From: Halodesulfurarchaeum formicicum
GTDB taxonomy: Archaea; Halobacteriota; Halobacteria; Halobacteriales; Halobacteriaceae
Direction: 5' to 3'
NCBI RefSeq assembly: GCF_001886955.1
Contig: NZ_CP016804.1
Coordinates: 930,001-994,000 of the forward strand
Length of the DNA: 64,000 bases
Part shown: positions 1 to 64,000 of the stretch, piece after piece
Position numbering within the stretch: position 1 is the stretch's first letter
Layout of the letters: every line of letters begins with the position of its first letter
Position numbers and translations under genes: made by a program
The notes under the pieces: model-generated
Database searches by the model: none
Told to the model about the DNA's origin: nothing
Seen by the model: only the letters and a program-made list of their open reading frames with translations

Positions 1-1
1 C

Positions 2-337
2 GCGGTAAGTTCCGGAGCGGCACCCTTCGGAGAGCTGCTCACGATCATCGCAGGCGTGGGCGCACTCCTGGGGATCTGGTATCTCGACCAGCGCACTTCG
101 GAATCGATTCCGACCTGGCTGATGGGCGTGGCGGCAGTCGTGACGGTCACGTACCTGCTCGAAACCCTACAGCCGGGTGTGCTGCTGGGTCCGATCTCGG
201 AGGGCTTCGAGACGGTCTCGCCTCTGTTCTGGATCGTCTTGATCGGAGGCGGGGCCTACTTAATCTACGGCTGGATTCAGACGCGCCGCTCGCCTGATAC
301 TCGCGTGACGCTTCAACTCAGCGGGAAAGACAAATAG
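2..337 (+). CDS. Small membrane protein, 5' end outside the window
   Basis: The reading frame is open from base 2, so the true start is probably upstream; GTG at 56 is only the first internal start codon. The visible part has three hydrophobic segments (around LLTIIAGVGALLGIWYL, WLMGVAAVVTVTYLL and FWIVLIGGGAYLIYGW) and a short charged tail. It ends two bases before the next small membrane protein, so the two are probably co-transcribed. I recognise no family. Small multi-pass proteins of this kind occur in the structural gene clusters of haloarchaeal membrane viruses, and the context supports that origin without proving it. Confidence 0.6.
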   Translation, partial: AVSSGAAPFGELLTIIAGVGALLGIWYLDQRTSESIPTWLMGVAAVVTVTYLLETLQPGVLLGPISEGFETVSPLFWIVLIGGGAYLIYGWIQTRRSPDTRVTLQLSGKDK

Positions 338-339
338 CC

Positions 340-633
340 ATGTTCTTCGACTTCCTCGAATCGTTCGGCGTCGAGCTCGGAACGTGGGCCATGCTGTTCG
401 TGATCGCATGGTATCTCTTCCGGGGCGCTCGAGCCGGTCGACGAGCCACGTCGGTCCTCGGACGGGCAGTGACGTACGCGGTGCTGATCCTCGTGAGCTT
501 CGGCGCTGCGGCAGCTCTCGGATACGCCGACCTCCACCTCTCGACGTTCATGGGTGACGTTGGCGCTGTCGTGAAGTGGGCGCTCGACGAGGGACTGGTG
601 ATGGTCGAGCAGCTCCTCCGGGGCCTGTTCTGA
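340..633 (+). CDS. Small two-helix membrane protein of the integrated element
   Basis: This is a 97-residue protein with two predicted membrane segments (about residues 15-29 and 44-63), a basic loop between them (GARAGRRA), and an amphipathic C-terminus. It follows the previous membrane-protein gene by two bases. The family is not recognised. An inverted repeat just after the stop (TGCCCG at 635-640, CGGGCA at 648-653) may mark the end of the transcript. It converges on the winged-helix gene at 1118-2749. A role in the virion membrane or secretion apparatus of a pleolipovirus-like element is inference. Confidence 0.6.
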   Translation: MFFDFLESFGVELGTWAMLFVIAWYLFRGARAGRRATSVLGRAVTYAVLILVSFGAAAALGYADLHLSTFMGDVGAVVKWALDEGLVMVEQLLRGLF

Positions 634-1117
634 CTGCCCGGGCGGTTCGGGCACACCTGGACATACGTATCTACACGCACACACCAACACCCAGGGCCGG
701 GTGCGCACGACCCCGGCCGGGGCCGGGCGCACACGCCCGAGTGTATGCTCGCCCAGCAGAGCATTATGCGCTGACGGGCGCACACACGAGCCCCCGCGTT
801 CGATAGCGCGATCACGCAGGTGCTCACACAGCGCGCACGAGGCGCCGGCGCACGTAATGAAGACCTCCGTTTCATCTGTTTCGGGTGGAAATTTTGCGCT
901 AGCGGTACGGAGTGTTTTGAGACCGTGGCCTTAGCCACACGTCTAACGGGATACCTAACCCCTCGGGTGAGGGTTCAAAACCAGTTGGAGCAACCTCTCG
1001 AACTGGTAGCTACCCAAAAAGGAGCTGGTAACTAAACTCAGGTTGTACTAACTGCCCAAAATGCCCAAGTGAGCTTGAAAAACAGGCCGGGATCGGCGGC
1101 GATGCCTCTACTCGCGA
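634..1117. other. Non-coding spacer with palindromes and iteron-like repeats
   Basis: No convincing gene lies in these 484 bases between convergent genes. The left half is GC-rich with many CACAC tracts. It contains a perfect 12-bp palindrome (CCCCGGCCGGGG, 711-722) and a 10-bp direct repeat (GGGCGCACAC, 725-734 and 776-785). The right half is less GC-rich and contains a perfect 7-bp inverted repeat, ACCAGTT (980-986) and AACTGGT (1001-1007), plus CTGGTA repeated nearby. The spacer could be a replication origin of the integrated element or a convergent terminator region. Nothing in the sequence alone decides between them. Confidence 0.45.
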
Positions 1118-2749
1118 TCAGGCTTCAATGTAGTAGCGAGCCGTCGATGCCATTCGCGGACCGAGGTCGATCTTCGCGTTCAGGTATTCAATGGGGTCGT
1201 TGTTCGCCTCAGTCCAGAGTTCGAAGCCCTGGCGGATCTTCCGACGCTGCTCCTCATTCGACAAACCTTCCATCCGCAACACGAGTCGGGCTTCGTCGCG
1301 GTTCTGAACGTCGATGCCGTGTTTCGCCGCCCAGGCAACGAATGCACTCTGACCGGCCTCGAGGCCGCGATCGGCAGCTTCCTTCGCGGATGCAACTGCG
1401 TCGAACGCTCGTTCGTTCGTCTGCTTCGCCCGCTGAACAGCATCGAGAACCAGCTCGGCAACGTGCTCGTTCTTGAGCGCGATCTGATTGTACGCTCGAT
1501 CGAGGAGGTCGTCGATCTCGGCCAGCGCCCGATAGACACTGTTGATGTGCCGATCGTGTTCCTCGGCGACGTCTGCAGGGGAAACAACGCCACCGTCTGA
1601 AACGGCTGTCTCTAAAGTCTCCCACTGCACCGGAGACAAGCCATCAGCCAGCTGACGCACGGTGACGCTCTCGCTTTCCTGGCGAATACGGGTAAGGTCG
1701 AGATCGATCGGATTGGCACCGGCCTCGGATGTTTCGATCTCCCAGTAGGCGTCTTCGACGAAAGGCCCGTCTCCTTCTTGGGGTGCGATGTCGAGCCCGG
1801 CATCGGCAGCAACTGACAACACAATCCGATCGAGTTCGCGCTCGAGCTGGGTGAGTTCCTCGTCGGTCACACCGATCTTTTCATCCCACCGATTCACCTG
1901 ATACGATGCGCCCAGCTTCGGGTTACTCAGTGGGTGAGAGTCCGAAAAGCTCTCCGGGTTTCTTGTGTAGTAATGCTTGACCTCGACGGGCAACTCGTGG
2001 TCAGGAAACGCTTCGCGAACGCGCTCGGGGCCGAGGGTGACAGTGTGATAGTACCCTGGGACGTTGTTACCCTGCTGCGATCGATCGTTTTGAACGACCT
2101 TTCGGTAGCCCGAGCGATCGTTTTCCAGTAGGTGGCCCATCCGGGCAATTGGCCCATCACGGGCGTGTATGGGGCCGGACTGATCGTCGGCGACCCTGAG
2201 GTACTTCTCCGCGTCCTGGGTGTTTGAATACGGATGAGGCTCATCGAAATACGACGAGTTGAAGCCGACCGACGCAGCGGCGACTCGTAAAAGCTCCTTG
2301 TAGCGGTGGAAATCGATGTTCGAGCCTTTGACTCCCACGTTAATTCCAATCCCAAACTGAGGCGGAACCGAGATCTCCTTGATGTCGCCAGATTTGGTCT
2401 CGGCTTTCATTCTCTGCCAGCGAGGAGCAAGGTGAAAGTTGGCCTTCTGCTCACCAACGTCGTCCTCGTCGGGATGTCGACGAACGGCAAGACGAAACTC
2501 CCGAACCTCATCAATCCGCCAGTCGACGTTTTTGGGCTCGGCTTGGGCTCGACGATCGGGATGCAGTATTCCCGAGTCTTGGTAATACAGCTTAACAACC
2601 CACTGCTCGCCGTTTAGGGTAAACTGTGCAGCCTGGCTCCCGTCGCCTTCCTTAACGAGATGGTCAGCCGCAAAATACGGCTGCAAACCATGCTCGTTGT
2701 AAAGGAAGTTCGCACTAAATTCGTGGGGACCTGGCTGCACTGTCTCCAT
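1118..2749 (-). CDS. Winged-helix protein of the integrated element (DUF7845-like), candidate replication or maintenance protein
   Basis: This 543-residue protein begins METVQPGPHEFSANFLYNEH, which I associate with the haloarchaeal DUF7845 family found in proviruses and plasmids. Residues about 371-425 (LSPVQWETLETAVSDG, then SPADVAEEHDRHINSVYRAL) form a clear winged helix-turn-helix. A long charged helical region follows. The first 340 residues have no recognised fold. It is the last gene of a leftward operon: its ATG overlaps the preceding TAA by one base and has a GGAGGTGA ribosome site nine bases upstream (2759-2766). DNA binding is well supported. A role in replication or copy control is inference from size, position and the adjacent repeat-rich spacer. 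Confidence 0.65.
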   Translation of the reverse strand: METVQPGPHEFSANFLYNEHGLQPYFAADHLVKEGDGSQAAQFTLNGEQWVVKLYYQDSGILHPDRRAQAEPKNVDWRIDEVREFRLAVRRHPDEDDVGEQKANFHLAPRWQRMKAETKSGDIKEISVPPQFGIGINVGVKGSNIDFHRYKELLRVAAASVGFNSSYFDEPHPYSNTQDAEKYLRVADDQSGPIHARDGPIARMGHLLENDRSGYRKVVQNDRSQQGNNVPGYYHTVTLGPERVREAFPDHELPVEVKHYYTRNPESFSDSHPLSNPKLGASYQVNRWDEKIGVTDEELTQLERELDRIVLSVAADAGLDIAPQEGDGPFVEDAYWEIETSEAGANPIDLDLTRIRQESESVTVRQLADGLSPVQWETLETAVSDGGVVSPADVAEEHDRHINSVYRALAEIDDLLDRAYNQIALKNEHVAELVLDAVQRAKQTNERAFDAVASAKEAADRGLEAGQSAFVAWAAKHGIDVQNRDEARLVLRMEGLSNEEQRRKIRQGFELWTEANNDPIEYLNAKIDLGPRMASTARYYIEA

Positions 2750-2934
2750 TACTGCCGCTCACCTCCGTCGGTCGCGACAGCATGCTCGACGTCACTCCGC
2801 AGAAGTGTGGGGCCAGTGTGCCGATCTGCGCACTCCTCGCACTCGTAGCGATCGGCGAGAACGTCGTTCTTCCCGAGATGAACGTGCCGGGTCCGTTCGC
2901 CGCACTCGGGACAGTAGAAGGTCTTCCGGATCAC
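2749..2934 (-). CDS. Small zinc-ribbon protein
   Basis: This 61-residue protein has two CxxC pairs (CPEC near residue 8, CEEC near residue 33) separated by about 24 residues, typical of a zinc ribbon. It starts with GTG at 2934, overlaps the upstream gene by four bases, and has a GAGGTG ribosome site five bases before the start. The downstream winged-helix gene overlaps its stop codon by one base, so the two are translationally coupled. Such mini zinc-ribbon proteins are common in haloarchaeal viruses and plasmids; the specific function is unknown. Confidence 0.65.
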   Translation of the reverse strand: MIRKTFYCPECGERTRHVHLGKNDVLADRYECEECADRHTGPTLLRSDVEHAVATDGGERQ

Positions 2935-3242
2935 GGCGCCACCTCGCGAACAGCCTTGATCGTGGCCGACTCGCCGACTAAGACGTGGGCGGGCTCGCGA
3001 AAGATGAGGCCATGATCTTCGACGGCGTACCTTTCGCCTGCCTGGTCCTCGAGAACGATCTCCTCGTAGTCCTGGCCCCAGTGGCGCTCTTCGACACGCC
3101 CGGTTAGGGCGGTCTTCGGGGTCGTTCGACGCGCTTGAGTGAACTCAACCACCAACTGGTCGTGAATCTCGACATCGTCGAAACCGACCTCCACAGTCTC
3201 CAGGGGCCGGCGAGTGGCGTTGTAGTACGATGGCGTACTCAC
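2931..3242 (-). CDS. Small protein of unknown function in the element operon
   Basis: This 103-residue protein starts with GTG at 3242, which overlaps the stop of the preceding gene by four bases; a GGAGGTGA ribosome site lies six bases upstream. The sequence alternates short beta-like stretches (TALTGRVEERHW, EEIVLEDQAGERYAV, AHVLVGESATIKAV), suggesting a small all-beta fold. It has no Cys clusters and no membrane segment. I do not recognise the family. Its place between zinc-finger genes and the winged-helix gene suggests a regulatory or accessory role in the integrated element. Confidence 0.6.
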   Translation of the reverse strand: MSTPSYYNATRRPLETVEVGFDDVEIHDQLVVEFTQARRTTPKTALTGRVEERHWGQDYEEIVLEDQAGERYAVEDHGLIFREPAHVLVGESATIKAVREVAP

Positions 3243-3466
3243 GCCTTGCTCACCTCCGTCTCCGGAATCTCATCGATGGGATCGAAAAGCGGCTGCTGCC
3301 CTTCGGCGGTCTCTCCGAGTGGGGTTAGGCCGAAGTCCGATGGGACGTGCGTCGAGATGTGGTGATCGCGGTCTTCGTTCTCGTCGAACTCGTACCCGCA
3401 AGCGGGGCAGGCCTCGAGGACGGTCCCCTTCTTGTGCCCGTTGTAGGTCGAGTGACGAAGGCTCAC
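3239..3466 (-). CDS. Small C2H2-type zinc-finger protein
   Basis: I chose the GTG at 3466 rather than the ATG at 3499 because a GGGAGGTG ribosome site (3473-3480) lies six bases before the GTG. This start also gives a four-base GTGA overlap with the gene upstream. The product is 75 residues and carries CPACGYEF followed by DHHISTH, a CxxC...HxxxH arrangement typical of a C2H2 zinc finger. It is the second gene of the five-gene leftward operon and is followed by another four-base overlap. DNA- or RNA-binding is likely; the target is unknown. Confidence 0.65.
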   Translation of the reverse strand: MSLRHSTYNGHKKGTVLEACPACGYEFDENEDRDHHISTHVPSDFGLTPLGETAEGQQPLFDPIDEIPETEVSKA

Positions 3467-3573
3467 GGCGAACACCTCCCGTCGTCGAGGGCCGGGCACT
3501 GCTGGTTGGGCTCCTCGATCTCCTCACCGCAGTAGCGACATATCAGAACGGTGTCGCCAGCGGTTCGGCTCAC
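3463..3573 (-). CDS. 36-residue Cys4 mini-protein, first gene of the element operon
   Basis: This very short gene reads from GTG at 3573 to TGA at 3463. The product carries CRYC, then single cysteines 11 and 7 residues further on (CxxC-x11-C-x7-C), consistent with binding one zinc ion. A GAGGTG ribosome site (3580-3585) lies six bases before the GTG, and the stop overlaps the next start as GTGA. An in-frame GTG at 3582 would add three residues but lies inside the ribosome site. Overlap, spacing and cysteines together support a real gene despite its size. Confidence 0.55.
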   Translation of the reverse strand: MSRTAGDTVLICRYCGEEIEEPNQQCPALDDGRCSP

Positions 3574-3579
3574 GCCGAC

Positions 3580-3618
3580 CACCTCAAATCGCTGACAGCG
3601 GCCTCATAGGCCCTATAA
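3580..3618 (-). promoter_or_regulatory. Promoter and ribosome site of the leftward element operon
   Basis: On the minus strand TTATAG (3613-3618) is a good TATA-like box. About 26 bases downstream the transcript would begin near 3589, just ahead of the GAGGTG ribosome site at 3580-3585 for the 36-residue protein. This gives a short leader with a Shine-Dalgarno site, unlike most chromosomal genes in the window. The promoter lies between the operon and the 3' end of tRNA-Lys. Confidence 0.45.
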
Positions 3619-3653
3619 GTGTCACTAAACCACGGAAAAATACAAGGGTAGAG

Positions 3654-3727
3654 CGGGCCGGGCGCGATTTGAACACGCGACCGTCTGATTAAGAGTCAGA
3701 CGCTCTGCCGGACTGAGCTACCGGCCC
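3654..3727 (-). tRNA. tRNA-Lys (anticodon CUU)
   Basis: On the minus strand the acceptor strands GGGCCGG (from 3727) and CCGGCCC (to 3655) pair perfectly, with discriminator G at 3654. The anticodon stem TCTGA/TCAGA encloses the loop CTCTTAA, giving anticodon CTT (Lys). The T loop GTTCAAAT is present. No intron and no encoded CCA are seen. The 3' end faces the virus-like genes at positions 1-3573, the usual arrangement when an element has integrated into a tRNA 3' end. Confidence 0.95.
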
Positions 3728-3854
3728 TCACCTGTTTTTGAGAGAGCCCCGTTGAAATACGTTCTGGATCGCGACCGCGATGGACCGGTCGTGGGGATTA
3801 AGGCCGATGGCCGGGAATTAGGCTGCAATGAGCACACGTGGAACGATCTCTTCG

Positions 3855-5279
3855 ATGTCTTCGTATGCGATCCTGGGCTGTGGGAGTGTCGGACACTCCG
3901 TGGCCGAAGAACTCGTCGAGCGGGGCAAAGAGGTCCTGATCCTCGACAAGGATCAATCCCGGGTCGAGGCCCTCCGCGACCAGGACCTGCAGGCCCGGCA
4001 AGCCGATATCGGCGACCCGGAGATCAAACGTGAGGTCGCCGACTTCGACGTGGTGTTGATTCTCGCCTCGGATGTCGAGGCGAACAAGTCAGCCGTCTCG
4101 CTGATCCGCGAGGACGATGCGGACCAATTCATCGTCGCCCGCGCGAGTGACCCCGTCACCAGCGACGAACTCTCGGAACTGGGGGCGGACGTGGTCATCA
4201 ACCCCTCGACAGTGATCGCCGACGCCGCGCTACGCGCTTTAGAGTCCGGCGAACTCGAGTTCAAGGCCCGGAATCTCGCCGACGTACTGACCGCCGCCAA
4301 TCGGAAGGTCGCGATTCTGACTCACGACAACCCCGATCCGGATTCGATCGCCAGCGCGGCGGCACTTGAATCCATTGCGACCCATCTGGGGGTCGAGGCC
4401 GACATTCTCTACTTCGGTGACATTGGCCACCAGGAGAATCGGGCCTTCGTCAACTTGCTCGACATCGAGTTGACCCATCACGATAGTGTCGATATCGAGG
4501 ATTATGACACCTTCGCGATGGTCGACCAGGCCAAAGCCGGGGCGGTCTCGATCGAGGAACCCGTCGACATTTACATCGACCACTACGAGGCTGCCGGTGA
4601 ACTCGATGCCGAGTTCGCCGACGTCCGCCCGAACGTCAGCGCCACCTCGACGATCCTGACGAAGTACCTCCAGGAGTTCGACATGACTGTCAGCGAGACG
4701 GTTGCGACGGCACTTCTCTACGGCATTCGTTCCGAAACGTTGGATTTCCGTCGCGATACGACCCCAGCGGACCTCACCGCGGCGGCCTACCTCTATCCGT
4801 TCGCCAATCACGACACCCTCGAACAGGTCGAATCGCCGAACATGAGCCCGGAGACCCTGGATGTTCTCGCCGAAGCGATTGCTAATCGGGAGGTTCAGGG
4901 GAGCCATCTGGTTTCCAACGCGGGGTTCATCAACTCACGGGACGCCCTCGCACAAGCGGCACAGCAACTCCTCAACCTCGAAGGCGTCACCACGACGGCC
5001 GTCTTCGGTATCATCGACGACACGATCTACCTCTCCGCGCGATCGAAGGACATCCGCCTCAACATCGGTTCCGTCCTCCAGGACGCCTTTGCAGACATCG
5101 GGGAAGCGGCCGGCCACTCTACGCAGGCGAGTGCCGAAGTGCCCCTGGGCATTTTCAACGGCCTGGAGACCACCGAGCAAAACCGCGAGACACTCCTCTC
5201 GCTGACGGGAGAAGCCGTCACTCGAACGCTGTTCGACGCGATGGGTGTCGAACAGGAGAACAACAGTAACGGAAACTGA
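3855..5279 (+). CDS. TrkA-N/DHH phosphoesterase fusion protein
   Basis: The protein has an N-terminal Rossmann TrkA-N domain (SSYAILGCGSVGHSVAEEL and VLILDKDQ) followed by a DHH-family phosphoesterase core (LTHDNPDPDSIASAAAL, then YIDHYEAAGE) and a C-terminal DHHA1 domain. Family members are predicted nucleotide-binding phosphodiesterases; the substrate is unknown. The metal-binding Asp and His residues of the DHH core are present. An in-frame ATG exists at 3828, but the Rossmann strand begins right after the ATG at 3855, so I prefer the shorter 474-residue form. The stop abuts the convergent PRC-barrel gene at 5280. Confidence 0.85.
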   Translation: MSSYAILGCGSVGHSVAEELVERGKEVLILDKDQSRVEALRDQDLQARQADIGDPEIKREVADFDVVLILASDVEANKSAVSLIREDDADQFIVARASDPVTSDELSELGADVVINPSTVIADAALRALESGELEFKARNLADVLTAANRKVAILTHDNPDPDSIASAAALESIATHLGVEADILYFGDIGHQENRAFVNLLDIELTHHDSVDIEDYDTFAMVDQAKAGAVSIEEPVDIYIDHYEAAGELDAEFADVRPNVSATSTILTKYLQEFDMTVSETVATALLYGIRSETLDFRRDTTPADLTAAAYLYPFANHDTLEQVESPNMSPETLDVLAEAIANREVQGSHLVSNAGFINSRDALAQAAQQLLNLEGVTTTAVFGIIDDTIYLSARSKDIRLNIGSVLQDAFADIGEAAGHSTQASAEVPLGIFNGLETTEQNRETLLSLTGEAVTRTLFDAMGVEQENNSNGN

Positions 5280-5570
5280 TCAGGCGAGCAGGTTCTCCTC
5301 GTCCTCGTCGTTTTTGAGCCGTTCGATCACGTCGCTGATCAGCACGATGTCGCCAACTGACCGGACCCACCGGTAGGGAACGATGACGCCTTTGGAACCG
5401 GTCTCCTCGCTCTCGAACAAGGTCGGGTTCAGCGCCGAGACCGCGAGCCCGTTTACCACTTCAGCGTCCAGATCGAGTCTGAGATCCTCTACTTCGCCCA
5501 CGAACACGCCGTTCTTCGAGTATACCTCTCTGCCGACGAGGTTCGTAATTTCCTGCGGTTCTGCGTCCAT
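5280..5570 (-). CDS. PRC-barrel domain protein, possible CdpB-type division factor
   Basis: The 96 residues cover a single PRC-barrel domain: LVGREVYSKNGVFVGEVEDL, a VVNGLAVS strand, then KGVIVPYRWVRSVGDIVLI. Stand-alone PRC-barrel proteins are abundant in haloarchaea, and two of them (CdpB1 and CdpB2) are established partners of SepF in cell division. Which paralogue this corresponds to cannot be decided from the window. It is transcribed alone, convergent with the DHH gene. The acidic tail (NDEDEENLLA) is typical of halophilic proteins. Confidence 0.8.
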   Translation of the reverse strand: MDAEPQEITNLVGREVYSKNGVFVGEVEDLRLDLDAEVVNGLAVSALNPTLFESEETGSKGVIVPYRWVRSVGDIVLISDVIERLKNDEDEENLLA

Positions 5571-5617
5571 GTGCCAACGGAGAAACCGGACCCCCTTAAC
5601 TGTTTGACCGACAGATG

Positions 5618-6673
5618 TCAGTCGAGCAGCGTCGCCACGTCGACGTGGTCGTGGAGCAACTGGGTCATCGCCTCCACTGTTCGGGCATCTCGGACTCGGC
5701 CGCCACGGATCAGGCGCTCGGCGCGCTCGACCGTCGCGAGCGTGTCCGACTGGACCGAGAGAACCGGTACGTTGCGCTCGCTCGCGGTGCCGAGGACCGC
5801 TCCCGGCGGTTCGAAGCCACCGGTGAGAATGAGGGCGTTGACGCCGGGGGCCTCCAGGGCTGCTCGCTGGATGTCCGCCCGGTCACCGCCCGTAACGACC
5901 GCCGCGTCCTTCGTACGCCGGAAGTGTGAGAGGGCGGCCTCCCCGCCCATTGCCCCGACCAGGACCCGCTCGATGAACACGTCCTCGTCTGCCCCGGTCA
6001 GCACCGAACCGCCGAGTTCGTCGGTGAGGTCGGTGAGTGTGACCCCGGCCAGTTCCCGGTTCTGGGGGATGACGCCGAGGACGGGAATGTCCCGTCCCTC
6101 CAGGAACGGCACCACGTCGGACTCGACGAGGTCGTACATGGAGTCCGGCACGGCGTTGAAGACGACCCCGGCGACCCGGTCGCCCATCCGGTCGGCCGCC
6201 GCGAGGAGGTGATCGATGTCCCCCGCTGATTCGAAGCGTTCGAGCAGGAGCACGTCCGCATCGAGCCGTGCTGCGACGTCGTCGTCCGCGAGGTCGACGA
6301 TGCCGCCGGTGGTGTACACGTCCGCGCCCTCGATCACCATGAGATCTTTCTCCGCCGCCAGGGTTTCGAAGGCCGAATCGATCCGCTCGTGCAGGTCCGC
6401 CAGGTTCTCCTGGCCGCGAATGGCCCCCTCGATGAACGTCGTCGAGTAGACGATCGGCTCCATCTCGTGCATCTCGGCGTCGATCCCGAGTACCTCGCGG
6501 GCGAGCATCGGGTCCGTGTCCAGGGTCTTCCCGACGTTCGACTGGAGGCGGGTCCCTTTCGGCTTCATGTAGCCGACCGAGCGGTCCTCGGCCTGTGCCA
6601 GTTGGCCCAGTGCCAGGGCGACGGCGGTTTTTCCGGTGCTGTCCTCGGTCGATGCAAGCAGTAGCGTTTTCAT
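5618..6673 (-). CDS. Phosphotransacetylase-family P-loop/DRTGG protein
   Basis: The N-terminal half is a BioD-like P-loop domain (STEDSTGKTAVALALG near residue 10) and the C-terminal half is a DRTGG-type domain (about residues 215-330). This matches the N-terminal regulatory portion of bacterial Pta without the acetyltransferase domain, so it should not catalyse phosphate acetyl transfer. Its start overlaps the stop of the upstream acetate-CoA ligase gene by four bases, so the two are co-translated. That suggests regulation of, or sensing for, acetyl-CoA/acetate conversion. The role is inferred from the family and the operon. Confidence 0.85.
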   Translation of the reverse strand: MKTLLLASTEDSTGKTAVALALGQLAQAEDRSVGYMKPKGTRLQSNVGKTLDTDPMLAREVLGIDAEMHEMEPIVYSTTFIEGAIRGQENLADLHERIDSAFETLAAEKDLMVIEGADVYTTGGIVDLADDDVAARLDADVLLLERFESAGDIDHLLAAADRMGDRVAGVVFNAVPDSMYDLVESDVVPFLEGRDIPVLGVIPQNRELAGVTLTDLTDELGGSVLTGADEDVFIERVLVGAMGGEAALSHFRRTKDAAVVTGGDRADIQRAALEAPGVNALILTGGFEPPGAVLGTASERNVPVLSVQSDTLATVERAERLIRGGRVRDARTVEAMTQLLHDHVDVATLLD

Positions 6674-8763
6674 AGTTTGTCAGGGTCCACGGTGAGTCGG
6701 CTGTCCACGGCCTGTACGCCCTCGGGACTGGCGACGAGCGGGTTGATGTCCAGTTCCAGGATCGCCGGGAAGTCAGTCACGAGTTGGGAGAGTCGCTGGA
6801 TACTCTCGATGAGTGCGGGCTCGTCCACCGGCTCGCGACCTCGCGCCCCACGAAGGAGCGGCGCTGAATCGATCTCGCCGAGCATCTCAGTGGCCTCCCG
6901 TTGGCTGACGGGGGCGACCCGCACGGTCGTGTCCTCCAGCACCTCGACGAAGATCCCGCCGAGCCCGAAGAGGAGGAGGGGACCGAACTGCGGGTCGCGG
7001 TTCATGCCGAGAATCGTCTCGGTTCCGGTCTCCAGGTCGACCATCTCCTGGACCTGGACGCCCAGGATCTGGGCGTCTGGCTGGTAGTTCTTCGCGCGTG
7101 TGATCAGATCCTCGAATGCGTCACGCACCCCATCCTCGCTGACGCCGACTTTTACACCCCCGATGTCGGACTTGTGCAAAATGTCGGGGCTGACGATCTT
7201 CATGACGACGTCCCCTGAAATCGATTCGGCGGCTTCCTGAGCGGCTTCGGGTGTCTCGACGATCGCTCCCTCGGGGGTGGGGATCCCGTAGGCATCCAGG
7301 ATCCCCATCGCCTCGACGCCGATTCGATTCGAGCGCTGGGCGGCGGTCTCGAGGATCTCCTGGACTCGCTCCCGGTCCACGTCGAAAGTCTGGGGCTGTT
7401 CGTATTCGATCCGGGTAATGTCACGATAGGTCAGCAAGGCGTCGAGGCTGGTGACCGCCCGGGCGGGATCGAAGTAGTTCGGAATCCCGGACTCCCGGAG
7501 CGTTCGTGCGGGGGCGTCGATCCGTTCCCCGCCCATGAGGGCGGTCGCGACCGGAATGTCGTGTTTCTCCTGCAGGGTACCGATATCCGTCGCGAGTTTT
7601 CCGTAATCCAGTACCGCGATCGGGGTCGCCACGACGATCGCCGCATCGACGTTCGAATCGGCGAGCACCAGGTCGATGGCGGCCTCGAACCGTTCGTTGT
7701 CCGCGTCGCCGATCACGTCGACCGGGTTGTAGATGTTCGCACCCTCCGGGAGGGCCTCGCGAAGCCCTTCGAGGGTTTCCTGGTCGAAACTCGCCATTTC
7801 GAGGTTCGAATCGCCGATGGCGTCGGTCGTCATGACCCCGGGCCCACCAGCATTGGAGATCACGGCCACACCGTTTCCGTCGGGAACCGGTTGGCCGGCG
7901 AGGATCTGGGCGTAATCGAAGAGTTCCTGGACGTTTTCCGCCCGGAGGACTCCGGCCTGATCGAGCCCTGCCTCGTAGGCCCGCTCGCTGCCGGCAATCG
8001 TCCCCGTATGAGAGGACGCCGCCTGCGCGCCGGCTTCTGTACGCCCGGACTTCACCAGCACGATCGGGGTCTCTTTGGTCACCTCGCGGGCCACGTCGAT
8101 GAATCCCCGGCCGTCGCCGATCCCCTCCAGATAGCCGAGGATGACCTCGGTCTTGGGATCGTCGTCCCAGATGTCCACGAAATCCGATTCGTCGAGGACG
8201 GCCTTGTTGCCGAGCGAGACGACGTCCTTGAATCCGATTCCCTGGTCGTTTGCCCAGTCGACGACGGCAGTGATGAACGCCCCCGACTGGCTCATAAAGG
8301 AGAGTTTCCCTGGGCGGGCGTTTGCGGGCCCAAACGTGGCGTTCATTCGGCTCGGCGTGCTCATCACCCCGAGGCTGTTCGGCCCCACGAGGTTCATATC
8401 GTAGGTCGCCGCGATCGATTTGAGTTCCTGTTCCCGCGTGGCACCTTCGCTGCCCGCTTCACCGAACCCGGCCGTGATCACGACGACGTTTTTGACCCCC
8501 TGCTCGCCGAGCTCCCGTGTCGCCTCGACGGCGATGTCGGGCGGGACGACGACTACTGCGAGATCGATCGGGTCCGTTATATCGGCGATCTCATTTGCGA
8601 CGGGGTACCCGAGAACGGTCTCCCGCGAGGGGTTGACCGGGACGACAGTTCCCGTGAACTCCTCGAGGTTCTCCATGATCGCACGGCCGATCGAGCCCTC
8701 GCGGTCGGTCGCGCCGACCACGGCGACCCGGTCCGGGTCGAACAACCCGTTGGCGTCTGGCAT
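6670..8763 (-). CDS. Acetate-CoA ligase (ADP-forming), fused alpha-beta subunits
   Basis: This 697-residue enzyme interconverts acetyl-CoA, ADP and phosphate with acetate, CoA and ATP, the usual acetate-forming route in archaea. It has a CoA-binding Rossmann domain (DRVAVVGATDREGSIGRAI), succinyl-CoA-ligase-like domains with the predicted phospho-histidine in ASSHTGTIAG, and a C-terminal ATP-grasp domain (residues about 465-690, with HKSDIGGVKVGV). The order matches the fused haloarchaeal form. It is the first gene of an operon with the Pta-like protein. A TATA-like box on the minus strand (TTTATG, around 8790) suits a very short leader. Confidence 0.93.
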   Translation of the reverse strand: MPDANGLFDPDRVAVVGATDREGSIGRAIMENLEEFTGTVVPVNPSRETVLGYPVANEIADITDPIDLAVVVVPPDIAVEATRELGEQGVKNVVVITAGFGEAGSEGATREQELKSIAATYDMNLVGPNSLGVMSTPSRMNATFGPANARPGKLSFMSQSGAFITAVVDWANDQGIGFKDVVSLGNKAVLDESDFVDIWDDDPKTEVILGYLEGIGDGRGFIDVAREVTKETPIVLVKSGRTEAGAQAASSHTGTIAGSERAYEAGLDQAGVLRAENVQELFDYAQILAGQPVPDGNGVAVISNAGGPGVMTTDAIGDSNLEMASFDQETLEGLREALPEGANIYNPVDVIGDADNERFEAAIDLVLADSNVDAAIVVATPIAVLDYGKLATDIGTLQEKHDIPVATALMGGERIDAPARTLRESGIPNYFDPARAVTSLDALLTYRDITRIEYEQPQTFDVDRERVQEILETAAQRSNRIGVEAMGILDAYGIPTPEGAIVETPEAAQEAAESISGDVVMKIVSPDILHKSDIGGVKVGVSEDGVRDAFEDLITRAKNYQPDAQILGVQVQEMVDLETGTETILGMNRDPQFGPLLLFGLGGIFVEVLEDTTVRVAPVSQREATEMLGEIDSAPLLRGARGREPVDEPALIESIQRLSQLVTDFPAILELDINPLVASPEGVQAVDSRLTVDPDKL

Positions 8764-8851
8764 CCACGTTCGGGTAGGCCGGGCAGTGGCATAAACCCAA
8801 CCGCCATCGAACGGCCGAAAACGTGATCCTCCGTCCCTGTGAATTCACCCC

Positions 8852-10693
8852 ATGGCTCTGCCCACGCTCACGACGGACGTACTCGTCGTTTTCGGTCTCG
8901 TGGGCGTTGCGATACTGTTTTTCGTCACGGATTATGTCAGACCCGACGTAACTGCCCTCTCGGTCATCGTCGCACTGGTCGTTCTCGAACCGTGGACCGG
9001 GGTCGGCGCGGAGCAGGCCTTCATGGGCTTTGCCAACACGGCGACGGTGACGGTCGCGGCGATGTACATGCTCAGTGAGGGGGTCCACCGGACAGGGGTC
9101 GTCCGTCGGCTTGGAGCTTTCATCACCAGGATCGCGCAGGATAGCCCCTCCAGGATGACCCAGACGACACTTGTGCTCGCCGGTGGACTGGCCGGGGTGG
9201 TAAACAACACGCCAGTAGTGGCTGTACTCATTCCGATGGTCACCGACCTCGCGGACACGTATCGAATCTCACCGTCGAAATTGCTCCTGCCACTCTCCTA
9301 TGCGGCGATGCTCGGTGGGACACTCACGCTCATCGGGTCTTCGACGATTCTTCTTGCGAGTACCATCTCCGCACGCCTCATCGATCATCCGTTTTCCATG
9401 TTCGAGTTCACGCACCTCGGATTGCTCGGCCTGGGTGTCGGAATCGTCTATCTGTCGACGATTGGCCAGCGACTCCTCCCATCCCGGGTGGCTCCGTCGA
9501 TCGATTTGATCGAGCTCTTCGATTTGCGGACCTACGTCTCACGGCTCTACATTCGCGAGCGGTCTCCGCTCGTCGGGCAAACGATCGTGAAAGCCACAGA
9601 ATCCCTGCCGATCAACTCCGATCAGCAGATTCTGGAGGTGGTTCGGGACGGGGATCGGTATGCAGCTCCGGGCCCGGATTTCGTCCTGGAAGCTCGGGAC
9701 GTTATTATTGTTCGTGCCGACCAGGAGACTCTCAGGGCGGCTGCACCGACCCTCGATCTGTGGCAACTCCCCTGGATGTCAGTCGCGGATCGTGATCGAA
9801 CCGTCCCGGCCGGAATCGGCACGCTCGTGGAGGTCAAAGTGCCAAACGGGTCGGATCTGGTGGGCCAGGCAGTGGGTTCCCTTGGGGCCCGGGAGCGCTA
9901 CAAGGCGACGATCCTTGCAGTGCAGCGAAACGGTGAGATCATCCACGAGCAGTTCGACGATCTGGTTCTCGAACGCGGGGACACGCTCGTCTTCCGGACG
10001 GCGAGCGGGAACGTGGATGTGCTGCGGGACACGACGAATCTGATCCTGACGGCCGTTGCCGGATCGGGAAAATTCGAGGGGACGGCTACCGGCAAGGTTC
10101 GGGCCAACCGGGCGCCAGTTGCCGTGGCCATCATCGCTGGCGTCGTTCTCATCGCTGCTTTCGGATTGCTCTCTATTGCAATCGCTGCCCTTGGGGGTGT
10201 CGTGGCGATGATCGTTACCGGTGTCCTCGAGCCGGATGAAGCCTACGAGGCAATCTCCTGGAACGTCATCTTCCTGCTCGCGGGGATGATCCCGCTTGGC
10301 ATGGCGCTGGAAAACTCGGGGGGTGCAACCTGGATTGCACAACTCGTCGCGGAACTGGCTGGTCTGATGCCGCCGGTCGCCGTGTTACTCCTCTTCTACG
10401 TGCTGGCGGCACTGCTCACGAACATCATCCTCCCGAACGCGACCGTCGTGCTTCTTATCCCCATCGCGATTGACGTCGCACTGGCTATTGGGGTGAATCC
10501 GTTCTCCTTCGTCCTCGCGGTCACCTTCGCGGCGAGTACTTCGTTTCTAACCCCGCTTGGCTATCAGACGAATCTCATGGTGTTCGGTCCTGGTGGATAC
10601 GAGTTTTCGGACTTCTTCCGGGTTGGGGCACCGTTGCAGGCGATTCTGGCAGTCGTCACCACGCTTGGTATTATGCTTTTTTGGGGCCTTTGA
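8852..10693 (+). CDS. SLC13-family permease with two TrkA-C (RCK_C) domains
   Basis: This 613-residue membrane protein has transmembrane blocks at both ends. Between them are two soluble RCK_C domains (about residues 208-290 and 300-390; one contains SLPINSDQQILEVVRDGDRY). The family is divalent-anion:Na+ symporter-like, with substrates such as sulfate, dicarboxylates or phosphate. RCK_C domains usually bind small ligands and gate transport. The motif NNTPVVAVLIPMV and the C-terminal TNIILPNATVVLLIPIA are the paired helical hairpins expected for this fold. The substrate is not predictable here. A hairpin plus T-run terminator follows at 10705-10733. Confidence 0.85.
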   Translation: MALPTLTTDVLVVFGLVGVAILFFVTDYVRPDVTALSVIVALVVLEPWTGVGAEQAFMGFANTATVTVAAMYMLSEGVHRTGVVRRLGAFITRIAQDSPSRMTQTTLVLAGGLAGVVNNTPVVAVLIPMVTDLADTYRISPSKLLLPLSYAAMLGGTLTLIGSSTILLASTISARLIDHPFSMFEFTHLGLLGLGVGIVYLSTIGQRLLPSRVAPSIDLIELFDLRTYVSRLYIRERSPLVGQTIVKATESLPINSDQQILEVVRDGDRYAAPGPDFVLEARDVIIVRADQETLRAAAPTLDLWQLPWMSVADRDRTVPAGIGTLVEVKVPNGSDLVGQAVGSLGARERYKATILAVQRNGEIIHEQFDDLVLERGDTLVFRTASGNVDVLRDTTNLILTAVAGSGKFEGTATGKVRANRAPVAVAIIAGVVLIAAFGLLSIAIAALGGVVAMIVTGVLEPDEAYEAISWNVIFLLAGMIPLGMALENSGGATWIAQLVAELAGLMPPVAVLLLFYVLAALLTNIILPNATVVLLIPIAIDVALAIGVNPFSFVLAVTFAASTSFLTPLGYQTNLMVFGPGGYEFSDFFRVGAPLQAILAVVTTLGIMLFWGL

Positions 10694-10704
10694 GCCGCTG
10701 CGGG

Positions 10705-10733
10705 GCGGGTTTTCGGCCCGCACTTCGGTTTTT
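10705..10733 (+). terminator. Hairpin and T-run terminator of the SLC13 permease gene
   Basis: GCGGG (10705-10709) pairs with CCCGC (10717-10721) across a short loop, and a run of five T residues follows at 10729-10733, twelve bases after the permease stop codon. T-rich tracts are the main archaeal termination signal. Confidence 0.5.
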
Positions 10734-10748
10734 AGCTAATTTCAGGCG

Positions 10749-10807
10749 GTGAACTACCCCTGCCTACTCGCCGCCTTCGGCGGCTCCTTGAGGCAGGGGT
10801 AGTTCAC
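10749..10807. repeat. Perfect 17-bp inverted repeat with nested hairpin, possible IS200/IS605-type end
   Basis: The left arm (10749-10765, GTGAACTACCCCTGCCT) is perfectly complementary to the right arm (10791-10807). The 25-base interior contains its own 6-bp hairpin, GCCGCC (10770-10775) and GGCGGC (10779-10784). The right arm overlaps the stop codon of the gene at 10804-11292. The permease upstream already has its own terminator, so simple termination does not fully explain this structure. Such palindromes resemble the ends of haloarchaeal IS200/IS605-type elements or their non-coding derivatives; this identification is from memory of the type, not a match made here. Confidence 0.5.
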
Positions 10808-11292
10808 TCCTCGAACGAGCGCTCTGTGCCATCGACACTGTCGATGATAACGTCTCCGTCCTCGCGCTCGGCCAACCAGAATAGTTTGTAGACATCTCGG
10901 GCCCCCTCGAGGCTGATTTCCGGGCTGCCGTGGAGCATCGAGGACCGCATCGCCCACTCGAAGACGGCCTCCTCGGCCATGTTTCGACAGTGGCCCTCAG
11001 TCACTTCACTCGGTAAGACGAGTACGTCTTCGAACCGTCGATCGATGTCGTCAGGGACGGTGTCGGCACGGAGCGTTAGCCGTCGAGATCGGTCGACTGC
11101 GACAACGTACTTCTCCGTGCGATCATCCAGGAGTGGTCGGGAAATGGTCGCCGTTCCGTGGTAGAATCGGTACGGGTACGCGACGGCGCCGACGCGACCG
11201 GCTGACTGAACCGCTTCCCGGTCGATGCTCGGTTCAACGATTTCGAGCTCGATCGGGTCTTCGGGAACGCCGGTCCCGGAAGCCCGAGTCAT
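10804..11292 (-). CDS. Conserved-looking hypothetical protein in the proline symporter operon
   Basis: This 162-residue protein is acidic and soluble, with no signal peptide or membrane helices and no motif I recognise. The centre (RTEKYVVAVDRSRRLTLRAD) and the C-terminal part (LFWLAEREDGDVIIDSVDG) look like an alpha/beta domain. Its start overlaps the stop of the PutP-like symporter gene by four bases, so it is translated from the same message and may regulate or support that transporter. Its stop codon lies inside the right arm of the 10749-10807 palindrome, so the original C-terminus may have been altered by insertion there. Confidence 0.65.
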   Translation of the reverse strand: MTRASGTGVPEDPIELEIVEPSIDREAVQSAGRVGAVAYPYRFYHGTATISRPLLDDRTEKYVVAVDRSRRLTLRADTVPDDIDRRFEDVLVLPSEVTEGHCRNMAEEAVFEWAMRSSMLHGSPEISLEGARDVYKLFWLAEREDGDVIIDSVDGTERSFEE

Positions 11293-12971
11293 CGGTCGGG
11301 CCAGTACTCGCTCGCTTCGACGTGCCCGCGCACGTTGTCCATTTCGGTGATCGCTTTCGGGTCAGGGGTTCCGCCGTCCGGTCGGAGAGCCGTGGCTCCG
11401 TCACTGTCGTCCGCGTTCTCGCTGACGAAGGCTTCGAGGGGTTGTCGCATGGCTGTGAAGTGTCGGCTCACGTTCTCCTGCTCGGGCGGTGTCGTCAGGA
11501 GCGAGACGACCACCAGCACGATCGCAGACAGGACAAAAGCCGGGGCCAGGCCGTAGACCGTGAGCAGCCCCTCCAGGAAGGGTGAGAACCCGGCGATGGT
11601 CTCTTCACCGAGGATCGTCGTCCACTGTGTCCATAGGATCATGGTCGTCGTTCCCGTAATCATACTCGCGACGGCCCCCCACTTGGTCGGTCGCTTCCAC
11701 CACAGGGTCGCGATCAAAAGCGGGCCGAGCGACGCGCCCAGGCCGCCCCAGGCGTAGTCCAACACGAGCGTGTAGATCGGGGTGTCACGTGCGATGAACG
11801 CGAACACGATCGAGAGGGCTCCGATGGCGAGGGTCACGATCCGGGAGTATCGGACCAGCTTTTCCTGGCTCGCCTCCGGATTGATAAAGCCGTGGTAGAC
11901 GTCTTCGACGACGGCGCTCGTGGCGACCAGGAGCTGTGAGTCTCCACTCGACATCATCGCCGCGAGCGCGGCCGCGAGCACGATCCCGGCCAGGACCCCG
12001 GGCAGCAGCTCTAGAGTCAAAAGCGGCATGGCGTTGTCGGGGTTTCCGAGGCCGGCTCCGATCTGAACCAGCGCGTAGAGCCCGACCAGGGCCGCCCCGA
12101 TATAGGCCACGAACATGAACAGCTGGGCGACCAGGGCGGCTTTCCTGACGTTTTCGATGCGGTCGATTCCCATGAACCGGACCATAATGTGGGGGTTTCC
12201 CGGAACGCCTAAACCGATCGCGGCATACGAGACGATCCCGAAGAGAGCGGCCCAGCCGCTTGCTCCGGCGGTGATGCTCGTCAGCGATGCTCCCCCGTCG
12301 AGTTCTGCCAGCGCTGCAAACGGCGAGCCGTAAGCGGAGAATGCCAGGATGGGGAGCACGATGAACGCGAGCAGGATAATCGCGCCCTGGAAGTAATCCG
12401 ACCAGGCAACGGCGAAGTACCCACCGAGGAAGGTGTAGCCGACGACGATGATCCCGCCGATGACGACACCGAGCCACATCTCCATCCCCGTCAAGACCTG
12501 TAGCAGCGTTCCTGCGGCAACGATCTGGGCTCCCACGTAGCCACCTTCGAAGATGATGAGCACCATCGCCGAGACGGCCTTGACCACGCCCGAGTCGTCC
12601 CCCAGTCGCGTGGCGAAGAAGGTCGGAAGGGTCACTGCCTCGACGATCTCGGAATACTTCCGGAGTCTCTTCGCGATGCCCGCCCAGGCGAACAGGTCGC
12701 TGGGAATCATCCCGAGACCGTTCAGGAAGGCGATGATACCGCTACTATAGGCGTCTGCCGGGACTCCCAGCGTGAGCCACCCGCTCATTTCCGAGGCCCG
12801 CTCCGAGAATCCGGTGACCACTGGGCCGACGCGGCGACCGCCAATGACGTAATCGCCGACGGTGTCCATGAACCGCGCCGAGAACAGCCCGATCCCGACG
12901 AGCACGAGCAGGTACGCGGCGAAGGTGGTCAGGACGTAGTTGCTCACCCCGGTGGCGATTGGATCAGCCAT
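11289..12971 (-). CDS. putP: Sodium/solute symporter, PutP (proline) type
   Basis: The 560-residue protein has about thirteen membrane segments. SSS-family signatures include GDYVIGGRRVGPVVTGFSERASEMSGW near residue 34 and the sodium-site region around SSGDSQLLVATSAVVEDVYH. The family imports proline or related solutes with Na+. Length and sequence best fit PutP, but substrate assignment within the family is never certain from sequence. It overlaps a 48-residue membrane protein upstream by eight bases and a soluble protein downstream by four, forming a three-gene unit. The C-terminal tail is long and acidic. Confidence 0.85.
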   Translation of the reverse strand: MADPIATGVSNYVLTTFAAYLLVLVGIGLFSARFMDTVGDYVIGGRRVGPVVTGFSERASEMSGWLTLGVPADAYSSGIIAFLNGLGMIPSDLFAWAGIAKRLRKYSEIVEAVTLPTFFATRLGDDSGVVKAVSAMVLIIFEGGYVGAQIVAAGTLLQVLTGMEMWLGVVIGGIIVVGYTFLGGYFAVAWSDYFQGAIILLAFIVLPILAFSAYGSPFAALAELDGGASLTSITAGASGWAALFGIVSYAAIGLGVPGNPHIMVRFMGIDRIENVRKAALVAQLFMFVAYIGAALVGLYALVQIGAGLGNPDNAMPLLTLELLPGVLAGIVLAAALAAMMSSGDSQLLVATSAVVEDVYHGFINPEASQEKLVRYSRIVTLAIGALSIVFAFIARDTPIYTLVLDYAWGGLGASLGPLLIATLWWKRPTKWGAVASMITGTTTMILWTQWTTILGEETIAGFSPFLEGLLTVYGLAPAFVLSAIVLVVVSLLTTPPEQENVSRHFTAMRQPLEAFVSENADDSDGATALRPDGGTPDPKAITEMDNVRGHVEASEYWPDR

Positions 12972-13110
12972 CCTGTGCCTCCTCGAACTCCTTGCGCAAT
13001 CGCGTTTCGCGTTTGCCCTCCCAGACGTACCACACCCACAGCATGATGAAGTACAGGGTAAACGGGACTACAAGGCCGAGCCAGTCGATCAGTCCTAACC
13101 CCGCTGGCAT
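12964..13110 (-). CDS. Symporter small accessory protein (48 residues, one membrane helix)
   Basis: The ATG at 13110 opens a 48-codon gene ending in TGA at 12964, overlapping the symporter start by eight bases. The product has one long hydrophobic helix (about residues 9-30, LGLVVPFTLYFIMLWVWYVW) and a charged C-terminal tail (EGKRETRLRKEFEEAQDG). Small single-helix proteins of this kind precede sodium/solute symporter genes in many archaea and bacteria and are annotated as symporter small accessory proteins. A role in symporter assembly or stability is inferred from that association and the tight overlap. Confidence 0.7.
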   Translation of the reverse strand: MPAGLGLIDWLGLVVPFTLYFIMLWVWYVWEGKRETRLRKEFEEAQDG

Positions 13111-13283
13111 GTTACCCGCTCGTTTCGAATGTGGTTATTTGTATCAATTGATTCTCGCTGCTCAGATGTCAAGACTGTCTGCGTTCGCACGGGGAGTCTG
13201 GTGGCAGTTGTGAGTCCGCATGGCAACTGGCAGTGTCGCACCGGACCCCCTCCATTCTATATAGCGAAATACGGTTTATTTGT

Positions 13284-14297
13284 TCACGATTCGTCGAGCA
13301 ACGAGTAGATATTCCGCTCGTAGACCTCGCGGACGCGGTCGCCCCAGTTGTGTGTGTAGGTGTCGATCACGTCCGTCGCGACGTCTCCGCGGAGATATTT
13401 GACGATCCCCCGATCGCCAGTTCGATCCCGGAGGTGTGTCGTGAAGAAGTGTCTGAAGTAGTGGGGAGTAACGTTCTCCCCGGCGCCTGCGCCCGATTCG
13501 TACCAGCCCTGGTCCCTGGTGTGGCTGGTAACGAGGTGATGGATGTCGTTTCCGGTGAGCCGCTGGCCCCAATTTCGTTCAGTGCTCACGAAGAGGGGTT
13601 CGGCGGCCGATCGGGGATCTGGACGGATGGCCAGCCAGTCGATCAGTACCTGGCGAAGCTCAGCGTCGATGGGGATGACGGTATCTCGTTTGCGCTTGTT
13701 CGATGTAACACGTCGCTCACCATTCGTCTTGTCCCCGCGCTGGGGGTGCTGCGAGACGAAAAGCGAATTCGGACGTCCCGATAGTTGCGGGCGAATCGGG
13801 CCGGCTGGTACTGGTGCATCCGGGATATGGACATCCCTGAGATCGAGGTTACACGCCTCTCCGGCCCGAATTCCGGATTTGAGGAGTAATACAATGAGTG
13901 CCCGATCGAGTGGATGTCCGACCGACTTGACGAACGCCTTCATTTCTGGGACAGAAATGTCACGGCGATTCGGGTCGGTGGTGATCTGTTCGTCGAGTTC
14001 CTCCATCACCAGGGTCATCGGGTTCTCATCGAAGACCCCGACCTCGTTCATGTAGGCATAAAAACGGTGGAGATACGAGGCGTAACTCGCCACGGTGCTC
14101 TCGGCTGCATCCCCTCGTAGCTCGCTGAGCCAGGCGAGACAGTCCCTGTGGGAGATCGATCCGAGGTCGGGGTCATCATCGAGACTGGCCTCGAATCGTC
14201 GTAACACCCGCTCATAGGCGTCACGTGTCCGTTGTGAGCGGCCGTGGTAGGCCATATCCTCGAGGAAGTACGCGATTGGATCCTCGACAGTGCTCAT
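13284..14297 (-). CDS. Tyrosine recombinase/integrase
   Basis: The 337-residue protein has an N-terminal SAM-like DNA-binding domain (about residues 5-95) and a C-terminal catalytic domain. Visible active-site residues are Arg144 (SGIRAGEACNL), a Lys/Arg-rich turn near 203 (SNKRKRDTVIPI), His279 and Arg282 (PHYFRHFFTTHL), and the nucleophile Tyr314 (VIDTYTHNW). It overlaps the upstream DUF5805 gene by four bases. No tRNA or obvious direct repeat lies next to it. It may be a resident chromosomal recombinase or the survivor of a decayed element; the AT-richer non-coding kilobase beyond the operon favours neither strongly. Confidence 0.88.
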   Translation of the reverse strand: MSTVEDPIAYFLEDMAYHGRSQRTRDAYERVLRRFEASLDDDPDLGSISHRDCLAWLSELRGDAAESTVASYASYLHRFYAYMNEVGVFDENPMTLVMEELDEQITTDPNRRDISVPEMKAFVKSVGHPLDRALIVLLLKSGIRAGEACNLDLRDVHIPDAPVPAGPIRPQLSGRPNSLFVSQHPQRGDKTNGERRVTSNKRKRDTVIPIDAELRQVLIDWLAIRPDPRSAAEPLFVSTERNWGQRLTGNDIHHLVTSHTRDQGWYESGAGAGENVTPHYFRHFFTTHLRDRTGDRGIVKYLRGDVATDVIDTYTHNWGDRVREVYERNIYSLLDES

Positions 14298-14683
14298 GGT
14301 TCGTCCTGAAGCGTGTAGGTCCCGTCCCGCGGGCGATGGCCGATTTGTCCGTTCTCCTGGAGGTCGATGAGGGCTGTTTCGAGCTGGGACTCCAATTCGT
14401 CGGTGACTGTTTCGAGAAGTTCCTCCCAGGAGAGTGGGCCGTTCGAACCGAGGGCCTGGAGCACCGTTTCCCGGACGTTACCCCTGGGGTTAGCGTCCGA
14501 TGATTGGGTTGAATCGGGCTCGGTATCACCGAACCCGCGACGGCCCGCCTGAACCATGGTTCGGACGAATTCAGATTGAGTCATCCCCAGCTCGTCGGCG
14601 TGGTCGGCCCACGCTGATTTTTGGTAGGCCGGAACGTAGGTGGTGACGGCTGATCGGTCGGTCTCTTGCTCGGAATTGGACAT
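14294..14683 (-). CDS. DUF5805-family protein with ribbon-helix-helix-like N-terminus
   Basis: This 129-residue protein opens with an N-terminal segment (TTYVPAYQKSAWADHADELG, then MTQSEFVRTMVQAGR) that looks like a CopG-type ribbon-helix-helix motif. It ends with a small winged-helix-like domain (LQALGSNGPLSWEELLETV ... LQENGQIGHRPRDGTYTL). The pattern matches what I recall as DUF5805, often found beside a recombinase gene in haloarchaea. The four-base overlap with the integrase gene suggests that it controls or assists that enzyme. A TATA-like CCTATAAG lies about 27 bases before the ATG on the minus strand. DNA binding is inferred. Confidence 0.75.
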   Translation of the reverse strand: MSNSEQETDRSAVTTYVPAYQKSAWADHADELGMTQSEFVRTMVQAGRRGFGDTEPDSTQSSDANPRGNVRETVLQALGSNGPLSWEELLETVTDELESQLETALIDLQENGQIGHRPRDGTYTLQDEP

Positions 14684-15696
14684 GGTCGGGGATTTGCCTC
14701 CCTGCCCCTTATAGGTTGCAGGAATCGAAATAAACTATCTTATTTGGAGCGGGGGCATTAGAAATGGGGCCTGTTGTTATGGTATATTTGTATTACTAAA
14801 GTCTATTTGCCGGTTGCACTCTAAGTTTCTAAATATAAATGTAGATGGAATCGAACTCGAGGTTGCATCAAAAGAGATTGTTAACGAGTTGCATCTCGTT
14901 TCTTGTCGGTCCATGTCTGTGGAGTCGAGCTGATCTTGTCCAGGAAACTATCTAATTTGGGCTTTCGTTACTGTGTCCGACTCGGGCTCCTCGGCAGGTA
15001 AATTTGGATCCGCAAACGAAACTGGGTTTGAAGACTGAGTTCACAGTTGGTCAGACGTCGCTGAACTGGCTTGTTGGCCAGGGTCGAATTCTCACCTCAT
15101 CGTATCCGCGTGTTCAAGATGACCCGTAGACGGGGGTCCATGCGGCTCCTTTTCGACCGTTTCTCGGTAGGTCTGATGCCTGAGACTTCAAGGTTGGATG
15201 TGTATGGTGTGGTCCCCCTGTGAATCGTTACGGACTTCTTCGAATCCCTGCCCGATCCGGTAGGATTTGCCTCGCTGAACTGTCGCCCGACCGGGCATTT
15301 GGAAAACCTAGTGCCGGAAACGGCTGAACTCGATTCTGCCGGTTCTGTTCGAATCGGGCTTCTCCGGTGGCTACTTTCTGATTGGGTGCTGGGTTTCGGG
15401 TACCAGCGTGATCGAGAAGCGTGAAATAAACCTCATACCGCTATATCATTGCCGGGGCCCGAATCTGCTCCTGAACAGGGATCGGTGATCTCGTCACCGG
15501 GGACTTTGCGAGAATAGTGGCAGGACGTTCGAAATTATATAGTTTCAGAAAACCTGGTTGGTCCAATTCACATGAGCGAATATTTGGCACTTCCCATGTA
15601 GGTGGTCATTGCGGTTTTACTCCGGGTTTCCGCCAGTCTCGACTACATCTATATAGAAACCACACGACTTATAGTCGGTGGGTGAAACCGCTTCGT
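14684..15696. other. Long AT-richer intergenic region without genes
   Basis: About one kilobase separates the divergent DUF5805 and PhoU-like genes and contains no convincing coding frame on either strand. It is visibly richer in A and T than its surroundings. It contains a hairpin AACGAG/CTCGTT (14883-14888 and 14895-14900), an 8-bp direct repeat GTTGCATC (14862-14869 and 14888-14895), and a hairpin CGGTGA/TCACCG (15483-15488 and 15494-15499). Both neighbouring promoters lie at its edges. It could hold a non-coding RNA or be decayed mobile DNA. Confidence 0.5.
15669..15674 (+). promoter_or_regulatory. TATA-like box of the PhoU-family gene
   Basis: TTATAG at 15669-15674 is centred about 25 bases before the ATG at 15697, the geometry expected for a leaderless haloarchaeal transcript starting at the start codon. 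This position also argues against the longer frame that begins at 15517. Confidence 0.55.
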
Positions 15697-16701
15697 ATGG
15701 AACGCCGCAAGGTGCAGTTGACGGGTGGGTCCACGTACACGGTGTCGATCCCGAAGGGATGGGCCCGGGACCACGACATCACGGCCGGCGAGGAGGTGGC
15801 CTTCCATCAGGATAACGGCTCACTCTTGCTCACGCCTGTCTCTTCCGACGAGCCAACTCGTGGCGTTCTGGACATCTCGGATCGAGAGGGCGACGCGTTG
15901 ATGCGTGGGGTGATGACGATGTACGTGAGCGGCTTCGACGAGATCGAGTTGACTGCGGACCGGATTTCTCCGGCTCAACGACGGATCATCCGTGAGGCGA
16001 CCCAGCGGCTCGTGGGTCTCGAGGTCTTAGAGGAGACTGCGGACACGGTCGTAATCCAGGACCTCCTCGATTCAGCGGAACTGTCCGTCCACAGCGCCGT
16101 TCGGCGGATGCATCTTATCTCACGGTCGATGCTTGAAGACGCGGTGACGGCACTGCAAGAACACGATCTGGATCTGGCTGCGGATGTCATTTCAAGAGAC
16201 GACGACGTCGACCGACTCTGGTATGTCGTCTCCCGGATCTTCCGGAGCACGCTGCGGTCCCCGGAGATGGCCCGGGAGATCGGCCTCTCTCGGGAGAAAT
16301 GTTTCGATTATCACTCCAGTGCCCGGCAACTCGAACGGATCGCCGATCACGCCGCGAAGATCAGCCAGGTCACTCGTGAACTCGACCAGAGCGTCCCGAC
16401 CGAGGTCACTGATTCCCTGGGTGAATTGTGCGAGGCGGCGACCGACATTATCGTGACGGCATTCGAAGCGCTCTTCGCAGACGACCCTGACACGGCAACC
16501 GAACTCGCAAACGAGGCCAGAGCCAAAGTCGAAGCGATTGACGATCGAGCTCGTGGCATCGACGATCAGTTGCGAGAACTCGACCCGACACGGGCTCGTC
16601 ATCTGGGGCTCATCGTCGACTCGCTGTCCAGGAGTGCGGACTACGGCGGGAACATCGCAGAGACCGCGCTTCAAAAGGCTGCACCGGCTCCAGACCTGTA
16701 G
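15697..16701 (+). CDS. AbrB/SpoVT-PhoU domain regulator
   Basis: The 334-residue protein begins MERRKVQLTGGSTYTVSIPK, a SpoVT/AbrB DNA-binding swapped-hairpin domain. Two PhoU-type helical repeats follow (about residues 115-215 and 225-325, rich in Glu, Asp and Arg). Archaeal proteins of this architecture are associated with phosphate uptake control. No phosphate transporter is adjacent here, so the target is unknown. I chose the ATG at 15697 because the AbrB fold starts there and a TATA-like box sits about 25 bases upstream; the 60 residues encoded further upstream look non-coding. Confidence 0.85.
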   Translation: MERRKVQLTGGSTYTVSIPKGWARDHDITAGEEVAFHQDNGSLLLTPVSSDEPTRGVLDISDREGDALMRGVMTMYVSGFDEIELTADRISPAQRRIIREATQRLVGLEVLEETADTVVIQDLLDSAELSVHSAVRRMHLISRSMLEDAVTALQEHDLDLAADVISRDDDVDRLWYVVSRIFRSTLRSPEMAREIGLSREKCFDYHSSARQLERIADHAAKISQVTRELDQSVPTEVTDSLGELCEAATDIIVTAFEALFADDPDTATELANEARAKVEAIDDRARGIDDQLRELDPTRARHLGLIVDSLSRSADYGGNIAETALQKAAPAPDL

Positions 16702-16744
16702 CGAATCCGTTCTTTTATCACTGGAGGCTGCCAAATAACCGGCA

Positions 16745-17716
16745 ATGCGCGACGGATTTCCCGACTACGTCGACGTGGATTACACCGATGGCGAGGGCGA
16801 GGATGCAGACTCCTATCCCGACGTCGAGGCGAAGATCCAGAAGGGGATCGAGGTCGTCAAACAGGCGCTCTCGGAGTACGAGAACCCGGCGATCATGTGG
16901 ACCGGCGGGAAGGACTCCACGCTGACCCTCTATCTGGTGCGAGAAGTCGCCCGGGAACTTGGCTACGACATGCCCCCGGCGGTGTTCATCGATCACTTCC
17001 AGCACTTCGATGATCTCATCGACTTCGTCGAACATTGGGCGGGCGTCTGGGACGTCGAGGTCATCTACGCACGAAACGAGGACATCGGAGACCTCGTGAC
17101 CGAACAGGACCTGGAACCCGGCGACGACATTTCGATTTCGGAGCTCTCCGAGCACAACCAACACCACGTCCGGGAGATCCTGGAATACGAGGAGGACACG
17201 TTCCCGTTCCTGCTTGATACCTACGTCGGCAACCACCTCCTCAAGACGGTCGCACTCAACGACGCCCTCGAGGAGTACGACATCGACGGTGTCATCTCGG
17301 GCGTCCGCTGGGACGAACAGGAGGCTCGGGCCGACGAGACCTTCTTCAGTCCCCGCCATAACCCTGACATCTACCCCCCGCACGATCGCATCCAACCGAT
17401 CCTGCAGTTCGACGAAGGAGACGTCTGGGAGGCCTTCTGGTATTACGTGGTCCCGGAGACCGTGGCTGCATATCCCGAGGACGGCTACGTCCCCCAAGGC
17501 TTCGATGACCTGCCCGACGGGGTCACCCAGGAAGACATCCCGGTCTCGCCGAAGTACTTCGAAGGCTTCCGCTCGCTCGGCAGTCAGGTGAGCACCAAGA
17601 AGTCCGATCAGGAACCGGCCTGGCTCCAGGACCTCGAAGGCACGACCGAGCGTGCCGGCCGGGCCCAGGACAAGGAGGACCTCATGGAACGGCTCCGCGA
17701 TCTGGGTTACATGTAA
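16745..17716 (+). CDS. PP-loop (phosphoadenosine phosphosulfate reductase/CysD-like) family protein
   Basis: The PP-loop motif MWTGGKDSTLTLYLV near residue 53 binds the ATP/PAPS pyrophosphate. SGVRWDEQEARADETFFSPR near residue 182 and DRIQPILQFDEGDVWEAFW near residue 214 are characteristic of the PAPS reductase/sulfate adenylyltransferase small-subunit (CysD) superfamily. At 323 residues it is nearer to CysD length, but no CysN-like partner is adjacent, so true sulfate activation is uncertain. An alternative is a sulfur-transfer or nucleotide-modifying PP-loop enzyme. A TTTTAT box about 29 bases before the ATG suggests a leaderless or nearly leaderless transcript. Confidence 0.8.
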   Translation: MRDGFPDYVDVDYTDGEGEDADSYPDVEAKIQKGIEVVKQALSEYENPAIMWTGGKDSTLTLYLVREVARELGYDMPPAVFIDHFQHFDDLIDFVEHWAGVWDVEVIYARNEDIGDLVTEQDLEPGDDISISELSEHNQHHVREILEYEEDTFPFLLDTYVGNHLLKTVALNDALEEYDIDGVISGVRWDEQEARADETFFSPRHNPDIYPPHDRIQPILQFDEGDVWEAFWYYVVPETVAAYPEDGYVPQGFDDLPDGVTQEDIPVSPKYFEGFRSLGSQVSTKKSDQEPAWLQDLEGTTERAGRAQDKEDLMERLRDLGYM

Positions 17717-17746
17717 CGGTCGACGGAACGCAGGAACCGAGTGTGC

Positions 17747-18556
17747 TTACCAGGGCGCAAAGTCCGGATCGACCTGGCGGTCGGTTCGGTCGATGCCGTC
17801 GATTTTCTCGATGTCGTCCGCGTCGAGTTCGAGTGTACGACTCGCCCAGTTGTCAGCGATGTGATCTTCCGAGGTGGCTTTGGGAATTGCGGTGACTCCC
17901 TTCTCGCGGAGCCAGGCCAGGCTGACCTGGGCCTCGCTCACGTCGTGTTTGTCCGCCACCGCGGTGATTTCCGGGACGTCAAATACTGCGCCCCTGGCAA
18001 GCGGTGAGTAGGCCACGATCTCGGTGTCCATCTCCGCGACCGCCTCGCGAAGTTCGGCCTGCGGGAGCAGCGGGTGCATCTCGACCTGGTTGGCGAAGGG
18101 ATCCGCCCCCAGGACCGAACTCGCGGTCTCCAGATGCTCGGGCTCGAAGTTGCTCACACCAATGCGTTCGGTGAGTCCGTCCTCAACCAGTTGCTGGAAC
18201 GCCGGGAGGGTTTCTTTTGGGTCGTAAGTGTCCGCCGGCCAGTGGACATAGAGCAGGTCGACGTAATCGACCCCGAGTTTTTCGAGACTCTCCTCGGTGG
18301 TCGTGCGGACGGCCTCGGGTTCGAGGCTGTCGATCCAGACCTTCGTTGCCAGGAAGATCGACTCCCGGTCCACGTCTGCCTGCGCGATGCCGCGCCCGAC
18401 TTCCGCCTCGTTCCCGTAGATCTGGGCGGTATCGACGTGTCGATAGCCCATTTCCAGAGCCGTCTTGACGGCGTTGGTACACTCATCAGGGTCGGTGTTC
18501 TCCCAGGTACCGATGCCGAGTCGGGGCATTCCGTTCACCGTCGCTGGTGCTGTCAT
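17747..18556 (-). CDS. Aldo/keto reductase
   Basis: The 269-residue protein is a full-length NAD(P)H-dependent (beta/alpha)8 barrel. The catalytic tetrad is visible: Asp and Tyr in HVDTAQIYGNE, Lys in LATKVW, and His in LLYVHWP. The C-terminal cofactor-binding part includes VTAIPKATSEDHIADN. The substrate is not predictable, though a 2,5-diketo-gluconate-reductase-like or methylglyoxal-type carbonyl reduction is usual for the family. It is a single gene, convergent with the PP-loop gene and 53 bases downstream, in transcription, of the geranylgeranyl reductase-like gene. Confidence 0.9.
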   Translation of the reverse strand: MTAPATVNGMPRLGIGTWENTDPDECTNAVKTALEMGYRHVDTAQIYGNEAEVGRGIAQADVDRESIFLATKVWIDSLEPEAVRTTTEESLEKLGVDYVDLLYVHWPADTYDPKETLPAFQQLVEDGLTERIGVSNFEPEHLETASSVLGADPFANQVEMHPLLPQAELREAVAEMDTEIVAYSPLARGAVFDVPEITAVADKHDVSEAQVSLAWLREKGVTAIPKATSEDHIADNWASRTLELDADDIEKIDGIDRTDRQVDPDFAPW

Positions 18557-18609
18557 CGGTGAACGAAACGGCGGCGACGGGGAAAGAAATTGTGGCCGCC
18601 GAACCGAAC

Positions 18610-19977
18610 TCAGTATTTCGGATCAGCGCCCGTTATGTCATAGACCCGATCGTAGATCTCGTCGCGTCGGGACTGCCAGCGATCGAAGTCCGCGGGCGAA
18701 TCTGGATAGTCCTCGTAGACCTCCTTGAGGGATTGGGCCTCCTGATGCACTTGATAGAGGCTGTAAAGCGTTCGCCAGTGGCCGAAGGTGCGACCGAGCG
18801 TCTCCAGTTTGAGCCCGAGAGACATACCGGCCGCGCCGGTCCCCAGCGCGTCGATGAGCGCCTGCCCGGGGAGTGCCGTAACGATACTTGTCAGTTCCTC
18901 CACGGAGTACGTTCCGGCCCAGATGTTGTAGAGGTCGATCGCGGCAAAGCGCTTGCCGAAGTCCGTCATCACCCGCTGGTTGTATTCCCAGAGGGCCGAT
19001 TCGCTCACGTCGCCGTCCTCGATCGCCTCGATGGCTGCCTCGGCGGCCCAGTGACCGGCCTTGGCCGCGCCGGGAATGCCACCACCAGTTGCGGGATTGA
19101 CGTGGGCCGCAGCGTCACCGACCGCCGCGTAGCCCGGCGCGACCGCGGAGTCGTAGGGGCGGCGGGTGGGCAGGGCGGCCCCCAGCTTGTCGATGACTGT
19201 TGCGTTCTCGAACTCCGAGCGGTTCGAAAGGTCTTCTTTGAGAACGTCGACGAGTTGCATGGGCGGTTTGTTCATCTGGAAGCCCAGCCCGGCGTTGATC
19301 GTGGTCTCCGTGCGCGGGAAGTACCAGAGATAGCCCAACTCCTCGGTCGGCATGAAGACGATCGAGTCCTCGTACTCGACAGGCTCCTCGACCTCGATGA
19401 TCTCCCGGTAGGCCGAGCAAAACTGCTGGTAGTTTACCTTGGTATCGAAGGTCGTCTCGGAAAAGTCAGCCTGGTCCTGAAGAATCGACATCGCACCTGC
19501 GGCGTCGATTACAACGCTGGCGTCGTACTCCGTTGTCGTGCTGTTTTTCGTCGCCGTGACCCCGATGACCTGCTCGCCGTCCTGTCGCACGTCCTGGACG
19601 ACAGTGTCATACCGCATATCGACCCCCAGTCGGTCGACCTCTTCGAGGAGGACCTCACCATAGCGTCGCCGGTCGACGACTGCACCGGCCTCGTCGAATG
19701 GGATTTCCAGGACCTCCTCGGTCTGTGGGTTCTCGAACCGAGCGTACTGGATGTTCTCGTTCGTGAAGGCCTCCTCCTTGAGATAGTCCCGGTCGATGAC
19801 ATCAGGGAAGGTAGATTTGCCCTTGATGGCGTCACCGCAAGCGATATGTCCGGCTTCCGACTCCGGCTTGCGCTCCAGGAGAACGACATCGAGGCCCGCA
19901 TCCGCGACCGTCGCCGCGGCGAAGGTACCGGCCGTTCCCCCACCGACGACGACAACGTCGAAGGACTCAGTGGGCAT
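18610..19977 (-). CDS. Geranylgeranyl reductase-family flavoprotein
   Basis: This is a 455-residue FAD-dependent oxidoreductase. The N-terminal dinucleotide motif is VVVVGGGTAGTFAAATVADAG with LLERK. CGD occurs near residue 48, and the second FAD motif is AAVGDAAAHVNPATGGGIPG near residue 273. The family reduces double bonds in the geranylgeranyl chains of archaeal lipids or of menaquinone and other isoprenoids. Haloarchaea carry several paralogues, so this is not necessarily the main lipid reductase. It stands alone, preceded by a GNAT gene on the same strand. Confidence 0.82.
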   Translation of the reverse strand: MPTESFDVVVVGGGTAGTFAAATVADAGLDVVLLERKPESEAGHIACGDAIKGKSTFPDVIDRDYLKEEAFTNENIQYARFENPQTEEVLEIPFDEAGAVVDRRRYGEVLLEEVDRLGVDMRYDTVVQDVRQDGEQVIGVTATKNSTTTEYDASVVIDAAGAMSILQDQADFSETTFDTKVNYQQFCSAYREIIEVEEPVEYEDSIVFMPTEELGYLWYFPRTETTINAGLGFQMNKPPMQLVDVLKEDLSNRSEFENATVIDKLGAALPTRRPYDSAVAPGYAAVGDAAAHVNPATGGGIPGAAKAGHWAAEAAIEAIEDGDVSESALWEYNQRVMTDFGKRFAAIDLYNIWAGTYSVEELTSIVTALPGQALIDALGTGAAGMSLGLKLETLGRTFGHWRTLYSLYQVHQEAQSLKEVYEDYPDSPADFDRWQSRRDEIYDRVYDITGADPKY

Positions 19978-20052
19978 GGTTGTCTTTCAATCCACGGCCC
20001 CCTCCTAAAAAACTCGCGGGACCGGCCCGGGTGAAACCAGCACACGTCACCG

Positions 20053-20622
20053 CTATGTACGGTCGACGTCGTACTTGTAGGTCGCCGTCTCGGGGTCGAC
20101 CCCGAAATCTTCGGGTCGCTCATCGACCCCATCATCCTCGTTCCCGTCTTCGAACCGGCGTTTGAGTCGTGGGGGCACCGAAAATTCCTCGACGACGATG
20201 TGTGTCGCGGCGGCATCGGGATGGCGCGTACGCATCGATTCGAGCCGTTCTTCGAGTATGGGCGGGAGTGTGTTATCGACTGTTTCGAAGCCGAATTGAA
20301 AGAGGTATTCGGGGGCCGGGGTGAGCGCGTACACCGATTCGAAGCCCTGATCCCGGGCCATCTCGATCAGTCGCTCGACGATATGGGCACCGATACCCTG
20401 GCCCCGCCACGCTTTACGGACTCCGATACAGGTGAGTTCACACCGCTCTCCGTCCGCGGTTCGATGAACGCGAAGCCGCCCGAATCCGGTCTTCTCGCCA
20501 GTTCGTTCGTCGATGGCGATGACATAATCACGGGAGCGAAAAGCCGGGTCCTCGAAGTTAAACGCAGCCAACTGATCGAGGAGCCAGACTTCCTCGTGGT
20601 TTTTCGCGTCCCGGATGTGCAT
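20053..20622 (-). CDS. GNAT-family N-acetyltransferase
   Basis: Residues about 1-135 form a GNAT fold. The acetyl-CoA-binding motif is visible as IGVRKAWRGQGIGAHIVERL, followed by the helix and beta-bulge region FESVYALTPAPEYLFQFGFE. The C-terminal 50 residues are acidic and probably disordered (DGNEDDGVDERPEDFG). The acceptor substrate is unknown. It sits between the geranylgeranyl reductase-like gene and dnaJ, both on the same strand but with separate spacers, so it is probably monocistronic. Confidence 0.85.
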   Translation of the reverse strand: MHIRDAKNHEEVWLLDQLAAFNFEDPAFRSRDYVIAIDERTGEKTGFGRLRVHRTADGERCELTCIGVRKAWRGQGIGAHIVERLIEMARDQGFESVYALTPAPEYLFQFGFETVDNTLPPILEERLESMRTRHPDAAATHIVVEEFSVPPRLKRRFEDGNEDDGVDERPEDFGVDPETATYKYDVDRT

Positions 20623-20665
20623 GGTTTACACATGGCCTGCACGGGCAAAATGGTTTGTGGGCCGC

Positions 20666-21817
20666 TCACAGGGAGTTGCGAAGTCGGTCCAGAAAGCCGT
20701 CCCCGACTTCGACGGACTCCCCGCCGGCCTCAGCGAACTGCTTGAGTGCCGTTTTCTGCTCTTCGGTCAGGTCCTCGGGCGTGACGATCTGAAGGTGAAC
20801 GTACAGGTCGCCGTGGCCACGGCCCCGAAGGTGGGGCATTCCCTCGTCTCGAAGCCGCAGGGTCTCGCCGCTCTGGGTCCCCTTTGGCACGTCGACCTCC
20901 ACGCGACCGCCCAGGGTCTCGATCTGGATGGTGTCGCCGAAGACCGCCTGGGGGAACGAGATCGGCTGTTCCATGTGGAGGTCATCACCGTCCCGTTCGA
21001 AGTCAGGGTGGTCCTCGACGCCGACCTCGATCAGGAGATCGCCATTCGGCGCCCCGCGATCACCGGGTGCACCTTCGCCGTTCATCCGCAGTGTCTGGCC
21101 GCTTTTGATACCGGCCGGGACGTCAACCGAGAGCGTCGCGCGGTTGCGGACGGTGCCGTCCCCGCCACATTCAGAACAGACCTCATCAGGGATCTCGCCC
21201 TGTCCGTCACAGCGCGGACACGTGCGAGCCTGCTGGACCCGGCCGAGCGCGGTCTGCTGCACCTGTCTGACCTGGCCACGACCGTTGCACTCCGGGCAGG
21301 TACGTAGTTCGGCGTCGGGGGGATGCCCACGACCGTCACAGGCATCACAGGTCTCCGGACGGTTGATGGTGACTTGCTTTGTGACGCCCTCGTAGGCTTC
21401 TTCGAGGCTGATCGTCACCGACGTCCGGAGATCCTTTCCCTTGGATGGACGGTTCTGGCGTGACCGACCGCGGCCACCGCCGAAGAACTGATCGAAGATG
21501 TCGCCCATGCCGCCCATGCCGCCAAAGGGGTCCCCGCCGGCTCGCTGGCGACCGCCACGACCACCGCTGTCGGTGGCGCCCTGCTTGTCGGCCTGCATGA
21601 ACTGGTCGTGGCCGAGCTGGTCGTACATGCGACGCTTCTCCTCGTCGGTGAGGACCTCCTTTGCCTTCTGGAGCTTCTTGAACTTCTCCTCGGCGTTCTC
21701 GTCGTCGCTGACGTCGGGATGGTTCTTCGCCGCCTTTTGGCGATAGGCGCGTTTGATCTCGTCCTCGCTCGCGTCGCGGGAGACCCCGAGCAGCGAGTAG
21801 AAGTCCTCACTCATCTC
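20666..21817 (-). CDS. dnaJ: Chaperone DnaJ
   Basis: This is the Hsp40 co-chaperone that delivers substrates to DnaK and stimulates its ATPase. The J domain (residues 1-70) contains the HPD triad (AAKNHPDVSDDE). A Gly-rich region (FGGMGGMGDIFDQFFGGG) follows, then four CxxCxGxG zinc repeats (CDACDGRG, CPECNGRG, CPRCDGQG, CSECGGDG) and the C-terminal substrate-binding domain. I prefer the ATG at 21817 (MSEDFYSLLGV), which is where the J domain starts, over the ATG 14 codons upstream. It follows dnaK on the same strand. Confidence 0.95.
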   Translation of the reverse strand, partial: EMSEDFYSLLGVSRDASEDEIKRAYRQKAAKNHPDVSDDENAEEKFKKLQKAKEVLTDEEKRRMYDQLGHDQFMQADKQGATDSGGRGGRQRAGGDPFGGMGGMGDIFDQFFGGGRGRSRQNRPSKGKDLRTSVTISLEEAYEGVTKQVTINRPETCDACDGRGHPPDAELRTCPECNGRGQVRQVQQTALGRVQQARTCPRCDGQGEIPDEVCSECGGDGTVRNRATLSVDVPAGIKSGQTLRMNGEGAPGDRGAPNGDLLIEVGVEDHPDFERDGDDLHMEQPISFPQAVFGDTIQIETLGGRVEVDVPKGTQSGETLRLRDEGMPHLRGRGHGDLYVHLQIVTPEDLTEEQKTALKQFAEAGGESVEVGDGFLDRLRNSL

Positions 21818-21893
21818 CTCGCTGTCGGTAGCGGAGTCACGTACTTGGTCTTGTTGCATCGGGACACGACCGAATTAAGGGTGGGTTGGGTGG

Positions 21894-23789
21894 CTACTCG
21901 TCGTCCTCGTCGACGTCCTCGAAGTCGGCGTCGACGTACTCCTCGTCAGTGGCGTCAGCAGCCCCCGCGGCACCCGGGCCCGCCCCGGCTGCGCCAGGTC
22001 CGGCCCCAGCCGCGCCCGCCCCGGGACCGGCACCGGCCGCGCCGGCCTGTTGCTGCTGGTAGGCCTGCTTGCCGATCTCCTGAAGGGCCTCGGTCAGGGC
22101 TTCGGTGGCCTCCTGGAGTTCCTCAGTCGTGGCGTCCTCGTCTTCGAGGACTTCCTCGACGGTCTCGATCTCGACGCGAATGTCCTCTTCGAGGTCCGCA
22201 TCCACCATCTCCTCGTTCTCTTCGAGGAGGGTCTCGGCCCGCTGGACGGCCCCTTCGGCCTCGTTGCGAGCTTCGATCCGCTCGCGACGCTTGCGGTCTT
22301 CTTCGGCGTGTGCCTCGGCCTCGGATTTCATCTCCTCGATCTCGTCATCCGAGAGGCCGACACCGCCCTCGATGGTAATCTCCTCTTTGCTGCCCGAGCC
22401 CTGGTCCTCGGCGGAGACGTTGACGATGCCGTCCGAGTCGATCGAGAACGTGACCTCGATCTGCGGGGTGCCCGCGGGAGCGGGCGGGATGCCCGAGAGC
22501 ATGAACTCCCCGAGCAGTTCGTTCTCCTCGGCGATTTCACGCTCGCCCTGGAAGACCCGGATCTGGACCGAGGTCTGGTTGGCGGCGGCAGTCGTGAAGA
22601 TCTTGGACTCCTCGGTCGGGATCGTCGTGTTCTTCTCGATGAGCCGCTCGAAGAGGCCGCCTTTGACCTCGACACCCAGCGAGAGGGGGGTCACGTCGAG
22701 CAGGACGATGTCCTCGACGTCGCCGGCCAACACGCCACCCTGAATCGCCGCGCCCAGCGCGACGGCCTCGTCCGGGTTGACGTTCTTCTTGGGCTCCTTT
22801 CCGGTTAGTTCTTCGACCTTCTCCTGGACCTGCGGCATGCGGGTGGATCCGCCGACGAGAATGACCTCGTCCACGTCGCTCTTCGAGAGGCCAGCGTCTT
22901 CGAGGGCCTGCTCGGTCGGGTCGACGGTCCGCTCGAGGAGGTCCTGTGTGAGCGACTCGAACTTCGCTCGCGTGAGGTCTTTCTCCAGGTGGACCGGGCC
23001 GTCGTCTGTTGCCGTGATGAACGGCAGGTTGATCGTGGTCTCCTTGCGGGAAGTCAGTTCGATCTTGGCCTCTTCGGCGGCGTCTTTGAGCCGCTGGAGG
23101 GCCTGGCGGTCCTCGCGCAGGTCGATGCCGTGTTCCTTCTCGAAGTCGTTGGCGAGCCAATCGATGATCGTCTCGTCCCAGTCGTCACCGCCGAGGGAGT
23201 TGTCCCCGTTGGTCGCGACGACCTCGTAGATGCCGCCACCGAGTTCCAGAATCGAAACGTCGAAGGTGCCACCACCGAGGTCGAACACGAGAACCGTCTG
23301 CTCGGATTCGTCGTCGAGCCCGTAGGCCATACTCGCGGCCGTGGGCTCGTTGACGATCCGCTCCACTTCGAGCCCGGCGATCTCGCCGGCGTCCTTGGTC
23401 GCCTGGCGCTGCTTGTCGTTGAAGTACGCCGGGACCGTGATGACGGCCTTGTTCACTTCCTGGTCGAGGTACTCCTCGGCGTCGCGTTTGATCTTCTGGA
23501 GGATCATCGCGGAGACCTGCTCGGGCGTGTACTCCTCGCCCTCCAGCTCCACGCTGTAGTCCTCACCCATGTGGCGCTTGATCGACTGAACGGTGTTCTC
23601 CGGGTTCTGAACGGCCTGGTTCTTGGCCGCCTTGCCGACGATCTTCTCGCCGTCGTCGAAGGCGACGACCGACGGGGTCGTTCGGTCGCCCTCCCCGTTG
23701 ACGATGATCTCCGGATCGCCACCTTCCATGATTGCAAACGCGCTGTTCGTGGTCCCGAGGTCGATACCGAGAATCTTCTCACTAGCCAT
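21894..23789 (-). CDS. dnaK: Chaperone DnaK (Hsp70)
   Basis: The 631-residue Hsp70 begins [19 protein letters not shown], with [14 protein letters not shown] and [19 protein letters not shown] further on, all ATPase-domain signatures. The substrate-binding domain follows from about residue 370. The lid ends in a long low-complexity tail made of repeated GAGPGA-like units and an acidic DVDEDDE end. I chose the ATG at 23789, nine codons inside the longer frame, because the Hsp70 fold begins there. TATA-like CTTAAAG lies about 30 bases upstream. It lies between grpE and dnaJ on one strand. Confidence 0.96.
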
Positions 23790-23991
23790 CTTGGATGGGT
23801 GTATACTTCCGTTCACCTTTAAGCCTTGCTAGTGCGATTCGACCGCTGGGAAATCCACCTCGACGCCTTCGTGCGGTTTTTGGGATTTGGCTACAGGCGC
23901 GGTCACAGGTTATAAGCGGACCGCAATCTCACCGCTGTTGCAGCACGCCGGCGAGATCAGCTCGAAGTGGGCACAAAATCAGGGACTGCAA

Positions 23992-24642
23992 CTAGGCCGA
24001 CGATTCTCCGTCCCCGGCTGCTTCAGCTTCGCTTCCCTCGGAGACGGTAACCTGGGCCGGGCGGAGGATCTTCCCGGCCATCTCGTAGCCGGGTCGATAG
24101 ACCGAGGCCACGGTGTCTGCCGGGGCCTCGCTCTCGACTCGCATCATGACCTCGTGACGCTGGGCGTCGACGTCCGCGCCGACCGCCGGTTCGATCCGTT
24201 CGACGTTCTCTTCGGCCAGCACCCGATCGAACTGCTTTCGGGTCAGATCGACTCCTTCACGGAGCGACTCGGTGTCGCCGGACTCCTCGTCGAGTGCGCG
24301 CCCGAGGTTGTCTCGCACTTCCAGCAGCCGTTCGACTAGATCTTCGGTCGCCCGCTCTTTGATCTCCTCCTGGCGACGCTTGGCGCGCTCCTTGTAGTTC
24401 TTGAAATCCGCTCTGGTGTGTTCGAGTCGTTCCTCGGCAGTCTCCAGTTCCGATTCGACTGTTTCCAATTCGTCTTCCAGATCGGCTACCCGGTCGACCA
24501 GGTCCCCAACTGACTCGGCCAGTTCCTCGTCGTGGGATGCGACTGCTGCGATAAGGTCCTCGCCCGCAAGAGATTCCGTTTCGGTCGAATTCTCCCCGTC
24601 CTCGACGGTGGGCTCCTCCGGGGATTCCTCGGTCTCGCTCAT
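23992..24642 (-). CDS. grpE: Nucleotide exchange factor GrpE
   Basis: The 216-residue GrpE acts on DnaK to release ADP. It has an acidic disordered N-terminus, a long coiled coil (about residues 45-115, including DLEDELETVESELETAEERL) and the C-terminal beta domain (PAVGADVDAQRHEVMM ... DTVASVYRPGYEMAGKILRPAQVTV). It is the first gene of the grpE-dnaK-dnaJ set, separated from dnaK by a 200-base spacer that carries its own TATA-like boxes, so dnaK may also be transcribed independently. Confidence 0.93.
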   Translation of the reverse strand: MSETEESPEEPTVEDGENSTETESLAGEDLIAAVASHDEELAESVGDLVDRVADLEDELETVESELETAEERLEHTRADFKNYKERAKRRQEEIKERATEDLVERLLEVRDNLGRALDEESGDTESLREGVDLTRKQFDRVLAEENVERIEPAVGADVDAQRHEVMMRVESEAPADTVASVYRPGYEMAGKILRPAQVTVSEGSEAEAAGDGESSA

Positions 24643-24687
24643 GGGAGAGTGAAGCCGCTGGGAGCGTTTAAATATGAAGATCCGTCG

Positions 24688-25041
24688 CTACTGGGATTCC
24701 GGCGGTTCCACGCTCGAATCGAAGTTGAACGAGCCGACCTCGTCGTAGGCAATCTCGAAGACGATGGTGAGCTCGGTCGTCTCGTGGGCGTCGAGTTCGA
24801 CTTCACGCACCCGAACGAACGAATCTCCCTCCAATTCGCCACGGACGTAGACCGTCCCCGTCTGCGCCTCGTTTCCGGGATTCGAGACGGTGACCCACAC
24901 CGTCAGCGCCCCGTCTTCGCCGGCACCGAATTTCTGATCGACAACCCGGAGCATGAATTCCGAGTCGTCCTCACCGAGACAGCCCGCTGTTACTCCCAGT
25001 GTGGCCACCCCAATCCCTCGCAGGAAGGTCCGTCGCTCCAT
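24688..25041 (-). CDS. Tat-type lipoprotein with a small beta domain
   Basis: The 117-residue precursor starts MERRTFLRGIGVATLGVTAGCL: a twin-Arg signal with a lipobox-like cysteine (Cys21), so the product is probably exported folded and lipid-anchored outside the cell. The mature part (LTVWVTVSNPGNEAQTGTVYV ... ELDAHETTELTIVFE) looks like an FxLYD- or immunoglobulin-like beta sandwich. The function is unknown. It lies between grpE and the RNA methyltransferase operon on the same strand with short spacers, and no functional link is obvious. Confidence 0.75.
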   Translation of the reverse strand: MERRTFLRGIGVATLGVTAGCLGEDDSEFMLRVVDQKFGAGEDGALTVWVTVSNPGNEAQTGTVYVRGELEGDSFVRVREVELDAHETTELTIVFEIAYDEVGSFNFDSSVEPPESQ

Positions 25042-25083
25042 CGGTGGCGCTTCGAGCGAGCCCCGGAAATAGGTTTCTTCACG

Positions 25084-25590
25084 TCAGAACGTGCGGCGCC
25101 GTCCCTTCGGGATCATCGACTGGAGGGTGCCGTAGGTGTAGCGGCCGACGCCGATGGGTTCGCTTTCCCCGGCGATCTGGTGGGTCACGATCAGATAGCC
25201 CCAGTCACCGTCCCAGTCCAACTCCAGGTCCTCGCCGGCGAGAAATCGCGTTGCCGCGTCGCGGTCGAGTTCGAGCACGTTCGCCGTCGCATGCGAGCCG
25301 AATCGGAGCGTGGCATCCGTGGTCGGCTTCCAGAATTCCTGGCGGGTCCGAAGGATCGGCAGTCCCAGCGCCTCGATCTGGACCGGGCCCGAAAGATCGT
25401 GGTTGAGCACCCAGATCCGACCCGCGCCCTTCTCCCAGAACGAGTAGCCGTCGAAGGTCGCTTTGGGAACACCGAACCGGTCTGCCCAGTAGTCACAGAC
25501 TTCCTCCCGGGTCGGTCGTCCCTCGACCACCCGCGTGTCGGCCGTTTCGGGCAACCGTTCGAAGGTGTCACTCCGGTTGTCCTGGCTCAT
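25084..25590 (-). CDS. DUF7122-like protein with PUA-type C-terminus, RNA modification partner
   Basis: The 168-residue protein overlaps the upstream RNA cytosine methyltransferase gene by four bases. The N-terminal part (ADRFGVPKATFDGYSFWEKG) and the C-terminal part (GDWGYLIVTHQIAGESEPIGVGRYTYG) resemble the NIP7/pre-PUA plus PUA arrangement found in ribosome biogenesis and RNA modification proteins. It has no methyltransferase motif, so an RNA-binding or targeting role for the adjacent enzyme is a reasonable inference. The family name is from memory. Confidence 0.65.
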   Translation of the reverse strand: MSQDNRSDTFERLPETADTRVVEGRPTREEVCDYWADRFGVPKATFDGYSFWEKGAGRIWVLNHDLSGPVQIEALGLPILRTRQEFWKPTTDATLRFGSHATANVLELDRDAATRFLAGEDLELDWDGDWGYLIVTHQIAGESEPIGVGRYTYGTLQSMIPKGRRRTF

Positions 25591-26513
25591 GATTTCACCG
25601 CCAGTTTGGCGACGTAGAACCCGCCGGTGTCCGTCTGGTGGGGGTAATACCGCTTTGTCTTTGTGACCGCAGGGTCGTACTCGGCTCCCTCCCAGGCGGT
25701 CACGCCGGGTTCTGCCGGGAGTGGACTCTCGAAATCGATGGCCGCCGCGTCGGTCGAGTCCAGAATGGCGTCCACGACCGCCTCGTTCTCCTCGGGGGCG
25801 AACGTGCAGGTCGAGTAGACGACGGTGCCGCCCGGCCTGGTAGCCTGCACAGCCCGTTCGAGGATGTCCCGCTGGATGTTCGCGAGCCCGCGACTGGCTC
25901 CCGGGCCGGCCTCATCCAGTGCATCCGGGTTTTTCCTGACGGTACCCTCACAGGTGCAAGGTGCGTCGACCAGGGCTCGATCTACCGATTCGAGGCCGAG
26001 TGGATTGAACGAGTAGTTCCGGGCGTCCTGGTTGGTCACGGCCATCGAGGTGACGCCCAACCGGTCGGCGTTGGCCCTGAGCGCCGACAGTCGGCCCAGG
26101 TTGTCGTCGTTTCCGATCACGAGTCCCTGATCGTTCATCAGCGCCGCGAGCTGGGTGGCCTTCCCACCGGGAGCGGCCGCCGCCGCCCAGACGGTCTCTC
26201 CCGGCTGCGGGTCGAGAATACGGGGCGGCAGCGTCGAAACTTCCTCCTGGCCGTGAATCCAGCCGTGGACGTACGGCCAGGTGTTCCCGGGCTTGTCCGT
26301 GTCGACCTCGAGGAGCGTCTCGTCGTGGGCCCGCCGTGTCGTCTCGATTCCCTCATCCTGCAGCGCTTGAACAACCCGTTCGGGCGTCGCCCTGATGGTG
26401 TTCACCCGCACCGTCGTCGGGAGTGGCTCGTGCAGGGCGTCGAGGAAGCCGTCGAAGTCCGGTATGAGTGGCTCGTAGCGCTGCAGGGGTTCCATTCGAC
26501 CGGGTTTCGGCAT
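25587..26513 (-). CDS. RsmB/NOP2/NSUN-type RNA cytosine-5 methyltransferase
   Basis: The enzyme transfers methyl from S-adenosylmethionine to C5 of cytosine in tRNA or rRNA. The SAM site (WAAAAAPGGKATQLAAL) and both catalytic cysteine motifs are visible: PCTCEGT and the nucleophile in STCTFAPEENE. I prefer the ATG at 26513 (MPKPGRMEPLQRYEPLI) because the first 17 residues of the longer frame, from 26564, look like leader sequence and would crowd the divergent promoter. MEPLQRY at 26495 is an alternative. It is the first gene of an operon with the PUA-like protein. Confidence 0.85.
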   Translation of the reverse strand: MPKPGRMEPLQRYEPLIPDFDGFLDALHEPLPTTVRVNTIRATPERVVQALQDEGIETTRRAHDETLLEVDTDKPGNTWPYVHGWIHGQEEVSTLPPRILDPQPGETVWAAAAAPGGKATQLAALMNDQGLVIGNDDNLGRLSALRANADRLGVTSMAVTNQDARNYSFNPLGLESVDRALVDAPCTCEGTVRKNPDALDEAGPGASRGLANIQRDILERAVQATRPGGTVVYSTCTFAPEENEAVVDAILDSTDAAAIDFESPLPAEPGVTAWEGAEYDPAVTKTKRYYPHQTDTGGFYVAKLAVKS

Positions 26514-26584
26514 GCTCGGGTTAAGACGTTTCGAACCCCTCGGCTCGGCCGAAGATTGATTCACGTGGCGAGCGAATTACCAGT

Positions 26585-27331
26585 ATGGGAACTGTTGTAT
26601 TTGACCAGGCGCTGGACCTCGATCGACCGACGCTGATCGAGGGATTACCAGGAGTGGGACTGGTTGGAAAGATCGCGACCGACCATTTGATCGAGGAATT
26701 GGACATGGACGAAGTGGGCTATGTCGACTGTGACGGACTGCCGAAAATCGCCATTTACGGGGACGGGAACCACGAGGTGACCTCGCCAGTCCGGCTCTAC
26801 GCAGACGAGGAACGCGATCTCCTCGCGTTGCAGAGTGACATTCCGGTCTCTCGGCAGGCCGCGCCCGGATTTGCCGAGATCCTCGTGGACTGGGTCGTCG
26901 AGGTTGACGCGCTGCCACTCTTTCTCAGTGGGCTGCCCCAGGAGGAGACCGATCCGACGGTCCAACCGTCCCTGTTCGGTGTGGCGTCTGGCGAGGCCGA
27001 GACCCACCTCACGGCCCACGACATCGACCCGCCGGACGAACGGGGCGCCATCGGCGGCCCGACCGGGGCCTTGATGAACCGAACCAGCCACACGGACGTG
27101 GACGCCTGTGGACTGATCGTCGAGAGCGACCCGCAGTTCCCCGATCCAGCCGCTGCCCAGACGCTCATCACTCGCGGAATCGAACCGATCGCGGACGTGT
27201 CAGTCCCGACCGAGGATCTCGTCGAACGGGCCGAAGACATCCGGGAACAGAAAGAGACCCTGGCGAAACGGATGCAACAGGCCAGCGAGGAGGAGAGCAC
27301 CCAGGCGCAGCCCCTCCGGATGTACCAGTAG
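26585..27331 (+). CDS. PAC2-family proteasome assembly chaperone-like protein
   Basis: The 248-residue protein contains the PAC2 signature at its start (DRPTLIEGLPGVGLVGKIATDHLIEEL) and a GPTGALMNRTSHTDVDACGLIVES segment near residue 160. It ends in a charged coiled-coil tail (LVERAEDIREQKETLAKRMQQ). In eukaryotes PAC2 proteins chaperone proteasome assembly; archaeal members are conserved but their role is less certain. It is divergent from the RNA methyltransferase gene and separated by 44 bases from the aminotransferase gene downstream. Confidence 0.85.
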   Translation: MGTVVFDQALDLDRPTLIEGLPGVGLVGKIATDHLIEELDMDEVGYVDCDGLPKIAIYGDGNHEVTSPVRLYADEERDLLALQSDIPVSRQAAPGFAEILVDWVVEVDALPLFLSGLPQEETDPTVQPSLFGVASGEAETHLTAHDIDPPDERGAIGGPTGALMNRTSHTDVDACGLIVESDPQFPDPAAAQTLITRGIEPIADVSVPTEDLVERAEDIREQKETLAKRMQQASEEESTQAQPLRMYQ

Positions 27332-27375
27332 CGGAGATCCGTACACTTAACAGGCGACTGATCGCGGGAGTACAC

Positions 27376-28497
27376 ATGGTCGAGTTCTCAGGCCGGGTCG
27401 AGTCGGTGTCGATCAGCGGCATCCGGGAAGTCTTCGAGGCAGCGGGCGGTGACGCGATCAATCTCGGGCTCGGACAGCCGGACTTTCCAACCCCCGAGCA
27501 TGCACGCGAGGCCGCGACCGCGGCGATCGAGTCGGGGGCGGCCGACGCCTACACCTCGAACTACGGCACCGAGTCCCTGCGGGACGCGATCCGCGAGAAA
27601 CACGCCCGTGACAACGACCTCGAACTCGGTCGCGAGCAGATCATCGCGACTGCAGGGGGGAGCGAAGCGCTGCATCTGGCACTCGAGGCCCACGTCGACG
27701 CGGGCGAGTCGGTTCTCCATCCGGACCCGGGATTTGTCTCCTACTCCGCACTCACGAAACTCGCGGGCGGGAACCCGGTTCCAGTGCCGCTGCGAGATGA
27801 TCTCACGCTCTCGCCGGCAGCCGTCGAGGAACGGATCACCCCGGATACCGCCGCCGTGATAATCAACAGCCCGGCCAACCCGACCGGCGCCGTGAGTCCC
27901 CCGGAGGACATGCGGGAGTTCGCCCGCATCGCGGACGAACACGACGTCCTGGTCATCTCCGATGAGGTCTACGAGCAGGTGCTTTTCGAGGGTGAACACC
28001 GCTCGCCGATGGAGTTCGCCGAGTCGGACAACGTGATTCTGATCAACGCCGCCTCGAAGACCTACTCCATGACTGGCTGGCGGCTCGGCTGGGTTGTGGC
28101 GAGCGAACGCCGGATCGAGCGCATGCTCCGGGTCCACCAGTATATTCAGGCCTGTGCGAGCGCACCGGCGCAGTACGCCGCCGAAGCCGCCCTTACCGGC
28201 CCACAGGAGCCAGTCGAGGAAATGGTCGCGGCGTTCCGAGAGCGACGAGACGTGTTACTCGACGGGCTGGAATCGATGGGACTCTCCGTGCCCGAACCGC
28301 GCGGGGCCTTTTATGCCATGCCAAAAGTACCGGATGGCTGGGTGGAGGAGGTTCTCGACCGCGGGGTCGTCGTGGTTCCCGGCGAAGCCTTCGGCGAGCA
28401 GGGAGCGGGCTATGCACGGATCTCCTATGCGACCGATCTGGAGACGATCGAGGAGGCTCTGGAGATCATGGCCGCCGCAACAGACACAGTCGCCTGA
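27376..28497 (+). CDS. PLP-dependent class I aminotransferase
   Basis: The 373-residue fold-type I enzyme has the PLP lysine in NAASKTYSMTGWRLGW, the substrate-carboxylate arginine near the C-terminus (GYARISYATDLETIEEAL), and INLGLGQPDFPTPEHARE near the start. Such archaeal enzymes transfer amino groups among aspartate, aromatic or branched-chain amino acids and 2-oxoglutarate; the exact substrate is not decidable. It lies 44 bases after the PAC2 gene. The stop abuts the convergent MFS gene with no spacer. Confidence 0.9.
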   Translation: MVEFSGRVESVSISGIREVFEAAGGDAINLGLGQPDFPTPEHAREAATAAIESGAADAYTSNYGTESLRDAIREKHARDNDLELGREQIIATAGGSEALHLALEAHVDAGESVLHPDPGFVSYSALTKLAGGNPVPVPLRDDLTLSPAAVEERITPDTAAVIINSPANPTGAVSPPEDMREFARIADEHDVLVISDEVYEQVLFEGEHRSPMEFAESDNVILINAASKTYSMTGWRLGWVVASERRIERMLRVHQYIQACASAPAQYAAEAALTGPQEPVEEMVAAFRERRDVLLDGLESMGLSVPEPRGAFYAMPKVPDGWVEEVLDRGVVVVPGEAFGEQGAGYARISYATDLETIEEALEIMAAATDTVA

Positions 28498-29715
28498 TCA
28501 TCGGACTGCCGGTTCGCTCAGCGCGACTACCGTGAGCAAGCCACCGACGGAGAGCGCGACGGTGGCCCCAAATACCGCGATGTAGGTGCCAGTGCCTTCG
28601 ATGACGGCACCGACGATCGGCGGGCCGACGAAAGTACCTAGCCAACCGACGGCACTAACCACTGAGACCGCTGTTCCGCCGACTTTTCGGGGCACATAGC
28701 GCTGGACCAGCGTGTAGAGCAATCCGAACTGGAGTTGGACGATGAACCCGGCGGCGACCAGGCCAGCGACCATGAGGGTAAGCGTAGAACTCACGCCCAT
28801 TATCGCGGCGACGATACCAGCCCCGAACAAGGAAATCCCGATCACCGGGCGCGAGCGACCGCCGAAAACCCGTTCCGAGAGATAGCCACCGCCCGGTCTG
28901 GCCAGAATGCCGATAGCGGGAAAGAGGGCGGTGTAGAGCCCACTTCGGGCCAGACTGATCTCGAAACTACTCGCCAGGTAGGTCGGCATCCAGCTGTTGA
29001 AGATCATATAGATCATGTAGGAGAGCATCGAGAGGAGACCGACACCCCACACACCCCGGTTCGTGACTGCCCGCCGGAGGTCAGACCGCGTCGGCGAATC
29101 GGTTCCGGCGGCTGTAGTATCGATCCCGCGATCGATCAGCCAGAACGCGAGGCCGAAGGCAAAGCCAACGACGGCATAGACACCGAACGTGGCCGTCCAG
29201 TCGAGTACACTGGCGATCAGCGGTCCGGTGAACTGCCCGAAGGCGTAGCCGGCTGGATAGCCCGTGACGAACAGGCCGACCGCCGTCGCTTCCCGATGGG
29301 CGGGAAAGGCCTGGGTAATCATCGCCGTCTGGGCGATCCAGATCGTGACCAGGCCGAATCCACCCAGTACACGTGATCCGAGGAGTGCGAAATACTGCCC
29401 CCGGGCTGCAAACACGGTGTTGACCAGCCCGACGACGAGCAAGAGGAGCACCGAGAGGAGCACACTGCGACCCCGGTTGAATCGGTCCAGAAGCATCCCG
29501 ACCGGCAGGCCGGCGAGAAGCGCTGCAATCTGCGGGGCCGTGATGACCCAGGACGCAGCGGTCTCTTTGATAGCGAACGCGTCCATCACCAGGGGGAGCA
29601 CGCTGGAGGGAGTAATTGCCCATGCGCCGATAAACAGCCAGAGCAGCCAGCCGGTGACGAGCAGACCGATCGGGCCGAGGAGATTGTGACGGGAGGGAAC
29701 ACCAAACAGTCCCAT
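28498..29715 (-). CDS. Major facilitator superfamily transporter
   Basis: The 405-residue protein has about twelve hydrophobic segments. MFS loop signatures appear between helices 2 and 3 (GMLLDRFNRGRS) and between helices 8 and 9 (YLSERVFGGRSRP). The overall pattern is closest to anion or small-solute MFS carriers (NarK/CynX-like), but no substrate can be assigned. The MFS gene is convergent with the aminotransferase gene and lies downstream of ychF with a spacer of about 58 bases. Confidence 0.82.
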   Translation of the reverse strand: MGLFGVPSRHNLLGPIGLLVTGWLLWLFIGAWAITPSSVLPLVMDAFAIKETAASWVITAPQIAALLAGLPVGMLLDRFNRGRSVLLSVLLLLVVGLVNTVFAARGQYFALLGSRVLGGFGLVTIWIAQTAMITQAFPAHREATAVGLFVTGYPAGYAFGQFTGPLIASVLDWTATFGVYAVVGFAFGLAFWLIDRGIDTTAAGTDSPTRSDLRRAVTNRGVWGVGLLSMLSYMIYMIFNSWMPTYLASSFEISLARSGLYTALFPAIGILARPGGGYLSERVFGGRSRPVIGISLFGAGIVAAIMGVSSTLTLMVAGLVAAGFIVQLQFGLLYTLVQRYVPRKVGGTAVSVVSAVGWLGTFVGPPIVGAVIEGTGTYIAVFGATVALSVGGLLTVVALSEPAVR

Positions 29716-29773
29716 TCAGGCTGCGATTTTTGGGCCGGTACGATAAAACCCGGGCCAAGCTGTCGGGTCCTCG

Positions 29774-30955
29774 TCAGTTCGCCGTACTGACGATCTTGAT
29801 TACGTCGCCCTCTTCGAGCACGTACTCGTCCCCGATTTCGCGATTCGACCGCGCGTCGATGGCATGCAGATATCCATCGCCGATGTCCGAGTGAACCGCG
29901 TACGCGAGGTCCGTCGGCGTCGAGCCCGAGGGCAAGAGGAAGGCGTCTGGCAACACGTTCCCTTTGGCGTCGGTCCAGTGCGTCTGGTCCTGGACCGGAT
30001 AGACGGTCCGGTGGTCGAGCAAGTCATAGACGGCCGTGTTCAGGGCCGCCTGGACGCCGGTTCCGTCCCATTCGGTCATCGTCTCGGTAAGCGCATCCAG
30101 GGTCGATTGGGTTCCCTCGGGAAGTTCGGACCGGACCTCGAAGTCCTCGTCGCCCGGGTCGTAGTCGATGACGCCCTGTTCGACGCCGCGACGGAGGGCC
30201 ACCTCGCCCTCGGCGGTCGCGGGAACGACGGGCCGATCGAGATTCAAGAGTGCCTCCACGTTCTCCGGCGGGGCCACGTCGATTTTGTTCGCGACGACGA
30301 CGATCGGCTTTGTGCGGGCCCGGATCTCCCGGGCCAGGGTTTCACGCTGTTCGTCTTCCCACTTGACCGGGTCTTCGGGGTACTCCAGTTCGCGGAGGCT
30401 CGCAGCCACGTCAGCGGTCGTCGCGCCAAAACCAGTGAGCATCTCGGTCAGGGCTTCGTCGATGTCAAAGCCCGGCGATCGCGATTGGCGCTGGATCGAC
30501 TCCCAGTTTCGATCGACGATCGAGGCCAGCCAGAGGTCCATCTCGCGCTCGATGAAATCCACGTCTTCGAGCGGGTCGTGGCTTCCCACTTCGACCGGTT
30601 CGCCCTCGGCGTTCGTCCCGCCGGAGGCGTCGACGACGTTCAGAATGGCGTCGGCGTCGGTCAATTCGTCGAGGAACTGATTGCCCAGTCCACGCCCCTC
30701 GTGAGCACCCGGGACCAGGCCAGCCACGTCCAGCAGTTCGACCGGCACGTAGCGTTTGCCGTCGTGACAGGTGTCGTTGCCACAGCGGTCGTCCAGATCG
30801 AGACAGGGACAGCGGGTCCGGACGTGTGAGATCCCTCGATTCGCGTCGATCGTGGTAAAGGGATAGTTCGCCACGTCGACCTCGGCCATGGTGGCGGCCG
30901 TGTAGAAGGTGGACTTGCCGGCGTTTGGCTTCCCGGCAAGGGCCAGCGAGAGCAT
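29774..30955 (-). CDS. ychF: YchF/OLA1-family redox-regulated ATPase
   Basis: The 393-residue Obg-family P-loop NTPase has G1 LAGKPNAGKSTFYTAATMAE, switch region NYPFTTIDANRG, G3 DVAGLVPGAHEGRG and VVANKID for base recognition. A helical insert and a C-terminal TGS domain (about residues 320-390) complete it. Bacterial and eukaryotic members bind ATP and the ribosome. A cysteine cluster (CPCLDLDDRCGNDTC) sits after the switch region, a feature of archaeal members. It is transcribed alone or with the MFS gene. Confidence 0.92.
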   Translation of the reverse strand: MLSLALAGKPNAGKSTFYTAATMAEVDVANYPFTTIDANRGISHVRTRCPCLDLDDRCGNDTCHDGKRYVPVELLDVAGLVPGAHEGRGLGNQFLDELTDADAILNVVDASGGTNAEGEPVEVGSHDPLEDVDFIEREMDLWLASIVDRNWESIQRQSRSPGFDIDEALTEMLTGFGATTADVAASLRELEYPEDPVKWEDEQRETLAREIRARTKPIVVVANKIDVAPPENVEALLNLDRPVVPATAEGEVALRRGVEQGVIDYDPGDEDFEVRSELPEGTQSTLDALTETMTEWDGTGVQAALNTAVYDLLDHRTVYPVQDQTHWTDAKGNVLPDAFLLPSGSTPTDLAYAVHSDIGDGYLHAIDARSNREIGDEYVLEEGDVIKIVSTAN

Positions 30956-31002
30956 AGGGGCCCTACTGTCACCAGCAGAAACTACCTTTCGGTCCGTCGG
31001 TG

Positions 31003-31848
31003 TTACTCGGGCTCGCGTTCGGTCTCGCCGTCCAGTTGCATGGCCCCGCGGGCCCGGATGGTGCCGTCCACGTCCGCCTCCCGATGGAGGTGCACGTCGG
31101 TTCCCGAGACGTCCCCCAGGACCGTCGCTTCCGGTTCGATCGTGATGTCACCGTTTCGGGTCGTTACATCGCCGTGGACGGTGGTTCCCTCCCCGACGAC
31201 GATGTCGCCACGAGCCCGGAGACTGCCGAAGACGTCGTTGTTCATTCCGACCGTGAGGTCTTCGGCACGAATGTTCCCGTGAATTCGACAGTCATCGCCC
31301 ACCGTCGCCGGGGTCGACACGCGCCAGACGTCGTCGCTCACCGTCGCGTTGTGGGGAATTCGAACCGGATCGGCGTCGGGATCGGCACTCAGCTCTTCGA
31401 GGAGCGACTGGGCCTCCTCGGTGTCACCGATCCGGAGCAAATGGGTGAGATAGACCATGAAGAAGACGACCGTCGGCATGGGGTTGCGGATCACGATCCA
31501 GCCGTTGGCCTCGAAACCCTCCTCGATGTCGACGTCGTCGCCGATGTCCAAATCTCCGCCGACAACCAGGCGGCCGGTGACCGAGACCCGTTCGCCCAGG
31601 TAGGCGTCCTCGCCGACCAGCACGTTGCCGTCCACGTCACACCACATGTCCAGCCGGCAGTCCCCCTCCATCTCGATGTCGCCGTCGAAGCTGACCCGTT
31701 CGCCGGCCACCAGACTCTGGCCACGCAGCCCGAACTCGACCGTGCTGCCCCCGCCGACGAGGACGTCCCCGTCGGTGACCAGGTCGTGTTCCTGCACCTC
31801 GGTGCCGTCGGGAATCGTGAGCCGGTCGATCGGATCGGTCGCGAACAC
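31003..31848 (-). CDS. Bactofilin-like polymer-forming protein
   Basis: Most of the protein consists of short beta-helix turns rich in G, V and D (DGDVLVGGGSTVEF, GNVLVGEDAYLGERV, GNIRAEDLTVGMN), the bactofilin/polymer-forming fold. A hydrophobic stretch (PTVVFFMVYLTHLL) interrupts the helix around residues 125-139. I chose the GTG at 31848 because a TTTAAG box is centred about 26 bases before it, as in a leaderless gene; longer starts reach 31926. Haloarchaeal bactofilin relatives (halofilins) have recently been tied to cell shape, and whether this is one is inference. Confidence 0.7.
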   Translation of the reverse strand: MFATDPIDRLTIPDGTEVQEHDLVTDGDVLVGGGSTVEFGLRGQSLVAGERVSFDGDIEMEGDCRLDMWCDVDGNVLVGEDAYLGERVSVTGRLVVGGDLDIGDDVDIEEGFEANGWIVIRNPMPTVVFFMVYLTHLLRIGDTEEAQSLLEELSADPDADPVRIPHNATVSDDVWRVSTPATVGDDCRIHGNIRAEDLTVGMNNDVFGSLRARGDIVVGEGTTVHGDVTTRNGDITIEPEATVLGDVSGTDVHLHREADVDGTIRARGAMQLDGETEREPE

Positions 31849-31935
31849 ACCTGTTCGGTGTATTGCCACGGGCTTAAAGGCCCCGAGGGACCCCGACCCG
31901 GACTGCTTAAGGCCACCTCCGGCCAAGCCCGGGGC

Positions 31936-32151
31936 ATGACCGTTCTATCCTTCGACAAAGACGGCGTGGACGTCGTCTATCAGGCCACCGAGTTCCGCAT
32001 GGAGCGGGCCCTCATCGAGGAGGCGACCGGGACGGACTTCAGGGACGTGACCGACCACGAGGTCCTCAAACTCGTGGAGCCGGACCCGGATCTCAGTGGT
32101 GAACCGCGGCGTATCGGTGACATCCTTCAGGCGAAAAACAGTACCAATTAA
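31936..32151 (+). CDS. DUF5800-like small protein
   Basis: The 71-residue protein (MTVLSFDKDGVDVVYQATEF ... SGEPRRIGDILQAKN) resembles what I recall as the haloarchaeal DUF5800 family. It has no Cys and no membrane segment; the fold is probably alpha/beta. The ATG at 31936 has TTAAG-like sequence about 25 bases upstream, consistent with a leaderless transcript. An open frame extends far upstream, but that part is antisense to the bactofilin-like gene. The function is unknown. Confidence 0.7.
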   Translation: MTVLSFDKDGVDVVYQATEFRMERALIEEATGTDFRDVTDHEVLKLVEPDPDLSGEPRRIGDILQAKNSTN

Positions 32152-32175
32152 GACCGCGGGCTGACAACGGCCTGT

Positions 32176-32313
32176 ATGGAACTCTCAGCCGACCAGTTCA
32201 AACACGAGTCGTGGGTCTCGATGATCGGGATGGGCGCAGGCTACGTCGCGATACTCGCACTGATCCTCGTCGTCCTCTTTCTCATCCCGTACGCCGTCAT
32301 GCTGGTATTGTAA
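32176..32313 (+). CDS. 45-residue single-helix membrane protein
   Basis: ATG at 32176 to TAA at 32313 encodes a 45-residue protein with a short polar N-terminus (MELSADQFKHESWVSMIG) and a long hydrophobic helix (about residues 16-45) rich in Leu, Ile and Val. It starts 24 bases after the DUF5800-like gene, so both may be on one message. The compositional pattern is that of a real small membrane protein; I recognise no family. Confidence 0.55.
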   Translation: MELSADQFKHESWVSMIGMGAGYVAILALILVVLFLIPYAVMLVL

Positions 32314-32376
32314 ACCCGATTGCAATCGAACCAGCCGCAGAAATCAAGCCCGTTAGCGACTCAAAGCGCCGCCCGA

Positions 32377-33588
32377 TCAGGCGAAGGTCTTCGAGACTTC
32401 GTCGTCCTCGCTGTCGGCCTCTAACTTCTCCCGGGCTTCCTGGAAGTCCTGGAGCGTGATCGTCTCCCGATCGTCGCGGATCGCGAACATCCCGGCCTCC
32501 GTGCAGATCGCCCGGATGTCAGCGCCGGACATGCCCTCGGTGTCCCGGGCGAGTGCCTCGAAGTCGATGTCATCGGTGACGGACATGTTCCGGGTGTGGA
32601 TCCGGAAGATCTTCTCCCGGCCCTCCTCGTCGGGCAGGGGCACCTCGATCAGGCGGTCGAACCGGCCGGGGCGCAGGATGGCCCGGTCGAGCATGTCAAA
32701 GCGGTTCGTCGCCGCGATGATCCGGACGTCCCCGCGGTCCTCGAAGCCGTCCATCTCCGAGAGCAGTTGCATCATCGTCCGCTGAACCTCGGCGTCTCCG
32801 GAGGTCTTCGAATCCGTGCGCTTGGAGGCGATCGCGTCGATCTCGTCGATGAACACCACGGCAGGTTCGTGCTCGCGGGCGACCTGGAAGAGGTCCCGGA
32901 CGAGTTTCGCCCCTTCCCCGATGAACTTGTGGACCAGTTCCGACCCGGCCATCTTGATGAAGGTCGCGTCGGTCTGGTTGGCCACCGCCTTGGCCATCAG
33001 GGTCTTCCCCGTGCCGGGCGGCCCGTGGAGCAACACGCCACTGGGGGGCTCGATACCGACCGTGTCGAACAGATCCGGATTCTTGAGCGGCAGTTCGACG
33101 GTCTCCCGGACTTCGTTGAGTTCCTCGGTGAGGCCGCCGATGTCCTCGTAGCCCACGTCCGGGCTCTTCTCGACCTGCATCACCTTGGCCCGCACGTCGG
33201 CCTCGTCGTCCAGGCGCTTCACGATCGAGAGGGAGTTGTTCACTGCGACCCGAGCGCCCGCCTCCAGTTCGGAGCGCATCTCGTCGGTGACCTCGGTGAG
33301 TGCTTCCTGGTTGTTGCCGTGTTGCTTGATGACGACGCCGTCATCTGTCAGTTCCTGGACGGTCGCCACGAAAAGTGGCGACTGCTTGAGCTTCTTGTTC
33401 TCGTGGGAGAGCCGTTCGAGTTTCTGCTGGTACTTGTTGTTCTCGGCGTTCGCGTCCAGGAGTTTGTCCCGCATCTCCTCGTTCTGGGCTTCGAGGACTT
33501 CGAGTCGCTCCTGGAGAACGTCGAGTTTCTCCTGCTGGGAGGCCTCCTCGTCGTAGGGGAGATCGACGTCGTCCACGGTTTCGGTCAT
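32377..33588 (-). CDS. pan: Proteasome-activating nucleotidase (PAN)
   Basis: The 403-residue AAA+ ATPase unfolds proteins for the 20S proteasome. It has an N-terminal coiled coil (about residues 16-70), an OB domain, Walker A GPPGTGKT, Walker [10 protein letters not shown], an arginine-finger region ([11 protein letters not shown]) and a C-terminal four-helix domain. The extreme C-terminus is TFA, a variant of the HbYX (hydrophobic-Tyr-any) proteasome-docking motif with Phe in place of Tyr. Haloarchaea often have two PAN paralogues; only this one is in the window. Confidence 0.95.
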
Positions 33589-33712
33589 TACAGATCGATA
33601 AGGTACTCCCTCATAAGAGGGTTCGGGTCAGGGCACCGTCTGCGCCTCTCGTCAGGCTTCGGGTGCGCCCATCGAAACTAAACGTGATGGGTCACAAGGG
33701 GACACCAATTCG

Positions 33713-34930
33713 ATGACTCGGGTCATACACACGGGAGACACCCACCTCGGATATCGGCAGTACCACCTCCCGGAGCGACGAGCCGACTTTCTCGCGGCCT
33801 TTCGACAGGTGATCGAAGACGCGATCGAGGCTGAGGTCGATGCGGTCGTTCACGCAGGGGATCTCTTCAACGACCGCCGGCCGGGCCTAATCGACCTCCG
33901 GGAGACGATCTCGGTTCTGGAGACCCTTCGAGCCGCGGAGATACCGTTTCTCGCCGTCGTCGGCAACCACGAGGACGCCCGGGACGGCCAGTGGATCGAC
34001 CTCTTCGAGCAACTCGGCCTCGCGACTCACCTCGACGCCGAGGGAACGGTGATCGGTGATACTGCCTTCTACGGCCTCGACTACGTGCCAGGTGCCAGAC
34101 GGGACGCCCTCGATTACGAGTTCGAGCCCCGGTCGGTGCCACACGCCGCCCTCGTCTCCCACGGCCGATTCAAACCGTTCCCACACGGTGACTGGGACCT
34201 CGAAACGATCCTCACCGAGGCGAACCTGGAGTTCGATGCCGCGCTTCTGGGGGACGATCACGTCCCGGATCAAAAACGTGTCGCGGGCGCGTGGGCGGCC
34301 TACTGTGGTTCGACCGAACGGGCCAGCGCCTCGGAACGTGACCCCCGGGGGTACAACATCGTCACGTTCGACGACGGAGTCTCGATCACCCGACGGACCC
34401 TGGACACCCGCGAATTCGTCTTCATCGACGTGGAACTCGCTTCGTCGGAGCGGGCCTCGATCGTGAAAGAACGCGTCCGAGCGGCCCGAATCGAGGACGC
34501 CGTGGTCATCGTCACCATCCAGGGTGAGGGCGAGACGATCCCGCCAGCCGAGATTGAGGCCGTCGGTGACGAAGCCGGGGCGCTAATCACCCGCGTGAAC
34601 GACCGTCGGGAACTGGACACGGAGGCCGAAACGACGGTCTCCTTTGCCGATCCCGACGAGGCCGTCACAGAGCGCGTGCGTGAGATGGGACTCTCCGACG
34701 TGGCCCACGACATCGAGGGATTGGTCCGCAGCGAGGACCTCGCCCAGAGTAATTTGCGTGATCGCGTGATCGAGACGGTGACCGACCGATTAGACGATCC
34801 AACGGCCTTCGAACCGGTCGGGGATGAACCAGCTGACTCGACCGAGGAGCCATCCTCGGCAGACACCGACGAGTCGGGATCGGGCGATGGACGTGCGACC
34901 AAGAACGCCACCATGGAGGAGTTCCTGTGA
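33713..34930 (+). CDS. mre11: DNA double-strand break repair nuclease Mre11
   Basis: The 405-residue calcineurin-like metallophosphoesterase processes DNA ends together with Rad50. All metal-binding motifs are visible: HTGDTHLGYRQYHLPERR, VVHAGDLFNDRR, VVGNHEDARD and ALVSHGRF, with DDHVPDQKRV as the last ligand region. The C-terminal Rad50-binding portion is acidic and low-complexity (about residues 355-405). GTG of rad50 overlaps its TGA by four bases, so the two proteins are co-translated. Confidence 0.95.
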   Translation: MTRVIHTGDTHLGYRQYHLPERRADFLAAFRQVIEDAIEAEVDAVVHAGDLFNDRRPGLIDLRETISVLETLRAAEIPFLAVVGNHEDARDGQWIDLFEQLGLATHLDAEGTVIGDTAFYGLDYVPGARRDALDYEFEPRSVPHAALVSHGRFKPFPHGDWDLETILTEANLEFDAALLGDDHVPDQKRVAGAWAAYCGSTERASASERDPRGYNIVTFDDGVSITRRTLDTREFVFIDVELASSERASIVKERVRAARIEDAVVIVTIQGEGETIPPAEIEAVGDEAGALITRVNDRRELDTEAETTVSFADPDEAVTERVREMGLSDVAHDIEGLVRSEDLAQSNLRDRVIETVTDRLDDPTAFEPVGDEPADSTEEPSSADTDESGSGDGRATKNATMEEFL

Positions 34931-37596
34931 GATTCGACCGACTCTCGCTGCAGAACTTCAAGTGCTTCGAAGACGCCGATTTCCGGCTCGATACCGGCGT
35001 GACAGTCGTTCATGGTGTCAACGGGAGCGGGAAGTCATCGCTGCTGGAAGCGTGTTTCTTCGCGCTTTACGGCGCGACGGCGATCGACCGAACGCTGGAC
35101 GAAATCGTCACTATCGGTGCGGAGGAGACGACAGTCGACCTCTGGTTCACCCACGAGGGTGAGTCCTACCACCTTCACCGGCGGATCAGGGCCACGGGCG
35201 AGCGGGCCGTGACTGCCGACTGTACGCTCGAAGGACCAAATTCGACGCTTGACGGGGTCGGGGACGTGGAGGATCGCGTTCGATCGATGCTGCGAATGGA
35301 CGCCTCGGCCTTCGTGAACTCCGCGTTCGTCAGGCAGGGAGAGATCAACAAGCTCATCGAGGCGAGCCCTGGCGATCGCAAGCGGATGATCGACCGCCTC
35401 CTTCAGCTCGGCCGACTGGAGACCTATCGCGAGCGTGCGGCCGAGGCTCGATTGGGCGTCGAAAATCTCAAAGAACGGCGTTCGGGACGACTCGACTCCC
35501 TCGAGGAACAGATCGCGGAGAAAGACGAGTCGACCCTTTACGAGCGGGCGAACGCGCTGGAGTCGGCGATCGGGGACCTCGAATCCGAGATCGAGCAACT
35601 CGAATCGGGGCGGGAGTCGGCCCGCGAGACCCTTTCGGAAGCAGAATCGACCCTCGAAACCCACGAACAGCGCCGGGAGGAGCTCGCGACTATCACGGAG
35701 CGCATTGAGACACTGCAGGAGCGAATCGCCGAGGACGAGCGCCGACGCCAGGAGTTAGCAGAGACCATCACGGACCGGCGGCAGGAGATCGAGACCCGGA
35801 CCGACACTATCGAGACGAGAGCCACGGAGCTAGATCTCGACTCGACCGATCCGGACGCGATCGAAGCGGCAATCGAAGCGGCTCGCGAGGAAAAAGAGCG
35901 GCTCACCGAGGCGATCATGGACCTCCGCGAGGCCGTGCAGGGGGCCGAACACGAGGCCGAGACCGCAACCGAGCGCGCGAAAACACTGCAGTCCCGAGCC
36001 ACCGATCGCCGGGAGCGTGCCTCGGAGCTCGAAACGAAGCAATCACAGCTCGAAGCCGAGATCGAGGCCGAACGGGAGGCAATCGAGGAGGCCGCCGCGG
36101 AGATCGAAACCCATCTCTCGGCGTTTACCGCGGCCTCCATCGAGTACGGCGAGGGGGCCGCTGCCATCGAGGAGCGTCGGGAGGCCCTGGAAGCGGCCCG
36201 GGAGACGGAGACGGAGCGTCGCGAAGAACTCGCGACCGTCCAGTCCCGAATCGAGGAGGCCGAAGCGCTGCTCGAAGCGGGGAAGTGCCCGGAATGTGGA
36301 CAACCCGTCGACGGGGCACCCGAAGTCGAGTCCCTGGAGGCCGACCGCGAGGAACAGGAACGCCTGGAAGCGGCCCTCGAATCGGAGCGCGAGCGCCGCA
36401 GGGAACTCGAAGACGAGCTGGACGCGGCCGAGGCCCTCCGGGAGCACGAACGCGAAATCGAGGGACTGATTTCGACGGTCGAATCCCACGGTGAACGACT
36501 CGCCGAAAAGCGAGACTCACTCGCCGAAACCCGGACTCGGCGGGACGAACTGCAGTCGGAAGCCACTGACCTCGAAGACGAGGCGGCAAAAGCAGAAAAG
36601 ACGGCCGAAAAGGCGCAGAAACGGGCGGCGGAGACTCGCGAGAAGATCGGCGAGCACAACCAGGAACGAAGCGAGTACGCGGATCACATCGAGGCCCTTG
36701 AGTCGCTCCTGGAGACGGTCGAAGCAGTCGAGTCACTTCGAGAAGAAATCGAACGGGCCCAGGAGACCCGCGAGTCGATCGACGACCGAAACGACGAGCG
36801 CCGGGAAACGCTTACCGAACTACGGGAGCGCAAACGGACCCTCGACGAGCAGATCGACGACGAACGGGTCGAACAGGCCCGGCAAAACCGAGAAGACGCC
36901 ACGGACTACCTCGAACAGGTCGAGACCGAACTCGCCGAAAAACGCGAGCAGCACGACGAGCACCGGAGTGAACTCGGCGCGGTCCAGAACGAATTAGAGG
37001 AGCTCCAGGCACTCGAAGACCAGCGGGCGGCCGTCACGGAGACCGTCGAGGCCCTCGACTCGTTGCACGCGGAACTGTCCGAGCTGGAATCGATGTACGC
37101 TCGGCTCCGGACCGACCTCCGTCAGCGAAACGTCTCCCGGCTCGAAGCCCTGCTGAACGAGACCTTCGATCTGGTCTATCGCAACGATTCCTACGCCCGG
37201 ATCGAACTGGACGGTGACTACGAGCTGACAGTCTACCAGAAGGACGGGTCGCCGCTCTCGCCCGACCAGCTCTCCGGTGGCGAGCGGGCGCTTTTCAACC
37301 TCAGCCTCCGTGCAGCGATCTACCGCCTGCTCGTCGAGGGTATCGACGGAGCCGCGCCGATGCCACCGCTGATACTGGACGAGCCGACGGTGTTCCTCGA
37401 TTCCGGCCACGTCTCCCAGCTCGTGGCCCTCGTGGAGTCGATGCGGGATCTGGGCGTCGAGCAGATCATCGTCGTCAGCCACGACGAGGAACTCATCGGG
37501 GCCGCTGATGACCTCGTCCGGGTCGAGAAAGATCCGACGACCAACCGGTCGACGGTCGAGACTGACGGGTTCGTGTTGCCAGAAGCCGACGATTAA
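34927..37596 (+). CDS. rad50: DNA double-strand break repair ATPase Rad50
   Basis: The 889-residue SMC-like ATPase tethers DNA ends and regulates Mre11. It has Walker A VNGSGKSSLLEA near residue 35, a long coiled coil with very high Glu/Arg content, a zinc hook CPECGQPV at residues 454-457 in the middle, then a signature LSGGERALFNLSLRAA and Walker B PLILDEPTVFLD near the C-terminus. GTG at 34927 overlaps mre11 by four bases. The coiled coil is close to the short archaeal length rather than the eukaryotic one. Confidence 0.96.
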   Translation: MRFDRLSLQNFKCFEDADFRLDTGVTVVHGVNGSGKSSLLEACFFALYGATAIDRTLDEIVTIGAEETTVDLWFTHEGESYHLHRRIRATGERAVTADCTLEGPNSTLDGVGDVEDRVRSMLRMDASAFVNSAFVRQGEINKLIEASPGDRKRMIDRLLQLGRLETYRERAAEARLGVENLKERRSGRLDSLEEQIAEKDESTLYERANALESAIGDLESEIEQLESGRESARETLSEAESTLETHEQRREELATITERIETLQERIAEDERRRQELAETITDRRQEIETRTDTIETRATELDLDSTDPDAIEAAIEAAREEKERLTEAIMDLREAVQGAEHEAETATERAKTLQSRATDRRERASELETKQSQLEAEIEAEREAIEEAAAEIETHLSAFTAASIEYGEGAAAIEERREALEAARETETERREELATVQSRIEEAEALLEAGKCPECGQPVDGAPEVESLEADREEQERLEAALESERERRRELEDELDAAEALREHEREIEGLISTVESHGERLAEKRDSLAETRTRRDELQSEATDLEDEAAKAEKTAEKAQKRAAETREKIGEHNQERSEYADHIEALESLLETVEAVESLREEIERAQETRESIDDRNDERRETLTELRERKRTLDEQIDDERVEQARQNREDATDYLEQVETELAEKREQHDEHRSELGAVQNELEELQALEDQRAAVTETVEALDSLHAELSELESMYARLRTDLRQRNVSRLEALLNETFDLVYRNDSYARIELDGDYELTVYQKDGSPLSPDQLSGGERALFNLSLRAAIYRLLVEGIDGAAPMPPLILDEPTVFLDSGHVSQLVALVESMRDLGVEQIIVVSHDEELIGAADDLVRVEKDPTTNRSTVETDGFVLPEADD

Positions 37597-37597
37597 G

Positions 37598-37840
37598 TCA
37601 GTCCGTAATCTCGCGGCGGTAGCGCCACCAGGTGAACCCGATCGCGAGCAGCCCAGCGGAGAGGAGCACCACTCCGAGTCGGTGTCGAGCCGTGAACGCG
37701 AGCGTGATTGCCCCACCGCTAGCGGCCAGCACGCCGACGTTCAGCAGGCCCGCCTGGAGGAGGAACTCACGTCGTAACCTGGGCGGCACGTCGGCTTCGA
37801 CCAGTTGCTCGCTGTCCGGTTCGACCTCTGGCGCGGTCAC
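37598..37840 (-). CDS. Small two-helix membrane protein
   Basis: I chose the GTG at 37840 (VTAPEVEPDSEQLVEADVPP) because the longer frame from 38005 overlaps the well-formed gene at 37881-38072 and its first 55 residues are unlike a haloarchaeal protein. The 80-residue product has an acidic N-terminus and two hydrophobic helices (about residues 28-48 and 54-72) with a basic end (WWRYRREITD). I recall similar proteins under a DUF number near DUF7322 but am not certain. The gene is convergent with rad50, one base from its stop. Confidence 0.6.
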   Translation of the reverse strand: MTAPEVEPDSEQLVEADVPPRLRREFLLQAGLLNVGVLAASGGAITLAFTARHRLGVVLLSAGLLAIGFTWWRYRREITD

Positions 37841-37880
37841 GTTCGGCAGGAACGCGCCAGACAAAAAAGGGGTTTCGCCC

Positions 37881-38072
37881 TCAGCGGTTCTCCGCGAGCG
37901 ATTCGACGGCCGTGGACTGAAGCCAGGCCAGCGGATTTTCGCCGTCGTAGAATACGATTCCGTCGACTGTCTCGTAGGATTCGATGGTCTCCGCACTCGT
38001 CTCACCGTCCGGTAATTGCGGGACGTCGGCCGCTCGATCTTCGCCCTTGGCGTGGTCGTCCACGGGAGTCAC
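37881..38072 (-). CDS. DUF7331-like small acidic protein
   Basis: The 63-residue acidic protein contains a conserved-looking core, ETIESYETVDGIVFYDGENP, followed by AWLQSTAVESL, which matches my memory of DUF7331. It has no Cys, signal or membrane segment. It is divergent from the DNA polymerase gene with 87 bases between them and lies upstream of the small membrane-protein gene on the same strand. The function is unknown. Confidence 0.7.
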   Translation of the reverse strand: MTPVDDHAKGEDRAADVPQLPDGETSAETIESYETVDGIVFYDGENPLAWLQSTAVESLAENR

Positions 38073-38159
38073 CTCGTGATTTGGTATGTGGTCACATAGT
38101 AAAGGCCTTTCCCCGCTTCCCGGTTGACTTTTCAGTTAGGCCCCACCAACGGTCATGCA

Positions 38160-40832
38160 ATGCAGAACGCGGACCTCTCGAATTTCGGCGGCGATCCCGG
38201 CGGCGCGGTCGACTCGCGAGTGGCGGAGGCCGAGGCGGTAGCCGGGGACGCCGACCCGGTCGTCTCCGAGATCATCTCCGCGGAGGCAGATGCCCTTCCC
38301 GACGTCGAGGAAACCATCGACCTGGCGGTCACGCAGGTCGATTACACCGTCGAAGGGTCGGGCGAACACGAGCGCCCGGTCATTCACGTCTTCGGGCGAA
38401 CGGCGGACAACGACCTCGAACACGTCCGTGTCCACGGATTTCGCCCCTACTTCTATGCCCCGACGGCTTCGCTCGCGGACGGTGATCTCACCAGGGACGT
38501 AATCACCGGCCACGAGGCGGGCTTCGAGAGCATCCGTGGCGAGAACCTGACCCGGATCTACGCGAAGACCCCGCGGGATGTCGGAAACATCCGGGACGAG
38601 TTCGACCACTACGAGGCGGACATCCTCTTCCCGAACCGCTTCCTGGTCGATCGGGACATCACGAGTGGCGTCACGGTGCCGCTGCGGCGGGGCGAGGACG
38701 GGGCCATCTACGCGCACGCGACCGAGGTCGACCCGATCGACATGAGCCCCGACCTCCGGGTGAACACGTTCGACATCGAAGTCGACGATCGATCCGGCTT
38801 CCCCGAGGACGGCGAAGAACCGATCATCAGCATCTCCAGTCACGACTCGTATCGTGACGAGTATATCGCCTGGCTTTACGAGGCACCCGAGGGAGCGGGG
38901 AAGACCCCTGAAACCTTGGCCAATCACGACCCGCTCCAGGACGACCCCTCGATCGAGGTTCGAGCATTCGAGGACGAGGCCGCCATGCTCACGGCGTTTT
39001 TGGACTACATCGACGAGACGGACCCGGACGTGCTGACAGGATGGAACTTCGCGGACTTCGACGCTCCCTACCTCCTGGATCGACTCGACGTGCTAGGTCT
39101 CGACTCGGACCGTCTCTCACGCGTTGGTGAGGTCTGGCGCAGCGACTGGCAGGGGCCCAGCATCAAGGGTCGGGTCGTCTTCGACCTCCTGTATGGCTAT
39201 CAGCGCACCCAGTTCTCCGAACTGGACTCCTACCGCCTGGAGGCGGTGGCCGCCGAGGAAGTCGGTGTCGGGAAAGAGCGATACTCCGGGGACATCGGGG
39301 ACCTCTGGGAACAGGACCCCGAGCGCTTGCTCGAGTACAACATCCGTGACGTCGAACTCTGTGTCGAGATCGACCGGCGACAGAACATCATCGACTTCTG
39401 GGAGGAGGTCGCGGAGTTCGTCGGGTGCAAACTGGAGGACGCCACCACCCCGGGGGATGCAGTGGACATGTACGTGCTCCACAAGGTGTTCGGGGAGTTC
39501 GCGGTGCCCTCGAAGGGAACCCAGGAGAGCGAGGATTACGAAGGTGGAGCCGTCTTCGATCCGATAACGGGCGTCCGCGAGATGGTGACGGTCCTGGACC
39601 TGAAGAGTCTGTACCCGATGTGTATGGTGACCATCAACGCGTCGCCGGAGACGAAAGTCGATCCCGACCAGTACGACGGCTCGACCTACCGGGCCCCGAA
39701 CGGCACGCACTTTCGAACCGAACCGGACGGGATCATCCGCGAAATGGTCACGGAACTGCTCAGCGAACGGGAGGAAAAGAAGGCCCGGCGGAACGAGCAC
39801 GATCCGGACAGCGAGAACTACCGGCTCTACGATCAGCAGCAGGCCGCGGTGAAGGTCATCATGAACTCCCTGTACGGGGTGCTGGGCTGGGAGCGGTTCC
39901 GCCTGTACGACAAGGAGATGGGGGCCGCCGTCACCGCCACCGGTCGCTCGGTCATCGAGTTCACCGAACAGGCCGCCAACGAACAGGGGCTTGAGGTCAT
40001 CTACGGCGACACGGACAGTGTGATGCTGGAACTCGGGGAGGGCGTCTCCGTCGAGGAGGCCATCGACCGGTCCAAAGAACTCGAGGCCTACATCAACCAG
40101 TCCTACGACGACTTCGCAAAGCGGGAACTCGACGCCGACGAACATCGCTTCCAGATCGAGTTCGAGAAGCTCTATCGACGCTTCTTCCAGGCGGGCAAGA
40201 AGAAACGCTACGCCGGTCACATCGTCTGGAAGGAGGGCAAGGAAGTCGATGACATCGACATCACGGGCTTCGAGTACAAACGCTCGGACATCGCCCCGAT
40301 CACGAAAGAGGTCCAGAAGACCGTGATCGAACGCATCGTCACGGAGGGGGATATCGAGGGCACCAAGGAGTACGTTCACGACGTCATCGAGTCCTTCCAG
40401 GACGGGCAGGTCGACCTGGACCAGGTCGGGATCCCGGGCGGGATCGGCAAACGCCTGACCGACTACGAGACTGACACGGCCCACGTTCGCGGGGCGAAGT
40501 ACGCGAACCTCCTGCTGGGAACGAACTTCACGCGAGGAAGCAAACCTAAACGGGTGTATCTGAAGAAAGTCCATCCATCCTTCTGGCAGCGTATCGAGGC
40601 CGAGGAACCCGACATCGCGGAGACGGACCTCTACCTCGAGTTCAAGCGCGATCCGGACGTGATCTGCTATGAGTATGCCGATCAGTTACCCGAGGAGTTC
40701 AGCGTGGACTGGGACAAGATGCTCGAAAAGACCCTGAAGGGCCCGATCGCCCGAGTGCTCGAAGCGCTTTCCATCTCCTGGGAGGAAGTTCGAGACGGTC
40801 AGACCCAGACCGGCCTCGGACAGTACATGTGA
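38160..40832 (+). CDS. polB: Family B DNA polymerase
   Basis: The 890-residue replicative-type polymerase has proofreading. Exo I appears as FDIEVDD near residue 205, polymerase motif A as LDLKSLYPM near 483, motif B as VKVIMNSLYGVLGW near 567 and motif C as YGDTDSVM near 615. The C-terminal thumb follows. No intein interrupts these motifs. I chose the ATG at 38160; a TTG start 12 codons upstream is possible. The first 60 residues form a haloarchaeal-type acidic extension. Its stop abuts the stop of the convergent histidine kinase gene. Confidence 0.95.
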   Translation: MQNADLSNFGGDPGGAVDSRVAEAEAVAGDADPVVSEIISAEADALPDVEETIDLAVTQVDYTVEGSGEHERPVIHVFGRTADNDLEHVRVHGFRPYFYAPTASLADGDLTRDVITGHEAGFESIRGENLTRIYAKTPRDVGNIRDEFDHYEADILFPNRFLVDRDITSGVTVPLRRGEDGAIYAHATEVDPIDMSPDLRVNTFDIEVDDRSGFPEDGEEPIISISSHDSYRDEYIAWLYEAPEGAGKTPETLANHDPLQDDPSIEVRAFEDEAAMLTAFLDYIDETDPDVLTGWNFADFDAPYLLDRLDVLGLDSDRLSRVGEVWRSDWQGPSIKGRVVFDLLYGYQRTQFSELDSYRLEAVAAEEVGVGKERYSGDIGDLWEQDPERLLEYNIRDVELCVEIDRRQNIIDFWEEVAEFVGCKLEDATTPGDAVDMYVLHKVFGEFAVPSKGTQESEDYEGGAVFDPITGVREMVTVLDLKSLYPMCMVTINASPETKVDPDQYDGSTYRAPNGTHFRTEPDGIIREMVTELLSEREEKKARRNEHDPDSENYRLYDQQQAAVKVIMNSLYGVLGWERFRLYDKEMGAAVTATGRSVIEFTEQAANEQGLEVIYGDTDSVMLELGEGVSVEEAIDRSKELEAYINQSYDDFAKRELDADEHRFQIEFEKLYRRFFQAGKKKRYAGHIVWKEGKEVDDIDITGFEYKRSDIAPITKEVQKTVIERIVTEGDIEGTKEYVHDVIESFQDGQVDLDQVGIPGGIGKRLTDYETDTAHVRGAKYANLLLGTNFTRGSKPKRVYLKKVHPSFWQRIEAEEPDIAETDLYLEFKRDPDVICYEYADQLPEEFSVDWDKMLEKTLKGPIARVLEALSISWEEVRDGQTQTGLGQYM

Positions 40833-42236
40833 TCAGTCCAAACCGTCTGCGGCCGGAAGCCTGAGCGTGACGACCGTGCCACGAGGATCGTTCTCCGCGA
40901 AGGCAAGATGGCCCCCGGACTCCTGAACGATCCAGTAAACGACCCAGAGCCCGAGTCCGCTCGTATGTTCGAGGGCCGACTCGCCGCCGCGTTCGAGGGG
41001 TGCGACTTCGTCCGCGGGAATCCCTGGGCCGTCATCGGCGACCCGAATGGCGACCCAGTTCTCCCCTTCCTCGACGGTGATCTCGACTGTTGGGTCCTCG
41101 TGATCGGAGTGCAAGATGGCGTTCGAGCAGAGTTCGCTCAGTGCCTCACGAATGTCACTCGAAGCCGAAACCACGGCCGTGTCGGGCACGTCATAGGAGA
41201 TCGAAGAATGGGGGAACTCCTGGCGACACCGCATTGCCCGGGCCGGAACGAGTTCCTGTAACTGGACCGTCTCGGTCGGCCGGTGCCTATCGGAGAGGAC
41301 TCGCTCGACATACCGGGCGTTCTCCCCGAGTCGATGCAGGCGTTCGGCCTCCGAGCGGATCGTCTCGAGGGCCGTGTCGGGCTTCCGGGTACTTTCCATC
41401 GCCAGGTCGGCGTTCCCCCGAATGACACTCACCGCGGAGCGGATGTCGTGACGAAGAATCCGATTGAGCACGGAGAGGCGCTCTTCGAGTTGCACGCGGT
41501 CCGTGATGTCCGTCTGGATGGCGACGAACGCTTCGATCTCCCCGTCGGTGCTGATCGGCGCGATGGTCTGATGGGCGTGATACTGCTCGCCACTTTGGCG
41601 TTTGTTCACGACGGTCTCCTCCCAGACTTCCCCGTCGAGGATCGTCTCCCACATCTGCTCGTAGTACGCCTCGTCCATCTCGCCGGAGCGCAAAATTCGA
41701 GGCGTGGAGCCGACCGCCACCTCCGCCGAGAAGCCGGTAATCTGTTCGAAAGCCGGATTGACGTACTCGATAGTGGCAGCTGGGTCGGTGATGTAGATGG
41801 CATGACCGGAAGAGTCGACTGCCCGTTTCATGCGCCGCCACTCCCGTTCGCGGCGTTTTCGGGCCGTGATCTCGCGGTCGATGGCGACGAACCCGACGAC
41901 CCGTCCCTGGTCGTATCGCGGGAGCTTGTGGATCGAGTACCAGTGTTCGGTCCCGTCGGGGTGGGTGACCTGTCGCTCACGATCGATCACCGGATCGCCA
42001 TCCAGCACACGCCGCTCGTCAGCGAGGACTGATTCGGCTTCCGCCTCCGGCCAGAGATCCCGGGCGGTCTTGCCCACCAGTGCCTCCCGACTCGTACCGA
42101 AGAGATCGGCGTAGGTCTGCCCGACGTAAACGAGCTCGTGATCGGCGTTTTTGAAGTAGATGAGATCGGGCGACAGCTGGACCACGGAGTCCAATAGATC
42201 CCGGAAGAATTCGGGTTCACGTTCGGCCGTGGTCAT
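40833..42236 (-). CDS. PAS-PAS sensor histidine kinase
   Basis: The 467-residue cytoplasmic kinase has two PAS/PAC domains (about residues 10-130 and 135-250), the phospho-acceptor histidine in LNRILRHDIRSAVSVIRGNA, the N box in ELCSNAILHSDHEDP, the G1 box in RVADDGPGIP and the G2 box in HTSGLGLWVVYWI. It has no membrane segment and no fused receiver. No response regulator gene is adjacent, as is usual for orphan haloarchaeal kinases. The PAS ligand is unknown. Confidence 0.92.
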   Translation of the reverse strand: MTTAEREPEFFRDLLDSVVQLSPDLIYFKNADHELVYVGQTYADLFGTSREALVGKTARDLWPEAEAESVLADERRVLDGDPVIDRERQVTHPDGTEHWYSIHKLPRYDQGRVVGFVAIDREITARKRREREWRRMKRAVDSSGHAIYITDPAATIEYVNPAFEQITGFSAEVAVGSTPRILRSGEMDEAYYEQMWETILDGEVWEETVVNKRQSGEQYHAHQTIAPISTDGEIEAFVAIQTDITDRVQLEERLSVLNRILRHDIRSAVSVIRGNADLAMESTRKPDTALETIRSEAERLHRLGENARYVERVLSDRHRPTETVQLQELVPARAMRCRQEFPHSSISYDVPDTAVVSASSDIREALSELCSNAILHSDHEDPTVEITVEEGENWVAIRVADDGPGIPADEVAPLERGGESALEHTSGLGLWVVYWIVQESGGHLAFAENDPRGTVVTLRLPAADGLD

Positions 42237-42281
42237 TGATGGTGTGTCTACCCCTTACACGCAAAAGGGTTCCCATCGCAC

Positions 42282-42692
42282 CTATCGATCCGAAACGGAG
42301 TTATGCCGGGCTTTGAGCTCCACGAGATAGCCAAACGGATCCCGAACGTACACCGAGCGGGCCGTGCCCATGGCACCGAAGACCTCCCGGTCGTCGACGC
42401 TTTCGACGCCAGCCGCAGCCAGGTCCTCGCGGATCGCTTCGATCGAGGCGTCCAGATGGATGGCCACGTGGTCAAAGTTCTGTTTCTGCGGTGGCTCGAA
42501 CTCGGGGTCGGGCCAGAGGTGGAGCACTGACTGTGGAGTCAATCGGACTGCGAAAAACGGCCGGTCTCCCGCGTCGAAGGCGTCTTCGAGTTCGATTTCG
42601 AAGCCGAGCTTCTCCCCGTAGAACTCGACGGCGCGGTCTCGCCCCGCGGCCGGAATTCGCAGGTTGACGTGGTCCATCGCGATGGCGTCCAT
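42282..42692 (-). CDS. VOC (glyoxalase/dioxygenase fold) family protein
   Basis: The 136-residue vicinal-oxygen-chelate protein has two beta-alpha-beta-beta-beta modules. Likely metal ligands are His in MDHVNLRIP, His in FDHVAIHLD and Glu in YLVELKAR. The family includes glyoxalase I, fosfomycin-resistance proteins and extradiol dioxygenases; the sequence does not tell which reaction it performs. An internal ATG at 42677 (MDHVNLRIP) is an equally good start. It sits alone between the histidine kinase and the short-chain dehydrogenase genes. Confidence 0.82.
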   Translation of the reverse strand: MDAIAMDHVNLRIPAAGRDRAVEFYGEKLGFEIELEDAFDAGDRPFFAVRLTPQSVLHLWPDPEFEPPQKQNFDHVAIHLDASIEAIREDLAAAGVESVDDREVFGAMGTARSVYVRDPFGYLVELKARHNSVSDR

Positions 42693-42731
42693 GGGGCTAC
42701 GTCGCCAAATGGCCGGAAAAAGTTTGCCAGT

Positions 42732-43484
42732 TTAGCGCTTCTTCTCGAAGGCCGCGAACTTATCCCGCCGGAACAGGTCGATCTCGGCGGCGGTTGAGTG
42801 GTCCTGGCTTGCGGCATAGCAGACGGCCTCGGCGACCTCGGCGGGTTCGCTCACCGATCCTGGCTCGAACCGCTCCTGGAATGGTTGCCCGTCCTCGCTC
42901 CCGAACTCGGTCCGGACCTCGGAGGGGTTGATGATCGACACGGCCAGACCCTCCTCGCCCACCTGAGCCATGACACTTTTCGCGAACCCCCGAACCCACC
43001 ACTTCGTGGCGGCGTAGACGGGATTGGACGGTCGTGGATACTGCCCGGCGAAACTGCCGATATAGATGAGATTCCCCTCGCTCTCGATCAGGTGTGGGAG
43101 GGCCGCTCGGGTGAGGAAGAAGACGCCATCGACGTTGACGTCCATCATCTGGCGATAGGCTTCCGTCTCCATCTCGGCGACGCTGTCCCCGCGGCCGACG
43201 CCTGCGTTGTTTACCACTATGTCGACGCTACCGAACTTCTCGACAGTGGTCTCGACCAGTGCCGCGACTGCCTGCTCGTCGGTTACGTCCGTCGGAGCGA
43301 CCATCGCAGTGCCGCCGGCCGACCGGATGTCCGCCGCAACCGCTTCGAGGCGGTCCTCGCGTCTCGCAGCGAGGACTACCTCGGCCCCGGCCGCGGCCAG
43401 CTGGGTCGCGCTTTCGGCTCCGATACCTGCATTGGCACCGGTGACGATCGCCGTTTCTCCATCGAGGCGAGTTGACTCGCTCAT
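42732..43484 (-). CDS. Short-chain dehydrogenase/reductase
   Basis: The 250-residue Rossmann-fold NAD(P)-dependent oxidoreductase has TGANAGIGAESA as the cofactor motif near residue 15, NNAGVGRGD near 91, and the catalytic Ser-Tyr-Lys set in YIGSFAGQYPRPSNPVYAATKWW. The substrate is unknown; it is close to general SDR family oxidoreductases of the YdfG type. It is divergent from the suf operon, and its promoter region is on the other side of the DtxR-type operator. Confidence 0.9.
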   Translation of the reverse strand: MSESTRLDGETAIVTGANAGIGAESATQLAAAGAEVVLAARREDRLEAVAADIRSAGGTAMVAPTDVTDEQAVAALVETTVEKFGSVDIVVNNAGVGRGDSVAEMETEAYRQMMDVNVDGVFFLTRAALPHLIESEGNLIYIGSFAGQYPRPSNPVYAATKWWVRGFAKSVMAQVGEEGLAVSIINPSEVRTEFGSEDGQPFQERFEPGSVSEPAEVAEAVCYAASQDHSTAAEIDLFRRDKFAAFEKKR

Positions 43485-43588
43485 TGGCTCGTCCTACCGG
43501 TTTGAGGGGCATGAGGGTTGGGCTCGATCGGCGCGAAACGCCGGTTGGCCGCCGGATGCGCAAGCATTAAACGTTTCTCGGACCTGGT

Positions 43589-43602
43589 TTAGGATGACCT
43601 AA
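43589..43602. promoter_or_regulatory. DtxR-type iron operator in the suf promoter
   Basis: TTAGG-ATGA-CCTAA is a perfect inverted repeat ending three bases before the sufC ATG. It matches the TTAGGnnAnCCTAA core of the established DtxR operator. A TTAAA TATA-like box lies at about 43568-43572, so the operator would cover the transcription start. Haloarchaea have DtxR-family regulators (Idr, SirR), so iron-dependent control of Fe-S assembly is a strong inference. Confidence 0.7.
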
Positions 43603-43605
43603 TCA

Positions 43606-44502
43606 ATGGCGACACTCGAACTCGACAACGTTCACGCGACTGTGACTGACGAGGACGAAGAGATCCTCTCCGGCGTCGATCTCGAGGTCTCGTCGAACGA
43701 GATCCACGCGCTCATGGGCCCGAACGGGAGCGGGAAGTCCACGACCGCGAAAGTCATCGCTGGGCACCCGGCGTATACGGTGACCGAGGGTGACATTCGG
43801 CTGCACCTGGAGGACGGCGACTTCGCGGACGTGGAGATCCCCGAAGACAAGCGAACCTGGAGCCTGCTCGATCTTGAGCCCCACGAGCGAGCGGCCCTGG
43901 GTATCTATCTGGGCTTCCAGTACCCGGTCGAGATCGAGGGCGTAACCCTCTCGAACTTCCTCCGGACCGCGCTCAACGCGAAACTCGAGGAGCGGGAGGA
44001 ACTGCTCTTCGGCGCGGAGGAGGGCGACGAGGAAGAGGGATTCGAATCGAGCCCGCGAGAGGGTCCCGAGGACGAGGGCCCAGTAAGCGTCGAAGACTTC
44101 CACAACATCCTGGAGGAGAAGATGGACCTGCTCGACATGGACGCCTCCTTCGCCCGACGGTACCTCAACGTCGGCTTCTCCGGCGGGGAGAAAAAGCAAA
44201 ACGAGGTCCTCCAGGCGGCCATCCTCGAACCGGTCGTGGCGGTCCTGGACGAGATCGACTCCGGGCTGGACATCGACCGCCTCCAGGACGTCTCGGATGG
44301 CATCAACGCCCTCCGGGACGAACAGGGCACCGGGGTCCTCCAGATCACCCACTACCAGCGGATTCTGGATTACGTCGAACCCGACCGCGTCCACATCATG
44401 CTCGACGGGGAAATCGTCATGGAGGGCGATGCGGACCTCGCGAAGGACCTGGAGGCAGAGGGCTATGACTGGGTCCGTGACCAGGTCTACGAGGCGGCCT
44501 GA
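43606..44502 (+). CDS. sufC: Fe-S cluster assembly ATPase SufC
   Basis: The 298-residue ABC-type ATPase of the SufBCD scaffold has Walker A MGPNGSGKSTTAKVI, signature FSGGEKKQNEVLQAA, Walker B VVAVLDEIDSGLDI and the H-loop ITHYQRIL. It is about 40-50 residues longer than bacterial SufC because of an acidic insert (about residues 129-165) between the Walker A domain and the signature, common in haloarchaea. It is the first gene of sufCBD, directly behind the DtxR-type operator. Confidence 0.96.
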   Translation: MATLELDNVHATVTDEDEEILSGVDLEVSSNEIHALMGPNGSGKSTTAKVIAGHPAYTVTEGDIRLHLEDGDFADVEIPEDKRTWSLLDLEPHERAALGIYLGFQYPVEIEGVTLSNFLRTALNAKLEEREELLFGAEEGDEEEGFESSPREGPEDEGPVSVEDFHNILEEKMDLLDMDASFARRYLNVGFSGGEKKQNEVLQAAILEPVVAVLDEIDSGLDIDRLQDVSDGINALRDEQGTGVLQITHYQRILDYVEPDRVHIMLDGEIVMEGDADLAKDLEAEGYDWVRDQVYEAA

Positions 44503-44516
44503 ATGGTGATTACCAG

Positions 44517-45944
44517 ATGAGCTCAGATTCCGATCTCGAAGACGCGGACACGGAGAAGCGCTTCGAGTTCAAAAAAGAGCAGTCCTCGGCCTTCGAGTCC
44601 GAGATGGGCCTGAACGAGGAGACCGTTCGGGTCATCTCCGAGGACAAGGACGAACCCGAGTGGATGCTTGAGCGTCGCCTGAAGGCTCTGGAGCACTACA
44701 AGAACATGCCGATGCCGACGGATTGGCCGGGCCAGCCCGACCTCTCCGAGCTCGACATCCAGAAGATCATTCCCTACATCCGGCCGGACGTGGAGACCCG
44801 CGGCGAGGCCGAGACGTGGGAGGATCTCCCTGACGAGATTCGTGACACTTTCGACAAACTGGGGATCCCAGAGGCCGAGAAGGAGGCCCTCTCGGGCGTT
44901 GGCGCCCAGTACGAGTCCGAGGTGGTCTACCAGAACATGAAAGAACAGTGGGAGAAGAAAGGGGTCGTCTTCATGAACATGGACCGGGCGGTCCAGGAAC
45001 ACCCCGAGCTCGTCAAAGAGCACTTCATGACCAAGGCCGTGCCCCCGAGTGACAACAAGTTCGCGGCCCTTCACGGGGCGGTCTGGTCCGGCGGCTCCTT
45101 TGTCTACATTCCAGAGGACGTCTCCGTCGAGATGCCGATTCAGGCCTACTTCCGGATGAACTCCGAGGGGATGGGTCAGTTCGAGCACACGCTCATCGTG
45201 GCCGAACCCGGCTCGGAAGTCCACTACATCGAGGGGTGTTCGGCCCCCCAGTATGCCACGCACAACCTGCACTCCGGGGCCGTCGAGATCTTCGTGCGCG
45301 AGGACGCACACGTCCAGTACTCGACCGTACAGAACTGGTCGAAGAACACGTTCAACCTCAACACGAAGCGGGCCCTGGTCGACGCGAACGCCACGATGGA
45401 GTGGGTCTCGGGCAGCATGGGTTCGAAAGCGACCATGCTCTACCCCTGTTCGGTCCTCAAGGGCGAGGGCGCGACGGACAACCACATCACCATCGCCTTC
45501 GCCGGCGAGGGTCAGGACATCGACACCGGGGCGAAGGTCTACCACAACGCGCCGAAGACCAAGTCCACGATCGAGTCCAAGTCCATCAGCAAGGACGGCG
45601 GGCGGACGAACTACCGTGGGCTGGTCCACATCGCCAACGGGGCCAGTCAGTCCTCGACCAGCGTCGAGTGTGACGCGTTGATGTTCGACAACAAGTCCAC
45701 CTCGGACACCATGCCCTACATGGAGATCAACGAGTCCACCGTCGACGTGGCCCACGAGGCGACCGTCGGCAAGATCGGCGACGAGGACGTCTTCTACCTG
45801 CAGTCCCGTGGCCTCGATGACGACGACGCAAAGCAGATGATCGTCGCCGGCTTCATCGAGCCGATCACCGAGGAACTGCCGCTCGAATACGCCGTGGAAC
45901 TGAATCGGCTGATCGAACTGGAAATGGAGGGGAGTCTGGGATGA
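44517..45944 (+). CDS. sufB: Fe-S cluster scaffold protein SufB
   Basis: The 475-residue scaffold subunit builds Fe-S clusters with SufC and SufD. The C-terminal beta-helix with EINESTVDVAHEATVGKIGDEDVFYLQSRGL is the SufB/D hallmark, and VHYIEGCSAPQYATHNLHSGAVEIFV is typical of SufB. It starts 14 bases after sufC and overlaps sufD by four bases, so the three subunits are produced together. Confidence 0.96.
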   Translation: MSSDSDLEDADTEKRFEFKKEQSSAFESEMGLNEETVRVISEDKDEPEWMLERRLKALEHYKNMPMPTDWPGQPDLSELDIQKIIPYIRPDVETRGEAETWEDLPDEIRDTFDKLGIPEAEKEALSGVGAQYESEVVYQNMKEQWEKKGVVFMNMDRAVQEHPELVKEHFMTKAVPPSDNKFAALHGAVWSGGSFVYIPEDVSVEMPIQAYFRMNSEGMGQFEHTLIVAEPGSEVHYIEGCSAPQYATHNLHSGAVEIFVREDAHVQYSTVQNWSKNTFNLNTKRALVDANATMEWVSGSMGSKATMLYPCSVLKGEGATDNHITIAFAGEGQDIDTGAKVYHNAPKTKSTIESKSISKDGGRTNYRGLVHIANGASQSSTSVECDALMFDNKSTSDTMPYMEINESTVDVAHEATVGKIGDEDVFYLQSRGLDDDDAKQMIVAGFIEPITEELPLEYAVELNRLIELEMEGSLG

Positions 45945-47155
45945 GCAGTGCCCAGTTCCGCGAGGCGGTCGATCGCGAAACCGTCACCGCACTCGCCGAG
46001 CAGTTCGACGAGCCGGACTGGCTCCTCGAAACCCGTCTTGAAGCGCTGGAAGCGATCGAGGAACTGGATTACCCCTCGGTCATTCAGACGCCGGGTCGCA
46101 AGTGGACCAACCTGGATGACCTGGACTTCGAGTCCCTGGTCGACCCGCTCTCCCAGCCCGCGGAGACGAGTCGAGCAGGCGGGGATGAGGTCGCCGTGCG
46201 TTCGATCACCGAGACTCTCCAGACGGACCCGGAACTCCTCGAGGAGCATTACGGATCGGTCGTCGATCCGCTCGACAACCGGCTAGTGGCGCTGGCGACG
46301 GCGCTGCGCTCCGGTGGAACCGTCGTCCACGTGCCGGCCGGTGTCGACGCTGGAACGGTCCAGATCGAGACCGAGATGAACGGCCGGTCGCGCCTGGAGT
46401 ACACGCTGGTCGTCGCCGAAGCGAACAGTTCCGTGACCGTCGTCGACCGCCGTTCCTCTGGCGACCCGATCGACGCGTCGCGGTACTACGGTGGGACTGT
46501 CGAGGTCGTGGCCGGCGAGAACGCCACGGTGAACTACGGCTCGCTGCAGCAGTTCGACGACGACACTTACGCCTACACCAAATCGGAGGGTGTCGCGGAC
46601 ACCTACGCAGCGGTGAACTGGCTGGAAGGCAATCTGGGCTCCCGGCTCCGCAAGTCCGAGGTCGGCACGCGACTCGAAGGCGACGGTTCGGAGACCAAGA
46701 CCGTCGGGGCCTTTTTCGGTCGATACGACCAGCATTTCGATCTCGACTCGCGGGTCTGGCATCGTGGTGAGCACACCACGGCGGACCTGGTCACTCGCGG
46801 TGTCGTAGACGATCGCGCTCGTTCGGTTTACGAGGGCACCCAGGATGTCGGTCGCGAGGCCTGGGACACGAGTTCCTACCAGCGCGAGAATACCCTGATG
46901 CTCTCCGACGACAGCGAGGCCGACGCCTCGCCGAAGCTTATCATCAACAACCACGACACCGAGGCCTCCCACGCGGCCTCGGTGGGACAGGTCGACCAGC
47001 GAGACCTGTTCTACATGACTTCCCGTGGGGTCCCCGAGCAACGGGCTCGGAACATGCTCGTCGAGGGCTTTTTCGTCCCGGTCCTGGAGGAGATGGACGT
47101 CGAAGGACTGCGCGAGGACTTCGAGGCTGGCGTCGCAGCCCGACTGACCGAGTAA
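45941..47155 (+). CDS. sufD: Fe-S cluster assembly protein SufD
   Basis: The 404-residue SufB paralogue completes the SufBC2D complex. The C-terminal hallmark NNHDTEASHAASVGQVDQRDLFYMTSRGV is clear, and VVHVPAGVDAGTVQIETEM matches the shared beta-helix. ATG at 45941 overlaps the sufB stop by four bases. It is the last gene of the operon; tRNA-Gln follows after a 48-base spacer. Confidence 0.95.
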   Translation: MSSAQFREAVDRETVTALAEQFDEPDWLLETRLEALEAIEELDYPSVIQTPGRKWTNLDDLDFESLVDPLSQPAETSRAGGDEVAVRSITETLQTDPELLEEHYGSVVDPLDNRLVALATALRSGGTVVHVPAGVDAGTVQIETEMNGRSRLEYTLVVAEANSSVTVVDRRSSGDPIDASRYYGGTVEVVAGENATVNYGSLQQFDDDTYAYTKSEGVADTYAAVNWLEGNLGSRLRKSEVGTRLEGDGSETKTVGAFFGRYDQHFDLDSRVWHRGEHTTADLVTRGVVDDRARSVYEGTQDVGREAWDTSSYQRENTLMLSDDSEADASPKLIINNHDTEASHAASVGQVDQRDLFYMTSRGVPEQRARNMLVEGFFVPVLEEMDVEGLREDFEAGVAARLTE

Positions 47156-47203
47156 GCCGAACCCGTCACATCTTTATTCGGTTCCGTCGAATGCCCGATT
47201 GCA

Positions 47204-47304
47204 GTCCCGTGGTGTAGTGGCCAATCATATGGGCCTTTGGACTCTCGTGGAATTCCGCGGGGGGAAGACAGCCCATGACGGCGGTTCGAATCCGCCCGGG
47301 ACTA
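47204..47304 (+). tRNA. tRNA-Gln (anticodon UUG) with intron
   Basis: The acceptor stem AGTCCCG (47204-47210) pairs with CGGGACT (47297-47303), with discriminator A at 47304. The anticodon stem TGGGC/GCCCA encloses CTTTGG, giving anticodon TTG. It is interrupted after position 37 by an insert of about 29 bases before the A of position 38, the standard archaeal intron site cut by the splicing endonuclease. An intron in tRNA-Gln(UUG) is known in haloarchaea. The T loop GTTCGAAT is present. The AT-richer cassette begins about 90 bases downstream. Confidence 0.93.
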
Positions 47305-47393
47305 TACTAACAGGTGACCTGGGTAAGTCGTAAATGTGGACTACAATTTCCTCCGTCGGGGTTTCACACGGATTTAGAGGGGGCTACTAATCC

Positions 47394-48080
47394 ATGCCAC
47401 CAATATTTGCATACGGTAGTTTAATCCTCCCCACAAGTCTCGTATCGCGGTTTGAGGATCTTGACACGTCAATAGATGACGTATATCAAGGAAATACTGA
47501 CAAGAACGTTAGTATAGACGCGTTGGAAGAATGGGAAAAACGGGCAGACAGAATTCACTATGTTCCGGCGAAGATATGGGGATTTCGACGATACTATTCA
47601 CTTGAATCACCCCGGGGCGGAACCATGTTGGAGGTTGTCCGAACGGACGATCCAAACGATTGGATCAACGGAGTTCTAATATTTGGTTTGACCGAGGAAG
47701 AACAAACCCAAGTGAAAATGACAGAGTCAGTGTACGAATTCGCTGATGTTCGAGATCCGAAATTGGAATTTTATGTCGATGATGTTACGAACGTGGATCT
47801 GACTGCTATCGATCGGATCCAGCTATTCTCAAAATTTGACACTGGGGATCAAATAGCTGCTACACTTCCACGAAACAAGACATATCATAGTAGAATAATT
47901 ACTGGAATAGAGATGATTGATGATATGTATGACACCGACCTCGCCAAGCAGTTTTACGAGGACTTCCGGGAATCAACCTTTGAAACTGCCTATGACTCGG
48001 AGGACCCTAGTGAATTTAATACTGTCAAGGAAAATGACCGTATAATGGGTGATCCTGATTGGTCAGTGCGAGGGTTGTAA
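47394..48080 (+). CDS. Gamma-glutamylcyclotransferase-fold protein in an AT-rich cassette
   Basis: The 228-residue protein starts MPPIFAYGSLI, the YGSL turn of the gamma-glutamylcyclotransferase (GGCT/AIG2/ChaC) fold. The matching second half is visible at NGVLIFGLTEEEQTQVKMTESVYEF, where Glu111 lies at the position of the catalytic glutamate. Family enzymes release 5-oxoproline from gamma-glutamyl amines, but the distant sequence and the long extra C-terminus make another substrate likely. Codon use is rich in A/T-ending codons, unlike all neighbours, which suggests horizontal transfer. The next gene overlaps its end by 22 bases. Confidence 0.75.
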   Translation: MPPIFAYGSLILPTSLVSRFEDLDTSIDDVYQGNTDKNVSIDALEEWEKRADRIHYVPAKIWGFRRYYSLESPRGGTMLEVVRTDDPNDWINGVLIFGLTEEEQTQVKMTESVYEFADVRDPKLEFYVDDVTNVDLTAIDRIQLFSKFDTGDQIAATLPRNKTYHSRIITGIEMIDDMYDTDLAKQFYEDFRESTFETAYDSEDPSEFNTVKENDRIMGDPDWSVRGL

Positions 48081-49300
48081 GCAAGACGATTTCCGATTTT
48101 GAAGACTCCAGCTTTGAGGACGGTGATAAATTCCGATATGCGGTGATTGTTCCGGAATTGTTGCTCTCTGAACTCGACAATACGAGCGAATATGAGTACG
48201 TCAAATTAACTCCTCAAGGGTCGAAAACAGGAGGGACAGTAGCGCAAATAATTACATTCAGTAGCGAACACGACGCTGAGAATTTTTCCACAGATGGGCT
48301 CTATTGGTCCTGTATACGAACCAAACTTCAAAAAGAAATCGGCCTTACTGTTGAGAATACTGACGCGCCAACCGTTGAAATTCAGGAAGTGGAAACGAAT
48401 ACGATAGATAACCTCCGCGTGCACCGAGATTCGGCTTGGGAGAGTGAAACTCGTGATATAACCACGGATGGTCTCGCCGGGTACATATCTGCAGAAGACA
48501 TGACGAATATGGAAGAATTAAAAGAGGGGAGCATCTGTGAACTCGTCAATCCCGAAAACGGTGCGCGTTTGCAGTTACCAGTCGAGACGTACTATCACAA
48601 GAACCGGAATGAGGGAACTATTCGACTGAATGGAAGTGCTCGCAAACTCCTTCAAGTGAAATCCAAAGACGAAGGGGACAACGATAGTGTTCGGTTACGC
48701 ATTCCAACTGAAACAACTCCGATTGCTGGTTTTTCCCATAAAATCTATAATAGGATTGGCCGTTGGTTTGTAGATTACAGTTATGCCTATTTCCGGGTTC
48801 TCTCAGGGTATGATCGAGATGAGGGCCGAAATCTGGTCCGACTAAACGAAGATGGCATGAAAAGGCTCGGGATTGAAGAAAACGATCGTGTGATCTTATC
48901 CTGGAGAGGGGATGATCTAAAACGACGAAATGTACGATGTCAGTCGGCGTGGGAGGAAGATGGAGCACTCGAACCGAGTGAGTCGACTGAAGATTCATTT
49001 GGTGAGGACCAATCCCTCTCAATACGCATTCCGAGCACAGAACGAGACAAATTGAATATTAGTGTTGGAGATGTGATAAAAATCCGACGCGATATGCAAT
49101 ATCAAGCCGGCAAACAAGTTGCACTATCAGCGTTCGGTATTTTGGGCGTGATTATTGGGACCAATCAGTTGATAAATATGATCTTCGATACGGTATCATT
49201 GGCGTATGTTGGAACGTCTCTTCTCTCAATAATGCTCCTCTCGGTGGTAACTGTCCGGTTGATAATGAGCCCGATTAGACAGAAGTGCCGAGTCCCGTGA
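48059..49300 (+). CDS. Membrane-anchored protein with three tandem double-psi beta-barrel-like repeats
   Basis: The 413-residue product has three repeats of about 85-110 residues (about 24-113, 137-215 and 257-345). Each has two halves resembling the Cdc48/VAT N-domain half-barrels: in repeat 3, RNLVRLNEDGMKRLGIEEND and SLSIRIPSTERDKLNISVGD; in repeat 2, GTIRLNGSARKLLQV. Two membrane helices follow (about 354-372 and 380-402) and there is no AAA+ domain. The TTG start at 48059 overlaps the previous gene by 22 bases, and no better in-frame start is seen. AT-rich codon use matches its partner gene. The fold assignment is my own reading and the function is unknown. Confidence 0.65.
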   Translation: MVSARVVSKTISDFEDSSFEDGDKFRYAVIVPELLLSELDNTSEYEYVKLTPQGSKTGGTVAQIITFSSEHDAENFSTDGLYWSCIRTKLQKEIGLTVENTDAPTVEIQEVETNTIDNLRVHRDSAWESETRDITTDGLAGYISAEDMTNMEELKEGSICELVNPENGARLQLPVETYYHKNRNEGTIRLNGSARKLLQVKSKDEGDNDSVRLRIPTETTPIAGFSHKIYNRIGRWFVDYSYAYFRVLSGYDRDEGRNLVRLNEDGMKRLGIEENDRVILSWRGDDLKRRNVRCQSAWEEDGALEPSESTEDSFGEDQSLSIRIPSTERDKLNISVGDVIKIRRDMQYQAGKQVALSAFGILGVIIGTNQLINMIFDTVSLAYVGTSLLSIMLLSVVTVRLIMSPIRQKCRVP

Positions 49301-49473
49301 TGACTAATTTGACCCTGCCAGTTGTCCATTAAGCCTCCACGTAACAAACCTGTCGGCCGGCTCAACGAAATCCGAACGTATAGGTGCAATCGTCCCGATT
49401 TTATCACTACCTACGTGACCGCTCGCCCGATCGCGACGACCTGGCCAACCAGTCGGAAGCCAACACAGGACTC

Positions 49474-50904
49474 ATGAGCTCAGATTCACCCACGAATGTG
49501 CTTCTCATCACGGTCGACTCGCTGCGAGCGGACGCCATCAGCCCGTACGACGACTCGCGGCACACCCCGGTCATGGACGACCTCGCCGACCGTGGGACGG
49601 TGTTCGAGCAGGCCTTTGCGACTGGGAACTGGACGCCGTTCTCGTTTCCCGGGATCATGGCCTCCCAGCCGGTCTTTCGGGAGACGGGACGGATCGGTGT
49701 CGAGGGGCTCTCGCCGCTCGCGAGTGTCCTTTCCGAGGCTGGGATCGAGACGGCGGGTTTCAACGCGGCCAACGGGTTTCTCACCGACCACTGGGGGTAC
49801 GAGGAGGGATTCGACAGTTTCGAGTCCTTCGTCGCGAGCGTCGGTTCGAACGCCTACAGTCGCTATCTGGCGACCCACCCCACGGTCGAAGCCTGGGTTC
49901 AGCTGGCGACAGCACCCATCCGCCGGTTGCACTCCTGGGTCCGGGGCGAGAGCGAGGACCGACCGTTTCTCGATGCCTCCCGCATGTTCGACGTGGAAGA
50001 AGCGGCGGTCGCGGAGATCGAATCGAAGGACGGGCCGTCCTTTATCTGGGTCCACTACATGGACACGCACACGCCATACGTACCGGCTCCACGATATATT
50101 CGGGAGGTCTCCGGCTCCCGAATCGGAACACATCGGATGCTCCACGCACACACTCGAACGGGGCTGGGATGGGAGGTCGGGCCGAAGACCCTGGAGGAAC
50201 TCCGGATGCTCTACCAGGCGGCGGTTCGGCAGGTTGATGCGAGCATCGGTCGACTGCTCGAGGCCGTCGAATCGAGCGGGCAGGCCGGTGAGACGGCGGT
50301 GGTCCTGGCCGGCGATCACGGCGAGGAGTTTCAGGAACACGGCCACCTCGCCCACTACCCGAAACTCTACGACGAACTGATCCACGTCCCGCTGATCGTC
50401 GATGTACCGGGCAGGGAGCCCTCGCGGGTCGACTCGGCTGTGGGACTCGACGCGATTCCGCCGACGGTGACAGATCTTCTGGGCGTCGACCCGGCGGCAG
50501 ACTGGGACGGCCGTTCCCTCGCCCCGAGTCTGGAGACGGGCACCGTGGACCACCCCGAACCCGTGGTCTCGGTGACGGTTCGGGGCGAATCAGTCACCAG
50601 CCAGCCGATCCCGCGTTCACTCGACGATGGGGACCTCTGGGTGAGCGTGCGGGATCGGGACTGGACGTACATCGAATGCGTTCCAAAAGACACACGCGAG
50701 CTGTACTATCGACCGACAGATCCAACTCAGCAGACGGATTTGAGTGAGGACCCTGGCGAGGAGGGGGCGGCCGTGATGGATCGGTTTGCTGGTATCGTGG
50801 CGGCCCATGCGGACGCACTGGGGGACTCGCCGGCGGACGATGAGCCCGAACCGGCCGCAAACGAAGAGCTGGAGCAGCGGTTGACGGCACTCGGCTATCG
50901 GTAG
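49474..50904 (+). CDS. Sulfatase-fold (alkaline phosphatase superfamily) protein without a formylglycine motif
   Basis: The 476-residue protein has the metal-binding motifs of the superfamily: LLITVDSLRADAISPY at the start, WVHYMDTHTPYVP, and LAGDHGEEFQEHGHLAHYP. The CxPxR formylglycine site of true sulfatases is absent; its place is taken by GNWTPFSFPG, where Thr54 could be the nucleophile, as in phosphodiesterases and phosphoglycerol transferases. The neighbouring GtrA gene suggests a role in surface glycan or lipid modification. I chose the ATG at 49474; the frame is open from GTG at 49384. Confidence 0.8.
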   Translation: MSSDSPTNVLLITVDSLRADAISPYDDSRHTPVMDDLADRGTVFEQAFATGNWTPFSFPGIMASQPVFRETGRIGVEGLSPLASVLSEAGIETAGFNAANGFLTDHWGYEEGFDSFESFVASVGSNAYSRYLATHPTVEAWVQLATAPIRRLHSWVRGESEDRPFLDASRMFDVEEAAVAEIESKDGPSFIWVHYMDTHTPYVPAPRYIREVSGSRIGTHRMLHAHTRTGLGWEVGPKTLEELRMLYQAAVRQVDASIGRLLEAVESSGQAGETAVVLAGDHGEEFQEHGHLAHYPKLYDELIHVPLIVDVPGREPSRVDSAVGLDAIPPTVTDLLGVDPAADWDGRSLAPSLETGTVDHPEPVVSVTVRGESVTSQPIPRSLDDGDLWVSVRDRDWTYIECVPKDTRELYYRPTDPTQQTDLSEDPGEEGAAVMDRFAGIVAAHADALGDSPADDEPEPAANEELEQRLTALGYR

Positions 50905-51330
50905 ATGCTCAGGTCTTTCCTCCGCGGATTGCATAGCGGTCCGGTTGCTGAACAGCTTCGGCGGTTCGTGGTCGTCGGCACCGTCGCCGCGGGCATCCAG
51001 TTACTGGTACTCTGGCTGCTCGTAGACGCTGTCGGCCTGAACTATCTCCTTGGGGCCGTTATCGCCATCGAGTTTACGATCCTCTTCCAGTACGTCCTCA
51101 ACAACGCCTGGACCTTCGAGGCCGCGAAGAACACGGGTCGTCGCGAATATTATGCGGGACTGGTCAAGACCAACCTGGTTCGGGGCTCGGCGATCCCGCT
51201 GCAACTCGGCGTGCTGTTCGTCCTGGTCGAGTTCGGTGCGATCCCGTATCTCCTCGCGAATGCCGTCGCGATTCTCGTCAGTGGGGTCTATCGCTTCTAT
51301 CTCGACGCGCGATGGACCTGGGGGCAGTGA
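50905..51330 (+). CDS. GtrA-family membrane protein
   Basis: The 141-residue protein has four predicted membrane helices and the GtrA pattern: EQLRRFVVVGTVAAGIQLLVLWLL at the start, an NNAWTFE loop after helix 2, and FYLDARWTW at the end. GtrA proteins are thought to move polyprenyl-linked sugars across the membrane or assist such transfer in cell-surface glycosylation. The start codon follows the sulfatase-fold stop directly, so the pair is co-transcribed and probably acts in one cell-envelope pathway. Confidence 0.85.
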   Translation: MLRSFLRGLHSGPVAEQLRRFVVVGTVAAGIQLLVLWLLVDAVGLNYLLGAVIAIEFTILFQYVLNNAWTFEAAKNTGRREYYAGLVKTNLVRGSAIPLQLGVLFVLVEFGAIPYLLANAVAILVSGVYRFYLDARWTWGQ

Positions 51331-51337
51331 GCCCCGA

Positions 51338-51571
51338 TCACGGTTGATCGGACTTGCGTGCGTTTCGAACCTCGCGGTCGGAGGTCGCGACGACCAGGTC
51401 GTCCGCCAGATACCTGATTTTCTCTCCCGACTCGGTGTCAGTGACTTCGATAAACGTGTTGTCGGGCCCCCAGACGGCTCGGAGCGAGCCCAGTTCGACG
51501 GCATCGAAGCCGAATTCCGCCTCGACGAGCGCGTGAGCCAGTCTGTCTGTGTCATCTTCGCCGAATACCAT
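51338..51571 (-). CDS. Small hypothetical protein
   Basis: The 77-residue acidic protein (MVFGEDDTDRLAHALVEAEF ... EKIRYLADDLVVATSDREV) has no recognised domain, no Cys and no membrane helix. It looks like a small alpha/beta domain with a conserved-looking GPDNTFIEVTDTESGEKI hairpin. It is convergent with gtrA, seven bases from its stop, and divergent from the mechanosensitive channel gene. The even acidic composition supports a real gene; the function is unknown. Confidence 0.6.
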   Translation of the reverse strand: MVFGEDDTDRLAHALVEAEFGFDAVELGSLRAVWGPDNTFIEVTDTESGEKIRYLADDLVVATSDREVRNARKSDQP

Positions 51572-51654
51572 CTGTTCGGTTCGTTCAACTCACCCAGATA
51601 CTGTACGTCTTTCGCACCCGCAGATTAAGGTATCAGCCCGTGGTACTCCAAACC

Positions 51655-52518
51655 ATGGCAGTCATTTCGACCCTTCTGACGTTGCTACGGCGGCTGCTTC
51701 TGGCCCTGGAGTCGTTAGCCGTCGTCATCGTCGTCTTCGGGCTCGTCTATCTCTTCGGACAGTACGTTGTCGTCCCGACAGTCGATTACGCCTTCGACTC
51801 GGTCACGGCCGACGAGACGCTCAAACACACCATCCACAAAGTGACGGGGGCCGCCTTTCTCCTGCTGGGATTTTACCTCGCGCTTCCACTCTCCGGGCTC
51901 GCAACGACCCCGACTACCGTGGCAGCGATCACGGCCGGTGGCACGATCGCGGTCGGCTTCGCGTCCCGAGAGATCCTCTCGAATTTCGTCAGTGGCGTCA
52001 TCCTGGTGCTAGATCCGGAGTTTCGGATCGGAGATTGGATCCGGTGGGGCGAGACGGAGGGTGTCATCGAGGCGATCGGGTTTCGAGTGACACGGGTGCA
52101 CACCTTCGACAACGAACTCATCACGGTTCCGAACTCGCAGTTGACGACTAATCAGGTGTGGAACCCCGCAAACAAGGATCGCCGACGAGTTACCTGTCGG
52201 ATCGGAATCGATTACGACGCCGATATCCAGACCGCCAGGGACATTTTGCGACAGGTTGCACTCACCCAGGAGAGCATCGAGGATCGGCCCGCGCCAACAA
52301 TTCACGTTGTGGAGTTGGCCGAATCGGATATCGGACTCCAGGTGCTTTTCTGGATCGCCGATCCGGAACGGGCAGAGATCGTGTCGATCCAGTCGGAGTA
52401 CTTCGAGCAAGCGAAGGCACAACTCGATGCGGCCGGGATCGATATGCCCTATCCGCACCGTGAGTTGACCGGGAGTGTGGACGTTCGCGATCGAATGGAT
52501 CCGCATTCCTCCCGATGA
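51655..52518 (+). CDS. MscS-family mechanosensitive channel
   Basis: The 287-residue channel has three N-terminal membrane helices. The pore-lining helix is recognisable by its Gly/Ala-rich face (TAGGTIAVGFASREILSNFVSG). The MscS beta domain (FRIGDWIRWGETEGVIEAIGFRVTRVHTFDNELITVPNS) and alpha/beta domain follow. It releases osmolytes on hypo-osmotic stress. I preferred the ATG at 51655 over the GTG five codons upstream because the first helix begins there. It is 69 bases upstream of the NhaC gene on the same strand. Confidence 0.92.
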   Translation: MAVISTLLTLLRRLLLALESLAVVIVVFGLVYLFGQYVVVPTVDYAFDSVTADETLKHTIHKVTGAAFLLLGFYLALPLSGLATTPTTVAAITAGGTIAVGFASREILSNFVSGVILVLDPEFRIGDWIRWGETEGVIEAIGFRVTRVHTFDNELITVPNSQLTTNQVWNPANKDRRRVTCRIGIDYDADIQTARDILRQVALTQESIEDRPAPTIHVVELAESDIGLQVLFWIADPERAEIVSIQSEYFEQAKAQLDAAGIDMPYPHRELTGSVDVRDRMDPHSSR

Positions 52519-52587
52519 GAGGCGGTGCAGTTCGGCGGCGAATGTAAATTCATAATTAACGGGGTCCGCCAAGCTAGGCCAACGGCT

Positions 52588-54030
52588 ATGGTCCTTGACT
52601 TCACCCCGAAGACGTTCGACGAGATTCCGCCGGAAAAACGTCCGTCGTTCGCTGAAGCATTGGTTCCCGTGGCCGGGATGATCCTGTTCCTCGCTGTGGG
52701 GATGATTTACCTGGAACTGGATCCGCAGATCCCGCTGCTCTGGGGGATCGTCCTGGCCGGGCTTATGGGACGCTATTACTTCAAATACACCTGGGATGAC
52801 CTCATTGGTGGCGTCGGTGAAAGTATTCTGATGGGGCTGCAGGCGGTGCTCATCCTCTTTGTCATCTACATGGTCATCGCCTCGTGGATCGACGCCGGCA
52901 CGATACCGGCCATCATGTACTACGGGCTCGAATTCCTCTCGCCGAAGATCTTCCTGCCATTTACCCTCGTGTTGGCCGCCGTGGTCTCCTTCGCGATCGG
53001 GTCCTCCTGGACGACCGCCGGGACACTCGGAGTCGCGATGATTGGGATTGGGTCGGGACTGGGCATTCCGGCGCCGATGACCGCCGGCGCGGTGCTCTCC
53101 GGTGCTTACACGGGAGACAAGAACTCGCCTCTCTCCGATACCACCAACCTGGCCGCCGCGGTCACGAACACGGACCTGATGGATCACATTCGGGGGATGC
53201 GACCAGGCACGATGGTCGCGTTCGCGATCTCCCTGGTTCTGTTCGTCGTCCTGGGGCTGAACGCGAGCGGCGCAATTCCCGTCGACCGAGTCTCGGATAT
53301 TCAGCAGGCAATCGGGAGTTCCTATGTGATCTCGCCGATCGCCTTCCTGCCGCTCGTGATCACGTTCGCGCTGGCGCTGTATGGGTTCCCGGCGCTGCCC
53401 TCGCTTGGAGCGGGGATCTTTGCCGGGGTCGGCGTGAGCGTGACACTCCAGGGGCGTGGCTTCGCCGCGGCCTGGGAAGCGGTTCAGTACGGCACGGCCC
53501 CGGAGACGGGGCTGGAGCTCACCAACGAACTCCTCCAGAGCGGTGGGCTCGACGGCTCGGTCTGGGTCGTGACGATCGTCGTCGCCGCCCTCTCGCTGGG
53601 CGGAATCCTGCAGGAGACTGGGGTTCTGGCCGCGGTGGCCTACAACGTCGGGCAGGCCGTCAAGAGCGTGGCTGGCCTCACCGCCGGGACGGCCGTCGGT
53701 ACCTTCGCTATGAACGTGCTCGCGGCCGAACAGTACATGGCCATCGTCGTCCCGGGAATGACCCTCGGAAACCTCTATGACGAGTACGGACTGGAGAGCC
53801 GGAACCTTTCCCGAGCCGTGGAAGCCTCTGGCACGACGACCGCGGCGTTTGTCCCCTGGAGTTCCGGTGGTGTCTATATGGCCTCGGCCCTGGGAGTCCC
53901 CGTTATCCAGTATGCACCATACTACTTCTTCGGCATTCTCTCGCCGCTCGTGCTCATCTTCATGGGCGTAACTGGCTGGAAGATGTACTATCAGGAATCT
54001 GAGGAAGAGGACGTGACGGCCACCCAGTAA
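52588..54030 (+). CDS. nhaC: NhaC-family Na+/H+ antiporter
   Basis: The 480-residue protein has about eleven to twelve membrane helices. Typical NhaC segments are AIGSSWTTAGTLGVAMIGIGSGLG and SGAYTGDKNSPLSDTTNLAAAV, which carry the polar ion-binding residues, and VEASGTTTAAFVPWSSGGVYMA in the second half. It exchanges intracellular Na+ for H+, central for a salt-in haloarchaeon. The ATG at 52588 has a TTAA box about 32 bases upstream; the frame extends to 52525 but without membrane-protein character. Confidence 0.9.
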   Translation: MVLDFTPKTFDEIPPEKRPSFAEALVPVAGMILFLAVGMIYLELDPQIPLLWGIVLAGLMGRYYFKYTWDDLIGGVGESILMGLQAVLILFVIYMVIASWIDAGTIPAIMYYGLEFLSPKIFLPFTLVLAAVVSFAIGSSWTTAGTLGVAMIGIGSGLGIPAPMTAGAVLSGAYTGDKNSPLSDTTNLAAAVTNTDLMDHIRGMRPGTMVAFAISLVLFVVLGLNASGAIPVDRVSDIQQAIGSSYVISPIAFLPLVITFALALYGFPALPSLGAGIFAGVGVSVTLQGRGFAAAWEAVQYGTAPETGLELTNELLQSGGLDGSVWVVTIVVAALSLGGILQETGVLAAVAYNVGQAVKSVAGLTAGTAVGTFAMNVLAAEQYMAIVVPGMTLGNLYDEYGLESRNLSRAVEASGTTTAAFVPWSSGGVYMASALGVPVIQYAPYYFFGILSPLVLIFMGVTGWKMYYQESEEEDVTATQ

Positions 54031-54072
54031 CTGGCCGTACCTTTTTGTCCCAAGACGGGACCAAGCGGGTGT

Positions 54073-54651
54073 ATGTCGGCAGCAACCCACCAGATTCGCG
54101 GGCTCGAACTCGATGATGATCAGTACGAGATCGAACAGGCGCTGGTTCGGAACAAGTACGTGGCCCGGGACAGTACGGGAGCGGTCGTCCTGCGTGGCTC
54201 CCAAAAGCGCCTGCAGCTAAAGGAACAATTCCCCTTCGAAGACAGCGACGGGACCGAAGTCTTCGAGATCAAAGCCGACTCGATCGCGGACGTCGCGGGG
54301 GAGTATGCCCTGATCGACTCGCAGACCGGCGAACGGGTCGTCGTACTCGACAATCAGTGGTCCTGGATGGGCGACCAGTGGAAGATCCGCGATCCGACAA
54401 CTGAAGCCCTCATCGCCGTGATCGAAACCCAGAACAGGGCCGTGGAGTTTCTCAGACACCTCCACTCGGTATTCGGGTTCGTGCCCCATGCCTACGAGAT
54501 CTCGGATCCCAGAGGGAATCACGTCGGGACCATCGAGGGCCAACTCGGACTCAAAGACCGCTATGACGTCGAGATCGAGGACGCAAGTGAGGTTCCACGG
54601 GAGCCGGTCATCGCGGCCGCGATGGTGATCGACGCGATCGAGGGGAACTGA
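54073..54651 (+). CDS. LURP-one-related (tubby-like fold) protein
   Basis: The 192-residue protein matches the LURP-one/scramblase-like fold: VRNKYVARDSTGAVVLRGSQ at the start, then EVFEIKADSIADVAGEYALID, RDPTTEALIAVIETQ, and YEISDPRGNHVGTIEGQLGLKDRYDVEIED. The family forms a 12-stranded barrel around a helix; in haloarchaea its role is unknown, though membrane-lipid association is a common proposal. It lies 42 bases downstream of nhaC with a short T-run in the spacer, so it may be separately transcribed. Confidence 0.82.
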   Translation: MSAATHQIRGLELDDDQYEIEQALVRNKYVARDSTGAVVLRGSQKRLQLKEQFPFEDSDGTEVFEIKADSIADVAGEYALIDSQTGERVVVLDNQWSWMGDQWKIRDPTTEALIAVIETQNRAVEFLRHLHSVFGFVPHAYEISDPRGNHVGTIEGQLGLKDRYDVEIEDASEVPREPVIAAAMVIDAIEGN

Positions 54652-54682
54652 TAGCGACAAAAGCCGGGCGTTTGTTGGCCCC

Positions 54683-55087
54683 TTAGGCCGGCGTTGGTTC
54701 CTGGACCGCAGAGATGTAGGCCGTGAGGTCGGTCTTGGTGATGATCCCGATGACCTGGTCGTCCTCGTCGACGACCGGCAGGTGGGAGATGTTCTCCTCG
54801 ATCATCACGTCCGCGGCCTCCTGGATGTGGGCCTGCGGGCCGATGGTGACGACTTCGTCGGACATGTAGCGTTCGACGGTGGTCTTTGCCTTGGGCTTGC
54901 TCTCCGCGACGATACGAATGAAGTCGGTGTTCGTGAGGATGCCCTCGATCTTCCCCGCTTCGGACGAGACGACGATCGAACCGATGTGGTTTTCCAGGAG
55001 CGTCTGGGCCGCGTCCTCGACGAAGGTGTCCGGGTTCGCGGTGATCAGCTCCGAAGTCATGAGTCGGGCGACGAAAACGTCTTCCAT
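54683..55087 (-). CDS. Two-CBS-domain protein
   Basis: The 134-residue protein consists of a pair of CBS motifs (MTSELITANPDTFVEDAAQTLLE and MSDEVVTIGPQAHIQEAADVMIEE). CBS pairs bind adenine nucleotides and act as energy or ligand sensors; no catalytic domain is attached here. I chose the ATG at 55087 because a TATTAA box lies about 29 bases upstream on the minus strand; a start five codons further up is possible. It is divergent from the cold-shock gene. Confidence 0.88.
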   Translation of the reverse strand: MEDVFVARLMTSELITANPDTFVEDAAQTLLENHIGSIVVSSEAGKIEGILTNTDFIRIVAESKPKAKTTVERYMSDEVVTIGPQAHIQEAADVMIEENISHLPVVDEDDQVIGIITKTDLTAYISAVQEPTPA

Positions 55088-55345
55088 GCTATTGTACAAC
55101 ACTGGGCAACAGAGTTAATACTTGTGGTCACAGCAGTCGAGGTGGGTAACAGATGACGTCGGGGGTGGAGGGGCAATTCCACTGCGGGCAAGGCGGTACG
55201 TGTGATTCGAGATTGCAGTCGACGTGGGGTGCGAACAGGCGTTTGAGGCGTGTTTGAAGTAGATATTGGCCGCAAATCGCTTCTACACTCGCGCAGACAG
55301 CGGTGGGATTATATACCCGGGCGTTCTCGTTGCAGGTGGAGTACA

Positions 55346-55540
55346 ATGGCATCCGGTACGGTTGCATTCTTCAACGAGCGGAAAGGGTACGGCTTCATCG
55401 AGAGCGACGAGTCCGAAGAGGACGTTTTCTTCCACATGGAAGACGTCGGCGGGCCTGATCTGGAGGAGGGCCAGGAAGTCGAATTCGAGATCGAACAGGC
55501 AGACAAGGGCCCCCGAGCGAAGAACCTCACGCGGTTGTAG
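55346..55540 (+). CDS. cspA: Cold-shock domain protein CspA
   Basis: The 64-residue single OB-fold RNA chaperone has both RNA-binding motifs visible (KGYGFIES and DVFFHMED). The ATG at 55346 follows TTATATA (55309-55315), giving a leader of about eight bases; the longer frame from 55250 includes the promoter and is not coding. A hairpin and T-run terminator follows the stop codon. Confidence 0.95.
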
Positions 55541-55546
55541 CCGAAG

Positions 55547-55564
55547 CCGCTCGTTGAGCGGTTT
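55547..55564 (+). terminator. Terminator of the cold-shock gene
   Basis: CCGCTC (55547-55552), a GTT loop and GAGCGG (55556-55561) form a perfect 6-bp stem, followed by TTT at 55562-55564, seven bases after the cspA stop codon. Confidence 0.5.
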
Positions 55565-55728
55565 CTCAAACCACGTGGCCCTCGAAACACTTCTTTCGTA
55601 GCCCCGGCGCTATCCAGATCGCTATCCGAATAGTGCCGGCTGGCTGCAAAAGGCCTAAGAGCGCGACCAGCGTGTTTTCACTCAACAATGAGAAACGACA
55701 ACCAACTCACGGGAACGGGGGCGATACC

Positions 55729-56424
55729 GTGGGGGTCGAGATAGCCAACGCGCCGGTCACCGACGAGTCCTTCGAGTCGATGGCCGAGTTCGTGTACGAC
55801 TACCTGCAGGCAAGCGTGGAGAACGAGGGTGACGGGGGCCGGATGCGCTGGTACCCCTGGCACTCCGCCGAGTACCGGTTCAACCACATCATGAACGTGG
55901 TGGACCTGGCGACCGAGATCGCCAGGAAGGAGGGCGCAAACGTGGACGTCGTGAAAGTCGCCTCGCTGTTCCACGACATCGCTAAACTGGAGGCCGACCA
56001 GGACGTCCACGCGGAGGCGGGGGCCCGGGTCGCTCGCGAGTACCTCCAGAGCCACGCCCAGTTCCCCGACTCGTTTATCGATCAGGTGTGTCGGGCGATC
56101 GAGAACCACAGTCACCAGGGTGACCTGGACGAGGTATCCCTGGAGGCCCAGTGTCTGATCGAGGCCGACCTCCTCGACAAGGTCGGAGCAAACGGGATCA
56201 CGCTCATGCTGCTCCGGATGGGTTACGAAGCGCGGACCCACATGGACGCCGCCGAGATGGTCCAGCGGGTCTTGGCACGTGGCGAAGACGCTCGCAAACG
56301 GGTCCAGAGCGACGCCGCCGAATCGATCGCCCACCAGCGACTCAAGCGCGTCGCGTGGTTCCGCGAATGGCTCGAGGGCGAGGTCTCGGAGATGAGTGTC
56401 GACGACGAAGAGCTACTTAGATAA
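55729..56424 (+). CDS. HD-domain phosphohydrolase-like protein
   Basis: The protein has the HD superfamily metal ligands: EYRFNHIMNVVDLATEIA, then LFHDIAKLE (the His-Asp pair), AIENHSH and ADLLDKVGANG. The fold is that of small stand-alone HD hydrolases that act on nucleotides or phosphomonoesters; the substrate is unknown. The frame is open from 55633, but I prefer GTG at 55729 because the earlier residues look non-coding; the start is uncertain. The 3' end overlaps the convergent LysE gene by eight bases. Confidence 0.8.
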   Translation: MGVEIANAPVTDESFESMAEFVYDYLQASVENEGDGGRMRWYPWHSAEYRFNHIMNVVDLATEIARKEGANVDVVKVASLFHDIAKLEADQDVHAEAGARVAREYLQSHAQFPDSFIDQVCRAIENHSHQGDLDEVSLEAQCLIEADLLDKVGANGITLMLLRMGYEARTHMDAAEMVQRVLARGEDARKRVQSDAAESIAHQRLKRVAWFREWLEGEVSEMSVDDEELLR

Positions 56425-57061
56425 CTCCCAGCGTGCTCCCGGCGTCCCAGAGGAAGGCGACGCCGAACCAGACGAGCACCACGCCACTCCCGTAGGCAAC
56501 GGCTCGCCCGAGCGCATCGACGGCATTACCGGCCGTCCTGAGCGCGGCCGGGAAAACCGTGATCCAGAGGACGATCCCGGCGAAGAATCCGGCGATCGTT
56601 AGCCCGCCATTCATGGCCGCAAAGGAGTGGCCAAACGCCTCGACCGAGCTGGGATCGAGGAGCCCGACGCCCGCAGTCAGCCACCACGTGATCTGGTAGG
56701 GATTGGTCACCGCAAGCGCAAAGGCCTTCCCGAATCCCGCACGCGAAGCGCCGTCGCCCCCGCTGAACTCGCCTGCCCCTTTCACGGCTCCGTAGGCGAA
56801 GTAAAACATCAGCAAGCCGCCGATACCGACCATGACACCTCTGAGAGTCGGGGCGTCCTGAATGAACGCGACCAGGCCCGCCACGGCCAGGAGGAAAAAG
56901 AGCGCGTCGGCGGTCATCGCGCCCAAACCGGCGGCAAAGCCAGCTCGCCACCCGCGGTTGACACTCTCTTCGGCGATCACGGCGTTCATCGGTCCCGGCG
57001 GAGCCGCAAGCGAGAGCCCCAAGAGCGCACCGGCGACGATCGAGAGCAGCGCGACCAACAT
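56417..57061 (-). CDS. LysE-family amino-acid exporter
   Basis: The 214-residue protein has six predicted membrane helices and the LysE pattern LLGLSLAAPPGPMNAVIAEESVNRGWRAGFAAGLGAMTAD near its start, followed by NPYQITWWLTAGVG. Family members export basic or other amino acids and homoserine-type compounds. I chose the ATG at 57061, where the first helix begins, over the frame start at 57148. It overlaps the convergent HD gene at its 3' end. Confidence 0.85.
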   Translation of the reverse strand: MLVALLSIVAGALLGLSLAAPPGPMNAVIAEESVNRGWRAGFAAGLGAMTADALFFLLAVAGLVAFIQDAPTLRGVMVGIGGLLMFYFAYGAVKGAGEFSGGDGASRAGFGKAFALAVTNPYQITWWLTAGVGLLDPSSVEAFGHSFAAMNGGLTIAGFFAGIVLWITVFPAALRTAGNAVDALGRAVAYGSGVVLVWFGVAFLWDAGSTLGVI

Positions 57062-57101
57062 CTTGCCCCCGGCTATGCGGGGCGTCGAAAAAAGGGCACC
57101 G

Positions 57102-58280
57102 TCACCGCGGGCGAGCTTCGAGGCGGCTTCGAAGCAAGTCAGCGCCACCCGTTCCGGAACCCACCGTCACCACCGTCGATTCGGACCCGATCTCGCCAGT
57201 CGAGGCGAGTTTCCGGAGCCCAGCCAGTCCGGTTGCTGCCTCGGGAGCCAGTTCGAGACCGGATTCGCGCGCGATCGTGAGTCCCTCGTCGAGAATGGCC
57301 TCGTCGGGGACGGCGACGGCTCCACCATCGCTCGCGTCGAGGGCGTCGAGTACCCACTCGCCGCCGGCCGGTTCCGGGACTTCGAGTTCGCCACAGACGG
57401 TGTCCGGGACGGTTACAGGTTCGGTTGGCCGTTCCCCTTCCCAGGCGTCCACGATCGGGGCACAACCGGTCGGTTGAACGGCGTAAAGCGAGGGTAGCTC
57501 GGCGAGCAAGCCGTTCTCCCGCAAGGTCACGAGGCCGGTGTAGAGCCCAACGAGGACGGTTCCAGTTCCTACGGGAACGACGATGGCATCCGGGACGCGG
57601 TCCATCTCCGCGAGTAGTTCGAACGCGATCGTCTGGTGAGCGACGTGTCGAAACGGCGTTTCGAAGGGGCCCAGTGAGGCCCCCAGCTCTAGCGTATCGC
57701 GATCACTCCGAAGGCGGTTCTCTGCGTCTGGAAGTCGGCCCTGGACGACGGTCAACTCAGCGCCGTGGACGTTCGTCATGGCCTTCCGCTCGAAGGGCGC
57801 TCGCGAGGGCAGGTAGACGGTCGCGTCCAGGTCAGCCCGTGCGGCGTAGGCCGCAGCCGACTGTCCGGCTGCGCCCGGGGCGGCGAGTGAAACGGCTCGT
57901 ACGTCGGTCTGTGCCGCCGCGGTCATCGCCAGGGACAGTCCGCGATCGACAACTGTCCCGGTGGGGTTCTGGCCCTCGTCTTTGACGAGTAGTTGGGACA
58001 CACCGACCGAATCCGCCAATTTGGGGACCTTCACGAGGGGGGTCCCACCTTCGCCCATCGTGACCGCCGCCTCGCTGCTGAAGGGGAGCAACCCCTCGTA
58101 GGCCCACATTGTCTGTGGCGTCCGGCTGGCGGTGACACTCGCCAACCCAGTCTCGTCGATGTCCCAATTGACCGTGAGAACGCCGCCACACGAAGGGCAG
58201 TATCCTCCGACCTGTTCTCCTTCGAGTGTCGCTTCACAGTTGCGACAGTGAAAGCCCGTCACCGTCCCAAACGTGTTCAT
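57102..58280 (-). CDS. Threonine synthase-like protein lacking the PLP lysine
   Basis: The 392-residue protein has an N-terminal zinc ribbon (Cys12, Cys15, Cys28, Cys31) and a fold-type II domain in the archaeal threonine synthase arrangement. The segment that should read NPTGSFKDRG is NPTGTVVDRG, with Val111 in place of the PLP-binding lysine. The SSGN phosphate motif is replaced by AAPGAAG, and PVGNGG by PVGTGT. A normal PLP reaction therefore seems impossible, so it is probably a pseudoenzyme or a paralogue with a new role. I chose the ATG at 58280 because the frame upstream (to 58553) overlaps the divergent gene. Confidence 0.75.
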   Translation of the reverse strand: MNTFGTVTGFHCRNCEATLEGEQVGGYCPSCGGVLTVNWDIDETGLASVTASRTPQTMWAYEGLLPFSSEAAVTMGEGGTPLVKVPKLADSVGVSQLLVKDEGQNPTGTVVDRGLSLAMTAAAQTDVRAVSLAAPGAAGQSAAAYAARADLDATVYLPSRAPFERKAMTNVHGAELTVVQGRLPDAENRLRSDRDTLELGASLGPFETPFRHVAHQTIAFELLAEMDRVPDAIVVPVGTGTVLVGLYTGLVTLRENGLLAELPSLYAVQPTGCAPIVDAWEGERPTEPVTVPDTVCGELEVPEPAGGEWVLDALDASDGGAVAVPDEAILDEGLTIARESGLELAPEAATGLAGLRKLASTGEIGSESTVVTVGSGTGGADLLRSRLEARPR

Positions 58281-58370
58281 ACCCTCTCTGCACCCGCCGT
58301 GGGTATGAAACGTCTGTTCGAGTCGTCTGGCCCCCCTAATTGAATGTGGTGGCGTGTGTTCGTTGGTGAC

Positions 58371-59705
58371 ATGACACGACGGACAGTCATCATGGGCGCG
58401 GCCGGGCGGGACTTTCATGACTTCAACGTCTGCTTTCGGGACGACCCGGATCGGGAAGTCGTGGCCTTCACCCGGGCTCCAAATCAGAACGTCGGCGAAC
58501 TCCCGGACGGTCCAGAACGAGTCTATCCCGCCAGGCTCGCCGGCGAGGGTCATCCGGACGGCATCCCGATCGTTCCCGAAGCCGACCTCGAATCGGTCAT
58601 CGAGTCACGAAACGTCGACGAAGTCGTCTTCTCTTACTCGGATGTCTCCCACGAACACGTCATGAATCAGGCCTCGCGGGCGCTCGCGGCCGGTGCTGAC
58701 TTTCACGTGGTCGGCCAGTCGATGATGCTCCAGGCTGAAGTGCCGGTCATCGCCGTCGATGCGGTTCGCACCGGCTGTGGGAAATCCAGTGTCGCCCGGA
58801 AACTCGCGGACATACTGGGCGAATCCGTCGACGTGGCAGTTGTCCGCGAGCCGATGCCCTACGGTGACGCGTTCGAGTCCGTCTCTCGGTTCGAAGCATT
58901 GGCGGATCTCGACGCTGCGGGTGTCACCATTGAAGAGCGCGAGGAGTACGAACACCACCTGGCTGCGGGCCACGTGGTCTTCGCGGGCGTGGATTACGGG
59001 GCCGTGCTCGACCAGGCCCAGGCCGAAGCCGACGTGATCGTCTGGGACGGCGGTAACAACGAGTTGCCCTTCTTCGAACCGGACCTCCACGTCGTCCTCG
59101 CCGACCCGCTTCGGCCCGGCCACGAGATCCGGTATCACCCCGGCGAGACGAACCTCCGGCTTGCCGATTACCTGCTCATCAACAAGGAGAACTCCGCGCG
59201 AGCGGCGGACATCCAGACCGTGGTCGAGAACGCCATCGACCGAAATCCGGACGTCGAGATCATCCACGCCGACTCGGTGGTCACGGTACCCGATCCGACC
59301 CGTATCGAGGGCCAACGAGTCCTCGCGGTCGAGGACGGCCCAACGGTCACTCATGGCGGCGCAGCCTCGGGCGCTGCACTGATCGCCGCCGAGCAGTTCG
59401 GCGCGGCCGAAATCGTCGATCCGCGTCCGGGGGCCGTCGGCTCGATCGCACGGGTGTTCGAACGCTACGATCACCTGGGGCCCGTGCTCCCCGCGATGGG
59501 GTACTCGCCGGCACAGATCGCGGATCTAGAACAGACGATCGCGAACGTGGACTGTGATCTGATCCTGGCCGGGACACCGATCGATCTCGGTCGTCTCCTG
59601 GACGTGGATGTGCCGATCGTCAACGTCCGATACGACGTCGAGGAACGTGGGACCCCGACGTTACGGTCGATGGTCGAATCCCACGCCGAGGAGATCGGCC
59701 TGTAA
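58371..59705 (+). CDS. Cyclic 2,3-diphosphoglycerate synthetase
   Basis: The 444-residue protein has a Rossmann-like N-terminus (RRTVIMGAAGRDFHDFNVCF) and a P-loop GTPase/ATPase-like centre with AVDAVRTGCGKSSVARKLAD. GGNNELPFFEPDLHVVLADPLRPGHE is characteristic of the enzyme that phosphorylates 2,3-diphosphoglycerate to its cyclic form, an archaeal osmolyte and protein stabiliser. Haloarchaea commonly carry this family but are not known to accumulate the compound, so the physiological product is uncertain. I chose the ATG at 58371. Its stop lies two bases from the convergent argF stop. Confidence 0.85.
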   Translation: MTRRTVIMGAAGRDFHDFNVCFRDDPDREVVAFTRAPNQNVGELPDGPERVYPARLAGEGHPDGIPIVPEADLESVIESRNVDEVVFSYSDVSHEHVMNQASRALAAGADFHVVGQSMMLQAEVPVIAVDAVRTGCGKSSVARKLADILGESVDVAVVREPMPYGDAFESVSRFEALADLDAAGVTIEEREEYEHHLAAGHVVFAGVDYGAVLDQAQAEADVIVWDGGNNELPFFEPDLHVVLADPLRPGHEIRYHPGETNLRLADYLLINKENSARAADIQTVVENAIDRNPDVEIIHADSVVTVPDPTRIEGQRVLAVEDGPTVTHGGAASGAALIAAEQFGAAEIVDPRPGAVGSIARVFERYDHLGPVLPAMGYSPAQIADLEQTIANVDCDLILAGTPIDLGRLLDVDVPIVNVRYDVEERGTPTLRSMVESHAEEIGL

Positions 59706-59707
59706 CG

Positions 59708-60583
59708 CTACTCGTAAACTGTCTCCAGGATCGCCTTCTGGACGTGCTTGCGGTTCTCGGCCTGGTCGTAGACGATAGAATTCGGGCCGTCCATCACCGC
59801 TGCGGACACTTCCTCGCCGCGGTGGGCCGGGAGACAGTGCATGAACGCGGCGTCGTCGGTTTCGGCCATCAGTTCCTCGGTGACCTGGAAGCCCTCGAAG
59901 TCGGCTCGTTTCGAATCGTCCTCGCCCATGCTCACGAACACGTCGGTGTAGACCGCGCGTGCTCCCTGGACCGCCTCGACGGGGTCGTTCGTCACGAGCA
60001 CGTCGGCGTCGGCGACACGTTCCTGAATGTCCGCGTCGGGTTCGTACCCGTCCGGCGTGGCGATCCGACAGGGAATGTCGAGGGTCGCACAGAGTTGCAT
60101 GAGCGAGTGGGCGACGTTGTTTCCGTCGCCGACGTACGCGAGCGGGCCGTCCAGGAGCCCCTTCTCCCGGAGTGTGTACCCATCGGCGAGTGCCTGGCAG
60201 GGGTGGAGTTTGTCCGTCAGTCCGTTGATGACCGGGACGTCGGCTCCGGCCGCGAGTTCCAGCAGGGTTTCGTGATCGAAGAGCCGGGCCATGATCCCGC
60301 CCGCATACCGGGAGAGGACTGTCGCGGTGTCCAAAAGCGATTCGCCCCGCGAGATCTGTGAGGACTCCTCGGCGAAGTGAATCGCGTGGCCACCGAGTTC
60401 GGTCATGCCCGACTCGAAGGAGATCCGGGTTCGCGTCGAGGGTTTCGCAAAGAGCATCACCAGGCTCTCGTTTTCCAGGGCGTCGCCGAAGGCGTCGGGA
60501 TCGGCTTTGAGTTCGTCGGTGAGGTCGTATAACTCGGTGATCTCCGCTTCGCTGAGGTCGTCGATGTCGAGTACGTCTTTCAT
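59708..60583 (-). CDS. argF: Ornithine carbamoyltransferase
   Basis: The 291-residue enzyme makes citrulline from ornithine and carbamoyl phosphate, and in haloarchaea also runs in reverse in arginine fermentation. The carbamoyl-phosphate motif KPSTRTRISFESGM near residue 51, HPCQALADGY near 126, and ornithine/catalytic motifs DVFVSMGEDD and FMHCLPAHRGEEV are all present. It is transcribed alone here; no other arginine genes flank it. Confidence 0.94.
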   Translation of the reverse strand: MKDVLDIDDLSEAEITELYDLTDELKADPDAFGDALENESLVMLFAKPSTRTRISFESGMTELGGHAIHFAEESSQISRGESLLDTATVLSRYAGGIMARLFDHETLLELAAGADVPVINGLTDKLHPCQALADGYTLREKGLLDGPLAYVGDGNNVAHSLMQLCATLDIPCRIATPDGYEPDADIQERVADADVLVTNDPVEAVQGARAVYTDVFVSMGEDDSKRADFEGFQVTEELMAETDDAAFMHCLPAHRGEEVSAAVMDGPNSIVYDQAENRKHVQKAILETVYE

Positions 60584-60729
60584 GATATCATCTCACACGG
60601 TGGCGCGTCCCACTGATTGGATTGTCCGGGCTACGGGGCACGCCGTTCGGTCCCATGGCTCTTGCTCGGGTTACTTGTAAAAGGATGCTGCGGTCCCGGC
60701 CAGTTTACTGGACTCAAACCACAACTCCC

Positions 60730-60735
60730 TTTATT
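60730..60735 (+). promoter_or_regulatory. TATA-like box of the amino-acid ABC transporter operon
   Basis: TTTATT at 60730-60735 is centred about 25 bases before the ATG at 60758, consistent with a leaderless transcript for the substrate-binding protein gene and the three transporter genes after it. It supports this start over the frame that opens at 60617. Confidence 0.5.
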
Positions 60736-60757
60736 CGGCGGCCGCGGAAGAAGTACC

Positions 60758-61570
60758 ATGACGCAGCAAAACCGTTTCGACCGGCGTGATTTCCTCAAGG
60801 CCACCGGTGTGGCTGGCACCCTGACACTCACGGGGCTTGCCGGCTGTTCGGGGAACGGCGAGGACGGATCGGGAACGACGACGGCAGAATCGATGGAGAT
60901 CGTCGCGGGCACGGCTCCTGGCTTCCCGCCCTTCGAGGAGAAAGACGGCGGGGACCTGGTCGGCTTCGACATCGACCTGCTCGAAGCAGTCGTCGAGGCG
61001 ACCGACTACGAACTCGCCGGCTGGGACGAGTACGAGTTCGGCTCGCTCTCCCCGGCCCTGCAGAACGACAAGATCGACGTGATCGCCGCCGCGATGACGA
61101 TCAACGACGAGCGGGACGAGAGCATCGACTTCTCGGACCCGTACTACGACGCCAACCAGGCCATCCTCGTGGCCAACGATTCGGGCTTTTCGCCGTCTGA
61201 AATGGCCGATCTCGAGGGCCAAACGCTTGGCGCCCAGAAGGGGACGACCGGCGAATCCGTCGTTCAGGACACGCTTATTCCGGACGGGATCGTCTCCGAG
61301 GACCAGTACAACAGCTATGATAACTACGTCTTTGCCGTCGAGGACCTGGTCAACGGGAACATCGACGCCGTCGTGCTCGACACGCCGGTGGCCGACTCCT
61401 TCGTCGCCGAGCGGGAGGTCTCCGTGGCGTTCACCTACGAGACGGGTGAACAGTACGGATTCGGCGTGCGAGAGGGTGACAGCGAGCTTCAGACCGCACT
61501 GAACGACGGCCTGGCGACGGTCCGGGAGGACGGCACCTACGAGGACCTCGTCGCCAAGTGGTTCAAGTAG
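60758..61570 (+). CDS. Amino-acid ABC transporter substrate-binding lipoprotein
   Basis: The 270-residue precursor has a twin-Arg signal (FDRRDFLKATGVAGTLTLTG) and a lipobox (LAGCSG), so it is probably exported folded and lipid-anchored outside the membrane. The mature part is a type II periplasmic-binding fold of the polar amino-acid family (APGFPPFEEKDGGDLVGFDIDL ... VIAAAMTINDERDESIDFSDPYYDANQAILV). It captures an amino acid, possibly a polar one, for the permeases encoded next. It begins the operon and lies seven bases before the first permease gene. Confidence 0.92.
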   Translation: MTQQNRFDRRDFLKATGVAGTLTLTGLAGCSGNGEDGSGTTTAESMEIVAGTAPGFPPFEEKDGGDLVGFDIDLLEAVVEATDYELAGWDEYEFGSLSPALQNDKIDVIAAAMTINDERDESIDFSDPYYDANQAILVANDSGFSPSEMADLEGQTLGAQKGTTGESVVQDTLIPDGIVSEDQYNSYDNYVFAVEDLVNGNIDAVVLDTPVADSFVAEREVSVAFTYETGEQYGFGVREGDSELQTALNDGLATVREDGTYEDLVAKWFK

Positions 61571-61577
61571 GGCGACG

Positions 61578-62267
61578 ATGATCGCCACCCCCGCGAGCGC
61601 TGCCCTGCAAGCCGGCGACTGGGCCTTCGTTCTGGATAGCTGGGGGTATCTCTCCGGTGGCGTCCTCATCACGATCGCACTCACCATCGCGAGCATCCTG
61701 CTGGGGTTCCTCGCGGGATTTCCCTTCGGGATCATCGAGGTGTACGGCAATCGGTACCTTCGGACCCCGATAGATCTGTTCGGGACCGTCTTCCGGGGCA
61801 CGCCGCTGGTGGTGATCCTCATCTTCGCCTTCTTCGTCTTTCCCATCCAGCGTGCCTTCGTGGCCGCCGTACTGGGCTTGGGGCTGCGGAGTGCGGCCTA
61901 CCAGAGCCAGATCTTTCGGGGAGCGCTCGCCTCGATCGACGAGGGCCAGATGGAGGCCGCCCGCTCGATCGGAATGAGTCAGTTCCAGGCGATTCGCCAC
62001 GTCGTGGTTCCCCAGGCGCTTCGGCGTTCCATGCCGGGATTTCAGAACGAGTTTACCATCGTTCTGAAGGACACGTCCCTGGCGTATGCGATCGGCATGG
62101 CGGAGCTTCTGACCCGAACACATGACCTCTTCGTCCAGCAGACCACTGCCGTGCTGGAACTGTTCCTATTCGCGAGTGCGATCTATTTCGCCCTGACCTT
62201 CAGCACCAATCGGGCACTGGATGCCCTACAGAATTACTTCGCGATCCCCGACGGTGATATCAGATGA
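61578..62267 (+). CDS. Amino-acid ABC transporter permease
   Basis: The 229-residue HisM-type membrane subunit has about five helices. The permease-ATPase coupling loop is RSIGMSQFQAIRHVVVPQALRRSMPGFQNE. The helical pattern (GYLSGGVLITIALTIASILLGFLAG near the start and TVFRGTPLVVILIFAFFVF) matches polar amino-acid permeases. It overlaps the ATPase gene by four bases. A second permease encoded downstream probably pairs with it as a heterodimer. Confidence 0.92.
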   Translation: MIATPASAALQAGDWAFVLDSWGYLSGGVLITIALTIASILLGFLAGFPFGIIEVYGNRYLRTPIDLFGTVFRGTPLVVILIFAFFVFPIQRAFVAAVLGLGLRSAAYQSQIFRGALASIDEGQMEAARSIGMSQFQAIRHVVVPQALRRSMPGFQNEFTIVLKDTSLAYAIGMAELLTRTHDLFVQQTTAVLELFLFASAIYFALTFSTNRALDALQNYFAIPDGDIR

Positions 62268-63022
62268 GCGAGCCACTCCTTCGGATCGAGAACCTGCAGA
62301 AAAGCTACGGCGACGAGGAAGTGTTACACGACATCTCCTTCGAGATGGAGGAAAGCGACGCTTTCGTGCTGATCGGTCCCAGTGGCAGCGGCAAGTCCAC
62401 GCTGCTGCGCTGTGTCAACCGCCTGACTGAACCTGATGGCGGCGACATCTATCTCGATGGCACCCGTACGAGTGATCCCGAGTACGATGTCAATCACCTC
62501 CGTCGCGAGGTCGGCATGGTGTTCCAGGACATCAACCTCTTTGCACACCTCACGGCTCTCGAGAACATCACGCTGGGCCTGAAGAAGGTCGCCGGAATGG
62601 ACGAGTCAAGCGCCGAAGCCAGGGCACGGGCCGAACTCGAACAGGTTGGACTGGCCGACCAGGCTGACTCCTACCCCGCAGAACTCTCCGGCGGCCAGCA
62701 ACAGCGTGTGGGGATCGCCCGCGCGCTGGCGATGGATCCCAAGCTGATGCTTTTTGACGAACCGACGAGTTCGTTGGACCCGGAACTCACCGGAGAGGTC
62801 GTCGAGGTGATGCGCCAACTGGCCGAGGAAGGGATGACCATGCTCGTGGTCACCCACGAGATGGGTTTCGCCCGGTCCGCAGCGACGCAGATGCTGTTCC
62901 TCGAAGACGGGAGTCTCGTCGAACAGGGGCCCCCAGAACAACTCTTCGACGCGCCCGAAGAAGAGCGGACCGGCCAGTTCCTCAAACGGATCACCGAGGC
63001 CGAGTCCTCGGGCTCACTCTAA
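62264..63022 (+). CDS. Amino-acid ABC transporter ATP-binding protein
   Basis: The 252-residue GlnQ/HisP-type ATPase has Walker A LIGPSGSGKSTLLRCVN, Q-loop VFQDINLFAHLT, signature LSGGQQQRVGIARAL, Walker B LMLFDEPTSSLDPE and H-loop VVTHEMGFA. It powers amino-acid uptake with the flanking permeases and binding protein. It overlaps the upstream permease gene by four bases and lies one base before the next permease gene. Confidence 0.95.
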   Translation: MSEPLLRIENLQKSYGDEEVLHDISFEMEESDAFVLIGPSGSGKSTLLRCVNRLTEPDGGDIYLDGTRTSDPEYDVNHLRREVGMVFQDINLFAHLTALENITLGLKKVAGMDESSAEARARAELEQVGLADQADSYPAELSGGQQQRVGIARALAMDPKLMLFDEPTSSLDPELTGEVVEVMRQLAEEGMTMLVVTHEMGFARSAATQMLFLEDGSLVEQGPPEQLFDAPEEERTGQFLKRITEAESSGSL

Positions 63023-63023
63023 C

Positions 63024-63923
63024 ATGTCGGGGGCCCAGGAGGACTTCCGAACCCCGGGAATCGAGGTCTCGGTCAGGGGCGGCATCGAACTGGTCCCCTA
63101 CGCGGTGTTCTGGGGCTGGTTGCTCTCCCGCTGGATCAACGACTTCCTCCTGCCAGATGGAATGGGCGTGCCGGATGGGACTCCGTATCTCGATCCGGCA
63201 GTCGTCGAGCCGGTCTCCGAGTCACTCGCCTTCGCGGTTCGGTACCTGCCGGAACTCGCCGCGGGGGCCTGGGCAACGGTGGTCATCACCCTCATTTCGA
63301 TCACGCTTGGCTTTCTGCTCGCGGTCCCGGTAAGTGTCGCGCGGGTGTACGGCCAAGGGACCGCCTGGGTCGCCCTCGTGTTCACCGAACTCATCAGGGG
63401 AACACCGCTACTGGCCCAGCTGTTCGTCCTTTACTACGGGCTCCAGCTCTCCTCCTGGATTCGGGAGTTGCCCCTCGTTGGGGTCGGTATCGTGCCGTCC
63501 CAGGCCTTTTGGGTAGCGATTATCGGCTTCACGATCAACAGCGCGGCCTATCAGGCCGAGTACATCCGCTCCGCACTGCTATCCGTCGACCGCGGACAGT
63601 ACCAGGCGGGCCGGGCCATCGGGTTCTCGAAACTCGCGGCAATTCGTCATGTCGTCCTCCCCCAGGCATTGCGGTTTGCGATTCCGGGGTGGTCGAACGA
63701 ACTGGTCTACCTGATCAAGTACTCCTCGCTCGCGGCGTTCATCACGGTCCCCGAACTCTTCGAGATGGGGCGACAAATCGCTGCGGACAACTTCGCGTAC
63801 ACCTCGATTTTCGTCCTCGTGGCGCTGTTCTACCTGGCGATTATCATCTCGGCCTCGAACGTCATGGGACTCGTCGAGCGCCGGGTCCATATTCCAGGGC
63901 TCGGGCGAGGGACTGACCGCTAG
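63024..63923 (+). CDS. Second amino-acid ABC transporter permease
   Basis: The 299-residue HisQ/M-type subunit has an extended N-terminus containing an extra hydrophobic segment (LVPYAVFWGWLLSRWINDFLL) before the usual five-helix core. The coupling loop is RAIGFSKLAAIRHVVLPQALRFAIPGWSNE, and FTELIRGTPLLAQLFVLYYGLQ is typical of the family. It is the last gene of the four-gene operon. With the first permease it likely forms the membrane heterodimer. Confidence 0.92.
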   Translation: MSGAQEDFRTPGIEVSVRGGIELVPYAVFWGWLLSRWINDFLLPDGMGVPDGTPYLDPAVVEPVSESLAFAVRYLPELAAGAWATVVITLISITLGFLLAVPVSVARVYGQGTAWVALVFTELIRGTPLLAQLFVLYYGLQLSSWIRELPLVGVGIVPSQAFWVAIIGFTINSAAYQAEYIRSALLSVDRGQYQAGRAIGFSKLAAIRHVVLPQALRFAIPGWSNELVYLIKYSSLAAFITVPELFEMGRQIAADNFAYTSIFVLVALFYLAIIISASNVMGLVERRVHIPGLGRGTDR

Positions 63924-63966
63924 TGGTACCCATACTGTTTTGCCCTGCCGGCTCCCGGATTCGAAC

Positions 63967-64000
63967 ATGACAGACCATCAGGTCGCCGTCGTCGGGGCCG
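63967..64000 (+). CDS. Start of a gene cut by the window end, probable nucleotide-binding protein
   Basis: Only eleven codons are visible: ATG at 63967 followed by MTDHQVAVVGA, the first strand and Gly turn of a Rossmann or FAD-binding fold. It could be an oxidoreductase or flavoprotein; nothing more can be said. Confidence 0.4.
   Translation, partial: MTDHQVAVVGA

Follow-up and report, generated by a model that had tools for sequence, protein, structure and literature searches.

The two-gene cassette that directly follows an intron-bearing tRNA-Gln gene in Halodesulfurarchaeum formicicum very likely encodes a real, conserved functional pair, in which gene 1 (protein P0001, family P1) is a predicted gamma-glutamylcyclotransferase (GGCT)-fold protein and gene 2 (P0002, family P2) a protein with three modelled double-psi barrels and a C-terminal hydrophobic hairpin. 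In a survey of 392 genomes of the order, both families were found together in eight, and in all eight the two genes were adjacent; further adjacent pairs came from Halobellus rarus and, outside the order, from genome G484. Since the same pair stands side by side in such distant archaea, the two genes have the look of a genuine system that awaits description, and our literature search found no description of a GGCT-fold protein paired with a barrel protein, in keeping with the first-pass annotation of this DNA, which had called the pairing unusual and hitherto undescribed.

The cassette is compositionally foreign to the window, i.e., to the whole stretch of 64,000 nucleotides that was analysed. 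GC drops from about 0.62-0.65 to 0.45 across it, and with GC3 values of 0.419 and 0.449, genes 1 and 2 are the two lowest among 53 window genes of at least 100 aa called by our own script (next lowest 0.66; median 0.774). The two ORFs share 22 nt, so that the coordinates, the overlap and the AT-rich shift over exactly two genes beside a tRNA, all noticed at first pass, are borne out. The same applies to the intron-bearing tRNA, which was missed by ARAGORN and recovered by the Rfam tRNA model (50.7 bits), its anticodon loop carrying an insertion; its Gln identity was read directly from the TTG anticodon, without a tool. The features of the locus are collected in the table below.

Table. Features of the tRNA-adjacent cassette, in positions of the window
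Feature	Positions	Strand	Basis
tRNA-Gln gene, intron in anticodon loop; bounds cassette and divergent block on the left	47203..47304	+	Rfam RF00005
Leader from tRNA to gene 1, differing between two congeners	47305..47393		alignment, sequence
Block in which G000 and G012 diverge (leader, gene 1 and gene 2 up to residue ~165)	47306..48553		alignment
Gene 1 (P1, P0001, 228 aa), GGCT-fold protein, predicted cyclotransferase	47394..48080	+	fold searches; motifs invariant in the family
YGSL motif of GGCT-fold enzymes, codons 7-10 of gene 1	47412..47423	+	alignment A4
Codon 111 of gene 1, Glu at catalytic position	47724..47726	+	alignments A4, A6
Gene 2 (P2, P0002, 413 aa, TTG start), three double-psi beta barrels and two C-terminal hydrophobic helices	48059..49300	+	Pfam CDC48_N, AF2 model, VIA, hydropathy
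Gene 2 barrel 1, residues ~1-125	48059..48433	+	model strand order
Gene 2 barrel 2, residues ~126-222	48434..48724	+	model; similarity to barrel 3
Gene 2 barrel 3, residues ~240-350, nearest CDC48/VCP N-terminal DPBB	48776..49108	+	Pfam, structure comparison
Gene 2 C-terminal hairpin of two hydrophobic helices, residues 346-411	49094..49291	+	model, hydropathy
Block in which G000 and G012 are nearly identical (remainder of gene 2, gap up to the sulfatase gene)	48554..49364		alignment

Within the order, P1 relatives occurred in 15 of the 392 genomes and P2-type proteins in 14-15, and the co-occurrence of the two reached a Fisher p of 1.4e-9 with genomes treated as independent. P1 precedes P2 on the same strand, overlapping it or one base apart, in eight of the ten pairs, and the orientation is convergent in the other two (G043 and G258). 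Whether the genes ever co-occur elsewhere, a point on which the first-pass annotation had let its case depend, is answered by these pairs. Furthermore, P1 was present without P2 in 7/15 order genomes and P2-type proteins without P1 in 7/15 (with a second profile run on 136 plus 7 genomes), and therefore neither gene strictly needs the other. Were the two genes unrelated and fellow travellers by chance, they would likewise be found alone, would vary in orientation, and would be placed differently in their two trees, as G043 and G258 are; nevertheless, with adjacency in every order genome that holds both and again in a distant lineage, we regard such chance company as extremely improbable.

The P2 profile matched 290 genomes, among which 11 strong matches together with G013, G118 and G210 were taken as P2 relatives; the remaining matches were treated as CDC48-type ATPases and left out, most of those listed lying in frames of some 700 aa upwards. 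Three P2 relatives have in common a conserved GNAT neighbour in place of P1. Scanning the phylum with the P1 alignment A4 matched 4 of 196 genomes (G000, G012, G484 and, weakly, G399), and scanning the order of G484 matched that genome alone out of 53; the G399 match appeared by eye to be an ordinary short GGCT-like protein. No relative was detected in virus contigs searched with P0001, P0002 and the P1 of G484, or in phages searched with P0002 and the P2 of G484, and a Foldseek comparison of P2 with viral models had no match at E 0.001 or better. Plasmids yielded two P2 relatives, and searches of them with P0001 or with the P1 and P2 of G210 gave none.

The history of the cassette could be followed in the genus itself. 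Between the two congeners that carry it (G000 and G012), the tRNA shows 0 differences in 102 positions and the first difference stands at 47306; 212 of 1316 positions differ over 47305-48620 (16%), 5 of 763 over 48621-49383 (0.7%), and 434 of 8222 in the flanks (5%). The end of the divergent block was placed at 48553, the start of a long identical run. A divergence of 16% up to about 48,553 and of 0.7% thereafter, as against 5% in the flanks, is therefore a mosaic that points to recombination of the cassette, and dN/dS values of 0.15 and 0.21 show purifying and not diversifying selection on it. Additionally, a third genome of the genus (G180) has no cassette at the same tRNA. A related genome without the cassette, which the first-pass annotation had advised looking for, does exist, and the locus is not common to the genus, as it would be if vertically inherited across it in synteny and with ordinary composition.

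A classical tRNA-directed integration is unsupported. The tRNA 3' end had no further copy in the 64-kb window at up to three mismatches, and no integrase was found by Pfam among the eight flanking window proteins (four on each side). The earlier remark that the tRNA 3' end is not repeated on the right thus stands, with the reservation that the right edge of the cassette does carry a 12-nt imperfect copy of the tRNA 5' end. This near-repeat is weak evidence, since 5 of 300 randomly drawn 120-nt windows gave comparable matches (the 300 include draws that fell close to the site and were skipped).

For gene 1, the GGCT assignment rests on fold search and motifs because the first P1 profile, searched against the sequences of solved structures, gave nothing convincing (three rows, best E 0.1). 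The model of P0001, of modest confidence (pLDDT 67.5), had GGCT, AIG2, ChaC and GGACT entries as its top Foldseek rows and aligned with 2i5t at a VIA Z of 9.6 (rmsd 3.4, 132 aligned). The YGSL motif belongs to GGCT-fold enzymes (PMC7022552); its GSL is invariant in A4 (14/14) and Tyr7 is kept in 13/14, being Ile in G258, so that the full motif is present in 13/14. Glu111 is invariant in 14/14 rows of A4 and 12/12 of A6, P0001 itself included, and was paired with the known catalytic Glu (Glu98/Glu82/Glu83 of known enzymes) by motif and order, not by superposition. Three tyrosines (Tyr114, 127 and 164) are also invariant in A4, the active-site tyrosines of ChaC2 being Tyr87, 109 and 144, with no residue-by-residue match implied. 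Both the fold and the catalytic position of Glu111, as first annotated, are upheld, and gene 1 is probably a gamma-glutamyl-cleaving enzyme. With the GGCT superfamily (human GGCT, GGACT and ChaC2, AIG2-like proteins, Pyrococcus PH0828) it has in common the fold, YGSL, a Glu at the catalytic position and the order of the Tyr residues; unlike that superfamily, P0001 found no match in Pfam or NCBIfam, has a membrane triple-barrel partner and, in its close clade, carries an extra segment near residues 33-58. The Pfam GGCT models matched 0 of the 14 P1 members. Peptidase_M17_N_1 touched one of these 14 (E 4.4e-4).

A rival reading is thiol metabolism: P1 would break down gamma-glutamylcysteine, which is the chief low-molecular-weight thiol in haloarchaea, into 5-oxoproline and cysteine, with P2 as a membrane regulator of this reaction. 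GGCT-fold enzymes act on gamma-glutamyl compounds (PMC7022552), gamma-glutamylcysteine is reported in several haloarchaea (PMC7278568), and the lone P1 genes of genus g45 have an FtsZ-like gene nearby in 4/4 genomes (G137, G167, G341 and G098) among the matches listed, as would befit a settled chromosomal gene. Housekeeping thiol catabolism should be general, however, whereas P1 is patchy (the 15 genomes above); the pair reaches outside the order in G484, the G098 copy is a short fragment with a weak match (E 3.1e-4), and the triple-barrel membrane partner is left unexplained. We consider this account unlikely.

Turning to gene 2, PF02359 (CDC48_N) matched the whole of P0002 at 8.3e-10 and all 11 members of the P2 alignment A1 at E 1; within P0002, the model marked out three stretches only at the loose limit of E 10 and one at E 1. 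The AF2 model (pLDDT 75.1) has three double-psi barrels, of which the third superimposes on a CDC48/p97 N domain structure at a VIA Z of 14.5 (rmsd 1.6, 86 aligned). By profile comparison barrel 2 resembles barrel 3 (hhalign probability 89.9; pairwise E 1.7e-6), and barrel 1, which resembles the others weakly by sequence (hhalign probability 1.4), is assigned from the strand order of the model. After barrel 3 the model has a hairpin alone, a two-helix hydrophobic one that is also evident from hydropathy, and an in-frame TAG terminates the P2 of G043 within its second helix. The first-pass description of a tail-anchored protein with three barrel-like repeats consequently holds for the barrels, and a two-helix hairpin takes the place of the single tail anchor. 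While barrel 3 is like the N-terminal double-psi barrel of CDC48/p97 in sequence and structure, gene 2 departs from those proteins in its three barrels in a row (by the model), its C-terminal membrane hairpin and the lack of an AAA ATPase domain, for which Pfam gave no match even at E 10.

One further Pfam match in P0002, MazE_antitoxin at 25.0 bits against a cut-off of 24.7 (residues 318-345), was seen in 7 of the 11 A1 members at E 1 and, together with the two small overlapping genes, would agree with a toxin-antitoxin or toxin-immunity pair. This match lies within the second half of barrel 3 and is part of a fuller CDC48-N-like barrel, the partner has a GGCT fold and is not MazF, and each gene also occurs alone, because of which we judge such a pair to be very unlikely. 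A stand-alone MazE barrel with a MazF partner was rejected, the match covering part of a larger barrel.

As a tentative proposal, held at somewhat less than even confidence for the chain as a whole, the two genes would form one accessory module in which a membrane scaffold holds an active GGCT-type enzyme, with traits under variable selection. The C-terminal helical hairpin would fix gene 2 in the cytoplasmic membrane and leave its three barrels facing the cytoplasm. Being CDC48-N-like, the barrels may bind a partner protein or a peptide, much as adaptors are bound by p97 N domains, and may recruit gene 1 to the membrane. There, the YGSL loop of an active enzyme would hold the gamma-glutamyl group, Glu111 would serve as acid/base, and a gamma-glutamyl amide, whether of a small molecule or of a modified protein, would be cleaved by cyclisation to 5-oxoproline, the gamma-glutamyl substrate being taken from the superfamily only. 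We infer a scaffold-and-cyclotransferase function for the pair; its rarity, foreign composition and mosaicism suggest a variably selected trait, such as conflict among cells or among genetic elements, or surface variation, and not housekeeping. Counting against the proposal are the lone occurrences of either gene, the GNAT neighbour of three P2 relatives, the early stop in the P2 of G043, the modest confidence of the P1 model and the purifying selection on the cassette. AIG2-family cyclotransferases likewise lie in conserved gene neighbourhoods, where, according to PMC2588565, the partner is of the carboxylate-amine ligase (amidoligase) type, in contrast to the barrel membrane protein here.

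A doubtful but wider scheme is that of a novel archaeal conflict or protein-modification system, in which a membrane-held row of CDC48-N-like barrels would capture a target and the partner enzyme would edit it, the GGCT-fold protein stripping gamma-glutamyl groups in some lineages and the GNAT attaching an acyl or aminoacyl group elsewhere; what strains exchange, as a specificity region, would then be the first half of the cassette (the enzyme and the outer barrels). Two known folds are here repeatedly joined into an archaeal module of which no description was found: a cyclotransferase-fold family that Pfam models miss and a CDC48-N-like protein without ATPase. The module offers a small system in which to study possible roles of gamma-glutamyl chemistry at the archaeal membrane, as well as an archaeal example of a tRNA-adjacent cassette whose two halves have separate histories.

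The first-pass annotation had also thought of defence, toxin-antitoxin or competition functions. The toxin-antitoxin part is unlikely, as each gene is also found alone, and a defence or competition role may apply. In an anti-virus or anti-element defence, the barrels would sense a component of the invader and P1, as effector, would modify or deplete a gamma-glutamyl metabolite. Mobile two-gene defence or toxin-antitoxin modules are similarly small, patchy and foreign in composition, and the cassette is rare, foreign and recombining; unlike them, it shows no catalogued defence match (PADLOC at E 10 matched neither P1 nor P2), and its sole toxin-antitoxin-type match is the partial MazE explained by barrel 3. 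Among 119 neighbouring proteins from 15 loci (four on each side where available, own-script calls), 27 PADLOC families were matched at 1e-5, and 10 hand-chosen neighbours were scored individually. Some 1.8 kb away from the G118 pair there is a nuclease-like match (SNc+LTD, 9.2e-22). The restriction-type and PLD-type matches come from a plasmid island of G088 that has P2 without P1, beside DUF4145 and an integrase, and on the G088 chromosome another P2 relative without P1 stands beside an MvaI/BcnI endonuclease. The defence context is weak, its neighbours being mostly those of P2 without P1 and in a single genome. Of 10 pair-locus neighbours compared with Pfam, seven matched a metabolic family, a regulatory family or a DUF, three had no match, and the eight window neighbours scanned are housekeeping or transport proteins, all of which leaves this role, to our mind, rather unlikely. 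The names IetA, TRIP13 and DndA/SspA also appeared among the PADLOC matches, which we take to be generic AAA or cysteine-desulfurase matches. Families matched by the neighbours further include mad3, mad8 and Csa3.

The cassette lies on a single contig of 2,085,946 bases, haloarchaeal judging by related genomes, of which the window covers positions 930001-994000, and consists of gene 1 (P1, 228 aa, gamma-glutamylcyclotransferase or GGCT fold) and gene 2 (P2, 413 aa, barrels and membrane helices), whose reading frames overlap by 22 nt. The first-pass annotation had described an intron-bearing tRNA-Gln followed by a shift towards A and T over exactly these two overlapping genes, and both observations hold: an Rfam tRNA match precedes the cassette, GC falls to about 0.45 across the P1-P2 stretch in the composition scan, and GC3 (P1, 0.419; P2, 0.449) is the lowest among 53 window genes (median 0.774). 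By Pfam, the eight window neighbours are a short-chain dehydrogenase, the suf genes, a Na+/H+ antiporter, MscS, GtrA, and a sulfatase. Two halves that abut or almost abut make up the tRNA-Gln match in several members of the family (e.g., G056, G095, G039, G117), suggesting a missing or shorter intron; presence of the intron seems to vary. The tRNA 5' end is nearly repeated over 12 nt exactly at the end of P2, also in the congener G012; this near-repeat lies in coding sequence, and 5 of 300 random draws (120-nt windows) gave a comparable match. A second, milder GC dip (0.52) occurs at about 14300-15500 of the window, where convincing genes are few.

Features of the cassette locus and of loci extracted from other genomes
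Feature	Coordinates	Basis or remark
sufC-sufB-sufD	before tRNA-Gln	Pfam ABC_tran and SUFBD_core
tRNA-Gln with intron	47203-47304	Rfam tRNA model; ARAGORN gave no call there
P1	47394-48080	ORF
P2	48059-49300	TTG start
12-nt near-repeat	47203-47214 and 49291-49302	tRNA 5' end; P2 end
Sulfatase	starts 49384	PF00884
Conserved GNAT convergent with P2 relatives without P1	L025 10720-11307; L027 10741-11079; L028 10423-10956	
Stretch with the P1-P2 pair, G484	L125 2434-6035	
P2 relative, G043	L021 9641-10951	
Divergent P2 relative near an MvaI/BcnI endonuclease, G088 chromosome	L130 136-912 and 1486-2403	

In a census of 392 genomes of the order, searched with single sequences first and then with profiles, P1 was found in 6 genomes and P2 in 11 by single sequence, and the P1 profile raised the former to 15. 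The P2 profile matched 290 of the 392, most of the matches listed being CDC48-type ATPases by frame length, and added three divergent P2 relatives (G013, G118, G210). The first-pass annotation had raised the question of whether the two genes co-occur in archaeal genomes, and they do: all eight genomes of the order in which these searches found both families (the window's own, G000, with G012, G351, G288, G043, G258, G118, and G210) carry them adjacent, as do Halobellus rarus, from a scan of named genomes, and G484, outside the order, where a phylum scan (196 genomes) placed P1 a single base from a P2 relative. The co-occurrence has a Fisher p of 1.4e-9 (P1 in 15 genomes, P2-type in 14), related genomes not being independent. 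P1 precedes P2 on the same strand in 8 of the 10 pairs; those of G043 and G258 are convergent. The G000, G012, G288, G351, and H. rarus group is held together in both trees. Support for the deeper branches of the P1 tree is poor. The closest partners of G043/G258 are not the same in the P1 tree as in the P2 tree, so re-pairing of the two families is possible. In G484 the pair has a proteasomal AAA ATPase (PF16450, PF00004) and a helix-turn-helix protein as neighbours, a link that may be chance because it is known from one contig.

P1 itself matched nothing in Pfam, NCBIfam, or PADLOC (a catalogue of defence proteins), and no GGCT model of Pfam matched any of the 14 proteins in alignment A4 (P1 and 13 relatives, omitting G167, G098, and G484). 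Single A4 members touch four non-GGCT Pfam families (best 4.4e-4), and the G025 protein, from a genome with P1 and without P2, touches a ChaC-like NCBIfam model (E 0.001, far under the model cut-off). The fold emerges from the AlphaFold2 model (mean pLDDT 67.5, pTM 0.73), for which the best Foldseek rows are AIG2-like, ChaC2, GGCT, and GGACT structures at modest TM-scores, and VIA-align scores it against human GGCT and YkqA at Z 9.6 to 9.3. Weaker VIA matches (Z 4.3 to 6.1) are Sulfolobus SSO1725, SSO1986, and a Cmr-beta complex chain. Gly8, Ser9, Leu10, Glu111, Tyr114, Tyr127, and Tyr164 are invariant in all 14 rows of A4, Tyr7 is kept in 13, and the residue corresponding to Glu111 is also Glu in all 12 rows of a further alignment that includes G484. 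According to PMC7022552, the YGSL motif and catalytic Glu are common to GGCT-fold enzymes, and conserved Tyr residues are listed there for ChaC2. P1 is thus predicted to be probably an active cyclotransferase, the equivalence of its residues to those of known enzymes being drawn from motif order. None of 15 P1 proteins passed the hydropathy threshold for a hydrophobic stretch.

P2 matches the double-psi barrel family CDC48_N (PF02359) at 8.3e-10, with three stretches at E 10 and one at E 1, and all 11 members of the P2 alignment match it at E 1. Its model (pLDDT 75.1, pTM 0.73) contains three barrels followed by a pair of helices at the C-terminus. Taken by itself, barrel 3 aligns with CDC48/VCP double-psi barrels at VIA Z up to 14.5 (rmsd 1.6); in profile comparison it resembles barrel 2, and barrel 1 is only weakly similar. 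Exactly two C-terminal hydrophobic stretches were found in 13 of 16 P2-type proteins, one above threshold in G118 and G210, and several in G484; we infer that the barrels face the cytoplasm. In the G043 relative, an in-frame TAG terminates the protein within the second C-terminal helix. The simplest reading of the pair is that a membrane scaffold of CDC48-N-like barrels would hold a GGCT-type enzyme. The earlier remark that no described system with such a pairing was known agrees with our literature text searches, in which the top-ranked matches (subscription papers mostly outside) yielded no description of it, nor any paper joining 'double-psi' with 'gamma-glutamylcyclotransferase'. The nearest published case found differs in the partner: in PMC2588565, an AIG2-family cyclotransferase adjoins a carboxylate-amine ligase-type protein.

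Each family also occurs alone. P1 does so in 7 of its 15 genomes (G025, G098, G137, G167, G192, G300, G341); neither profile found P2 near these genes (for the G098 fragment this local scan yielded no ORF), and a search of the seven genomes for P2 of the A7 profile type, without a positive control of its own, was likewise empty. The first census gave P2-type genes without P1 in G122, G246, G249, G354, G088, and G013; a second profile, run on 136 genomes and the seven lone-P1 genomes, added one in G023 and another copy each in G088 and G013, bringing the total to 7 of 15 genomes. A convergent GNAT gene lies beside P2 in G122, G246, and G249 (48-57% mutual identity; Pfam confirmed both of the two scanned), and G354 has a different GNAT on P2's other side. 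The gene preceding P2 resembles, by eye, lysA in G122 and dapF in G249. The contigs of the G246 and G088 relatives agree in length and in the place of the match with plasmids of Haloarcula marina and Halobacterium hubeiense (pSTJ001), respectively; there the relatives are annotated as hypothetical proteins only.

A defence context had also been proposed. PADLOC matched neither P1 nor P2; among 119 neighbours of 15 loci, 27 PADLOC families were matched. Of 10 neighbours resolved individually, those with restriction-type and PLD-type matches belong to the plasmid island of G088 (P2 without P1), and a nuclease-like one lay near the G118 pair; beside the divergent chromosomal P2 relative of G088, an MvaI/BcnI endonuclease stands 573 bases away. 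These neighbours suggest a defence role for lone P2, and only faintly for the pair. Among 10 neighbours of pair loci, Pfam matched 7 (DeoC, two HTH, response regulator, DUF63, acyl-CoA dehydrogenase, FAD oxidoreductase) and gave no match for 3.

The GC of the cassette lies below that of both 3-kb flanks in 5 of 6 other pair loci (H. rarus and G484 left out) and below one flank only in G288, so low GC is a trend; it is extreme only in the window's genus and G210. That a close relative might lack the cassette at this tRNA was confirmed in G180, the third genome examined from this genus (72% complete), which gave no P1 or P2 match by single sequence or profile and keeps sufD and tRNA-Gln on a 5.5-kb contig. 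The genes that follow encode a glycosyltransferase, a protein with weak similarity to sulfatases, and what by eye is an oxidoreductase. Because other genes come next there, the site 3' of the tRNA is, on the contigs compared, variable within the genus; the same difference in downstream genes prevents an exact empty site from being drawn. The tRNA thus looks like one border of a variable region, perhaps related to the cell surface. The G180 glycosyltransferase (L113, C122) has a G000 homologue about 170 kb away (66%).

In G012, the nearest genome, 20 kb are colinear with G000 at 92.8%. Base by base, the two differ at 180 of 4056 upstream sites and are identical over the tRNA (0 of 102). Differences then number 141 of 754 across the leader plus gene 1 and 71 of 562 over the initial part of gene 2, drop to 4 of 680 in its remainder, and amount to 252 of 4017 downstream; divergence begins at 47306, two bases beyond the tRNA. 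Compared with the flanks, the divergent block has a Fisher p of 7e-38 and the near-identical one a p of 1.4e-11 (sites taken as independent, edges chosen post hoc). Gene 1 has a protein identity of 82% and dS of 0.64, compared with 0.14-0.30 for seven flanking genes. This mosaic looks like the outcome of recombination with foreign alleles. The dN/dS values of the cassette (0.15 and 0.21) gave no sign of diversifying selection, and in all 10 pairs compared among further close relatives P2 was less alike over its first 187 residues than over the remainder, though in most pairs only slightly.
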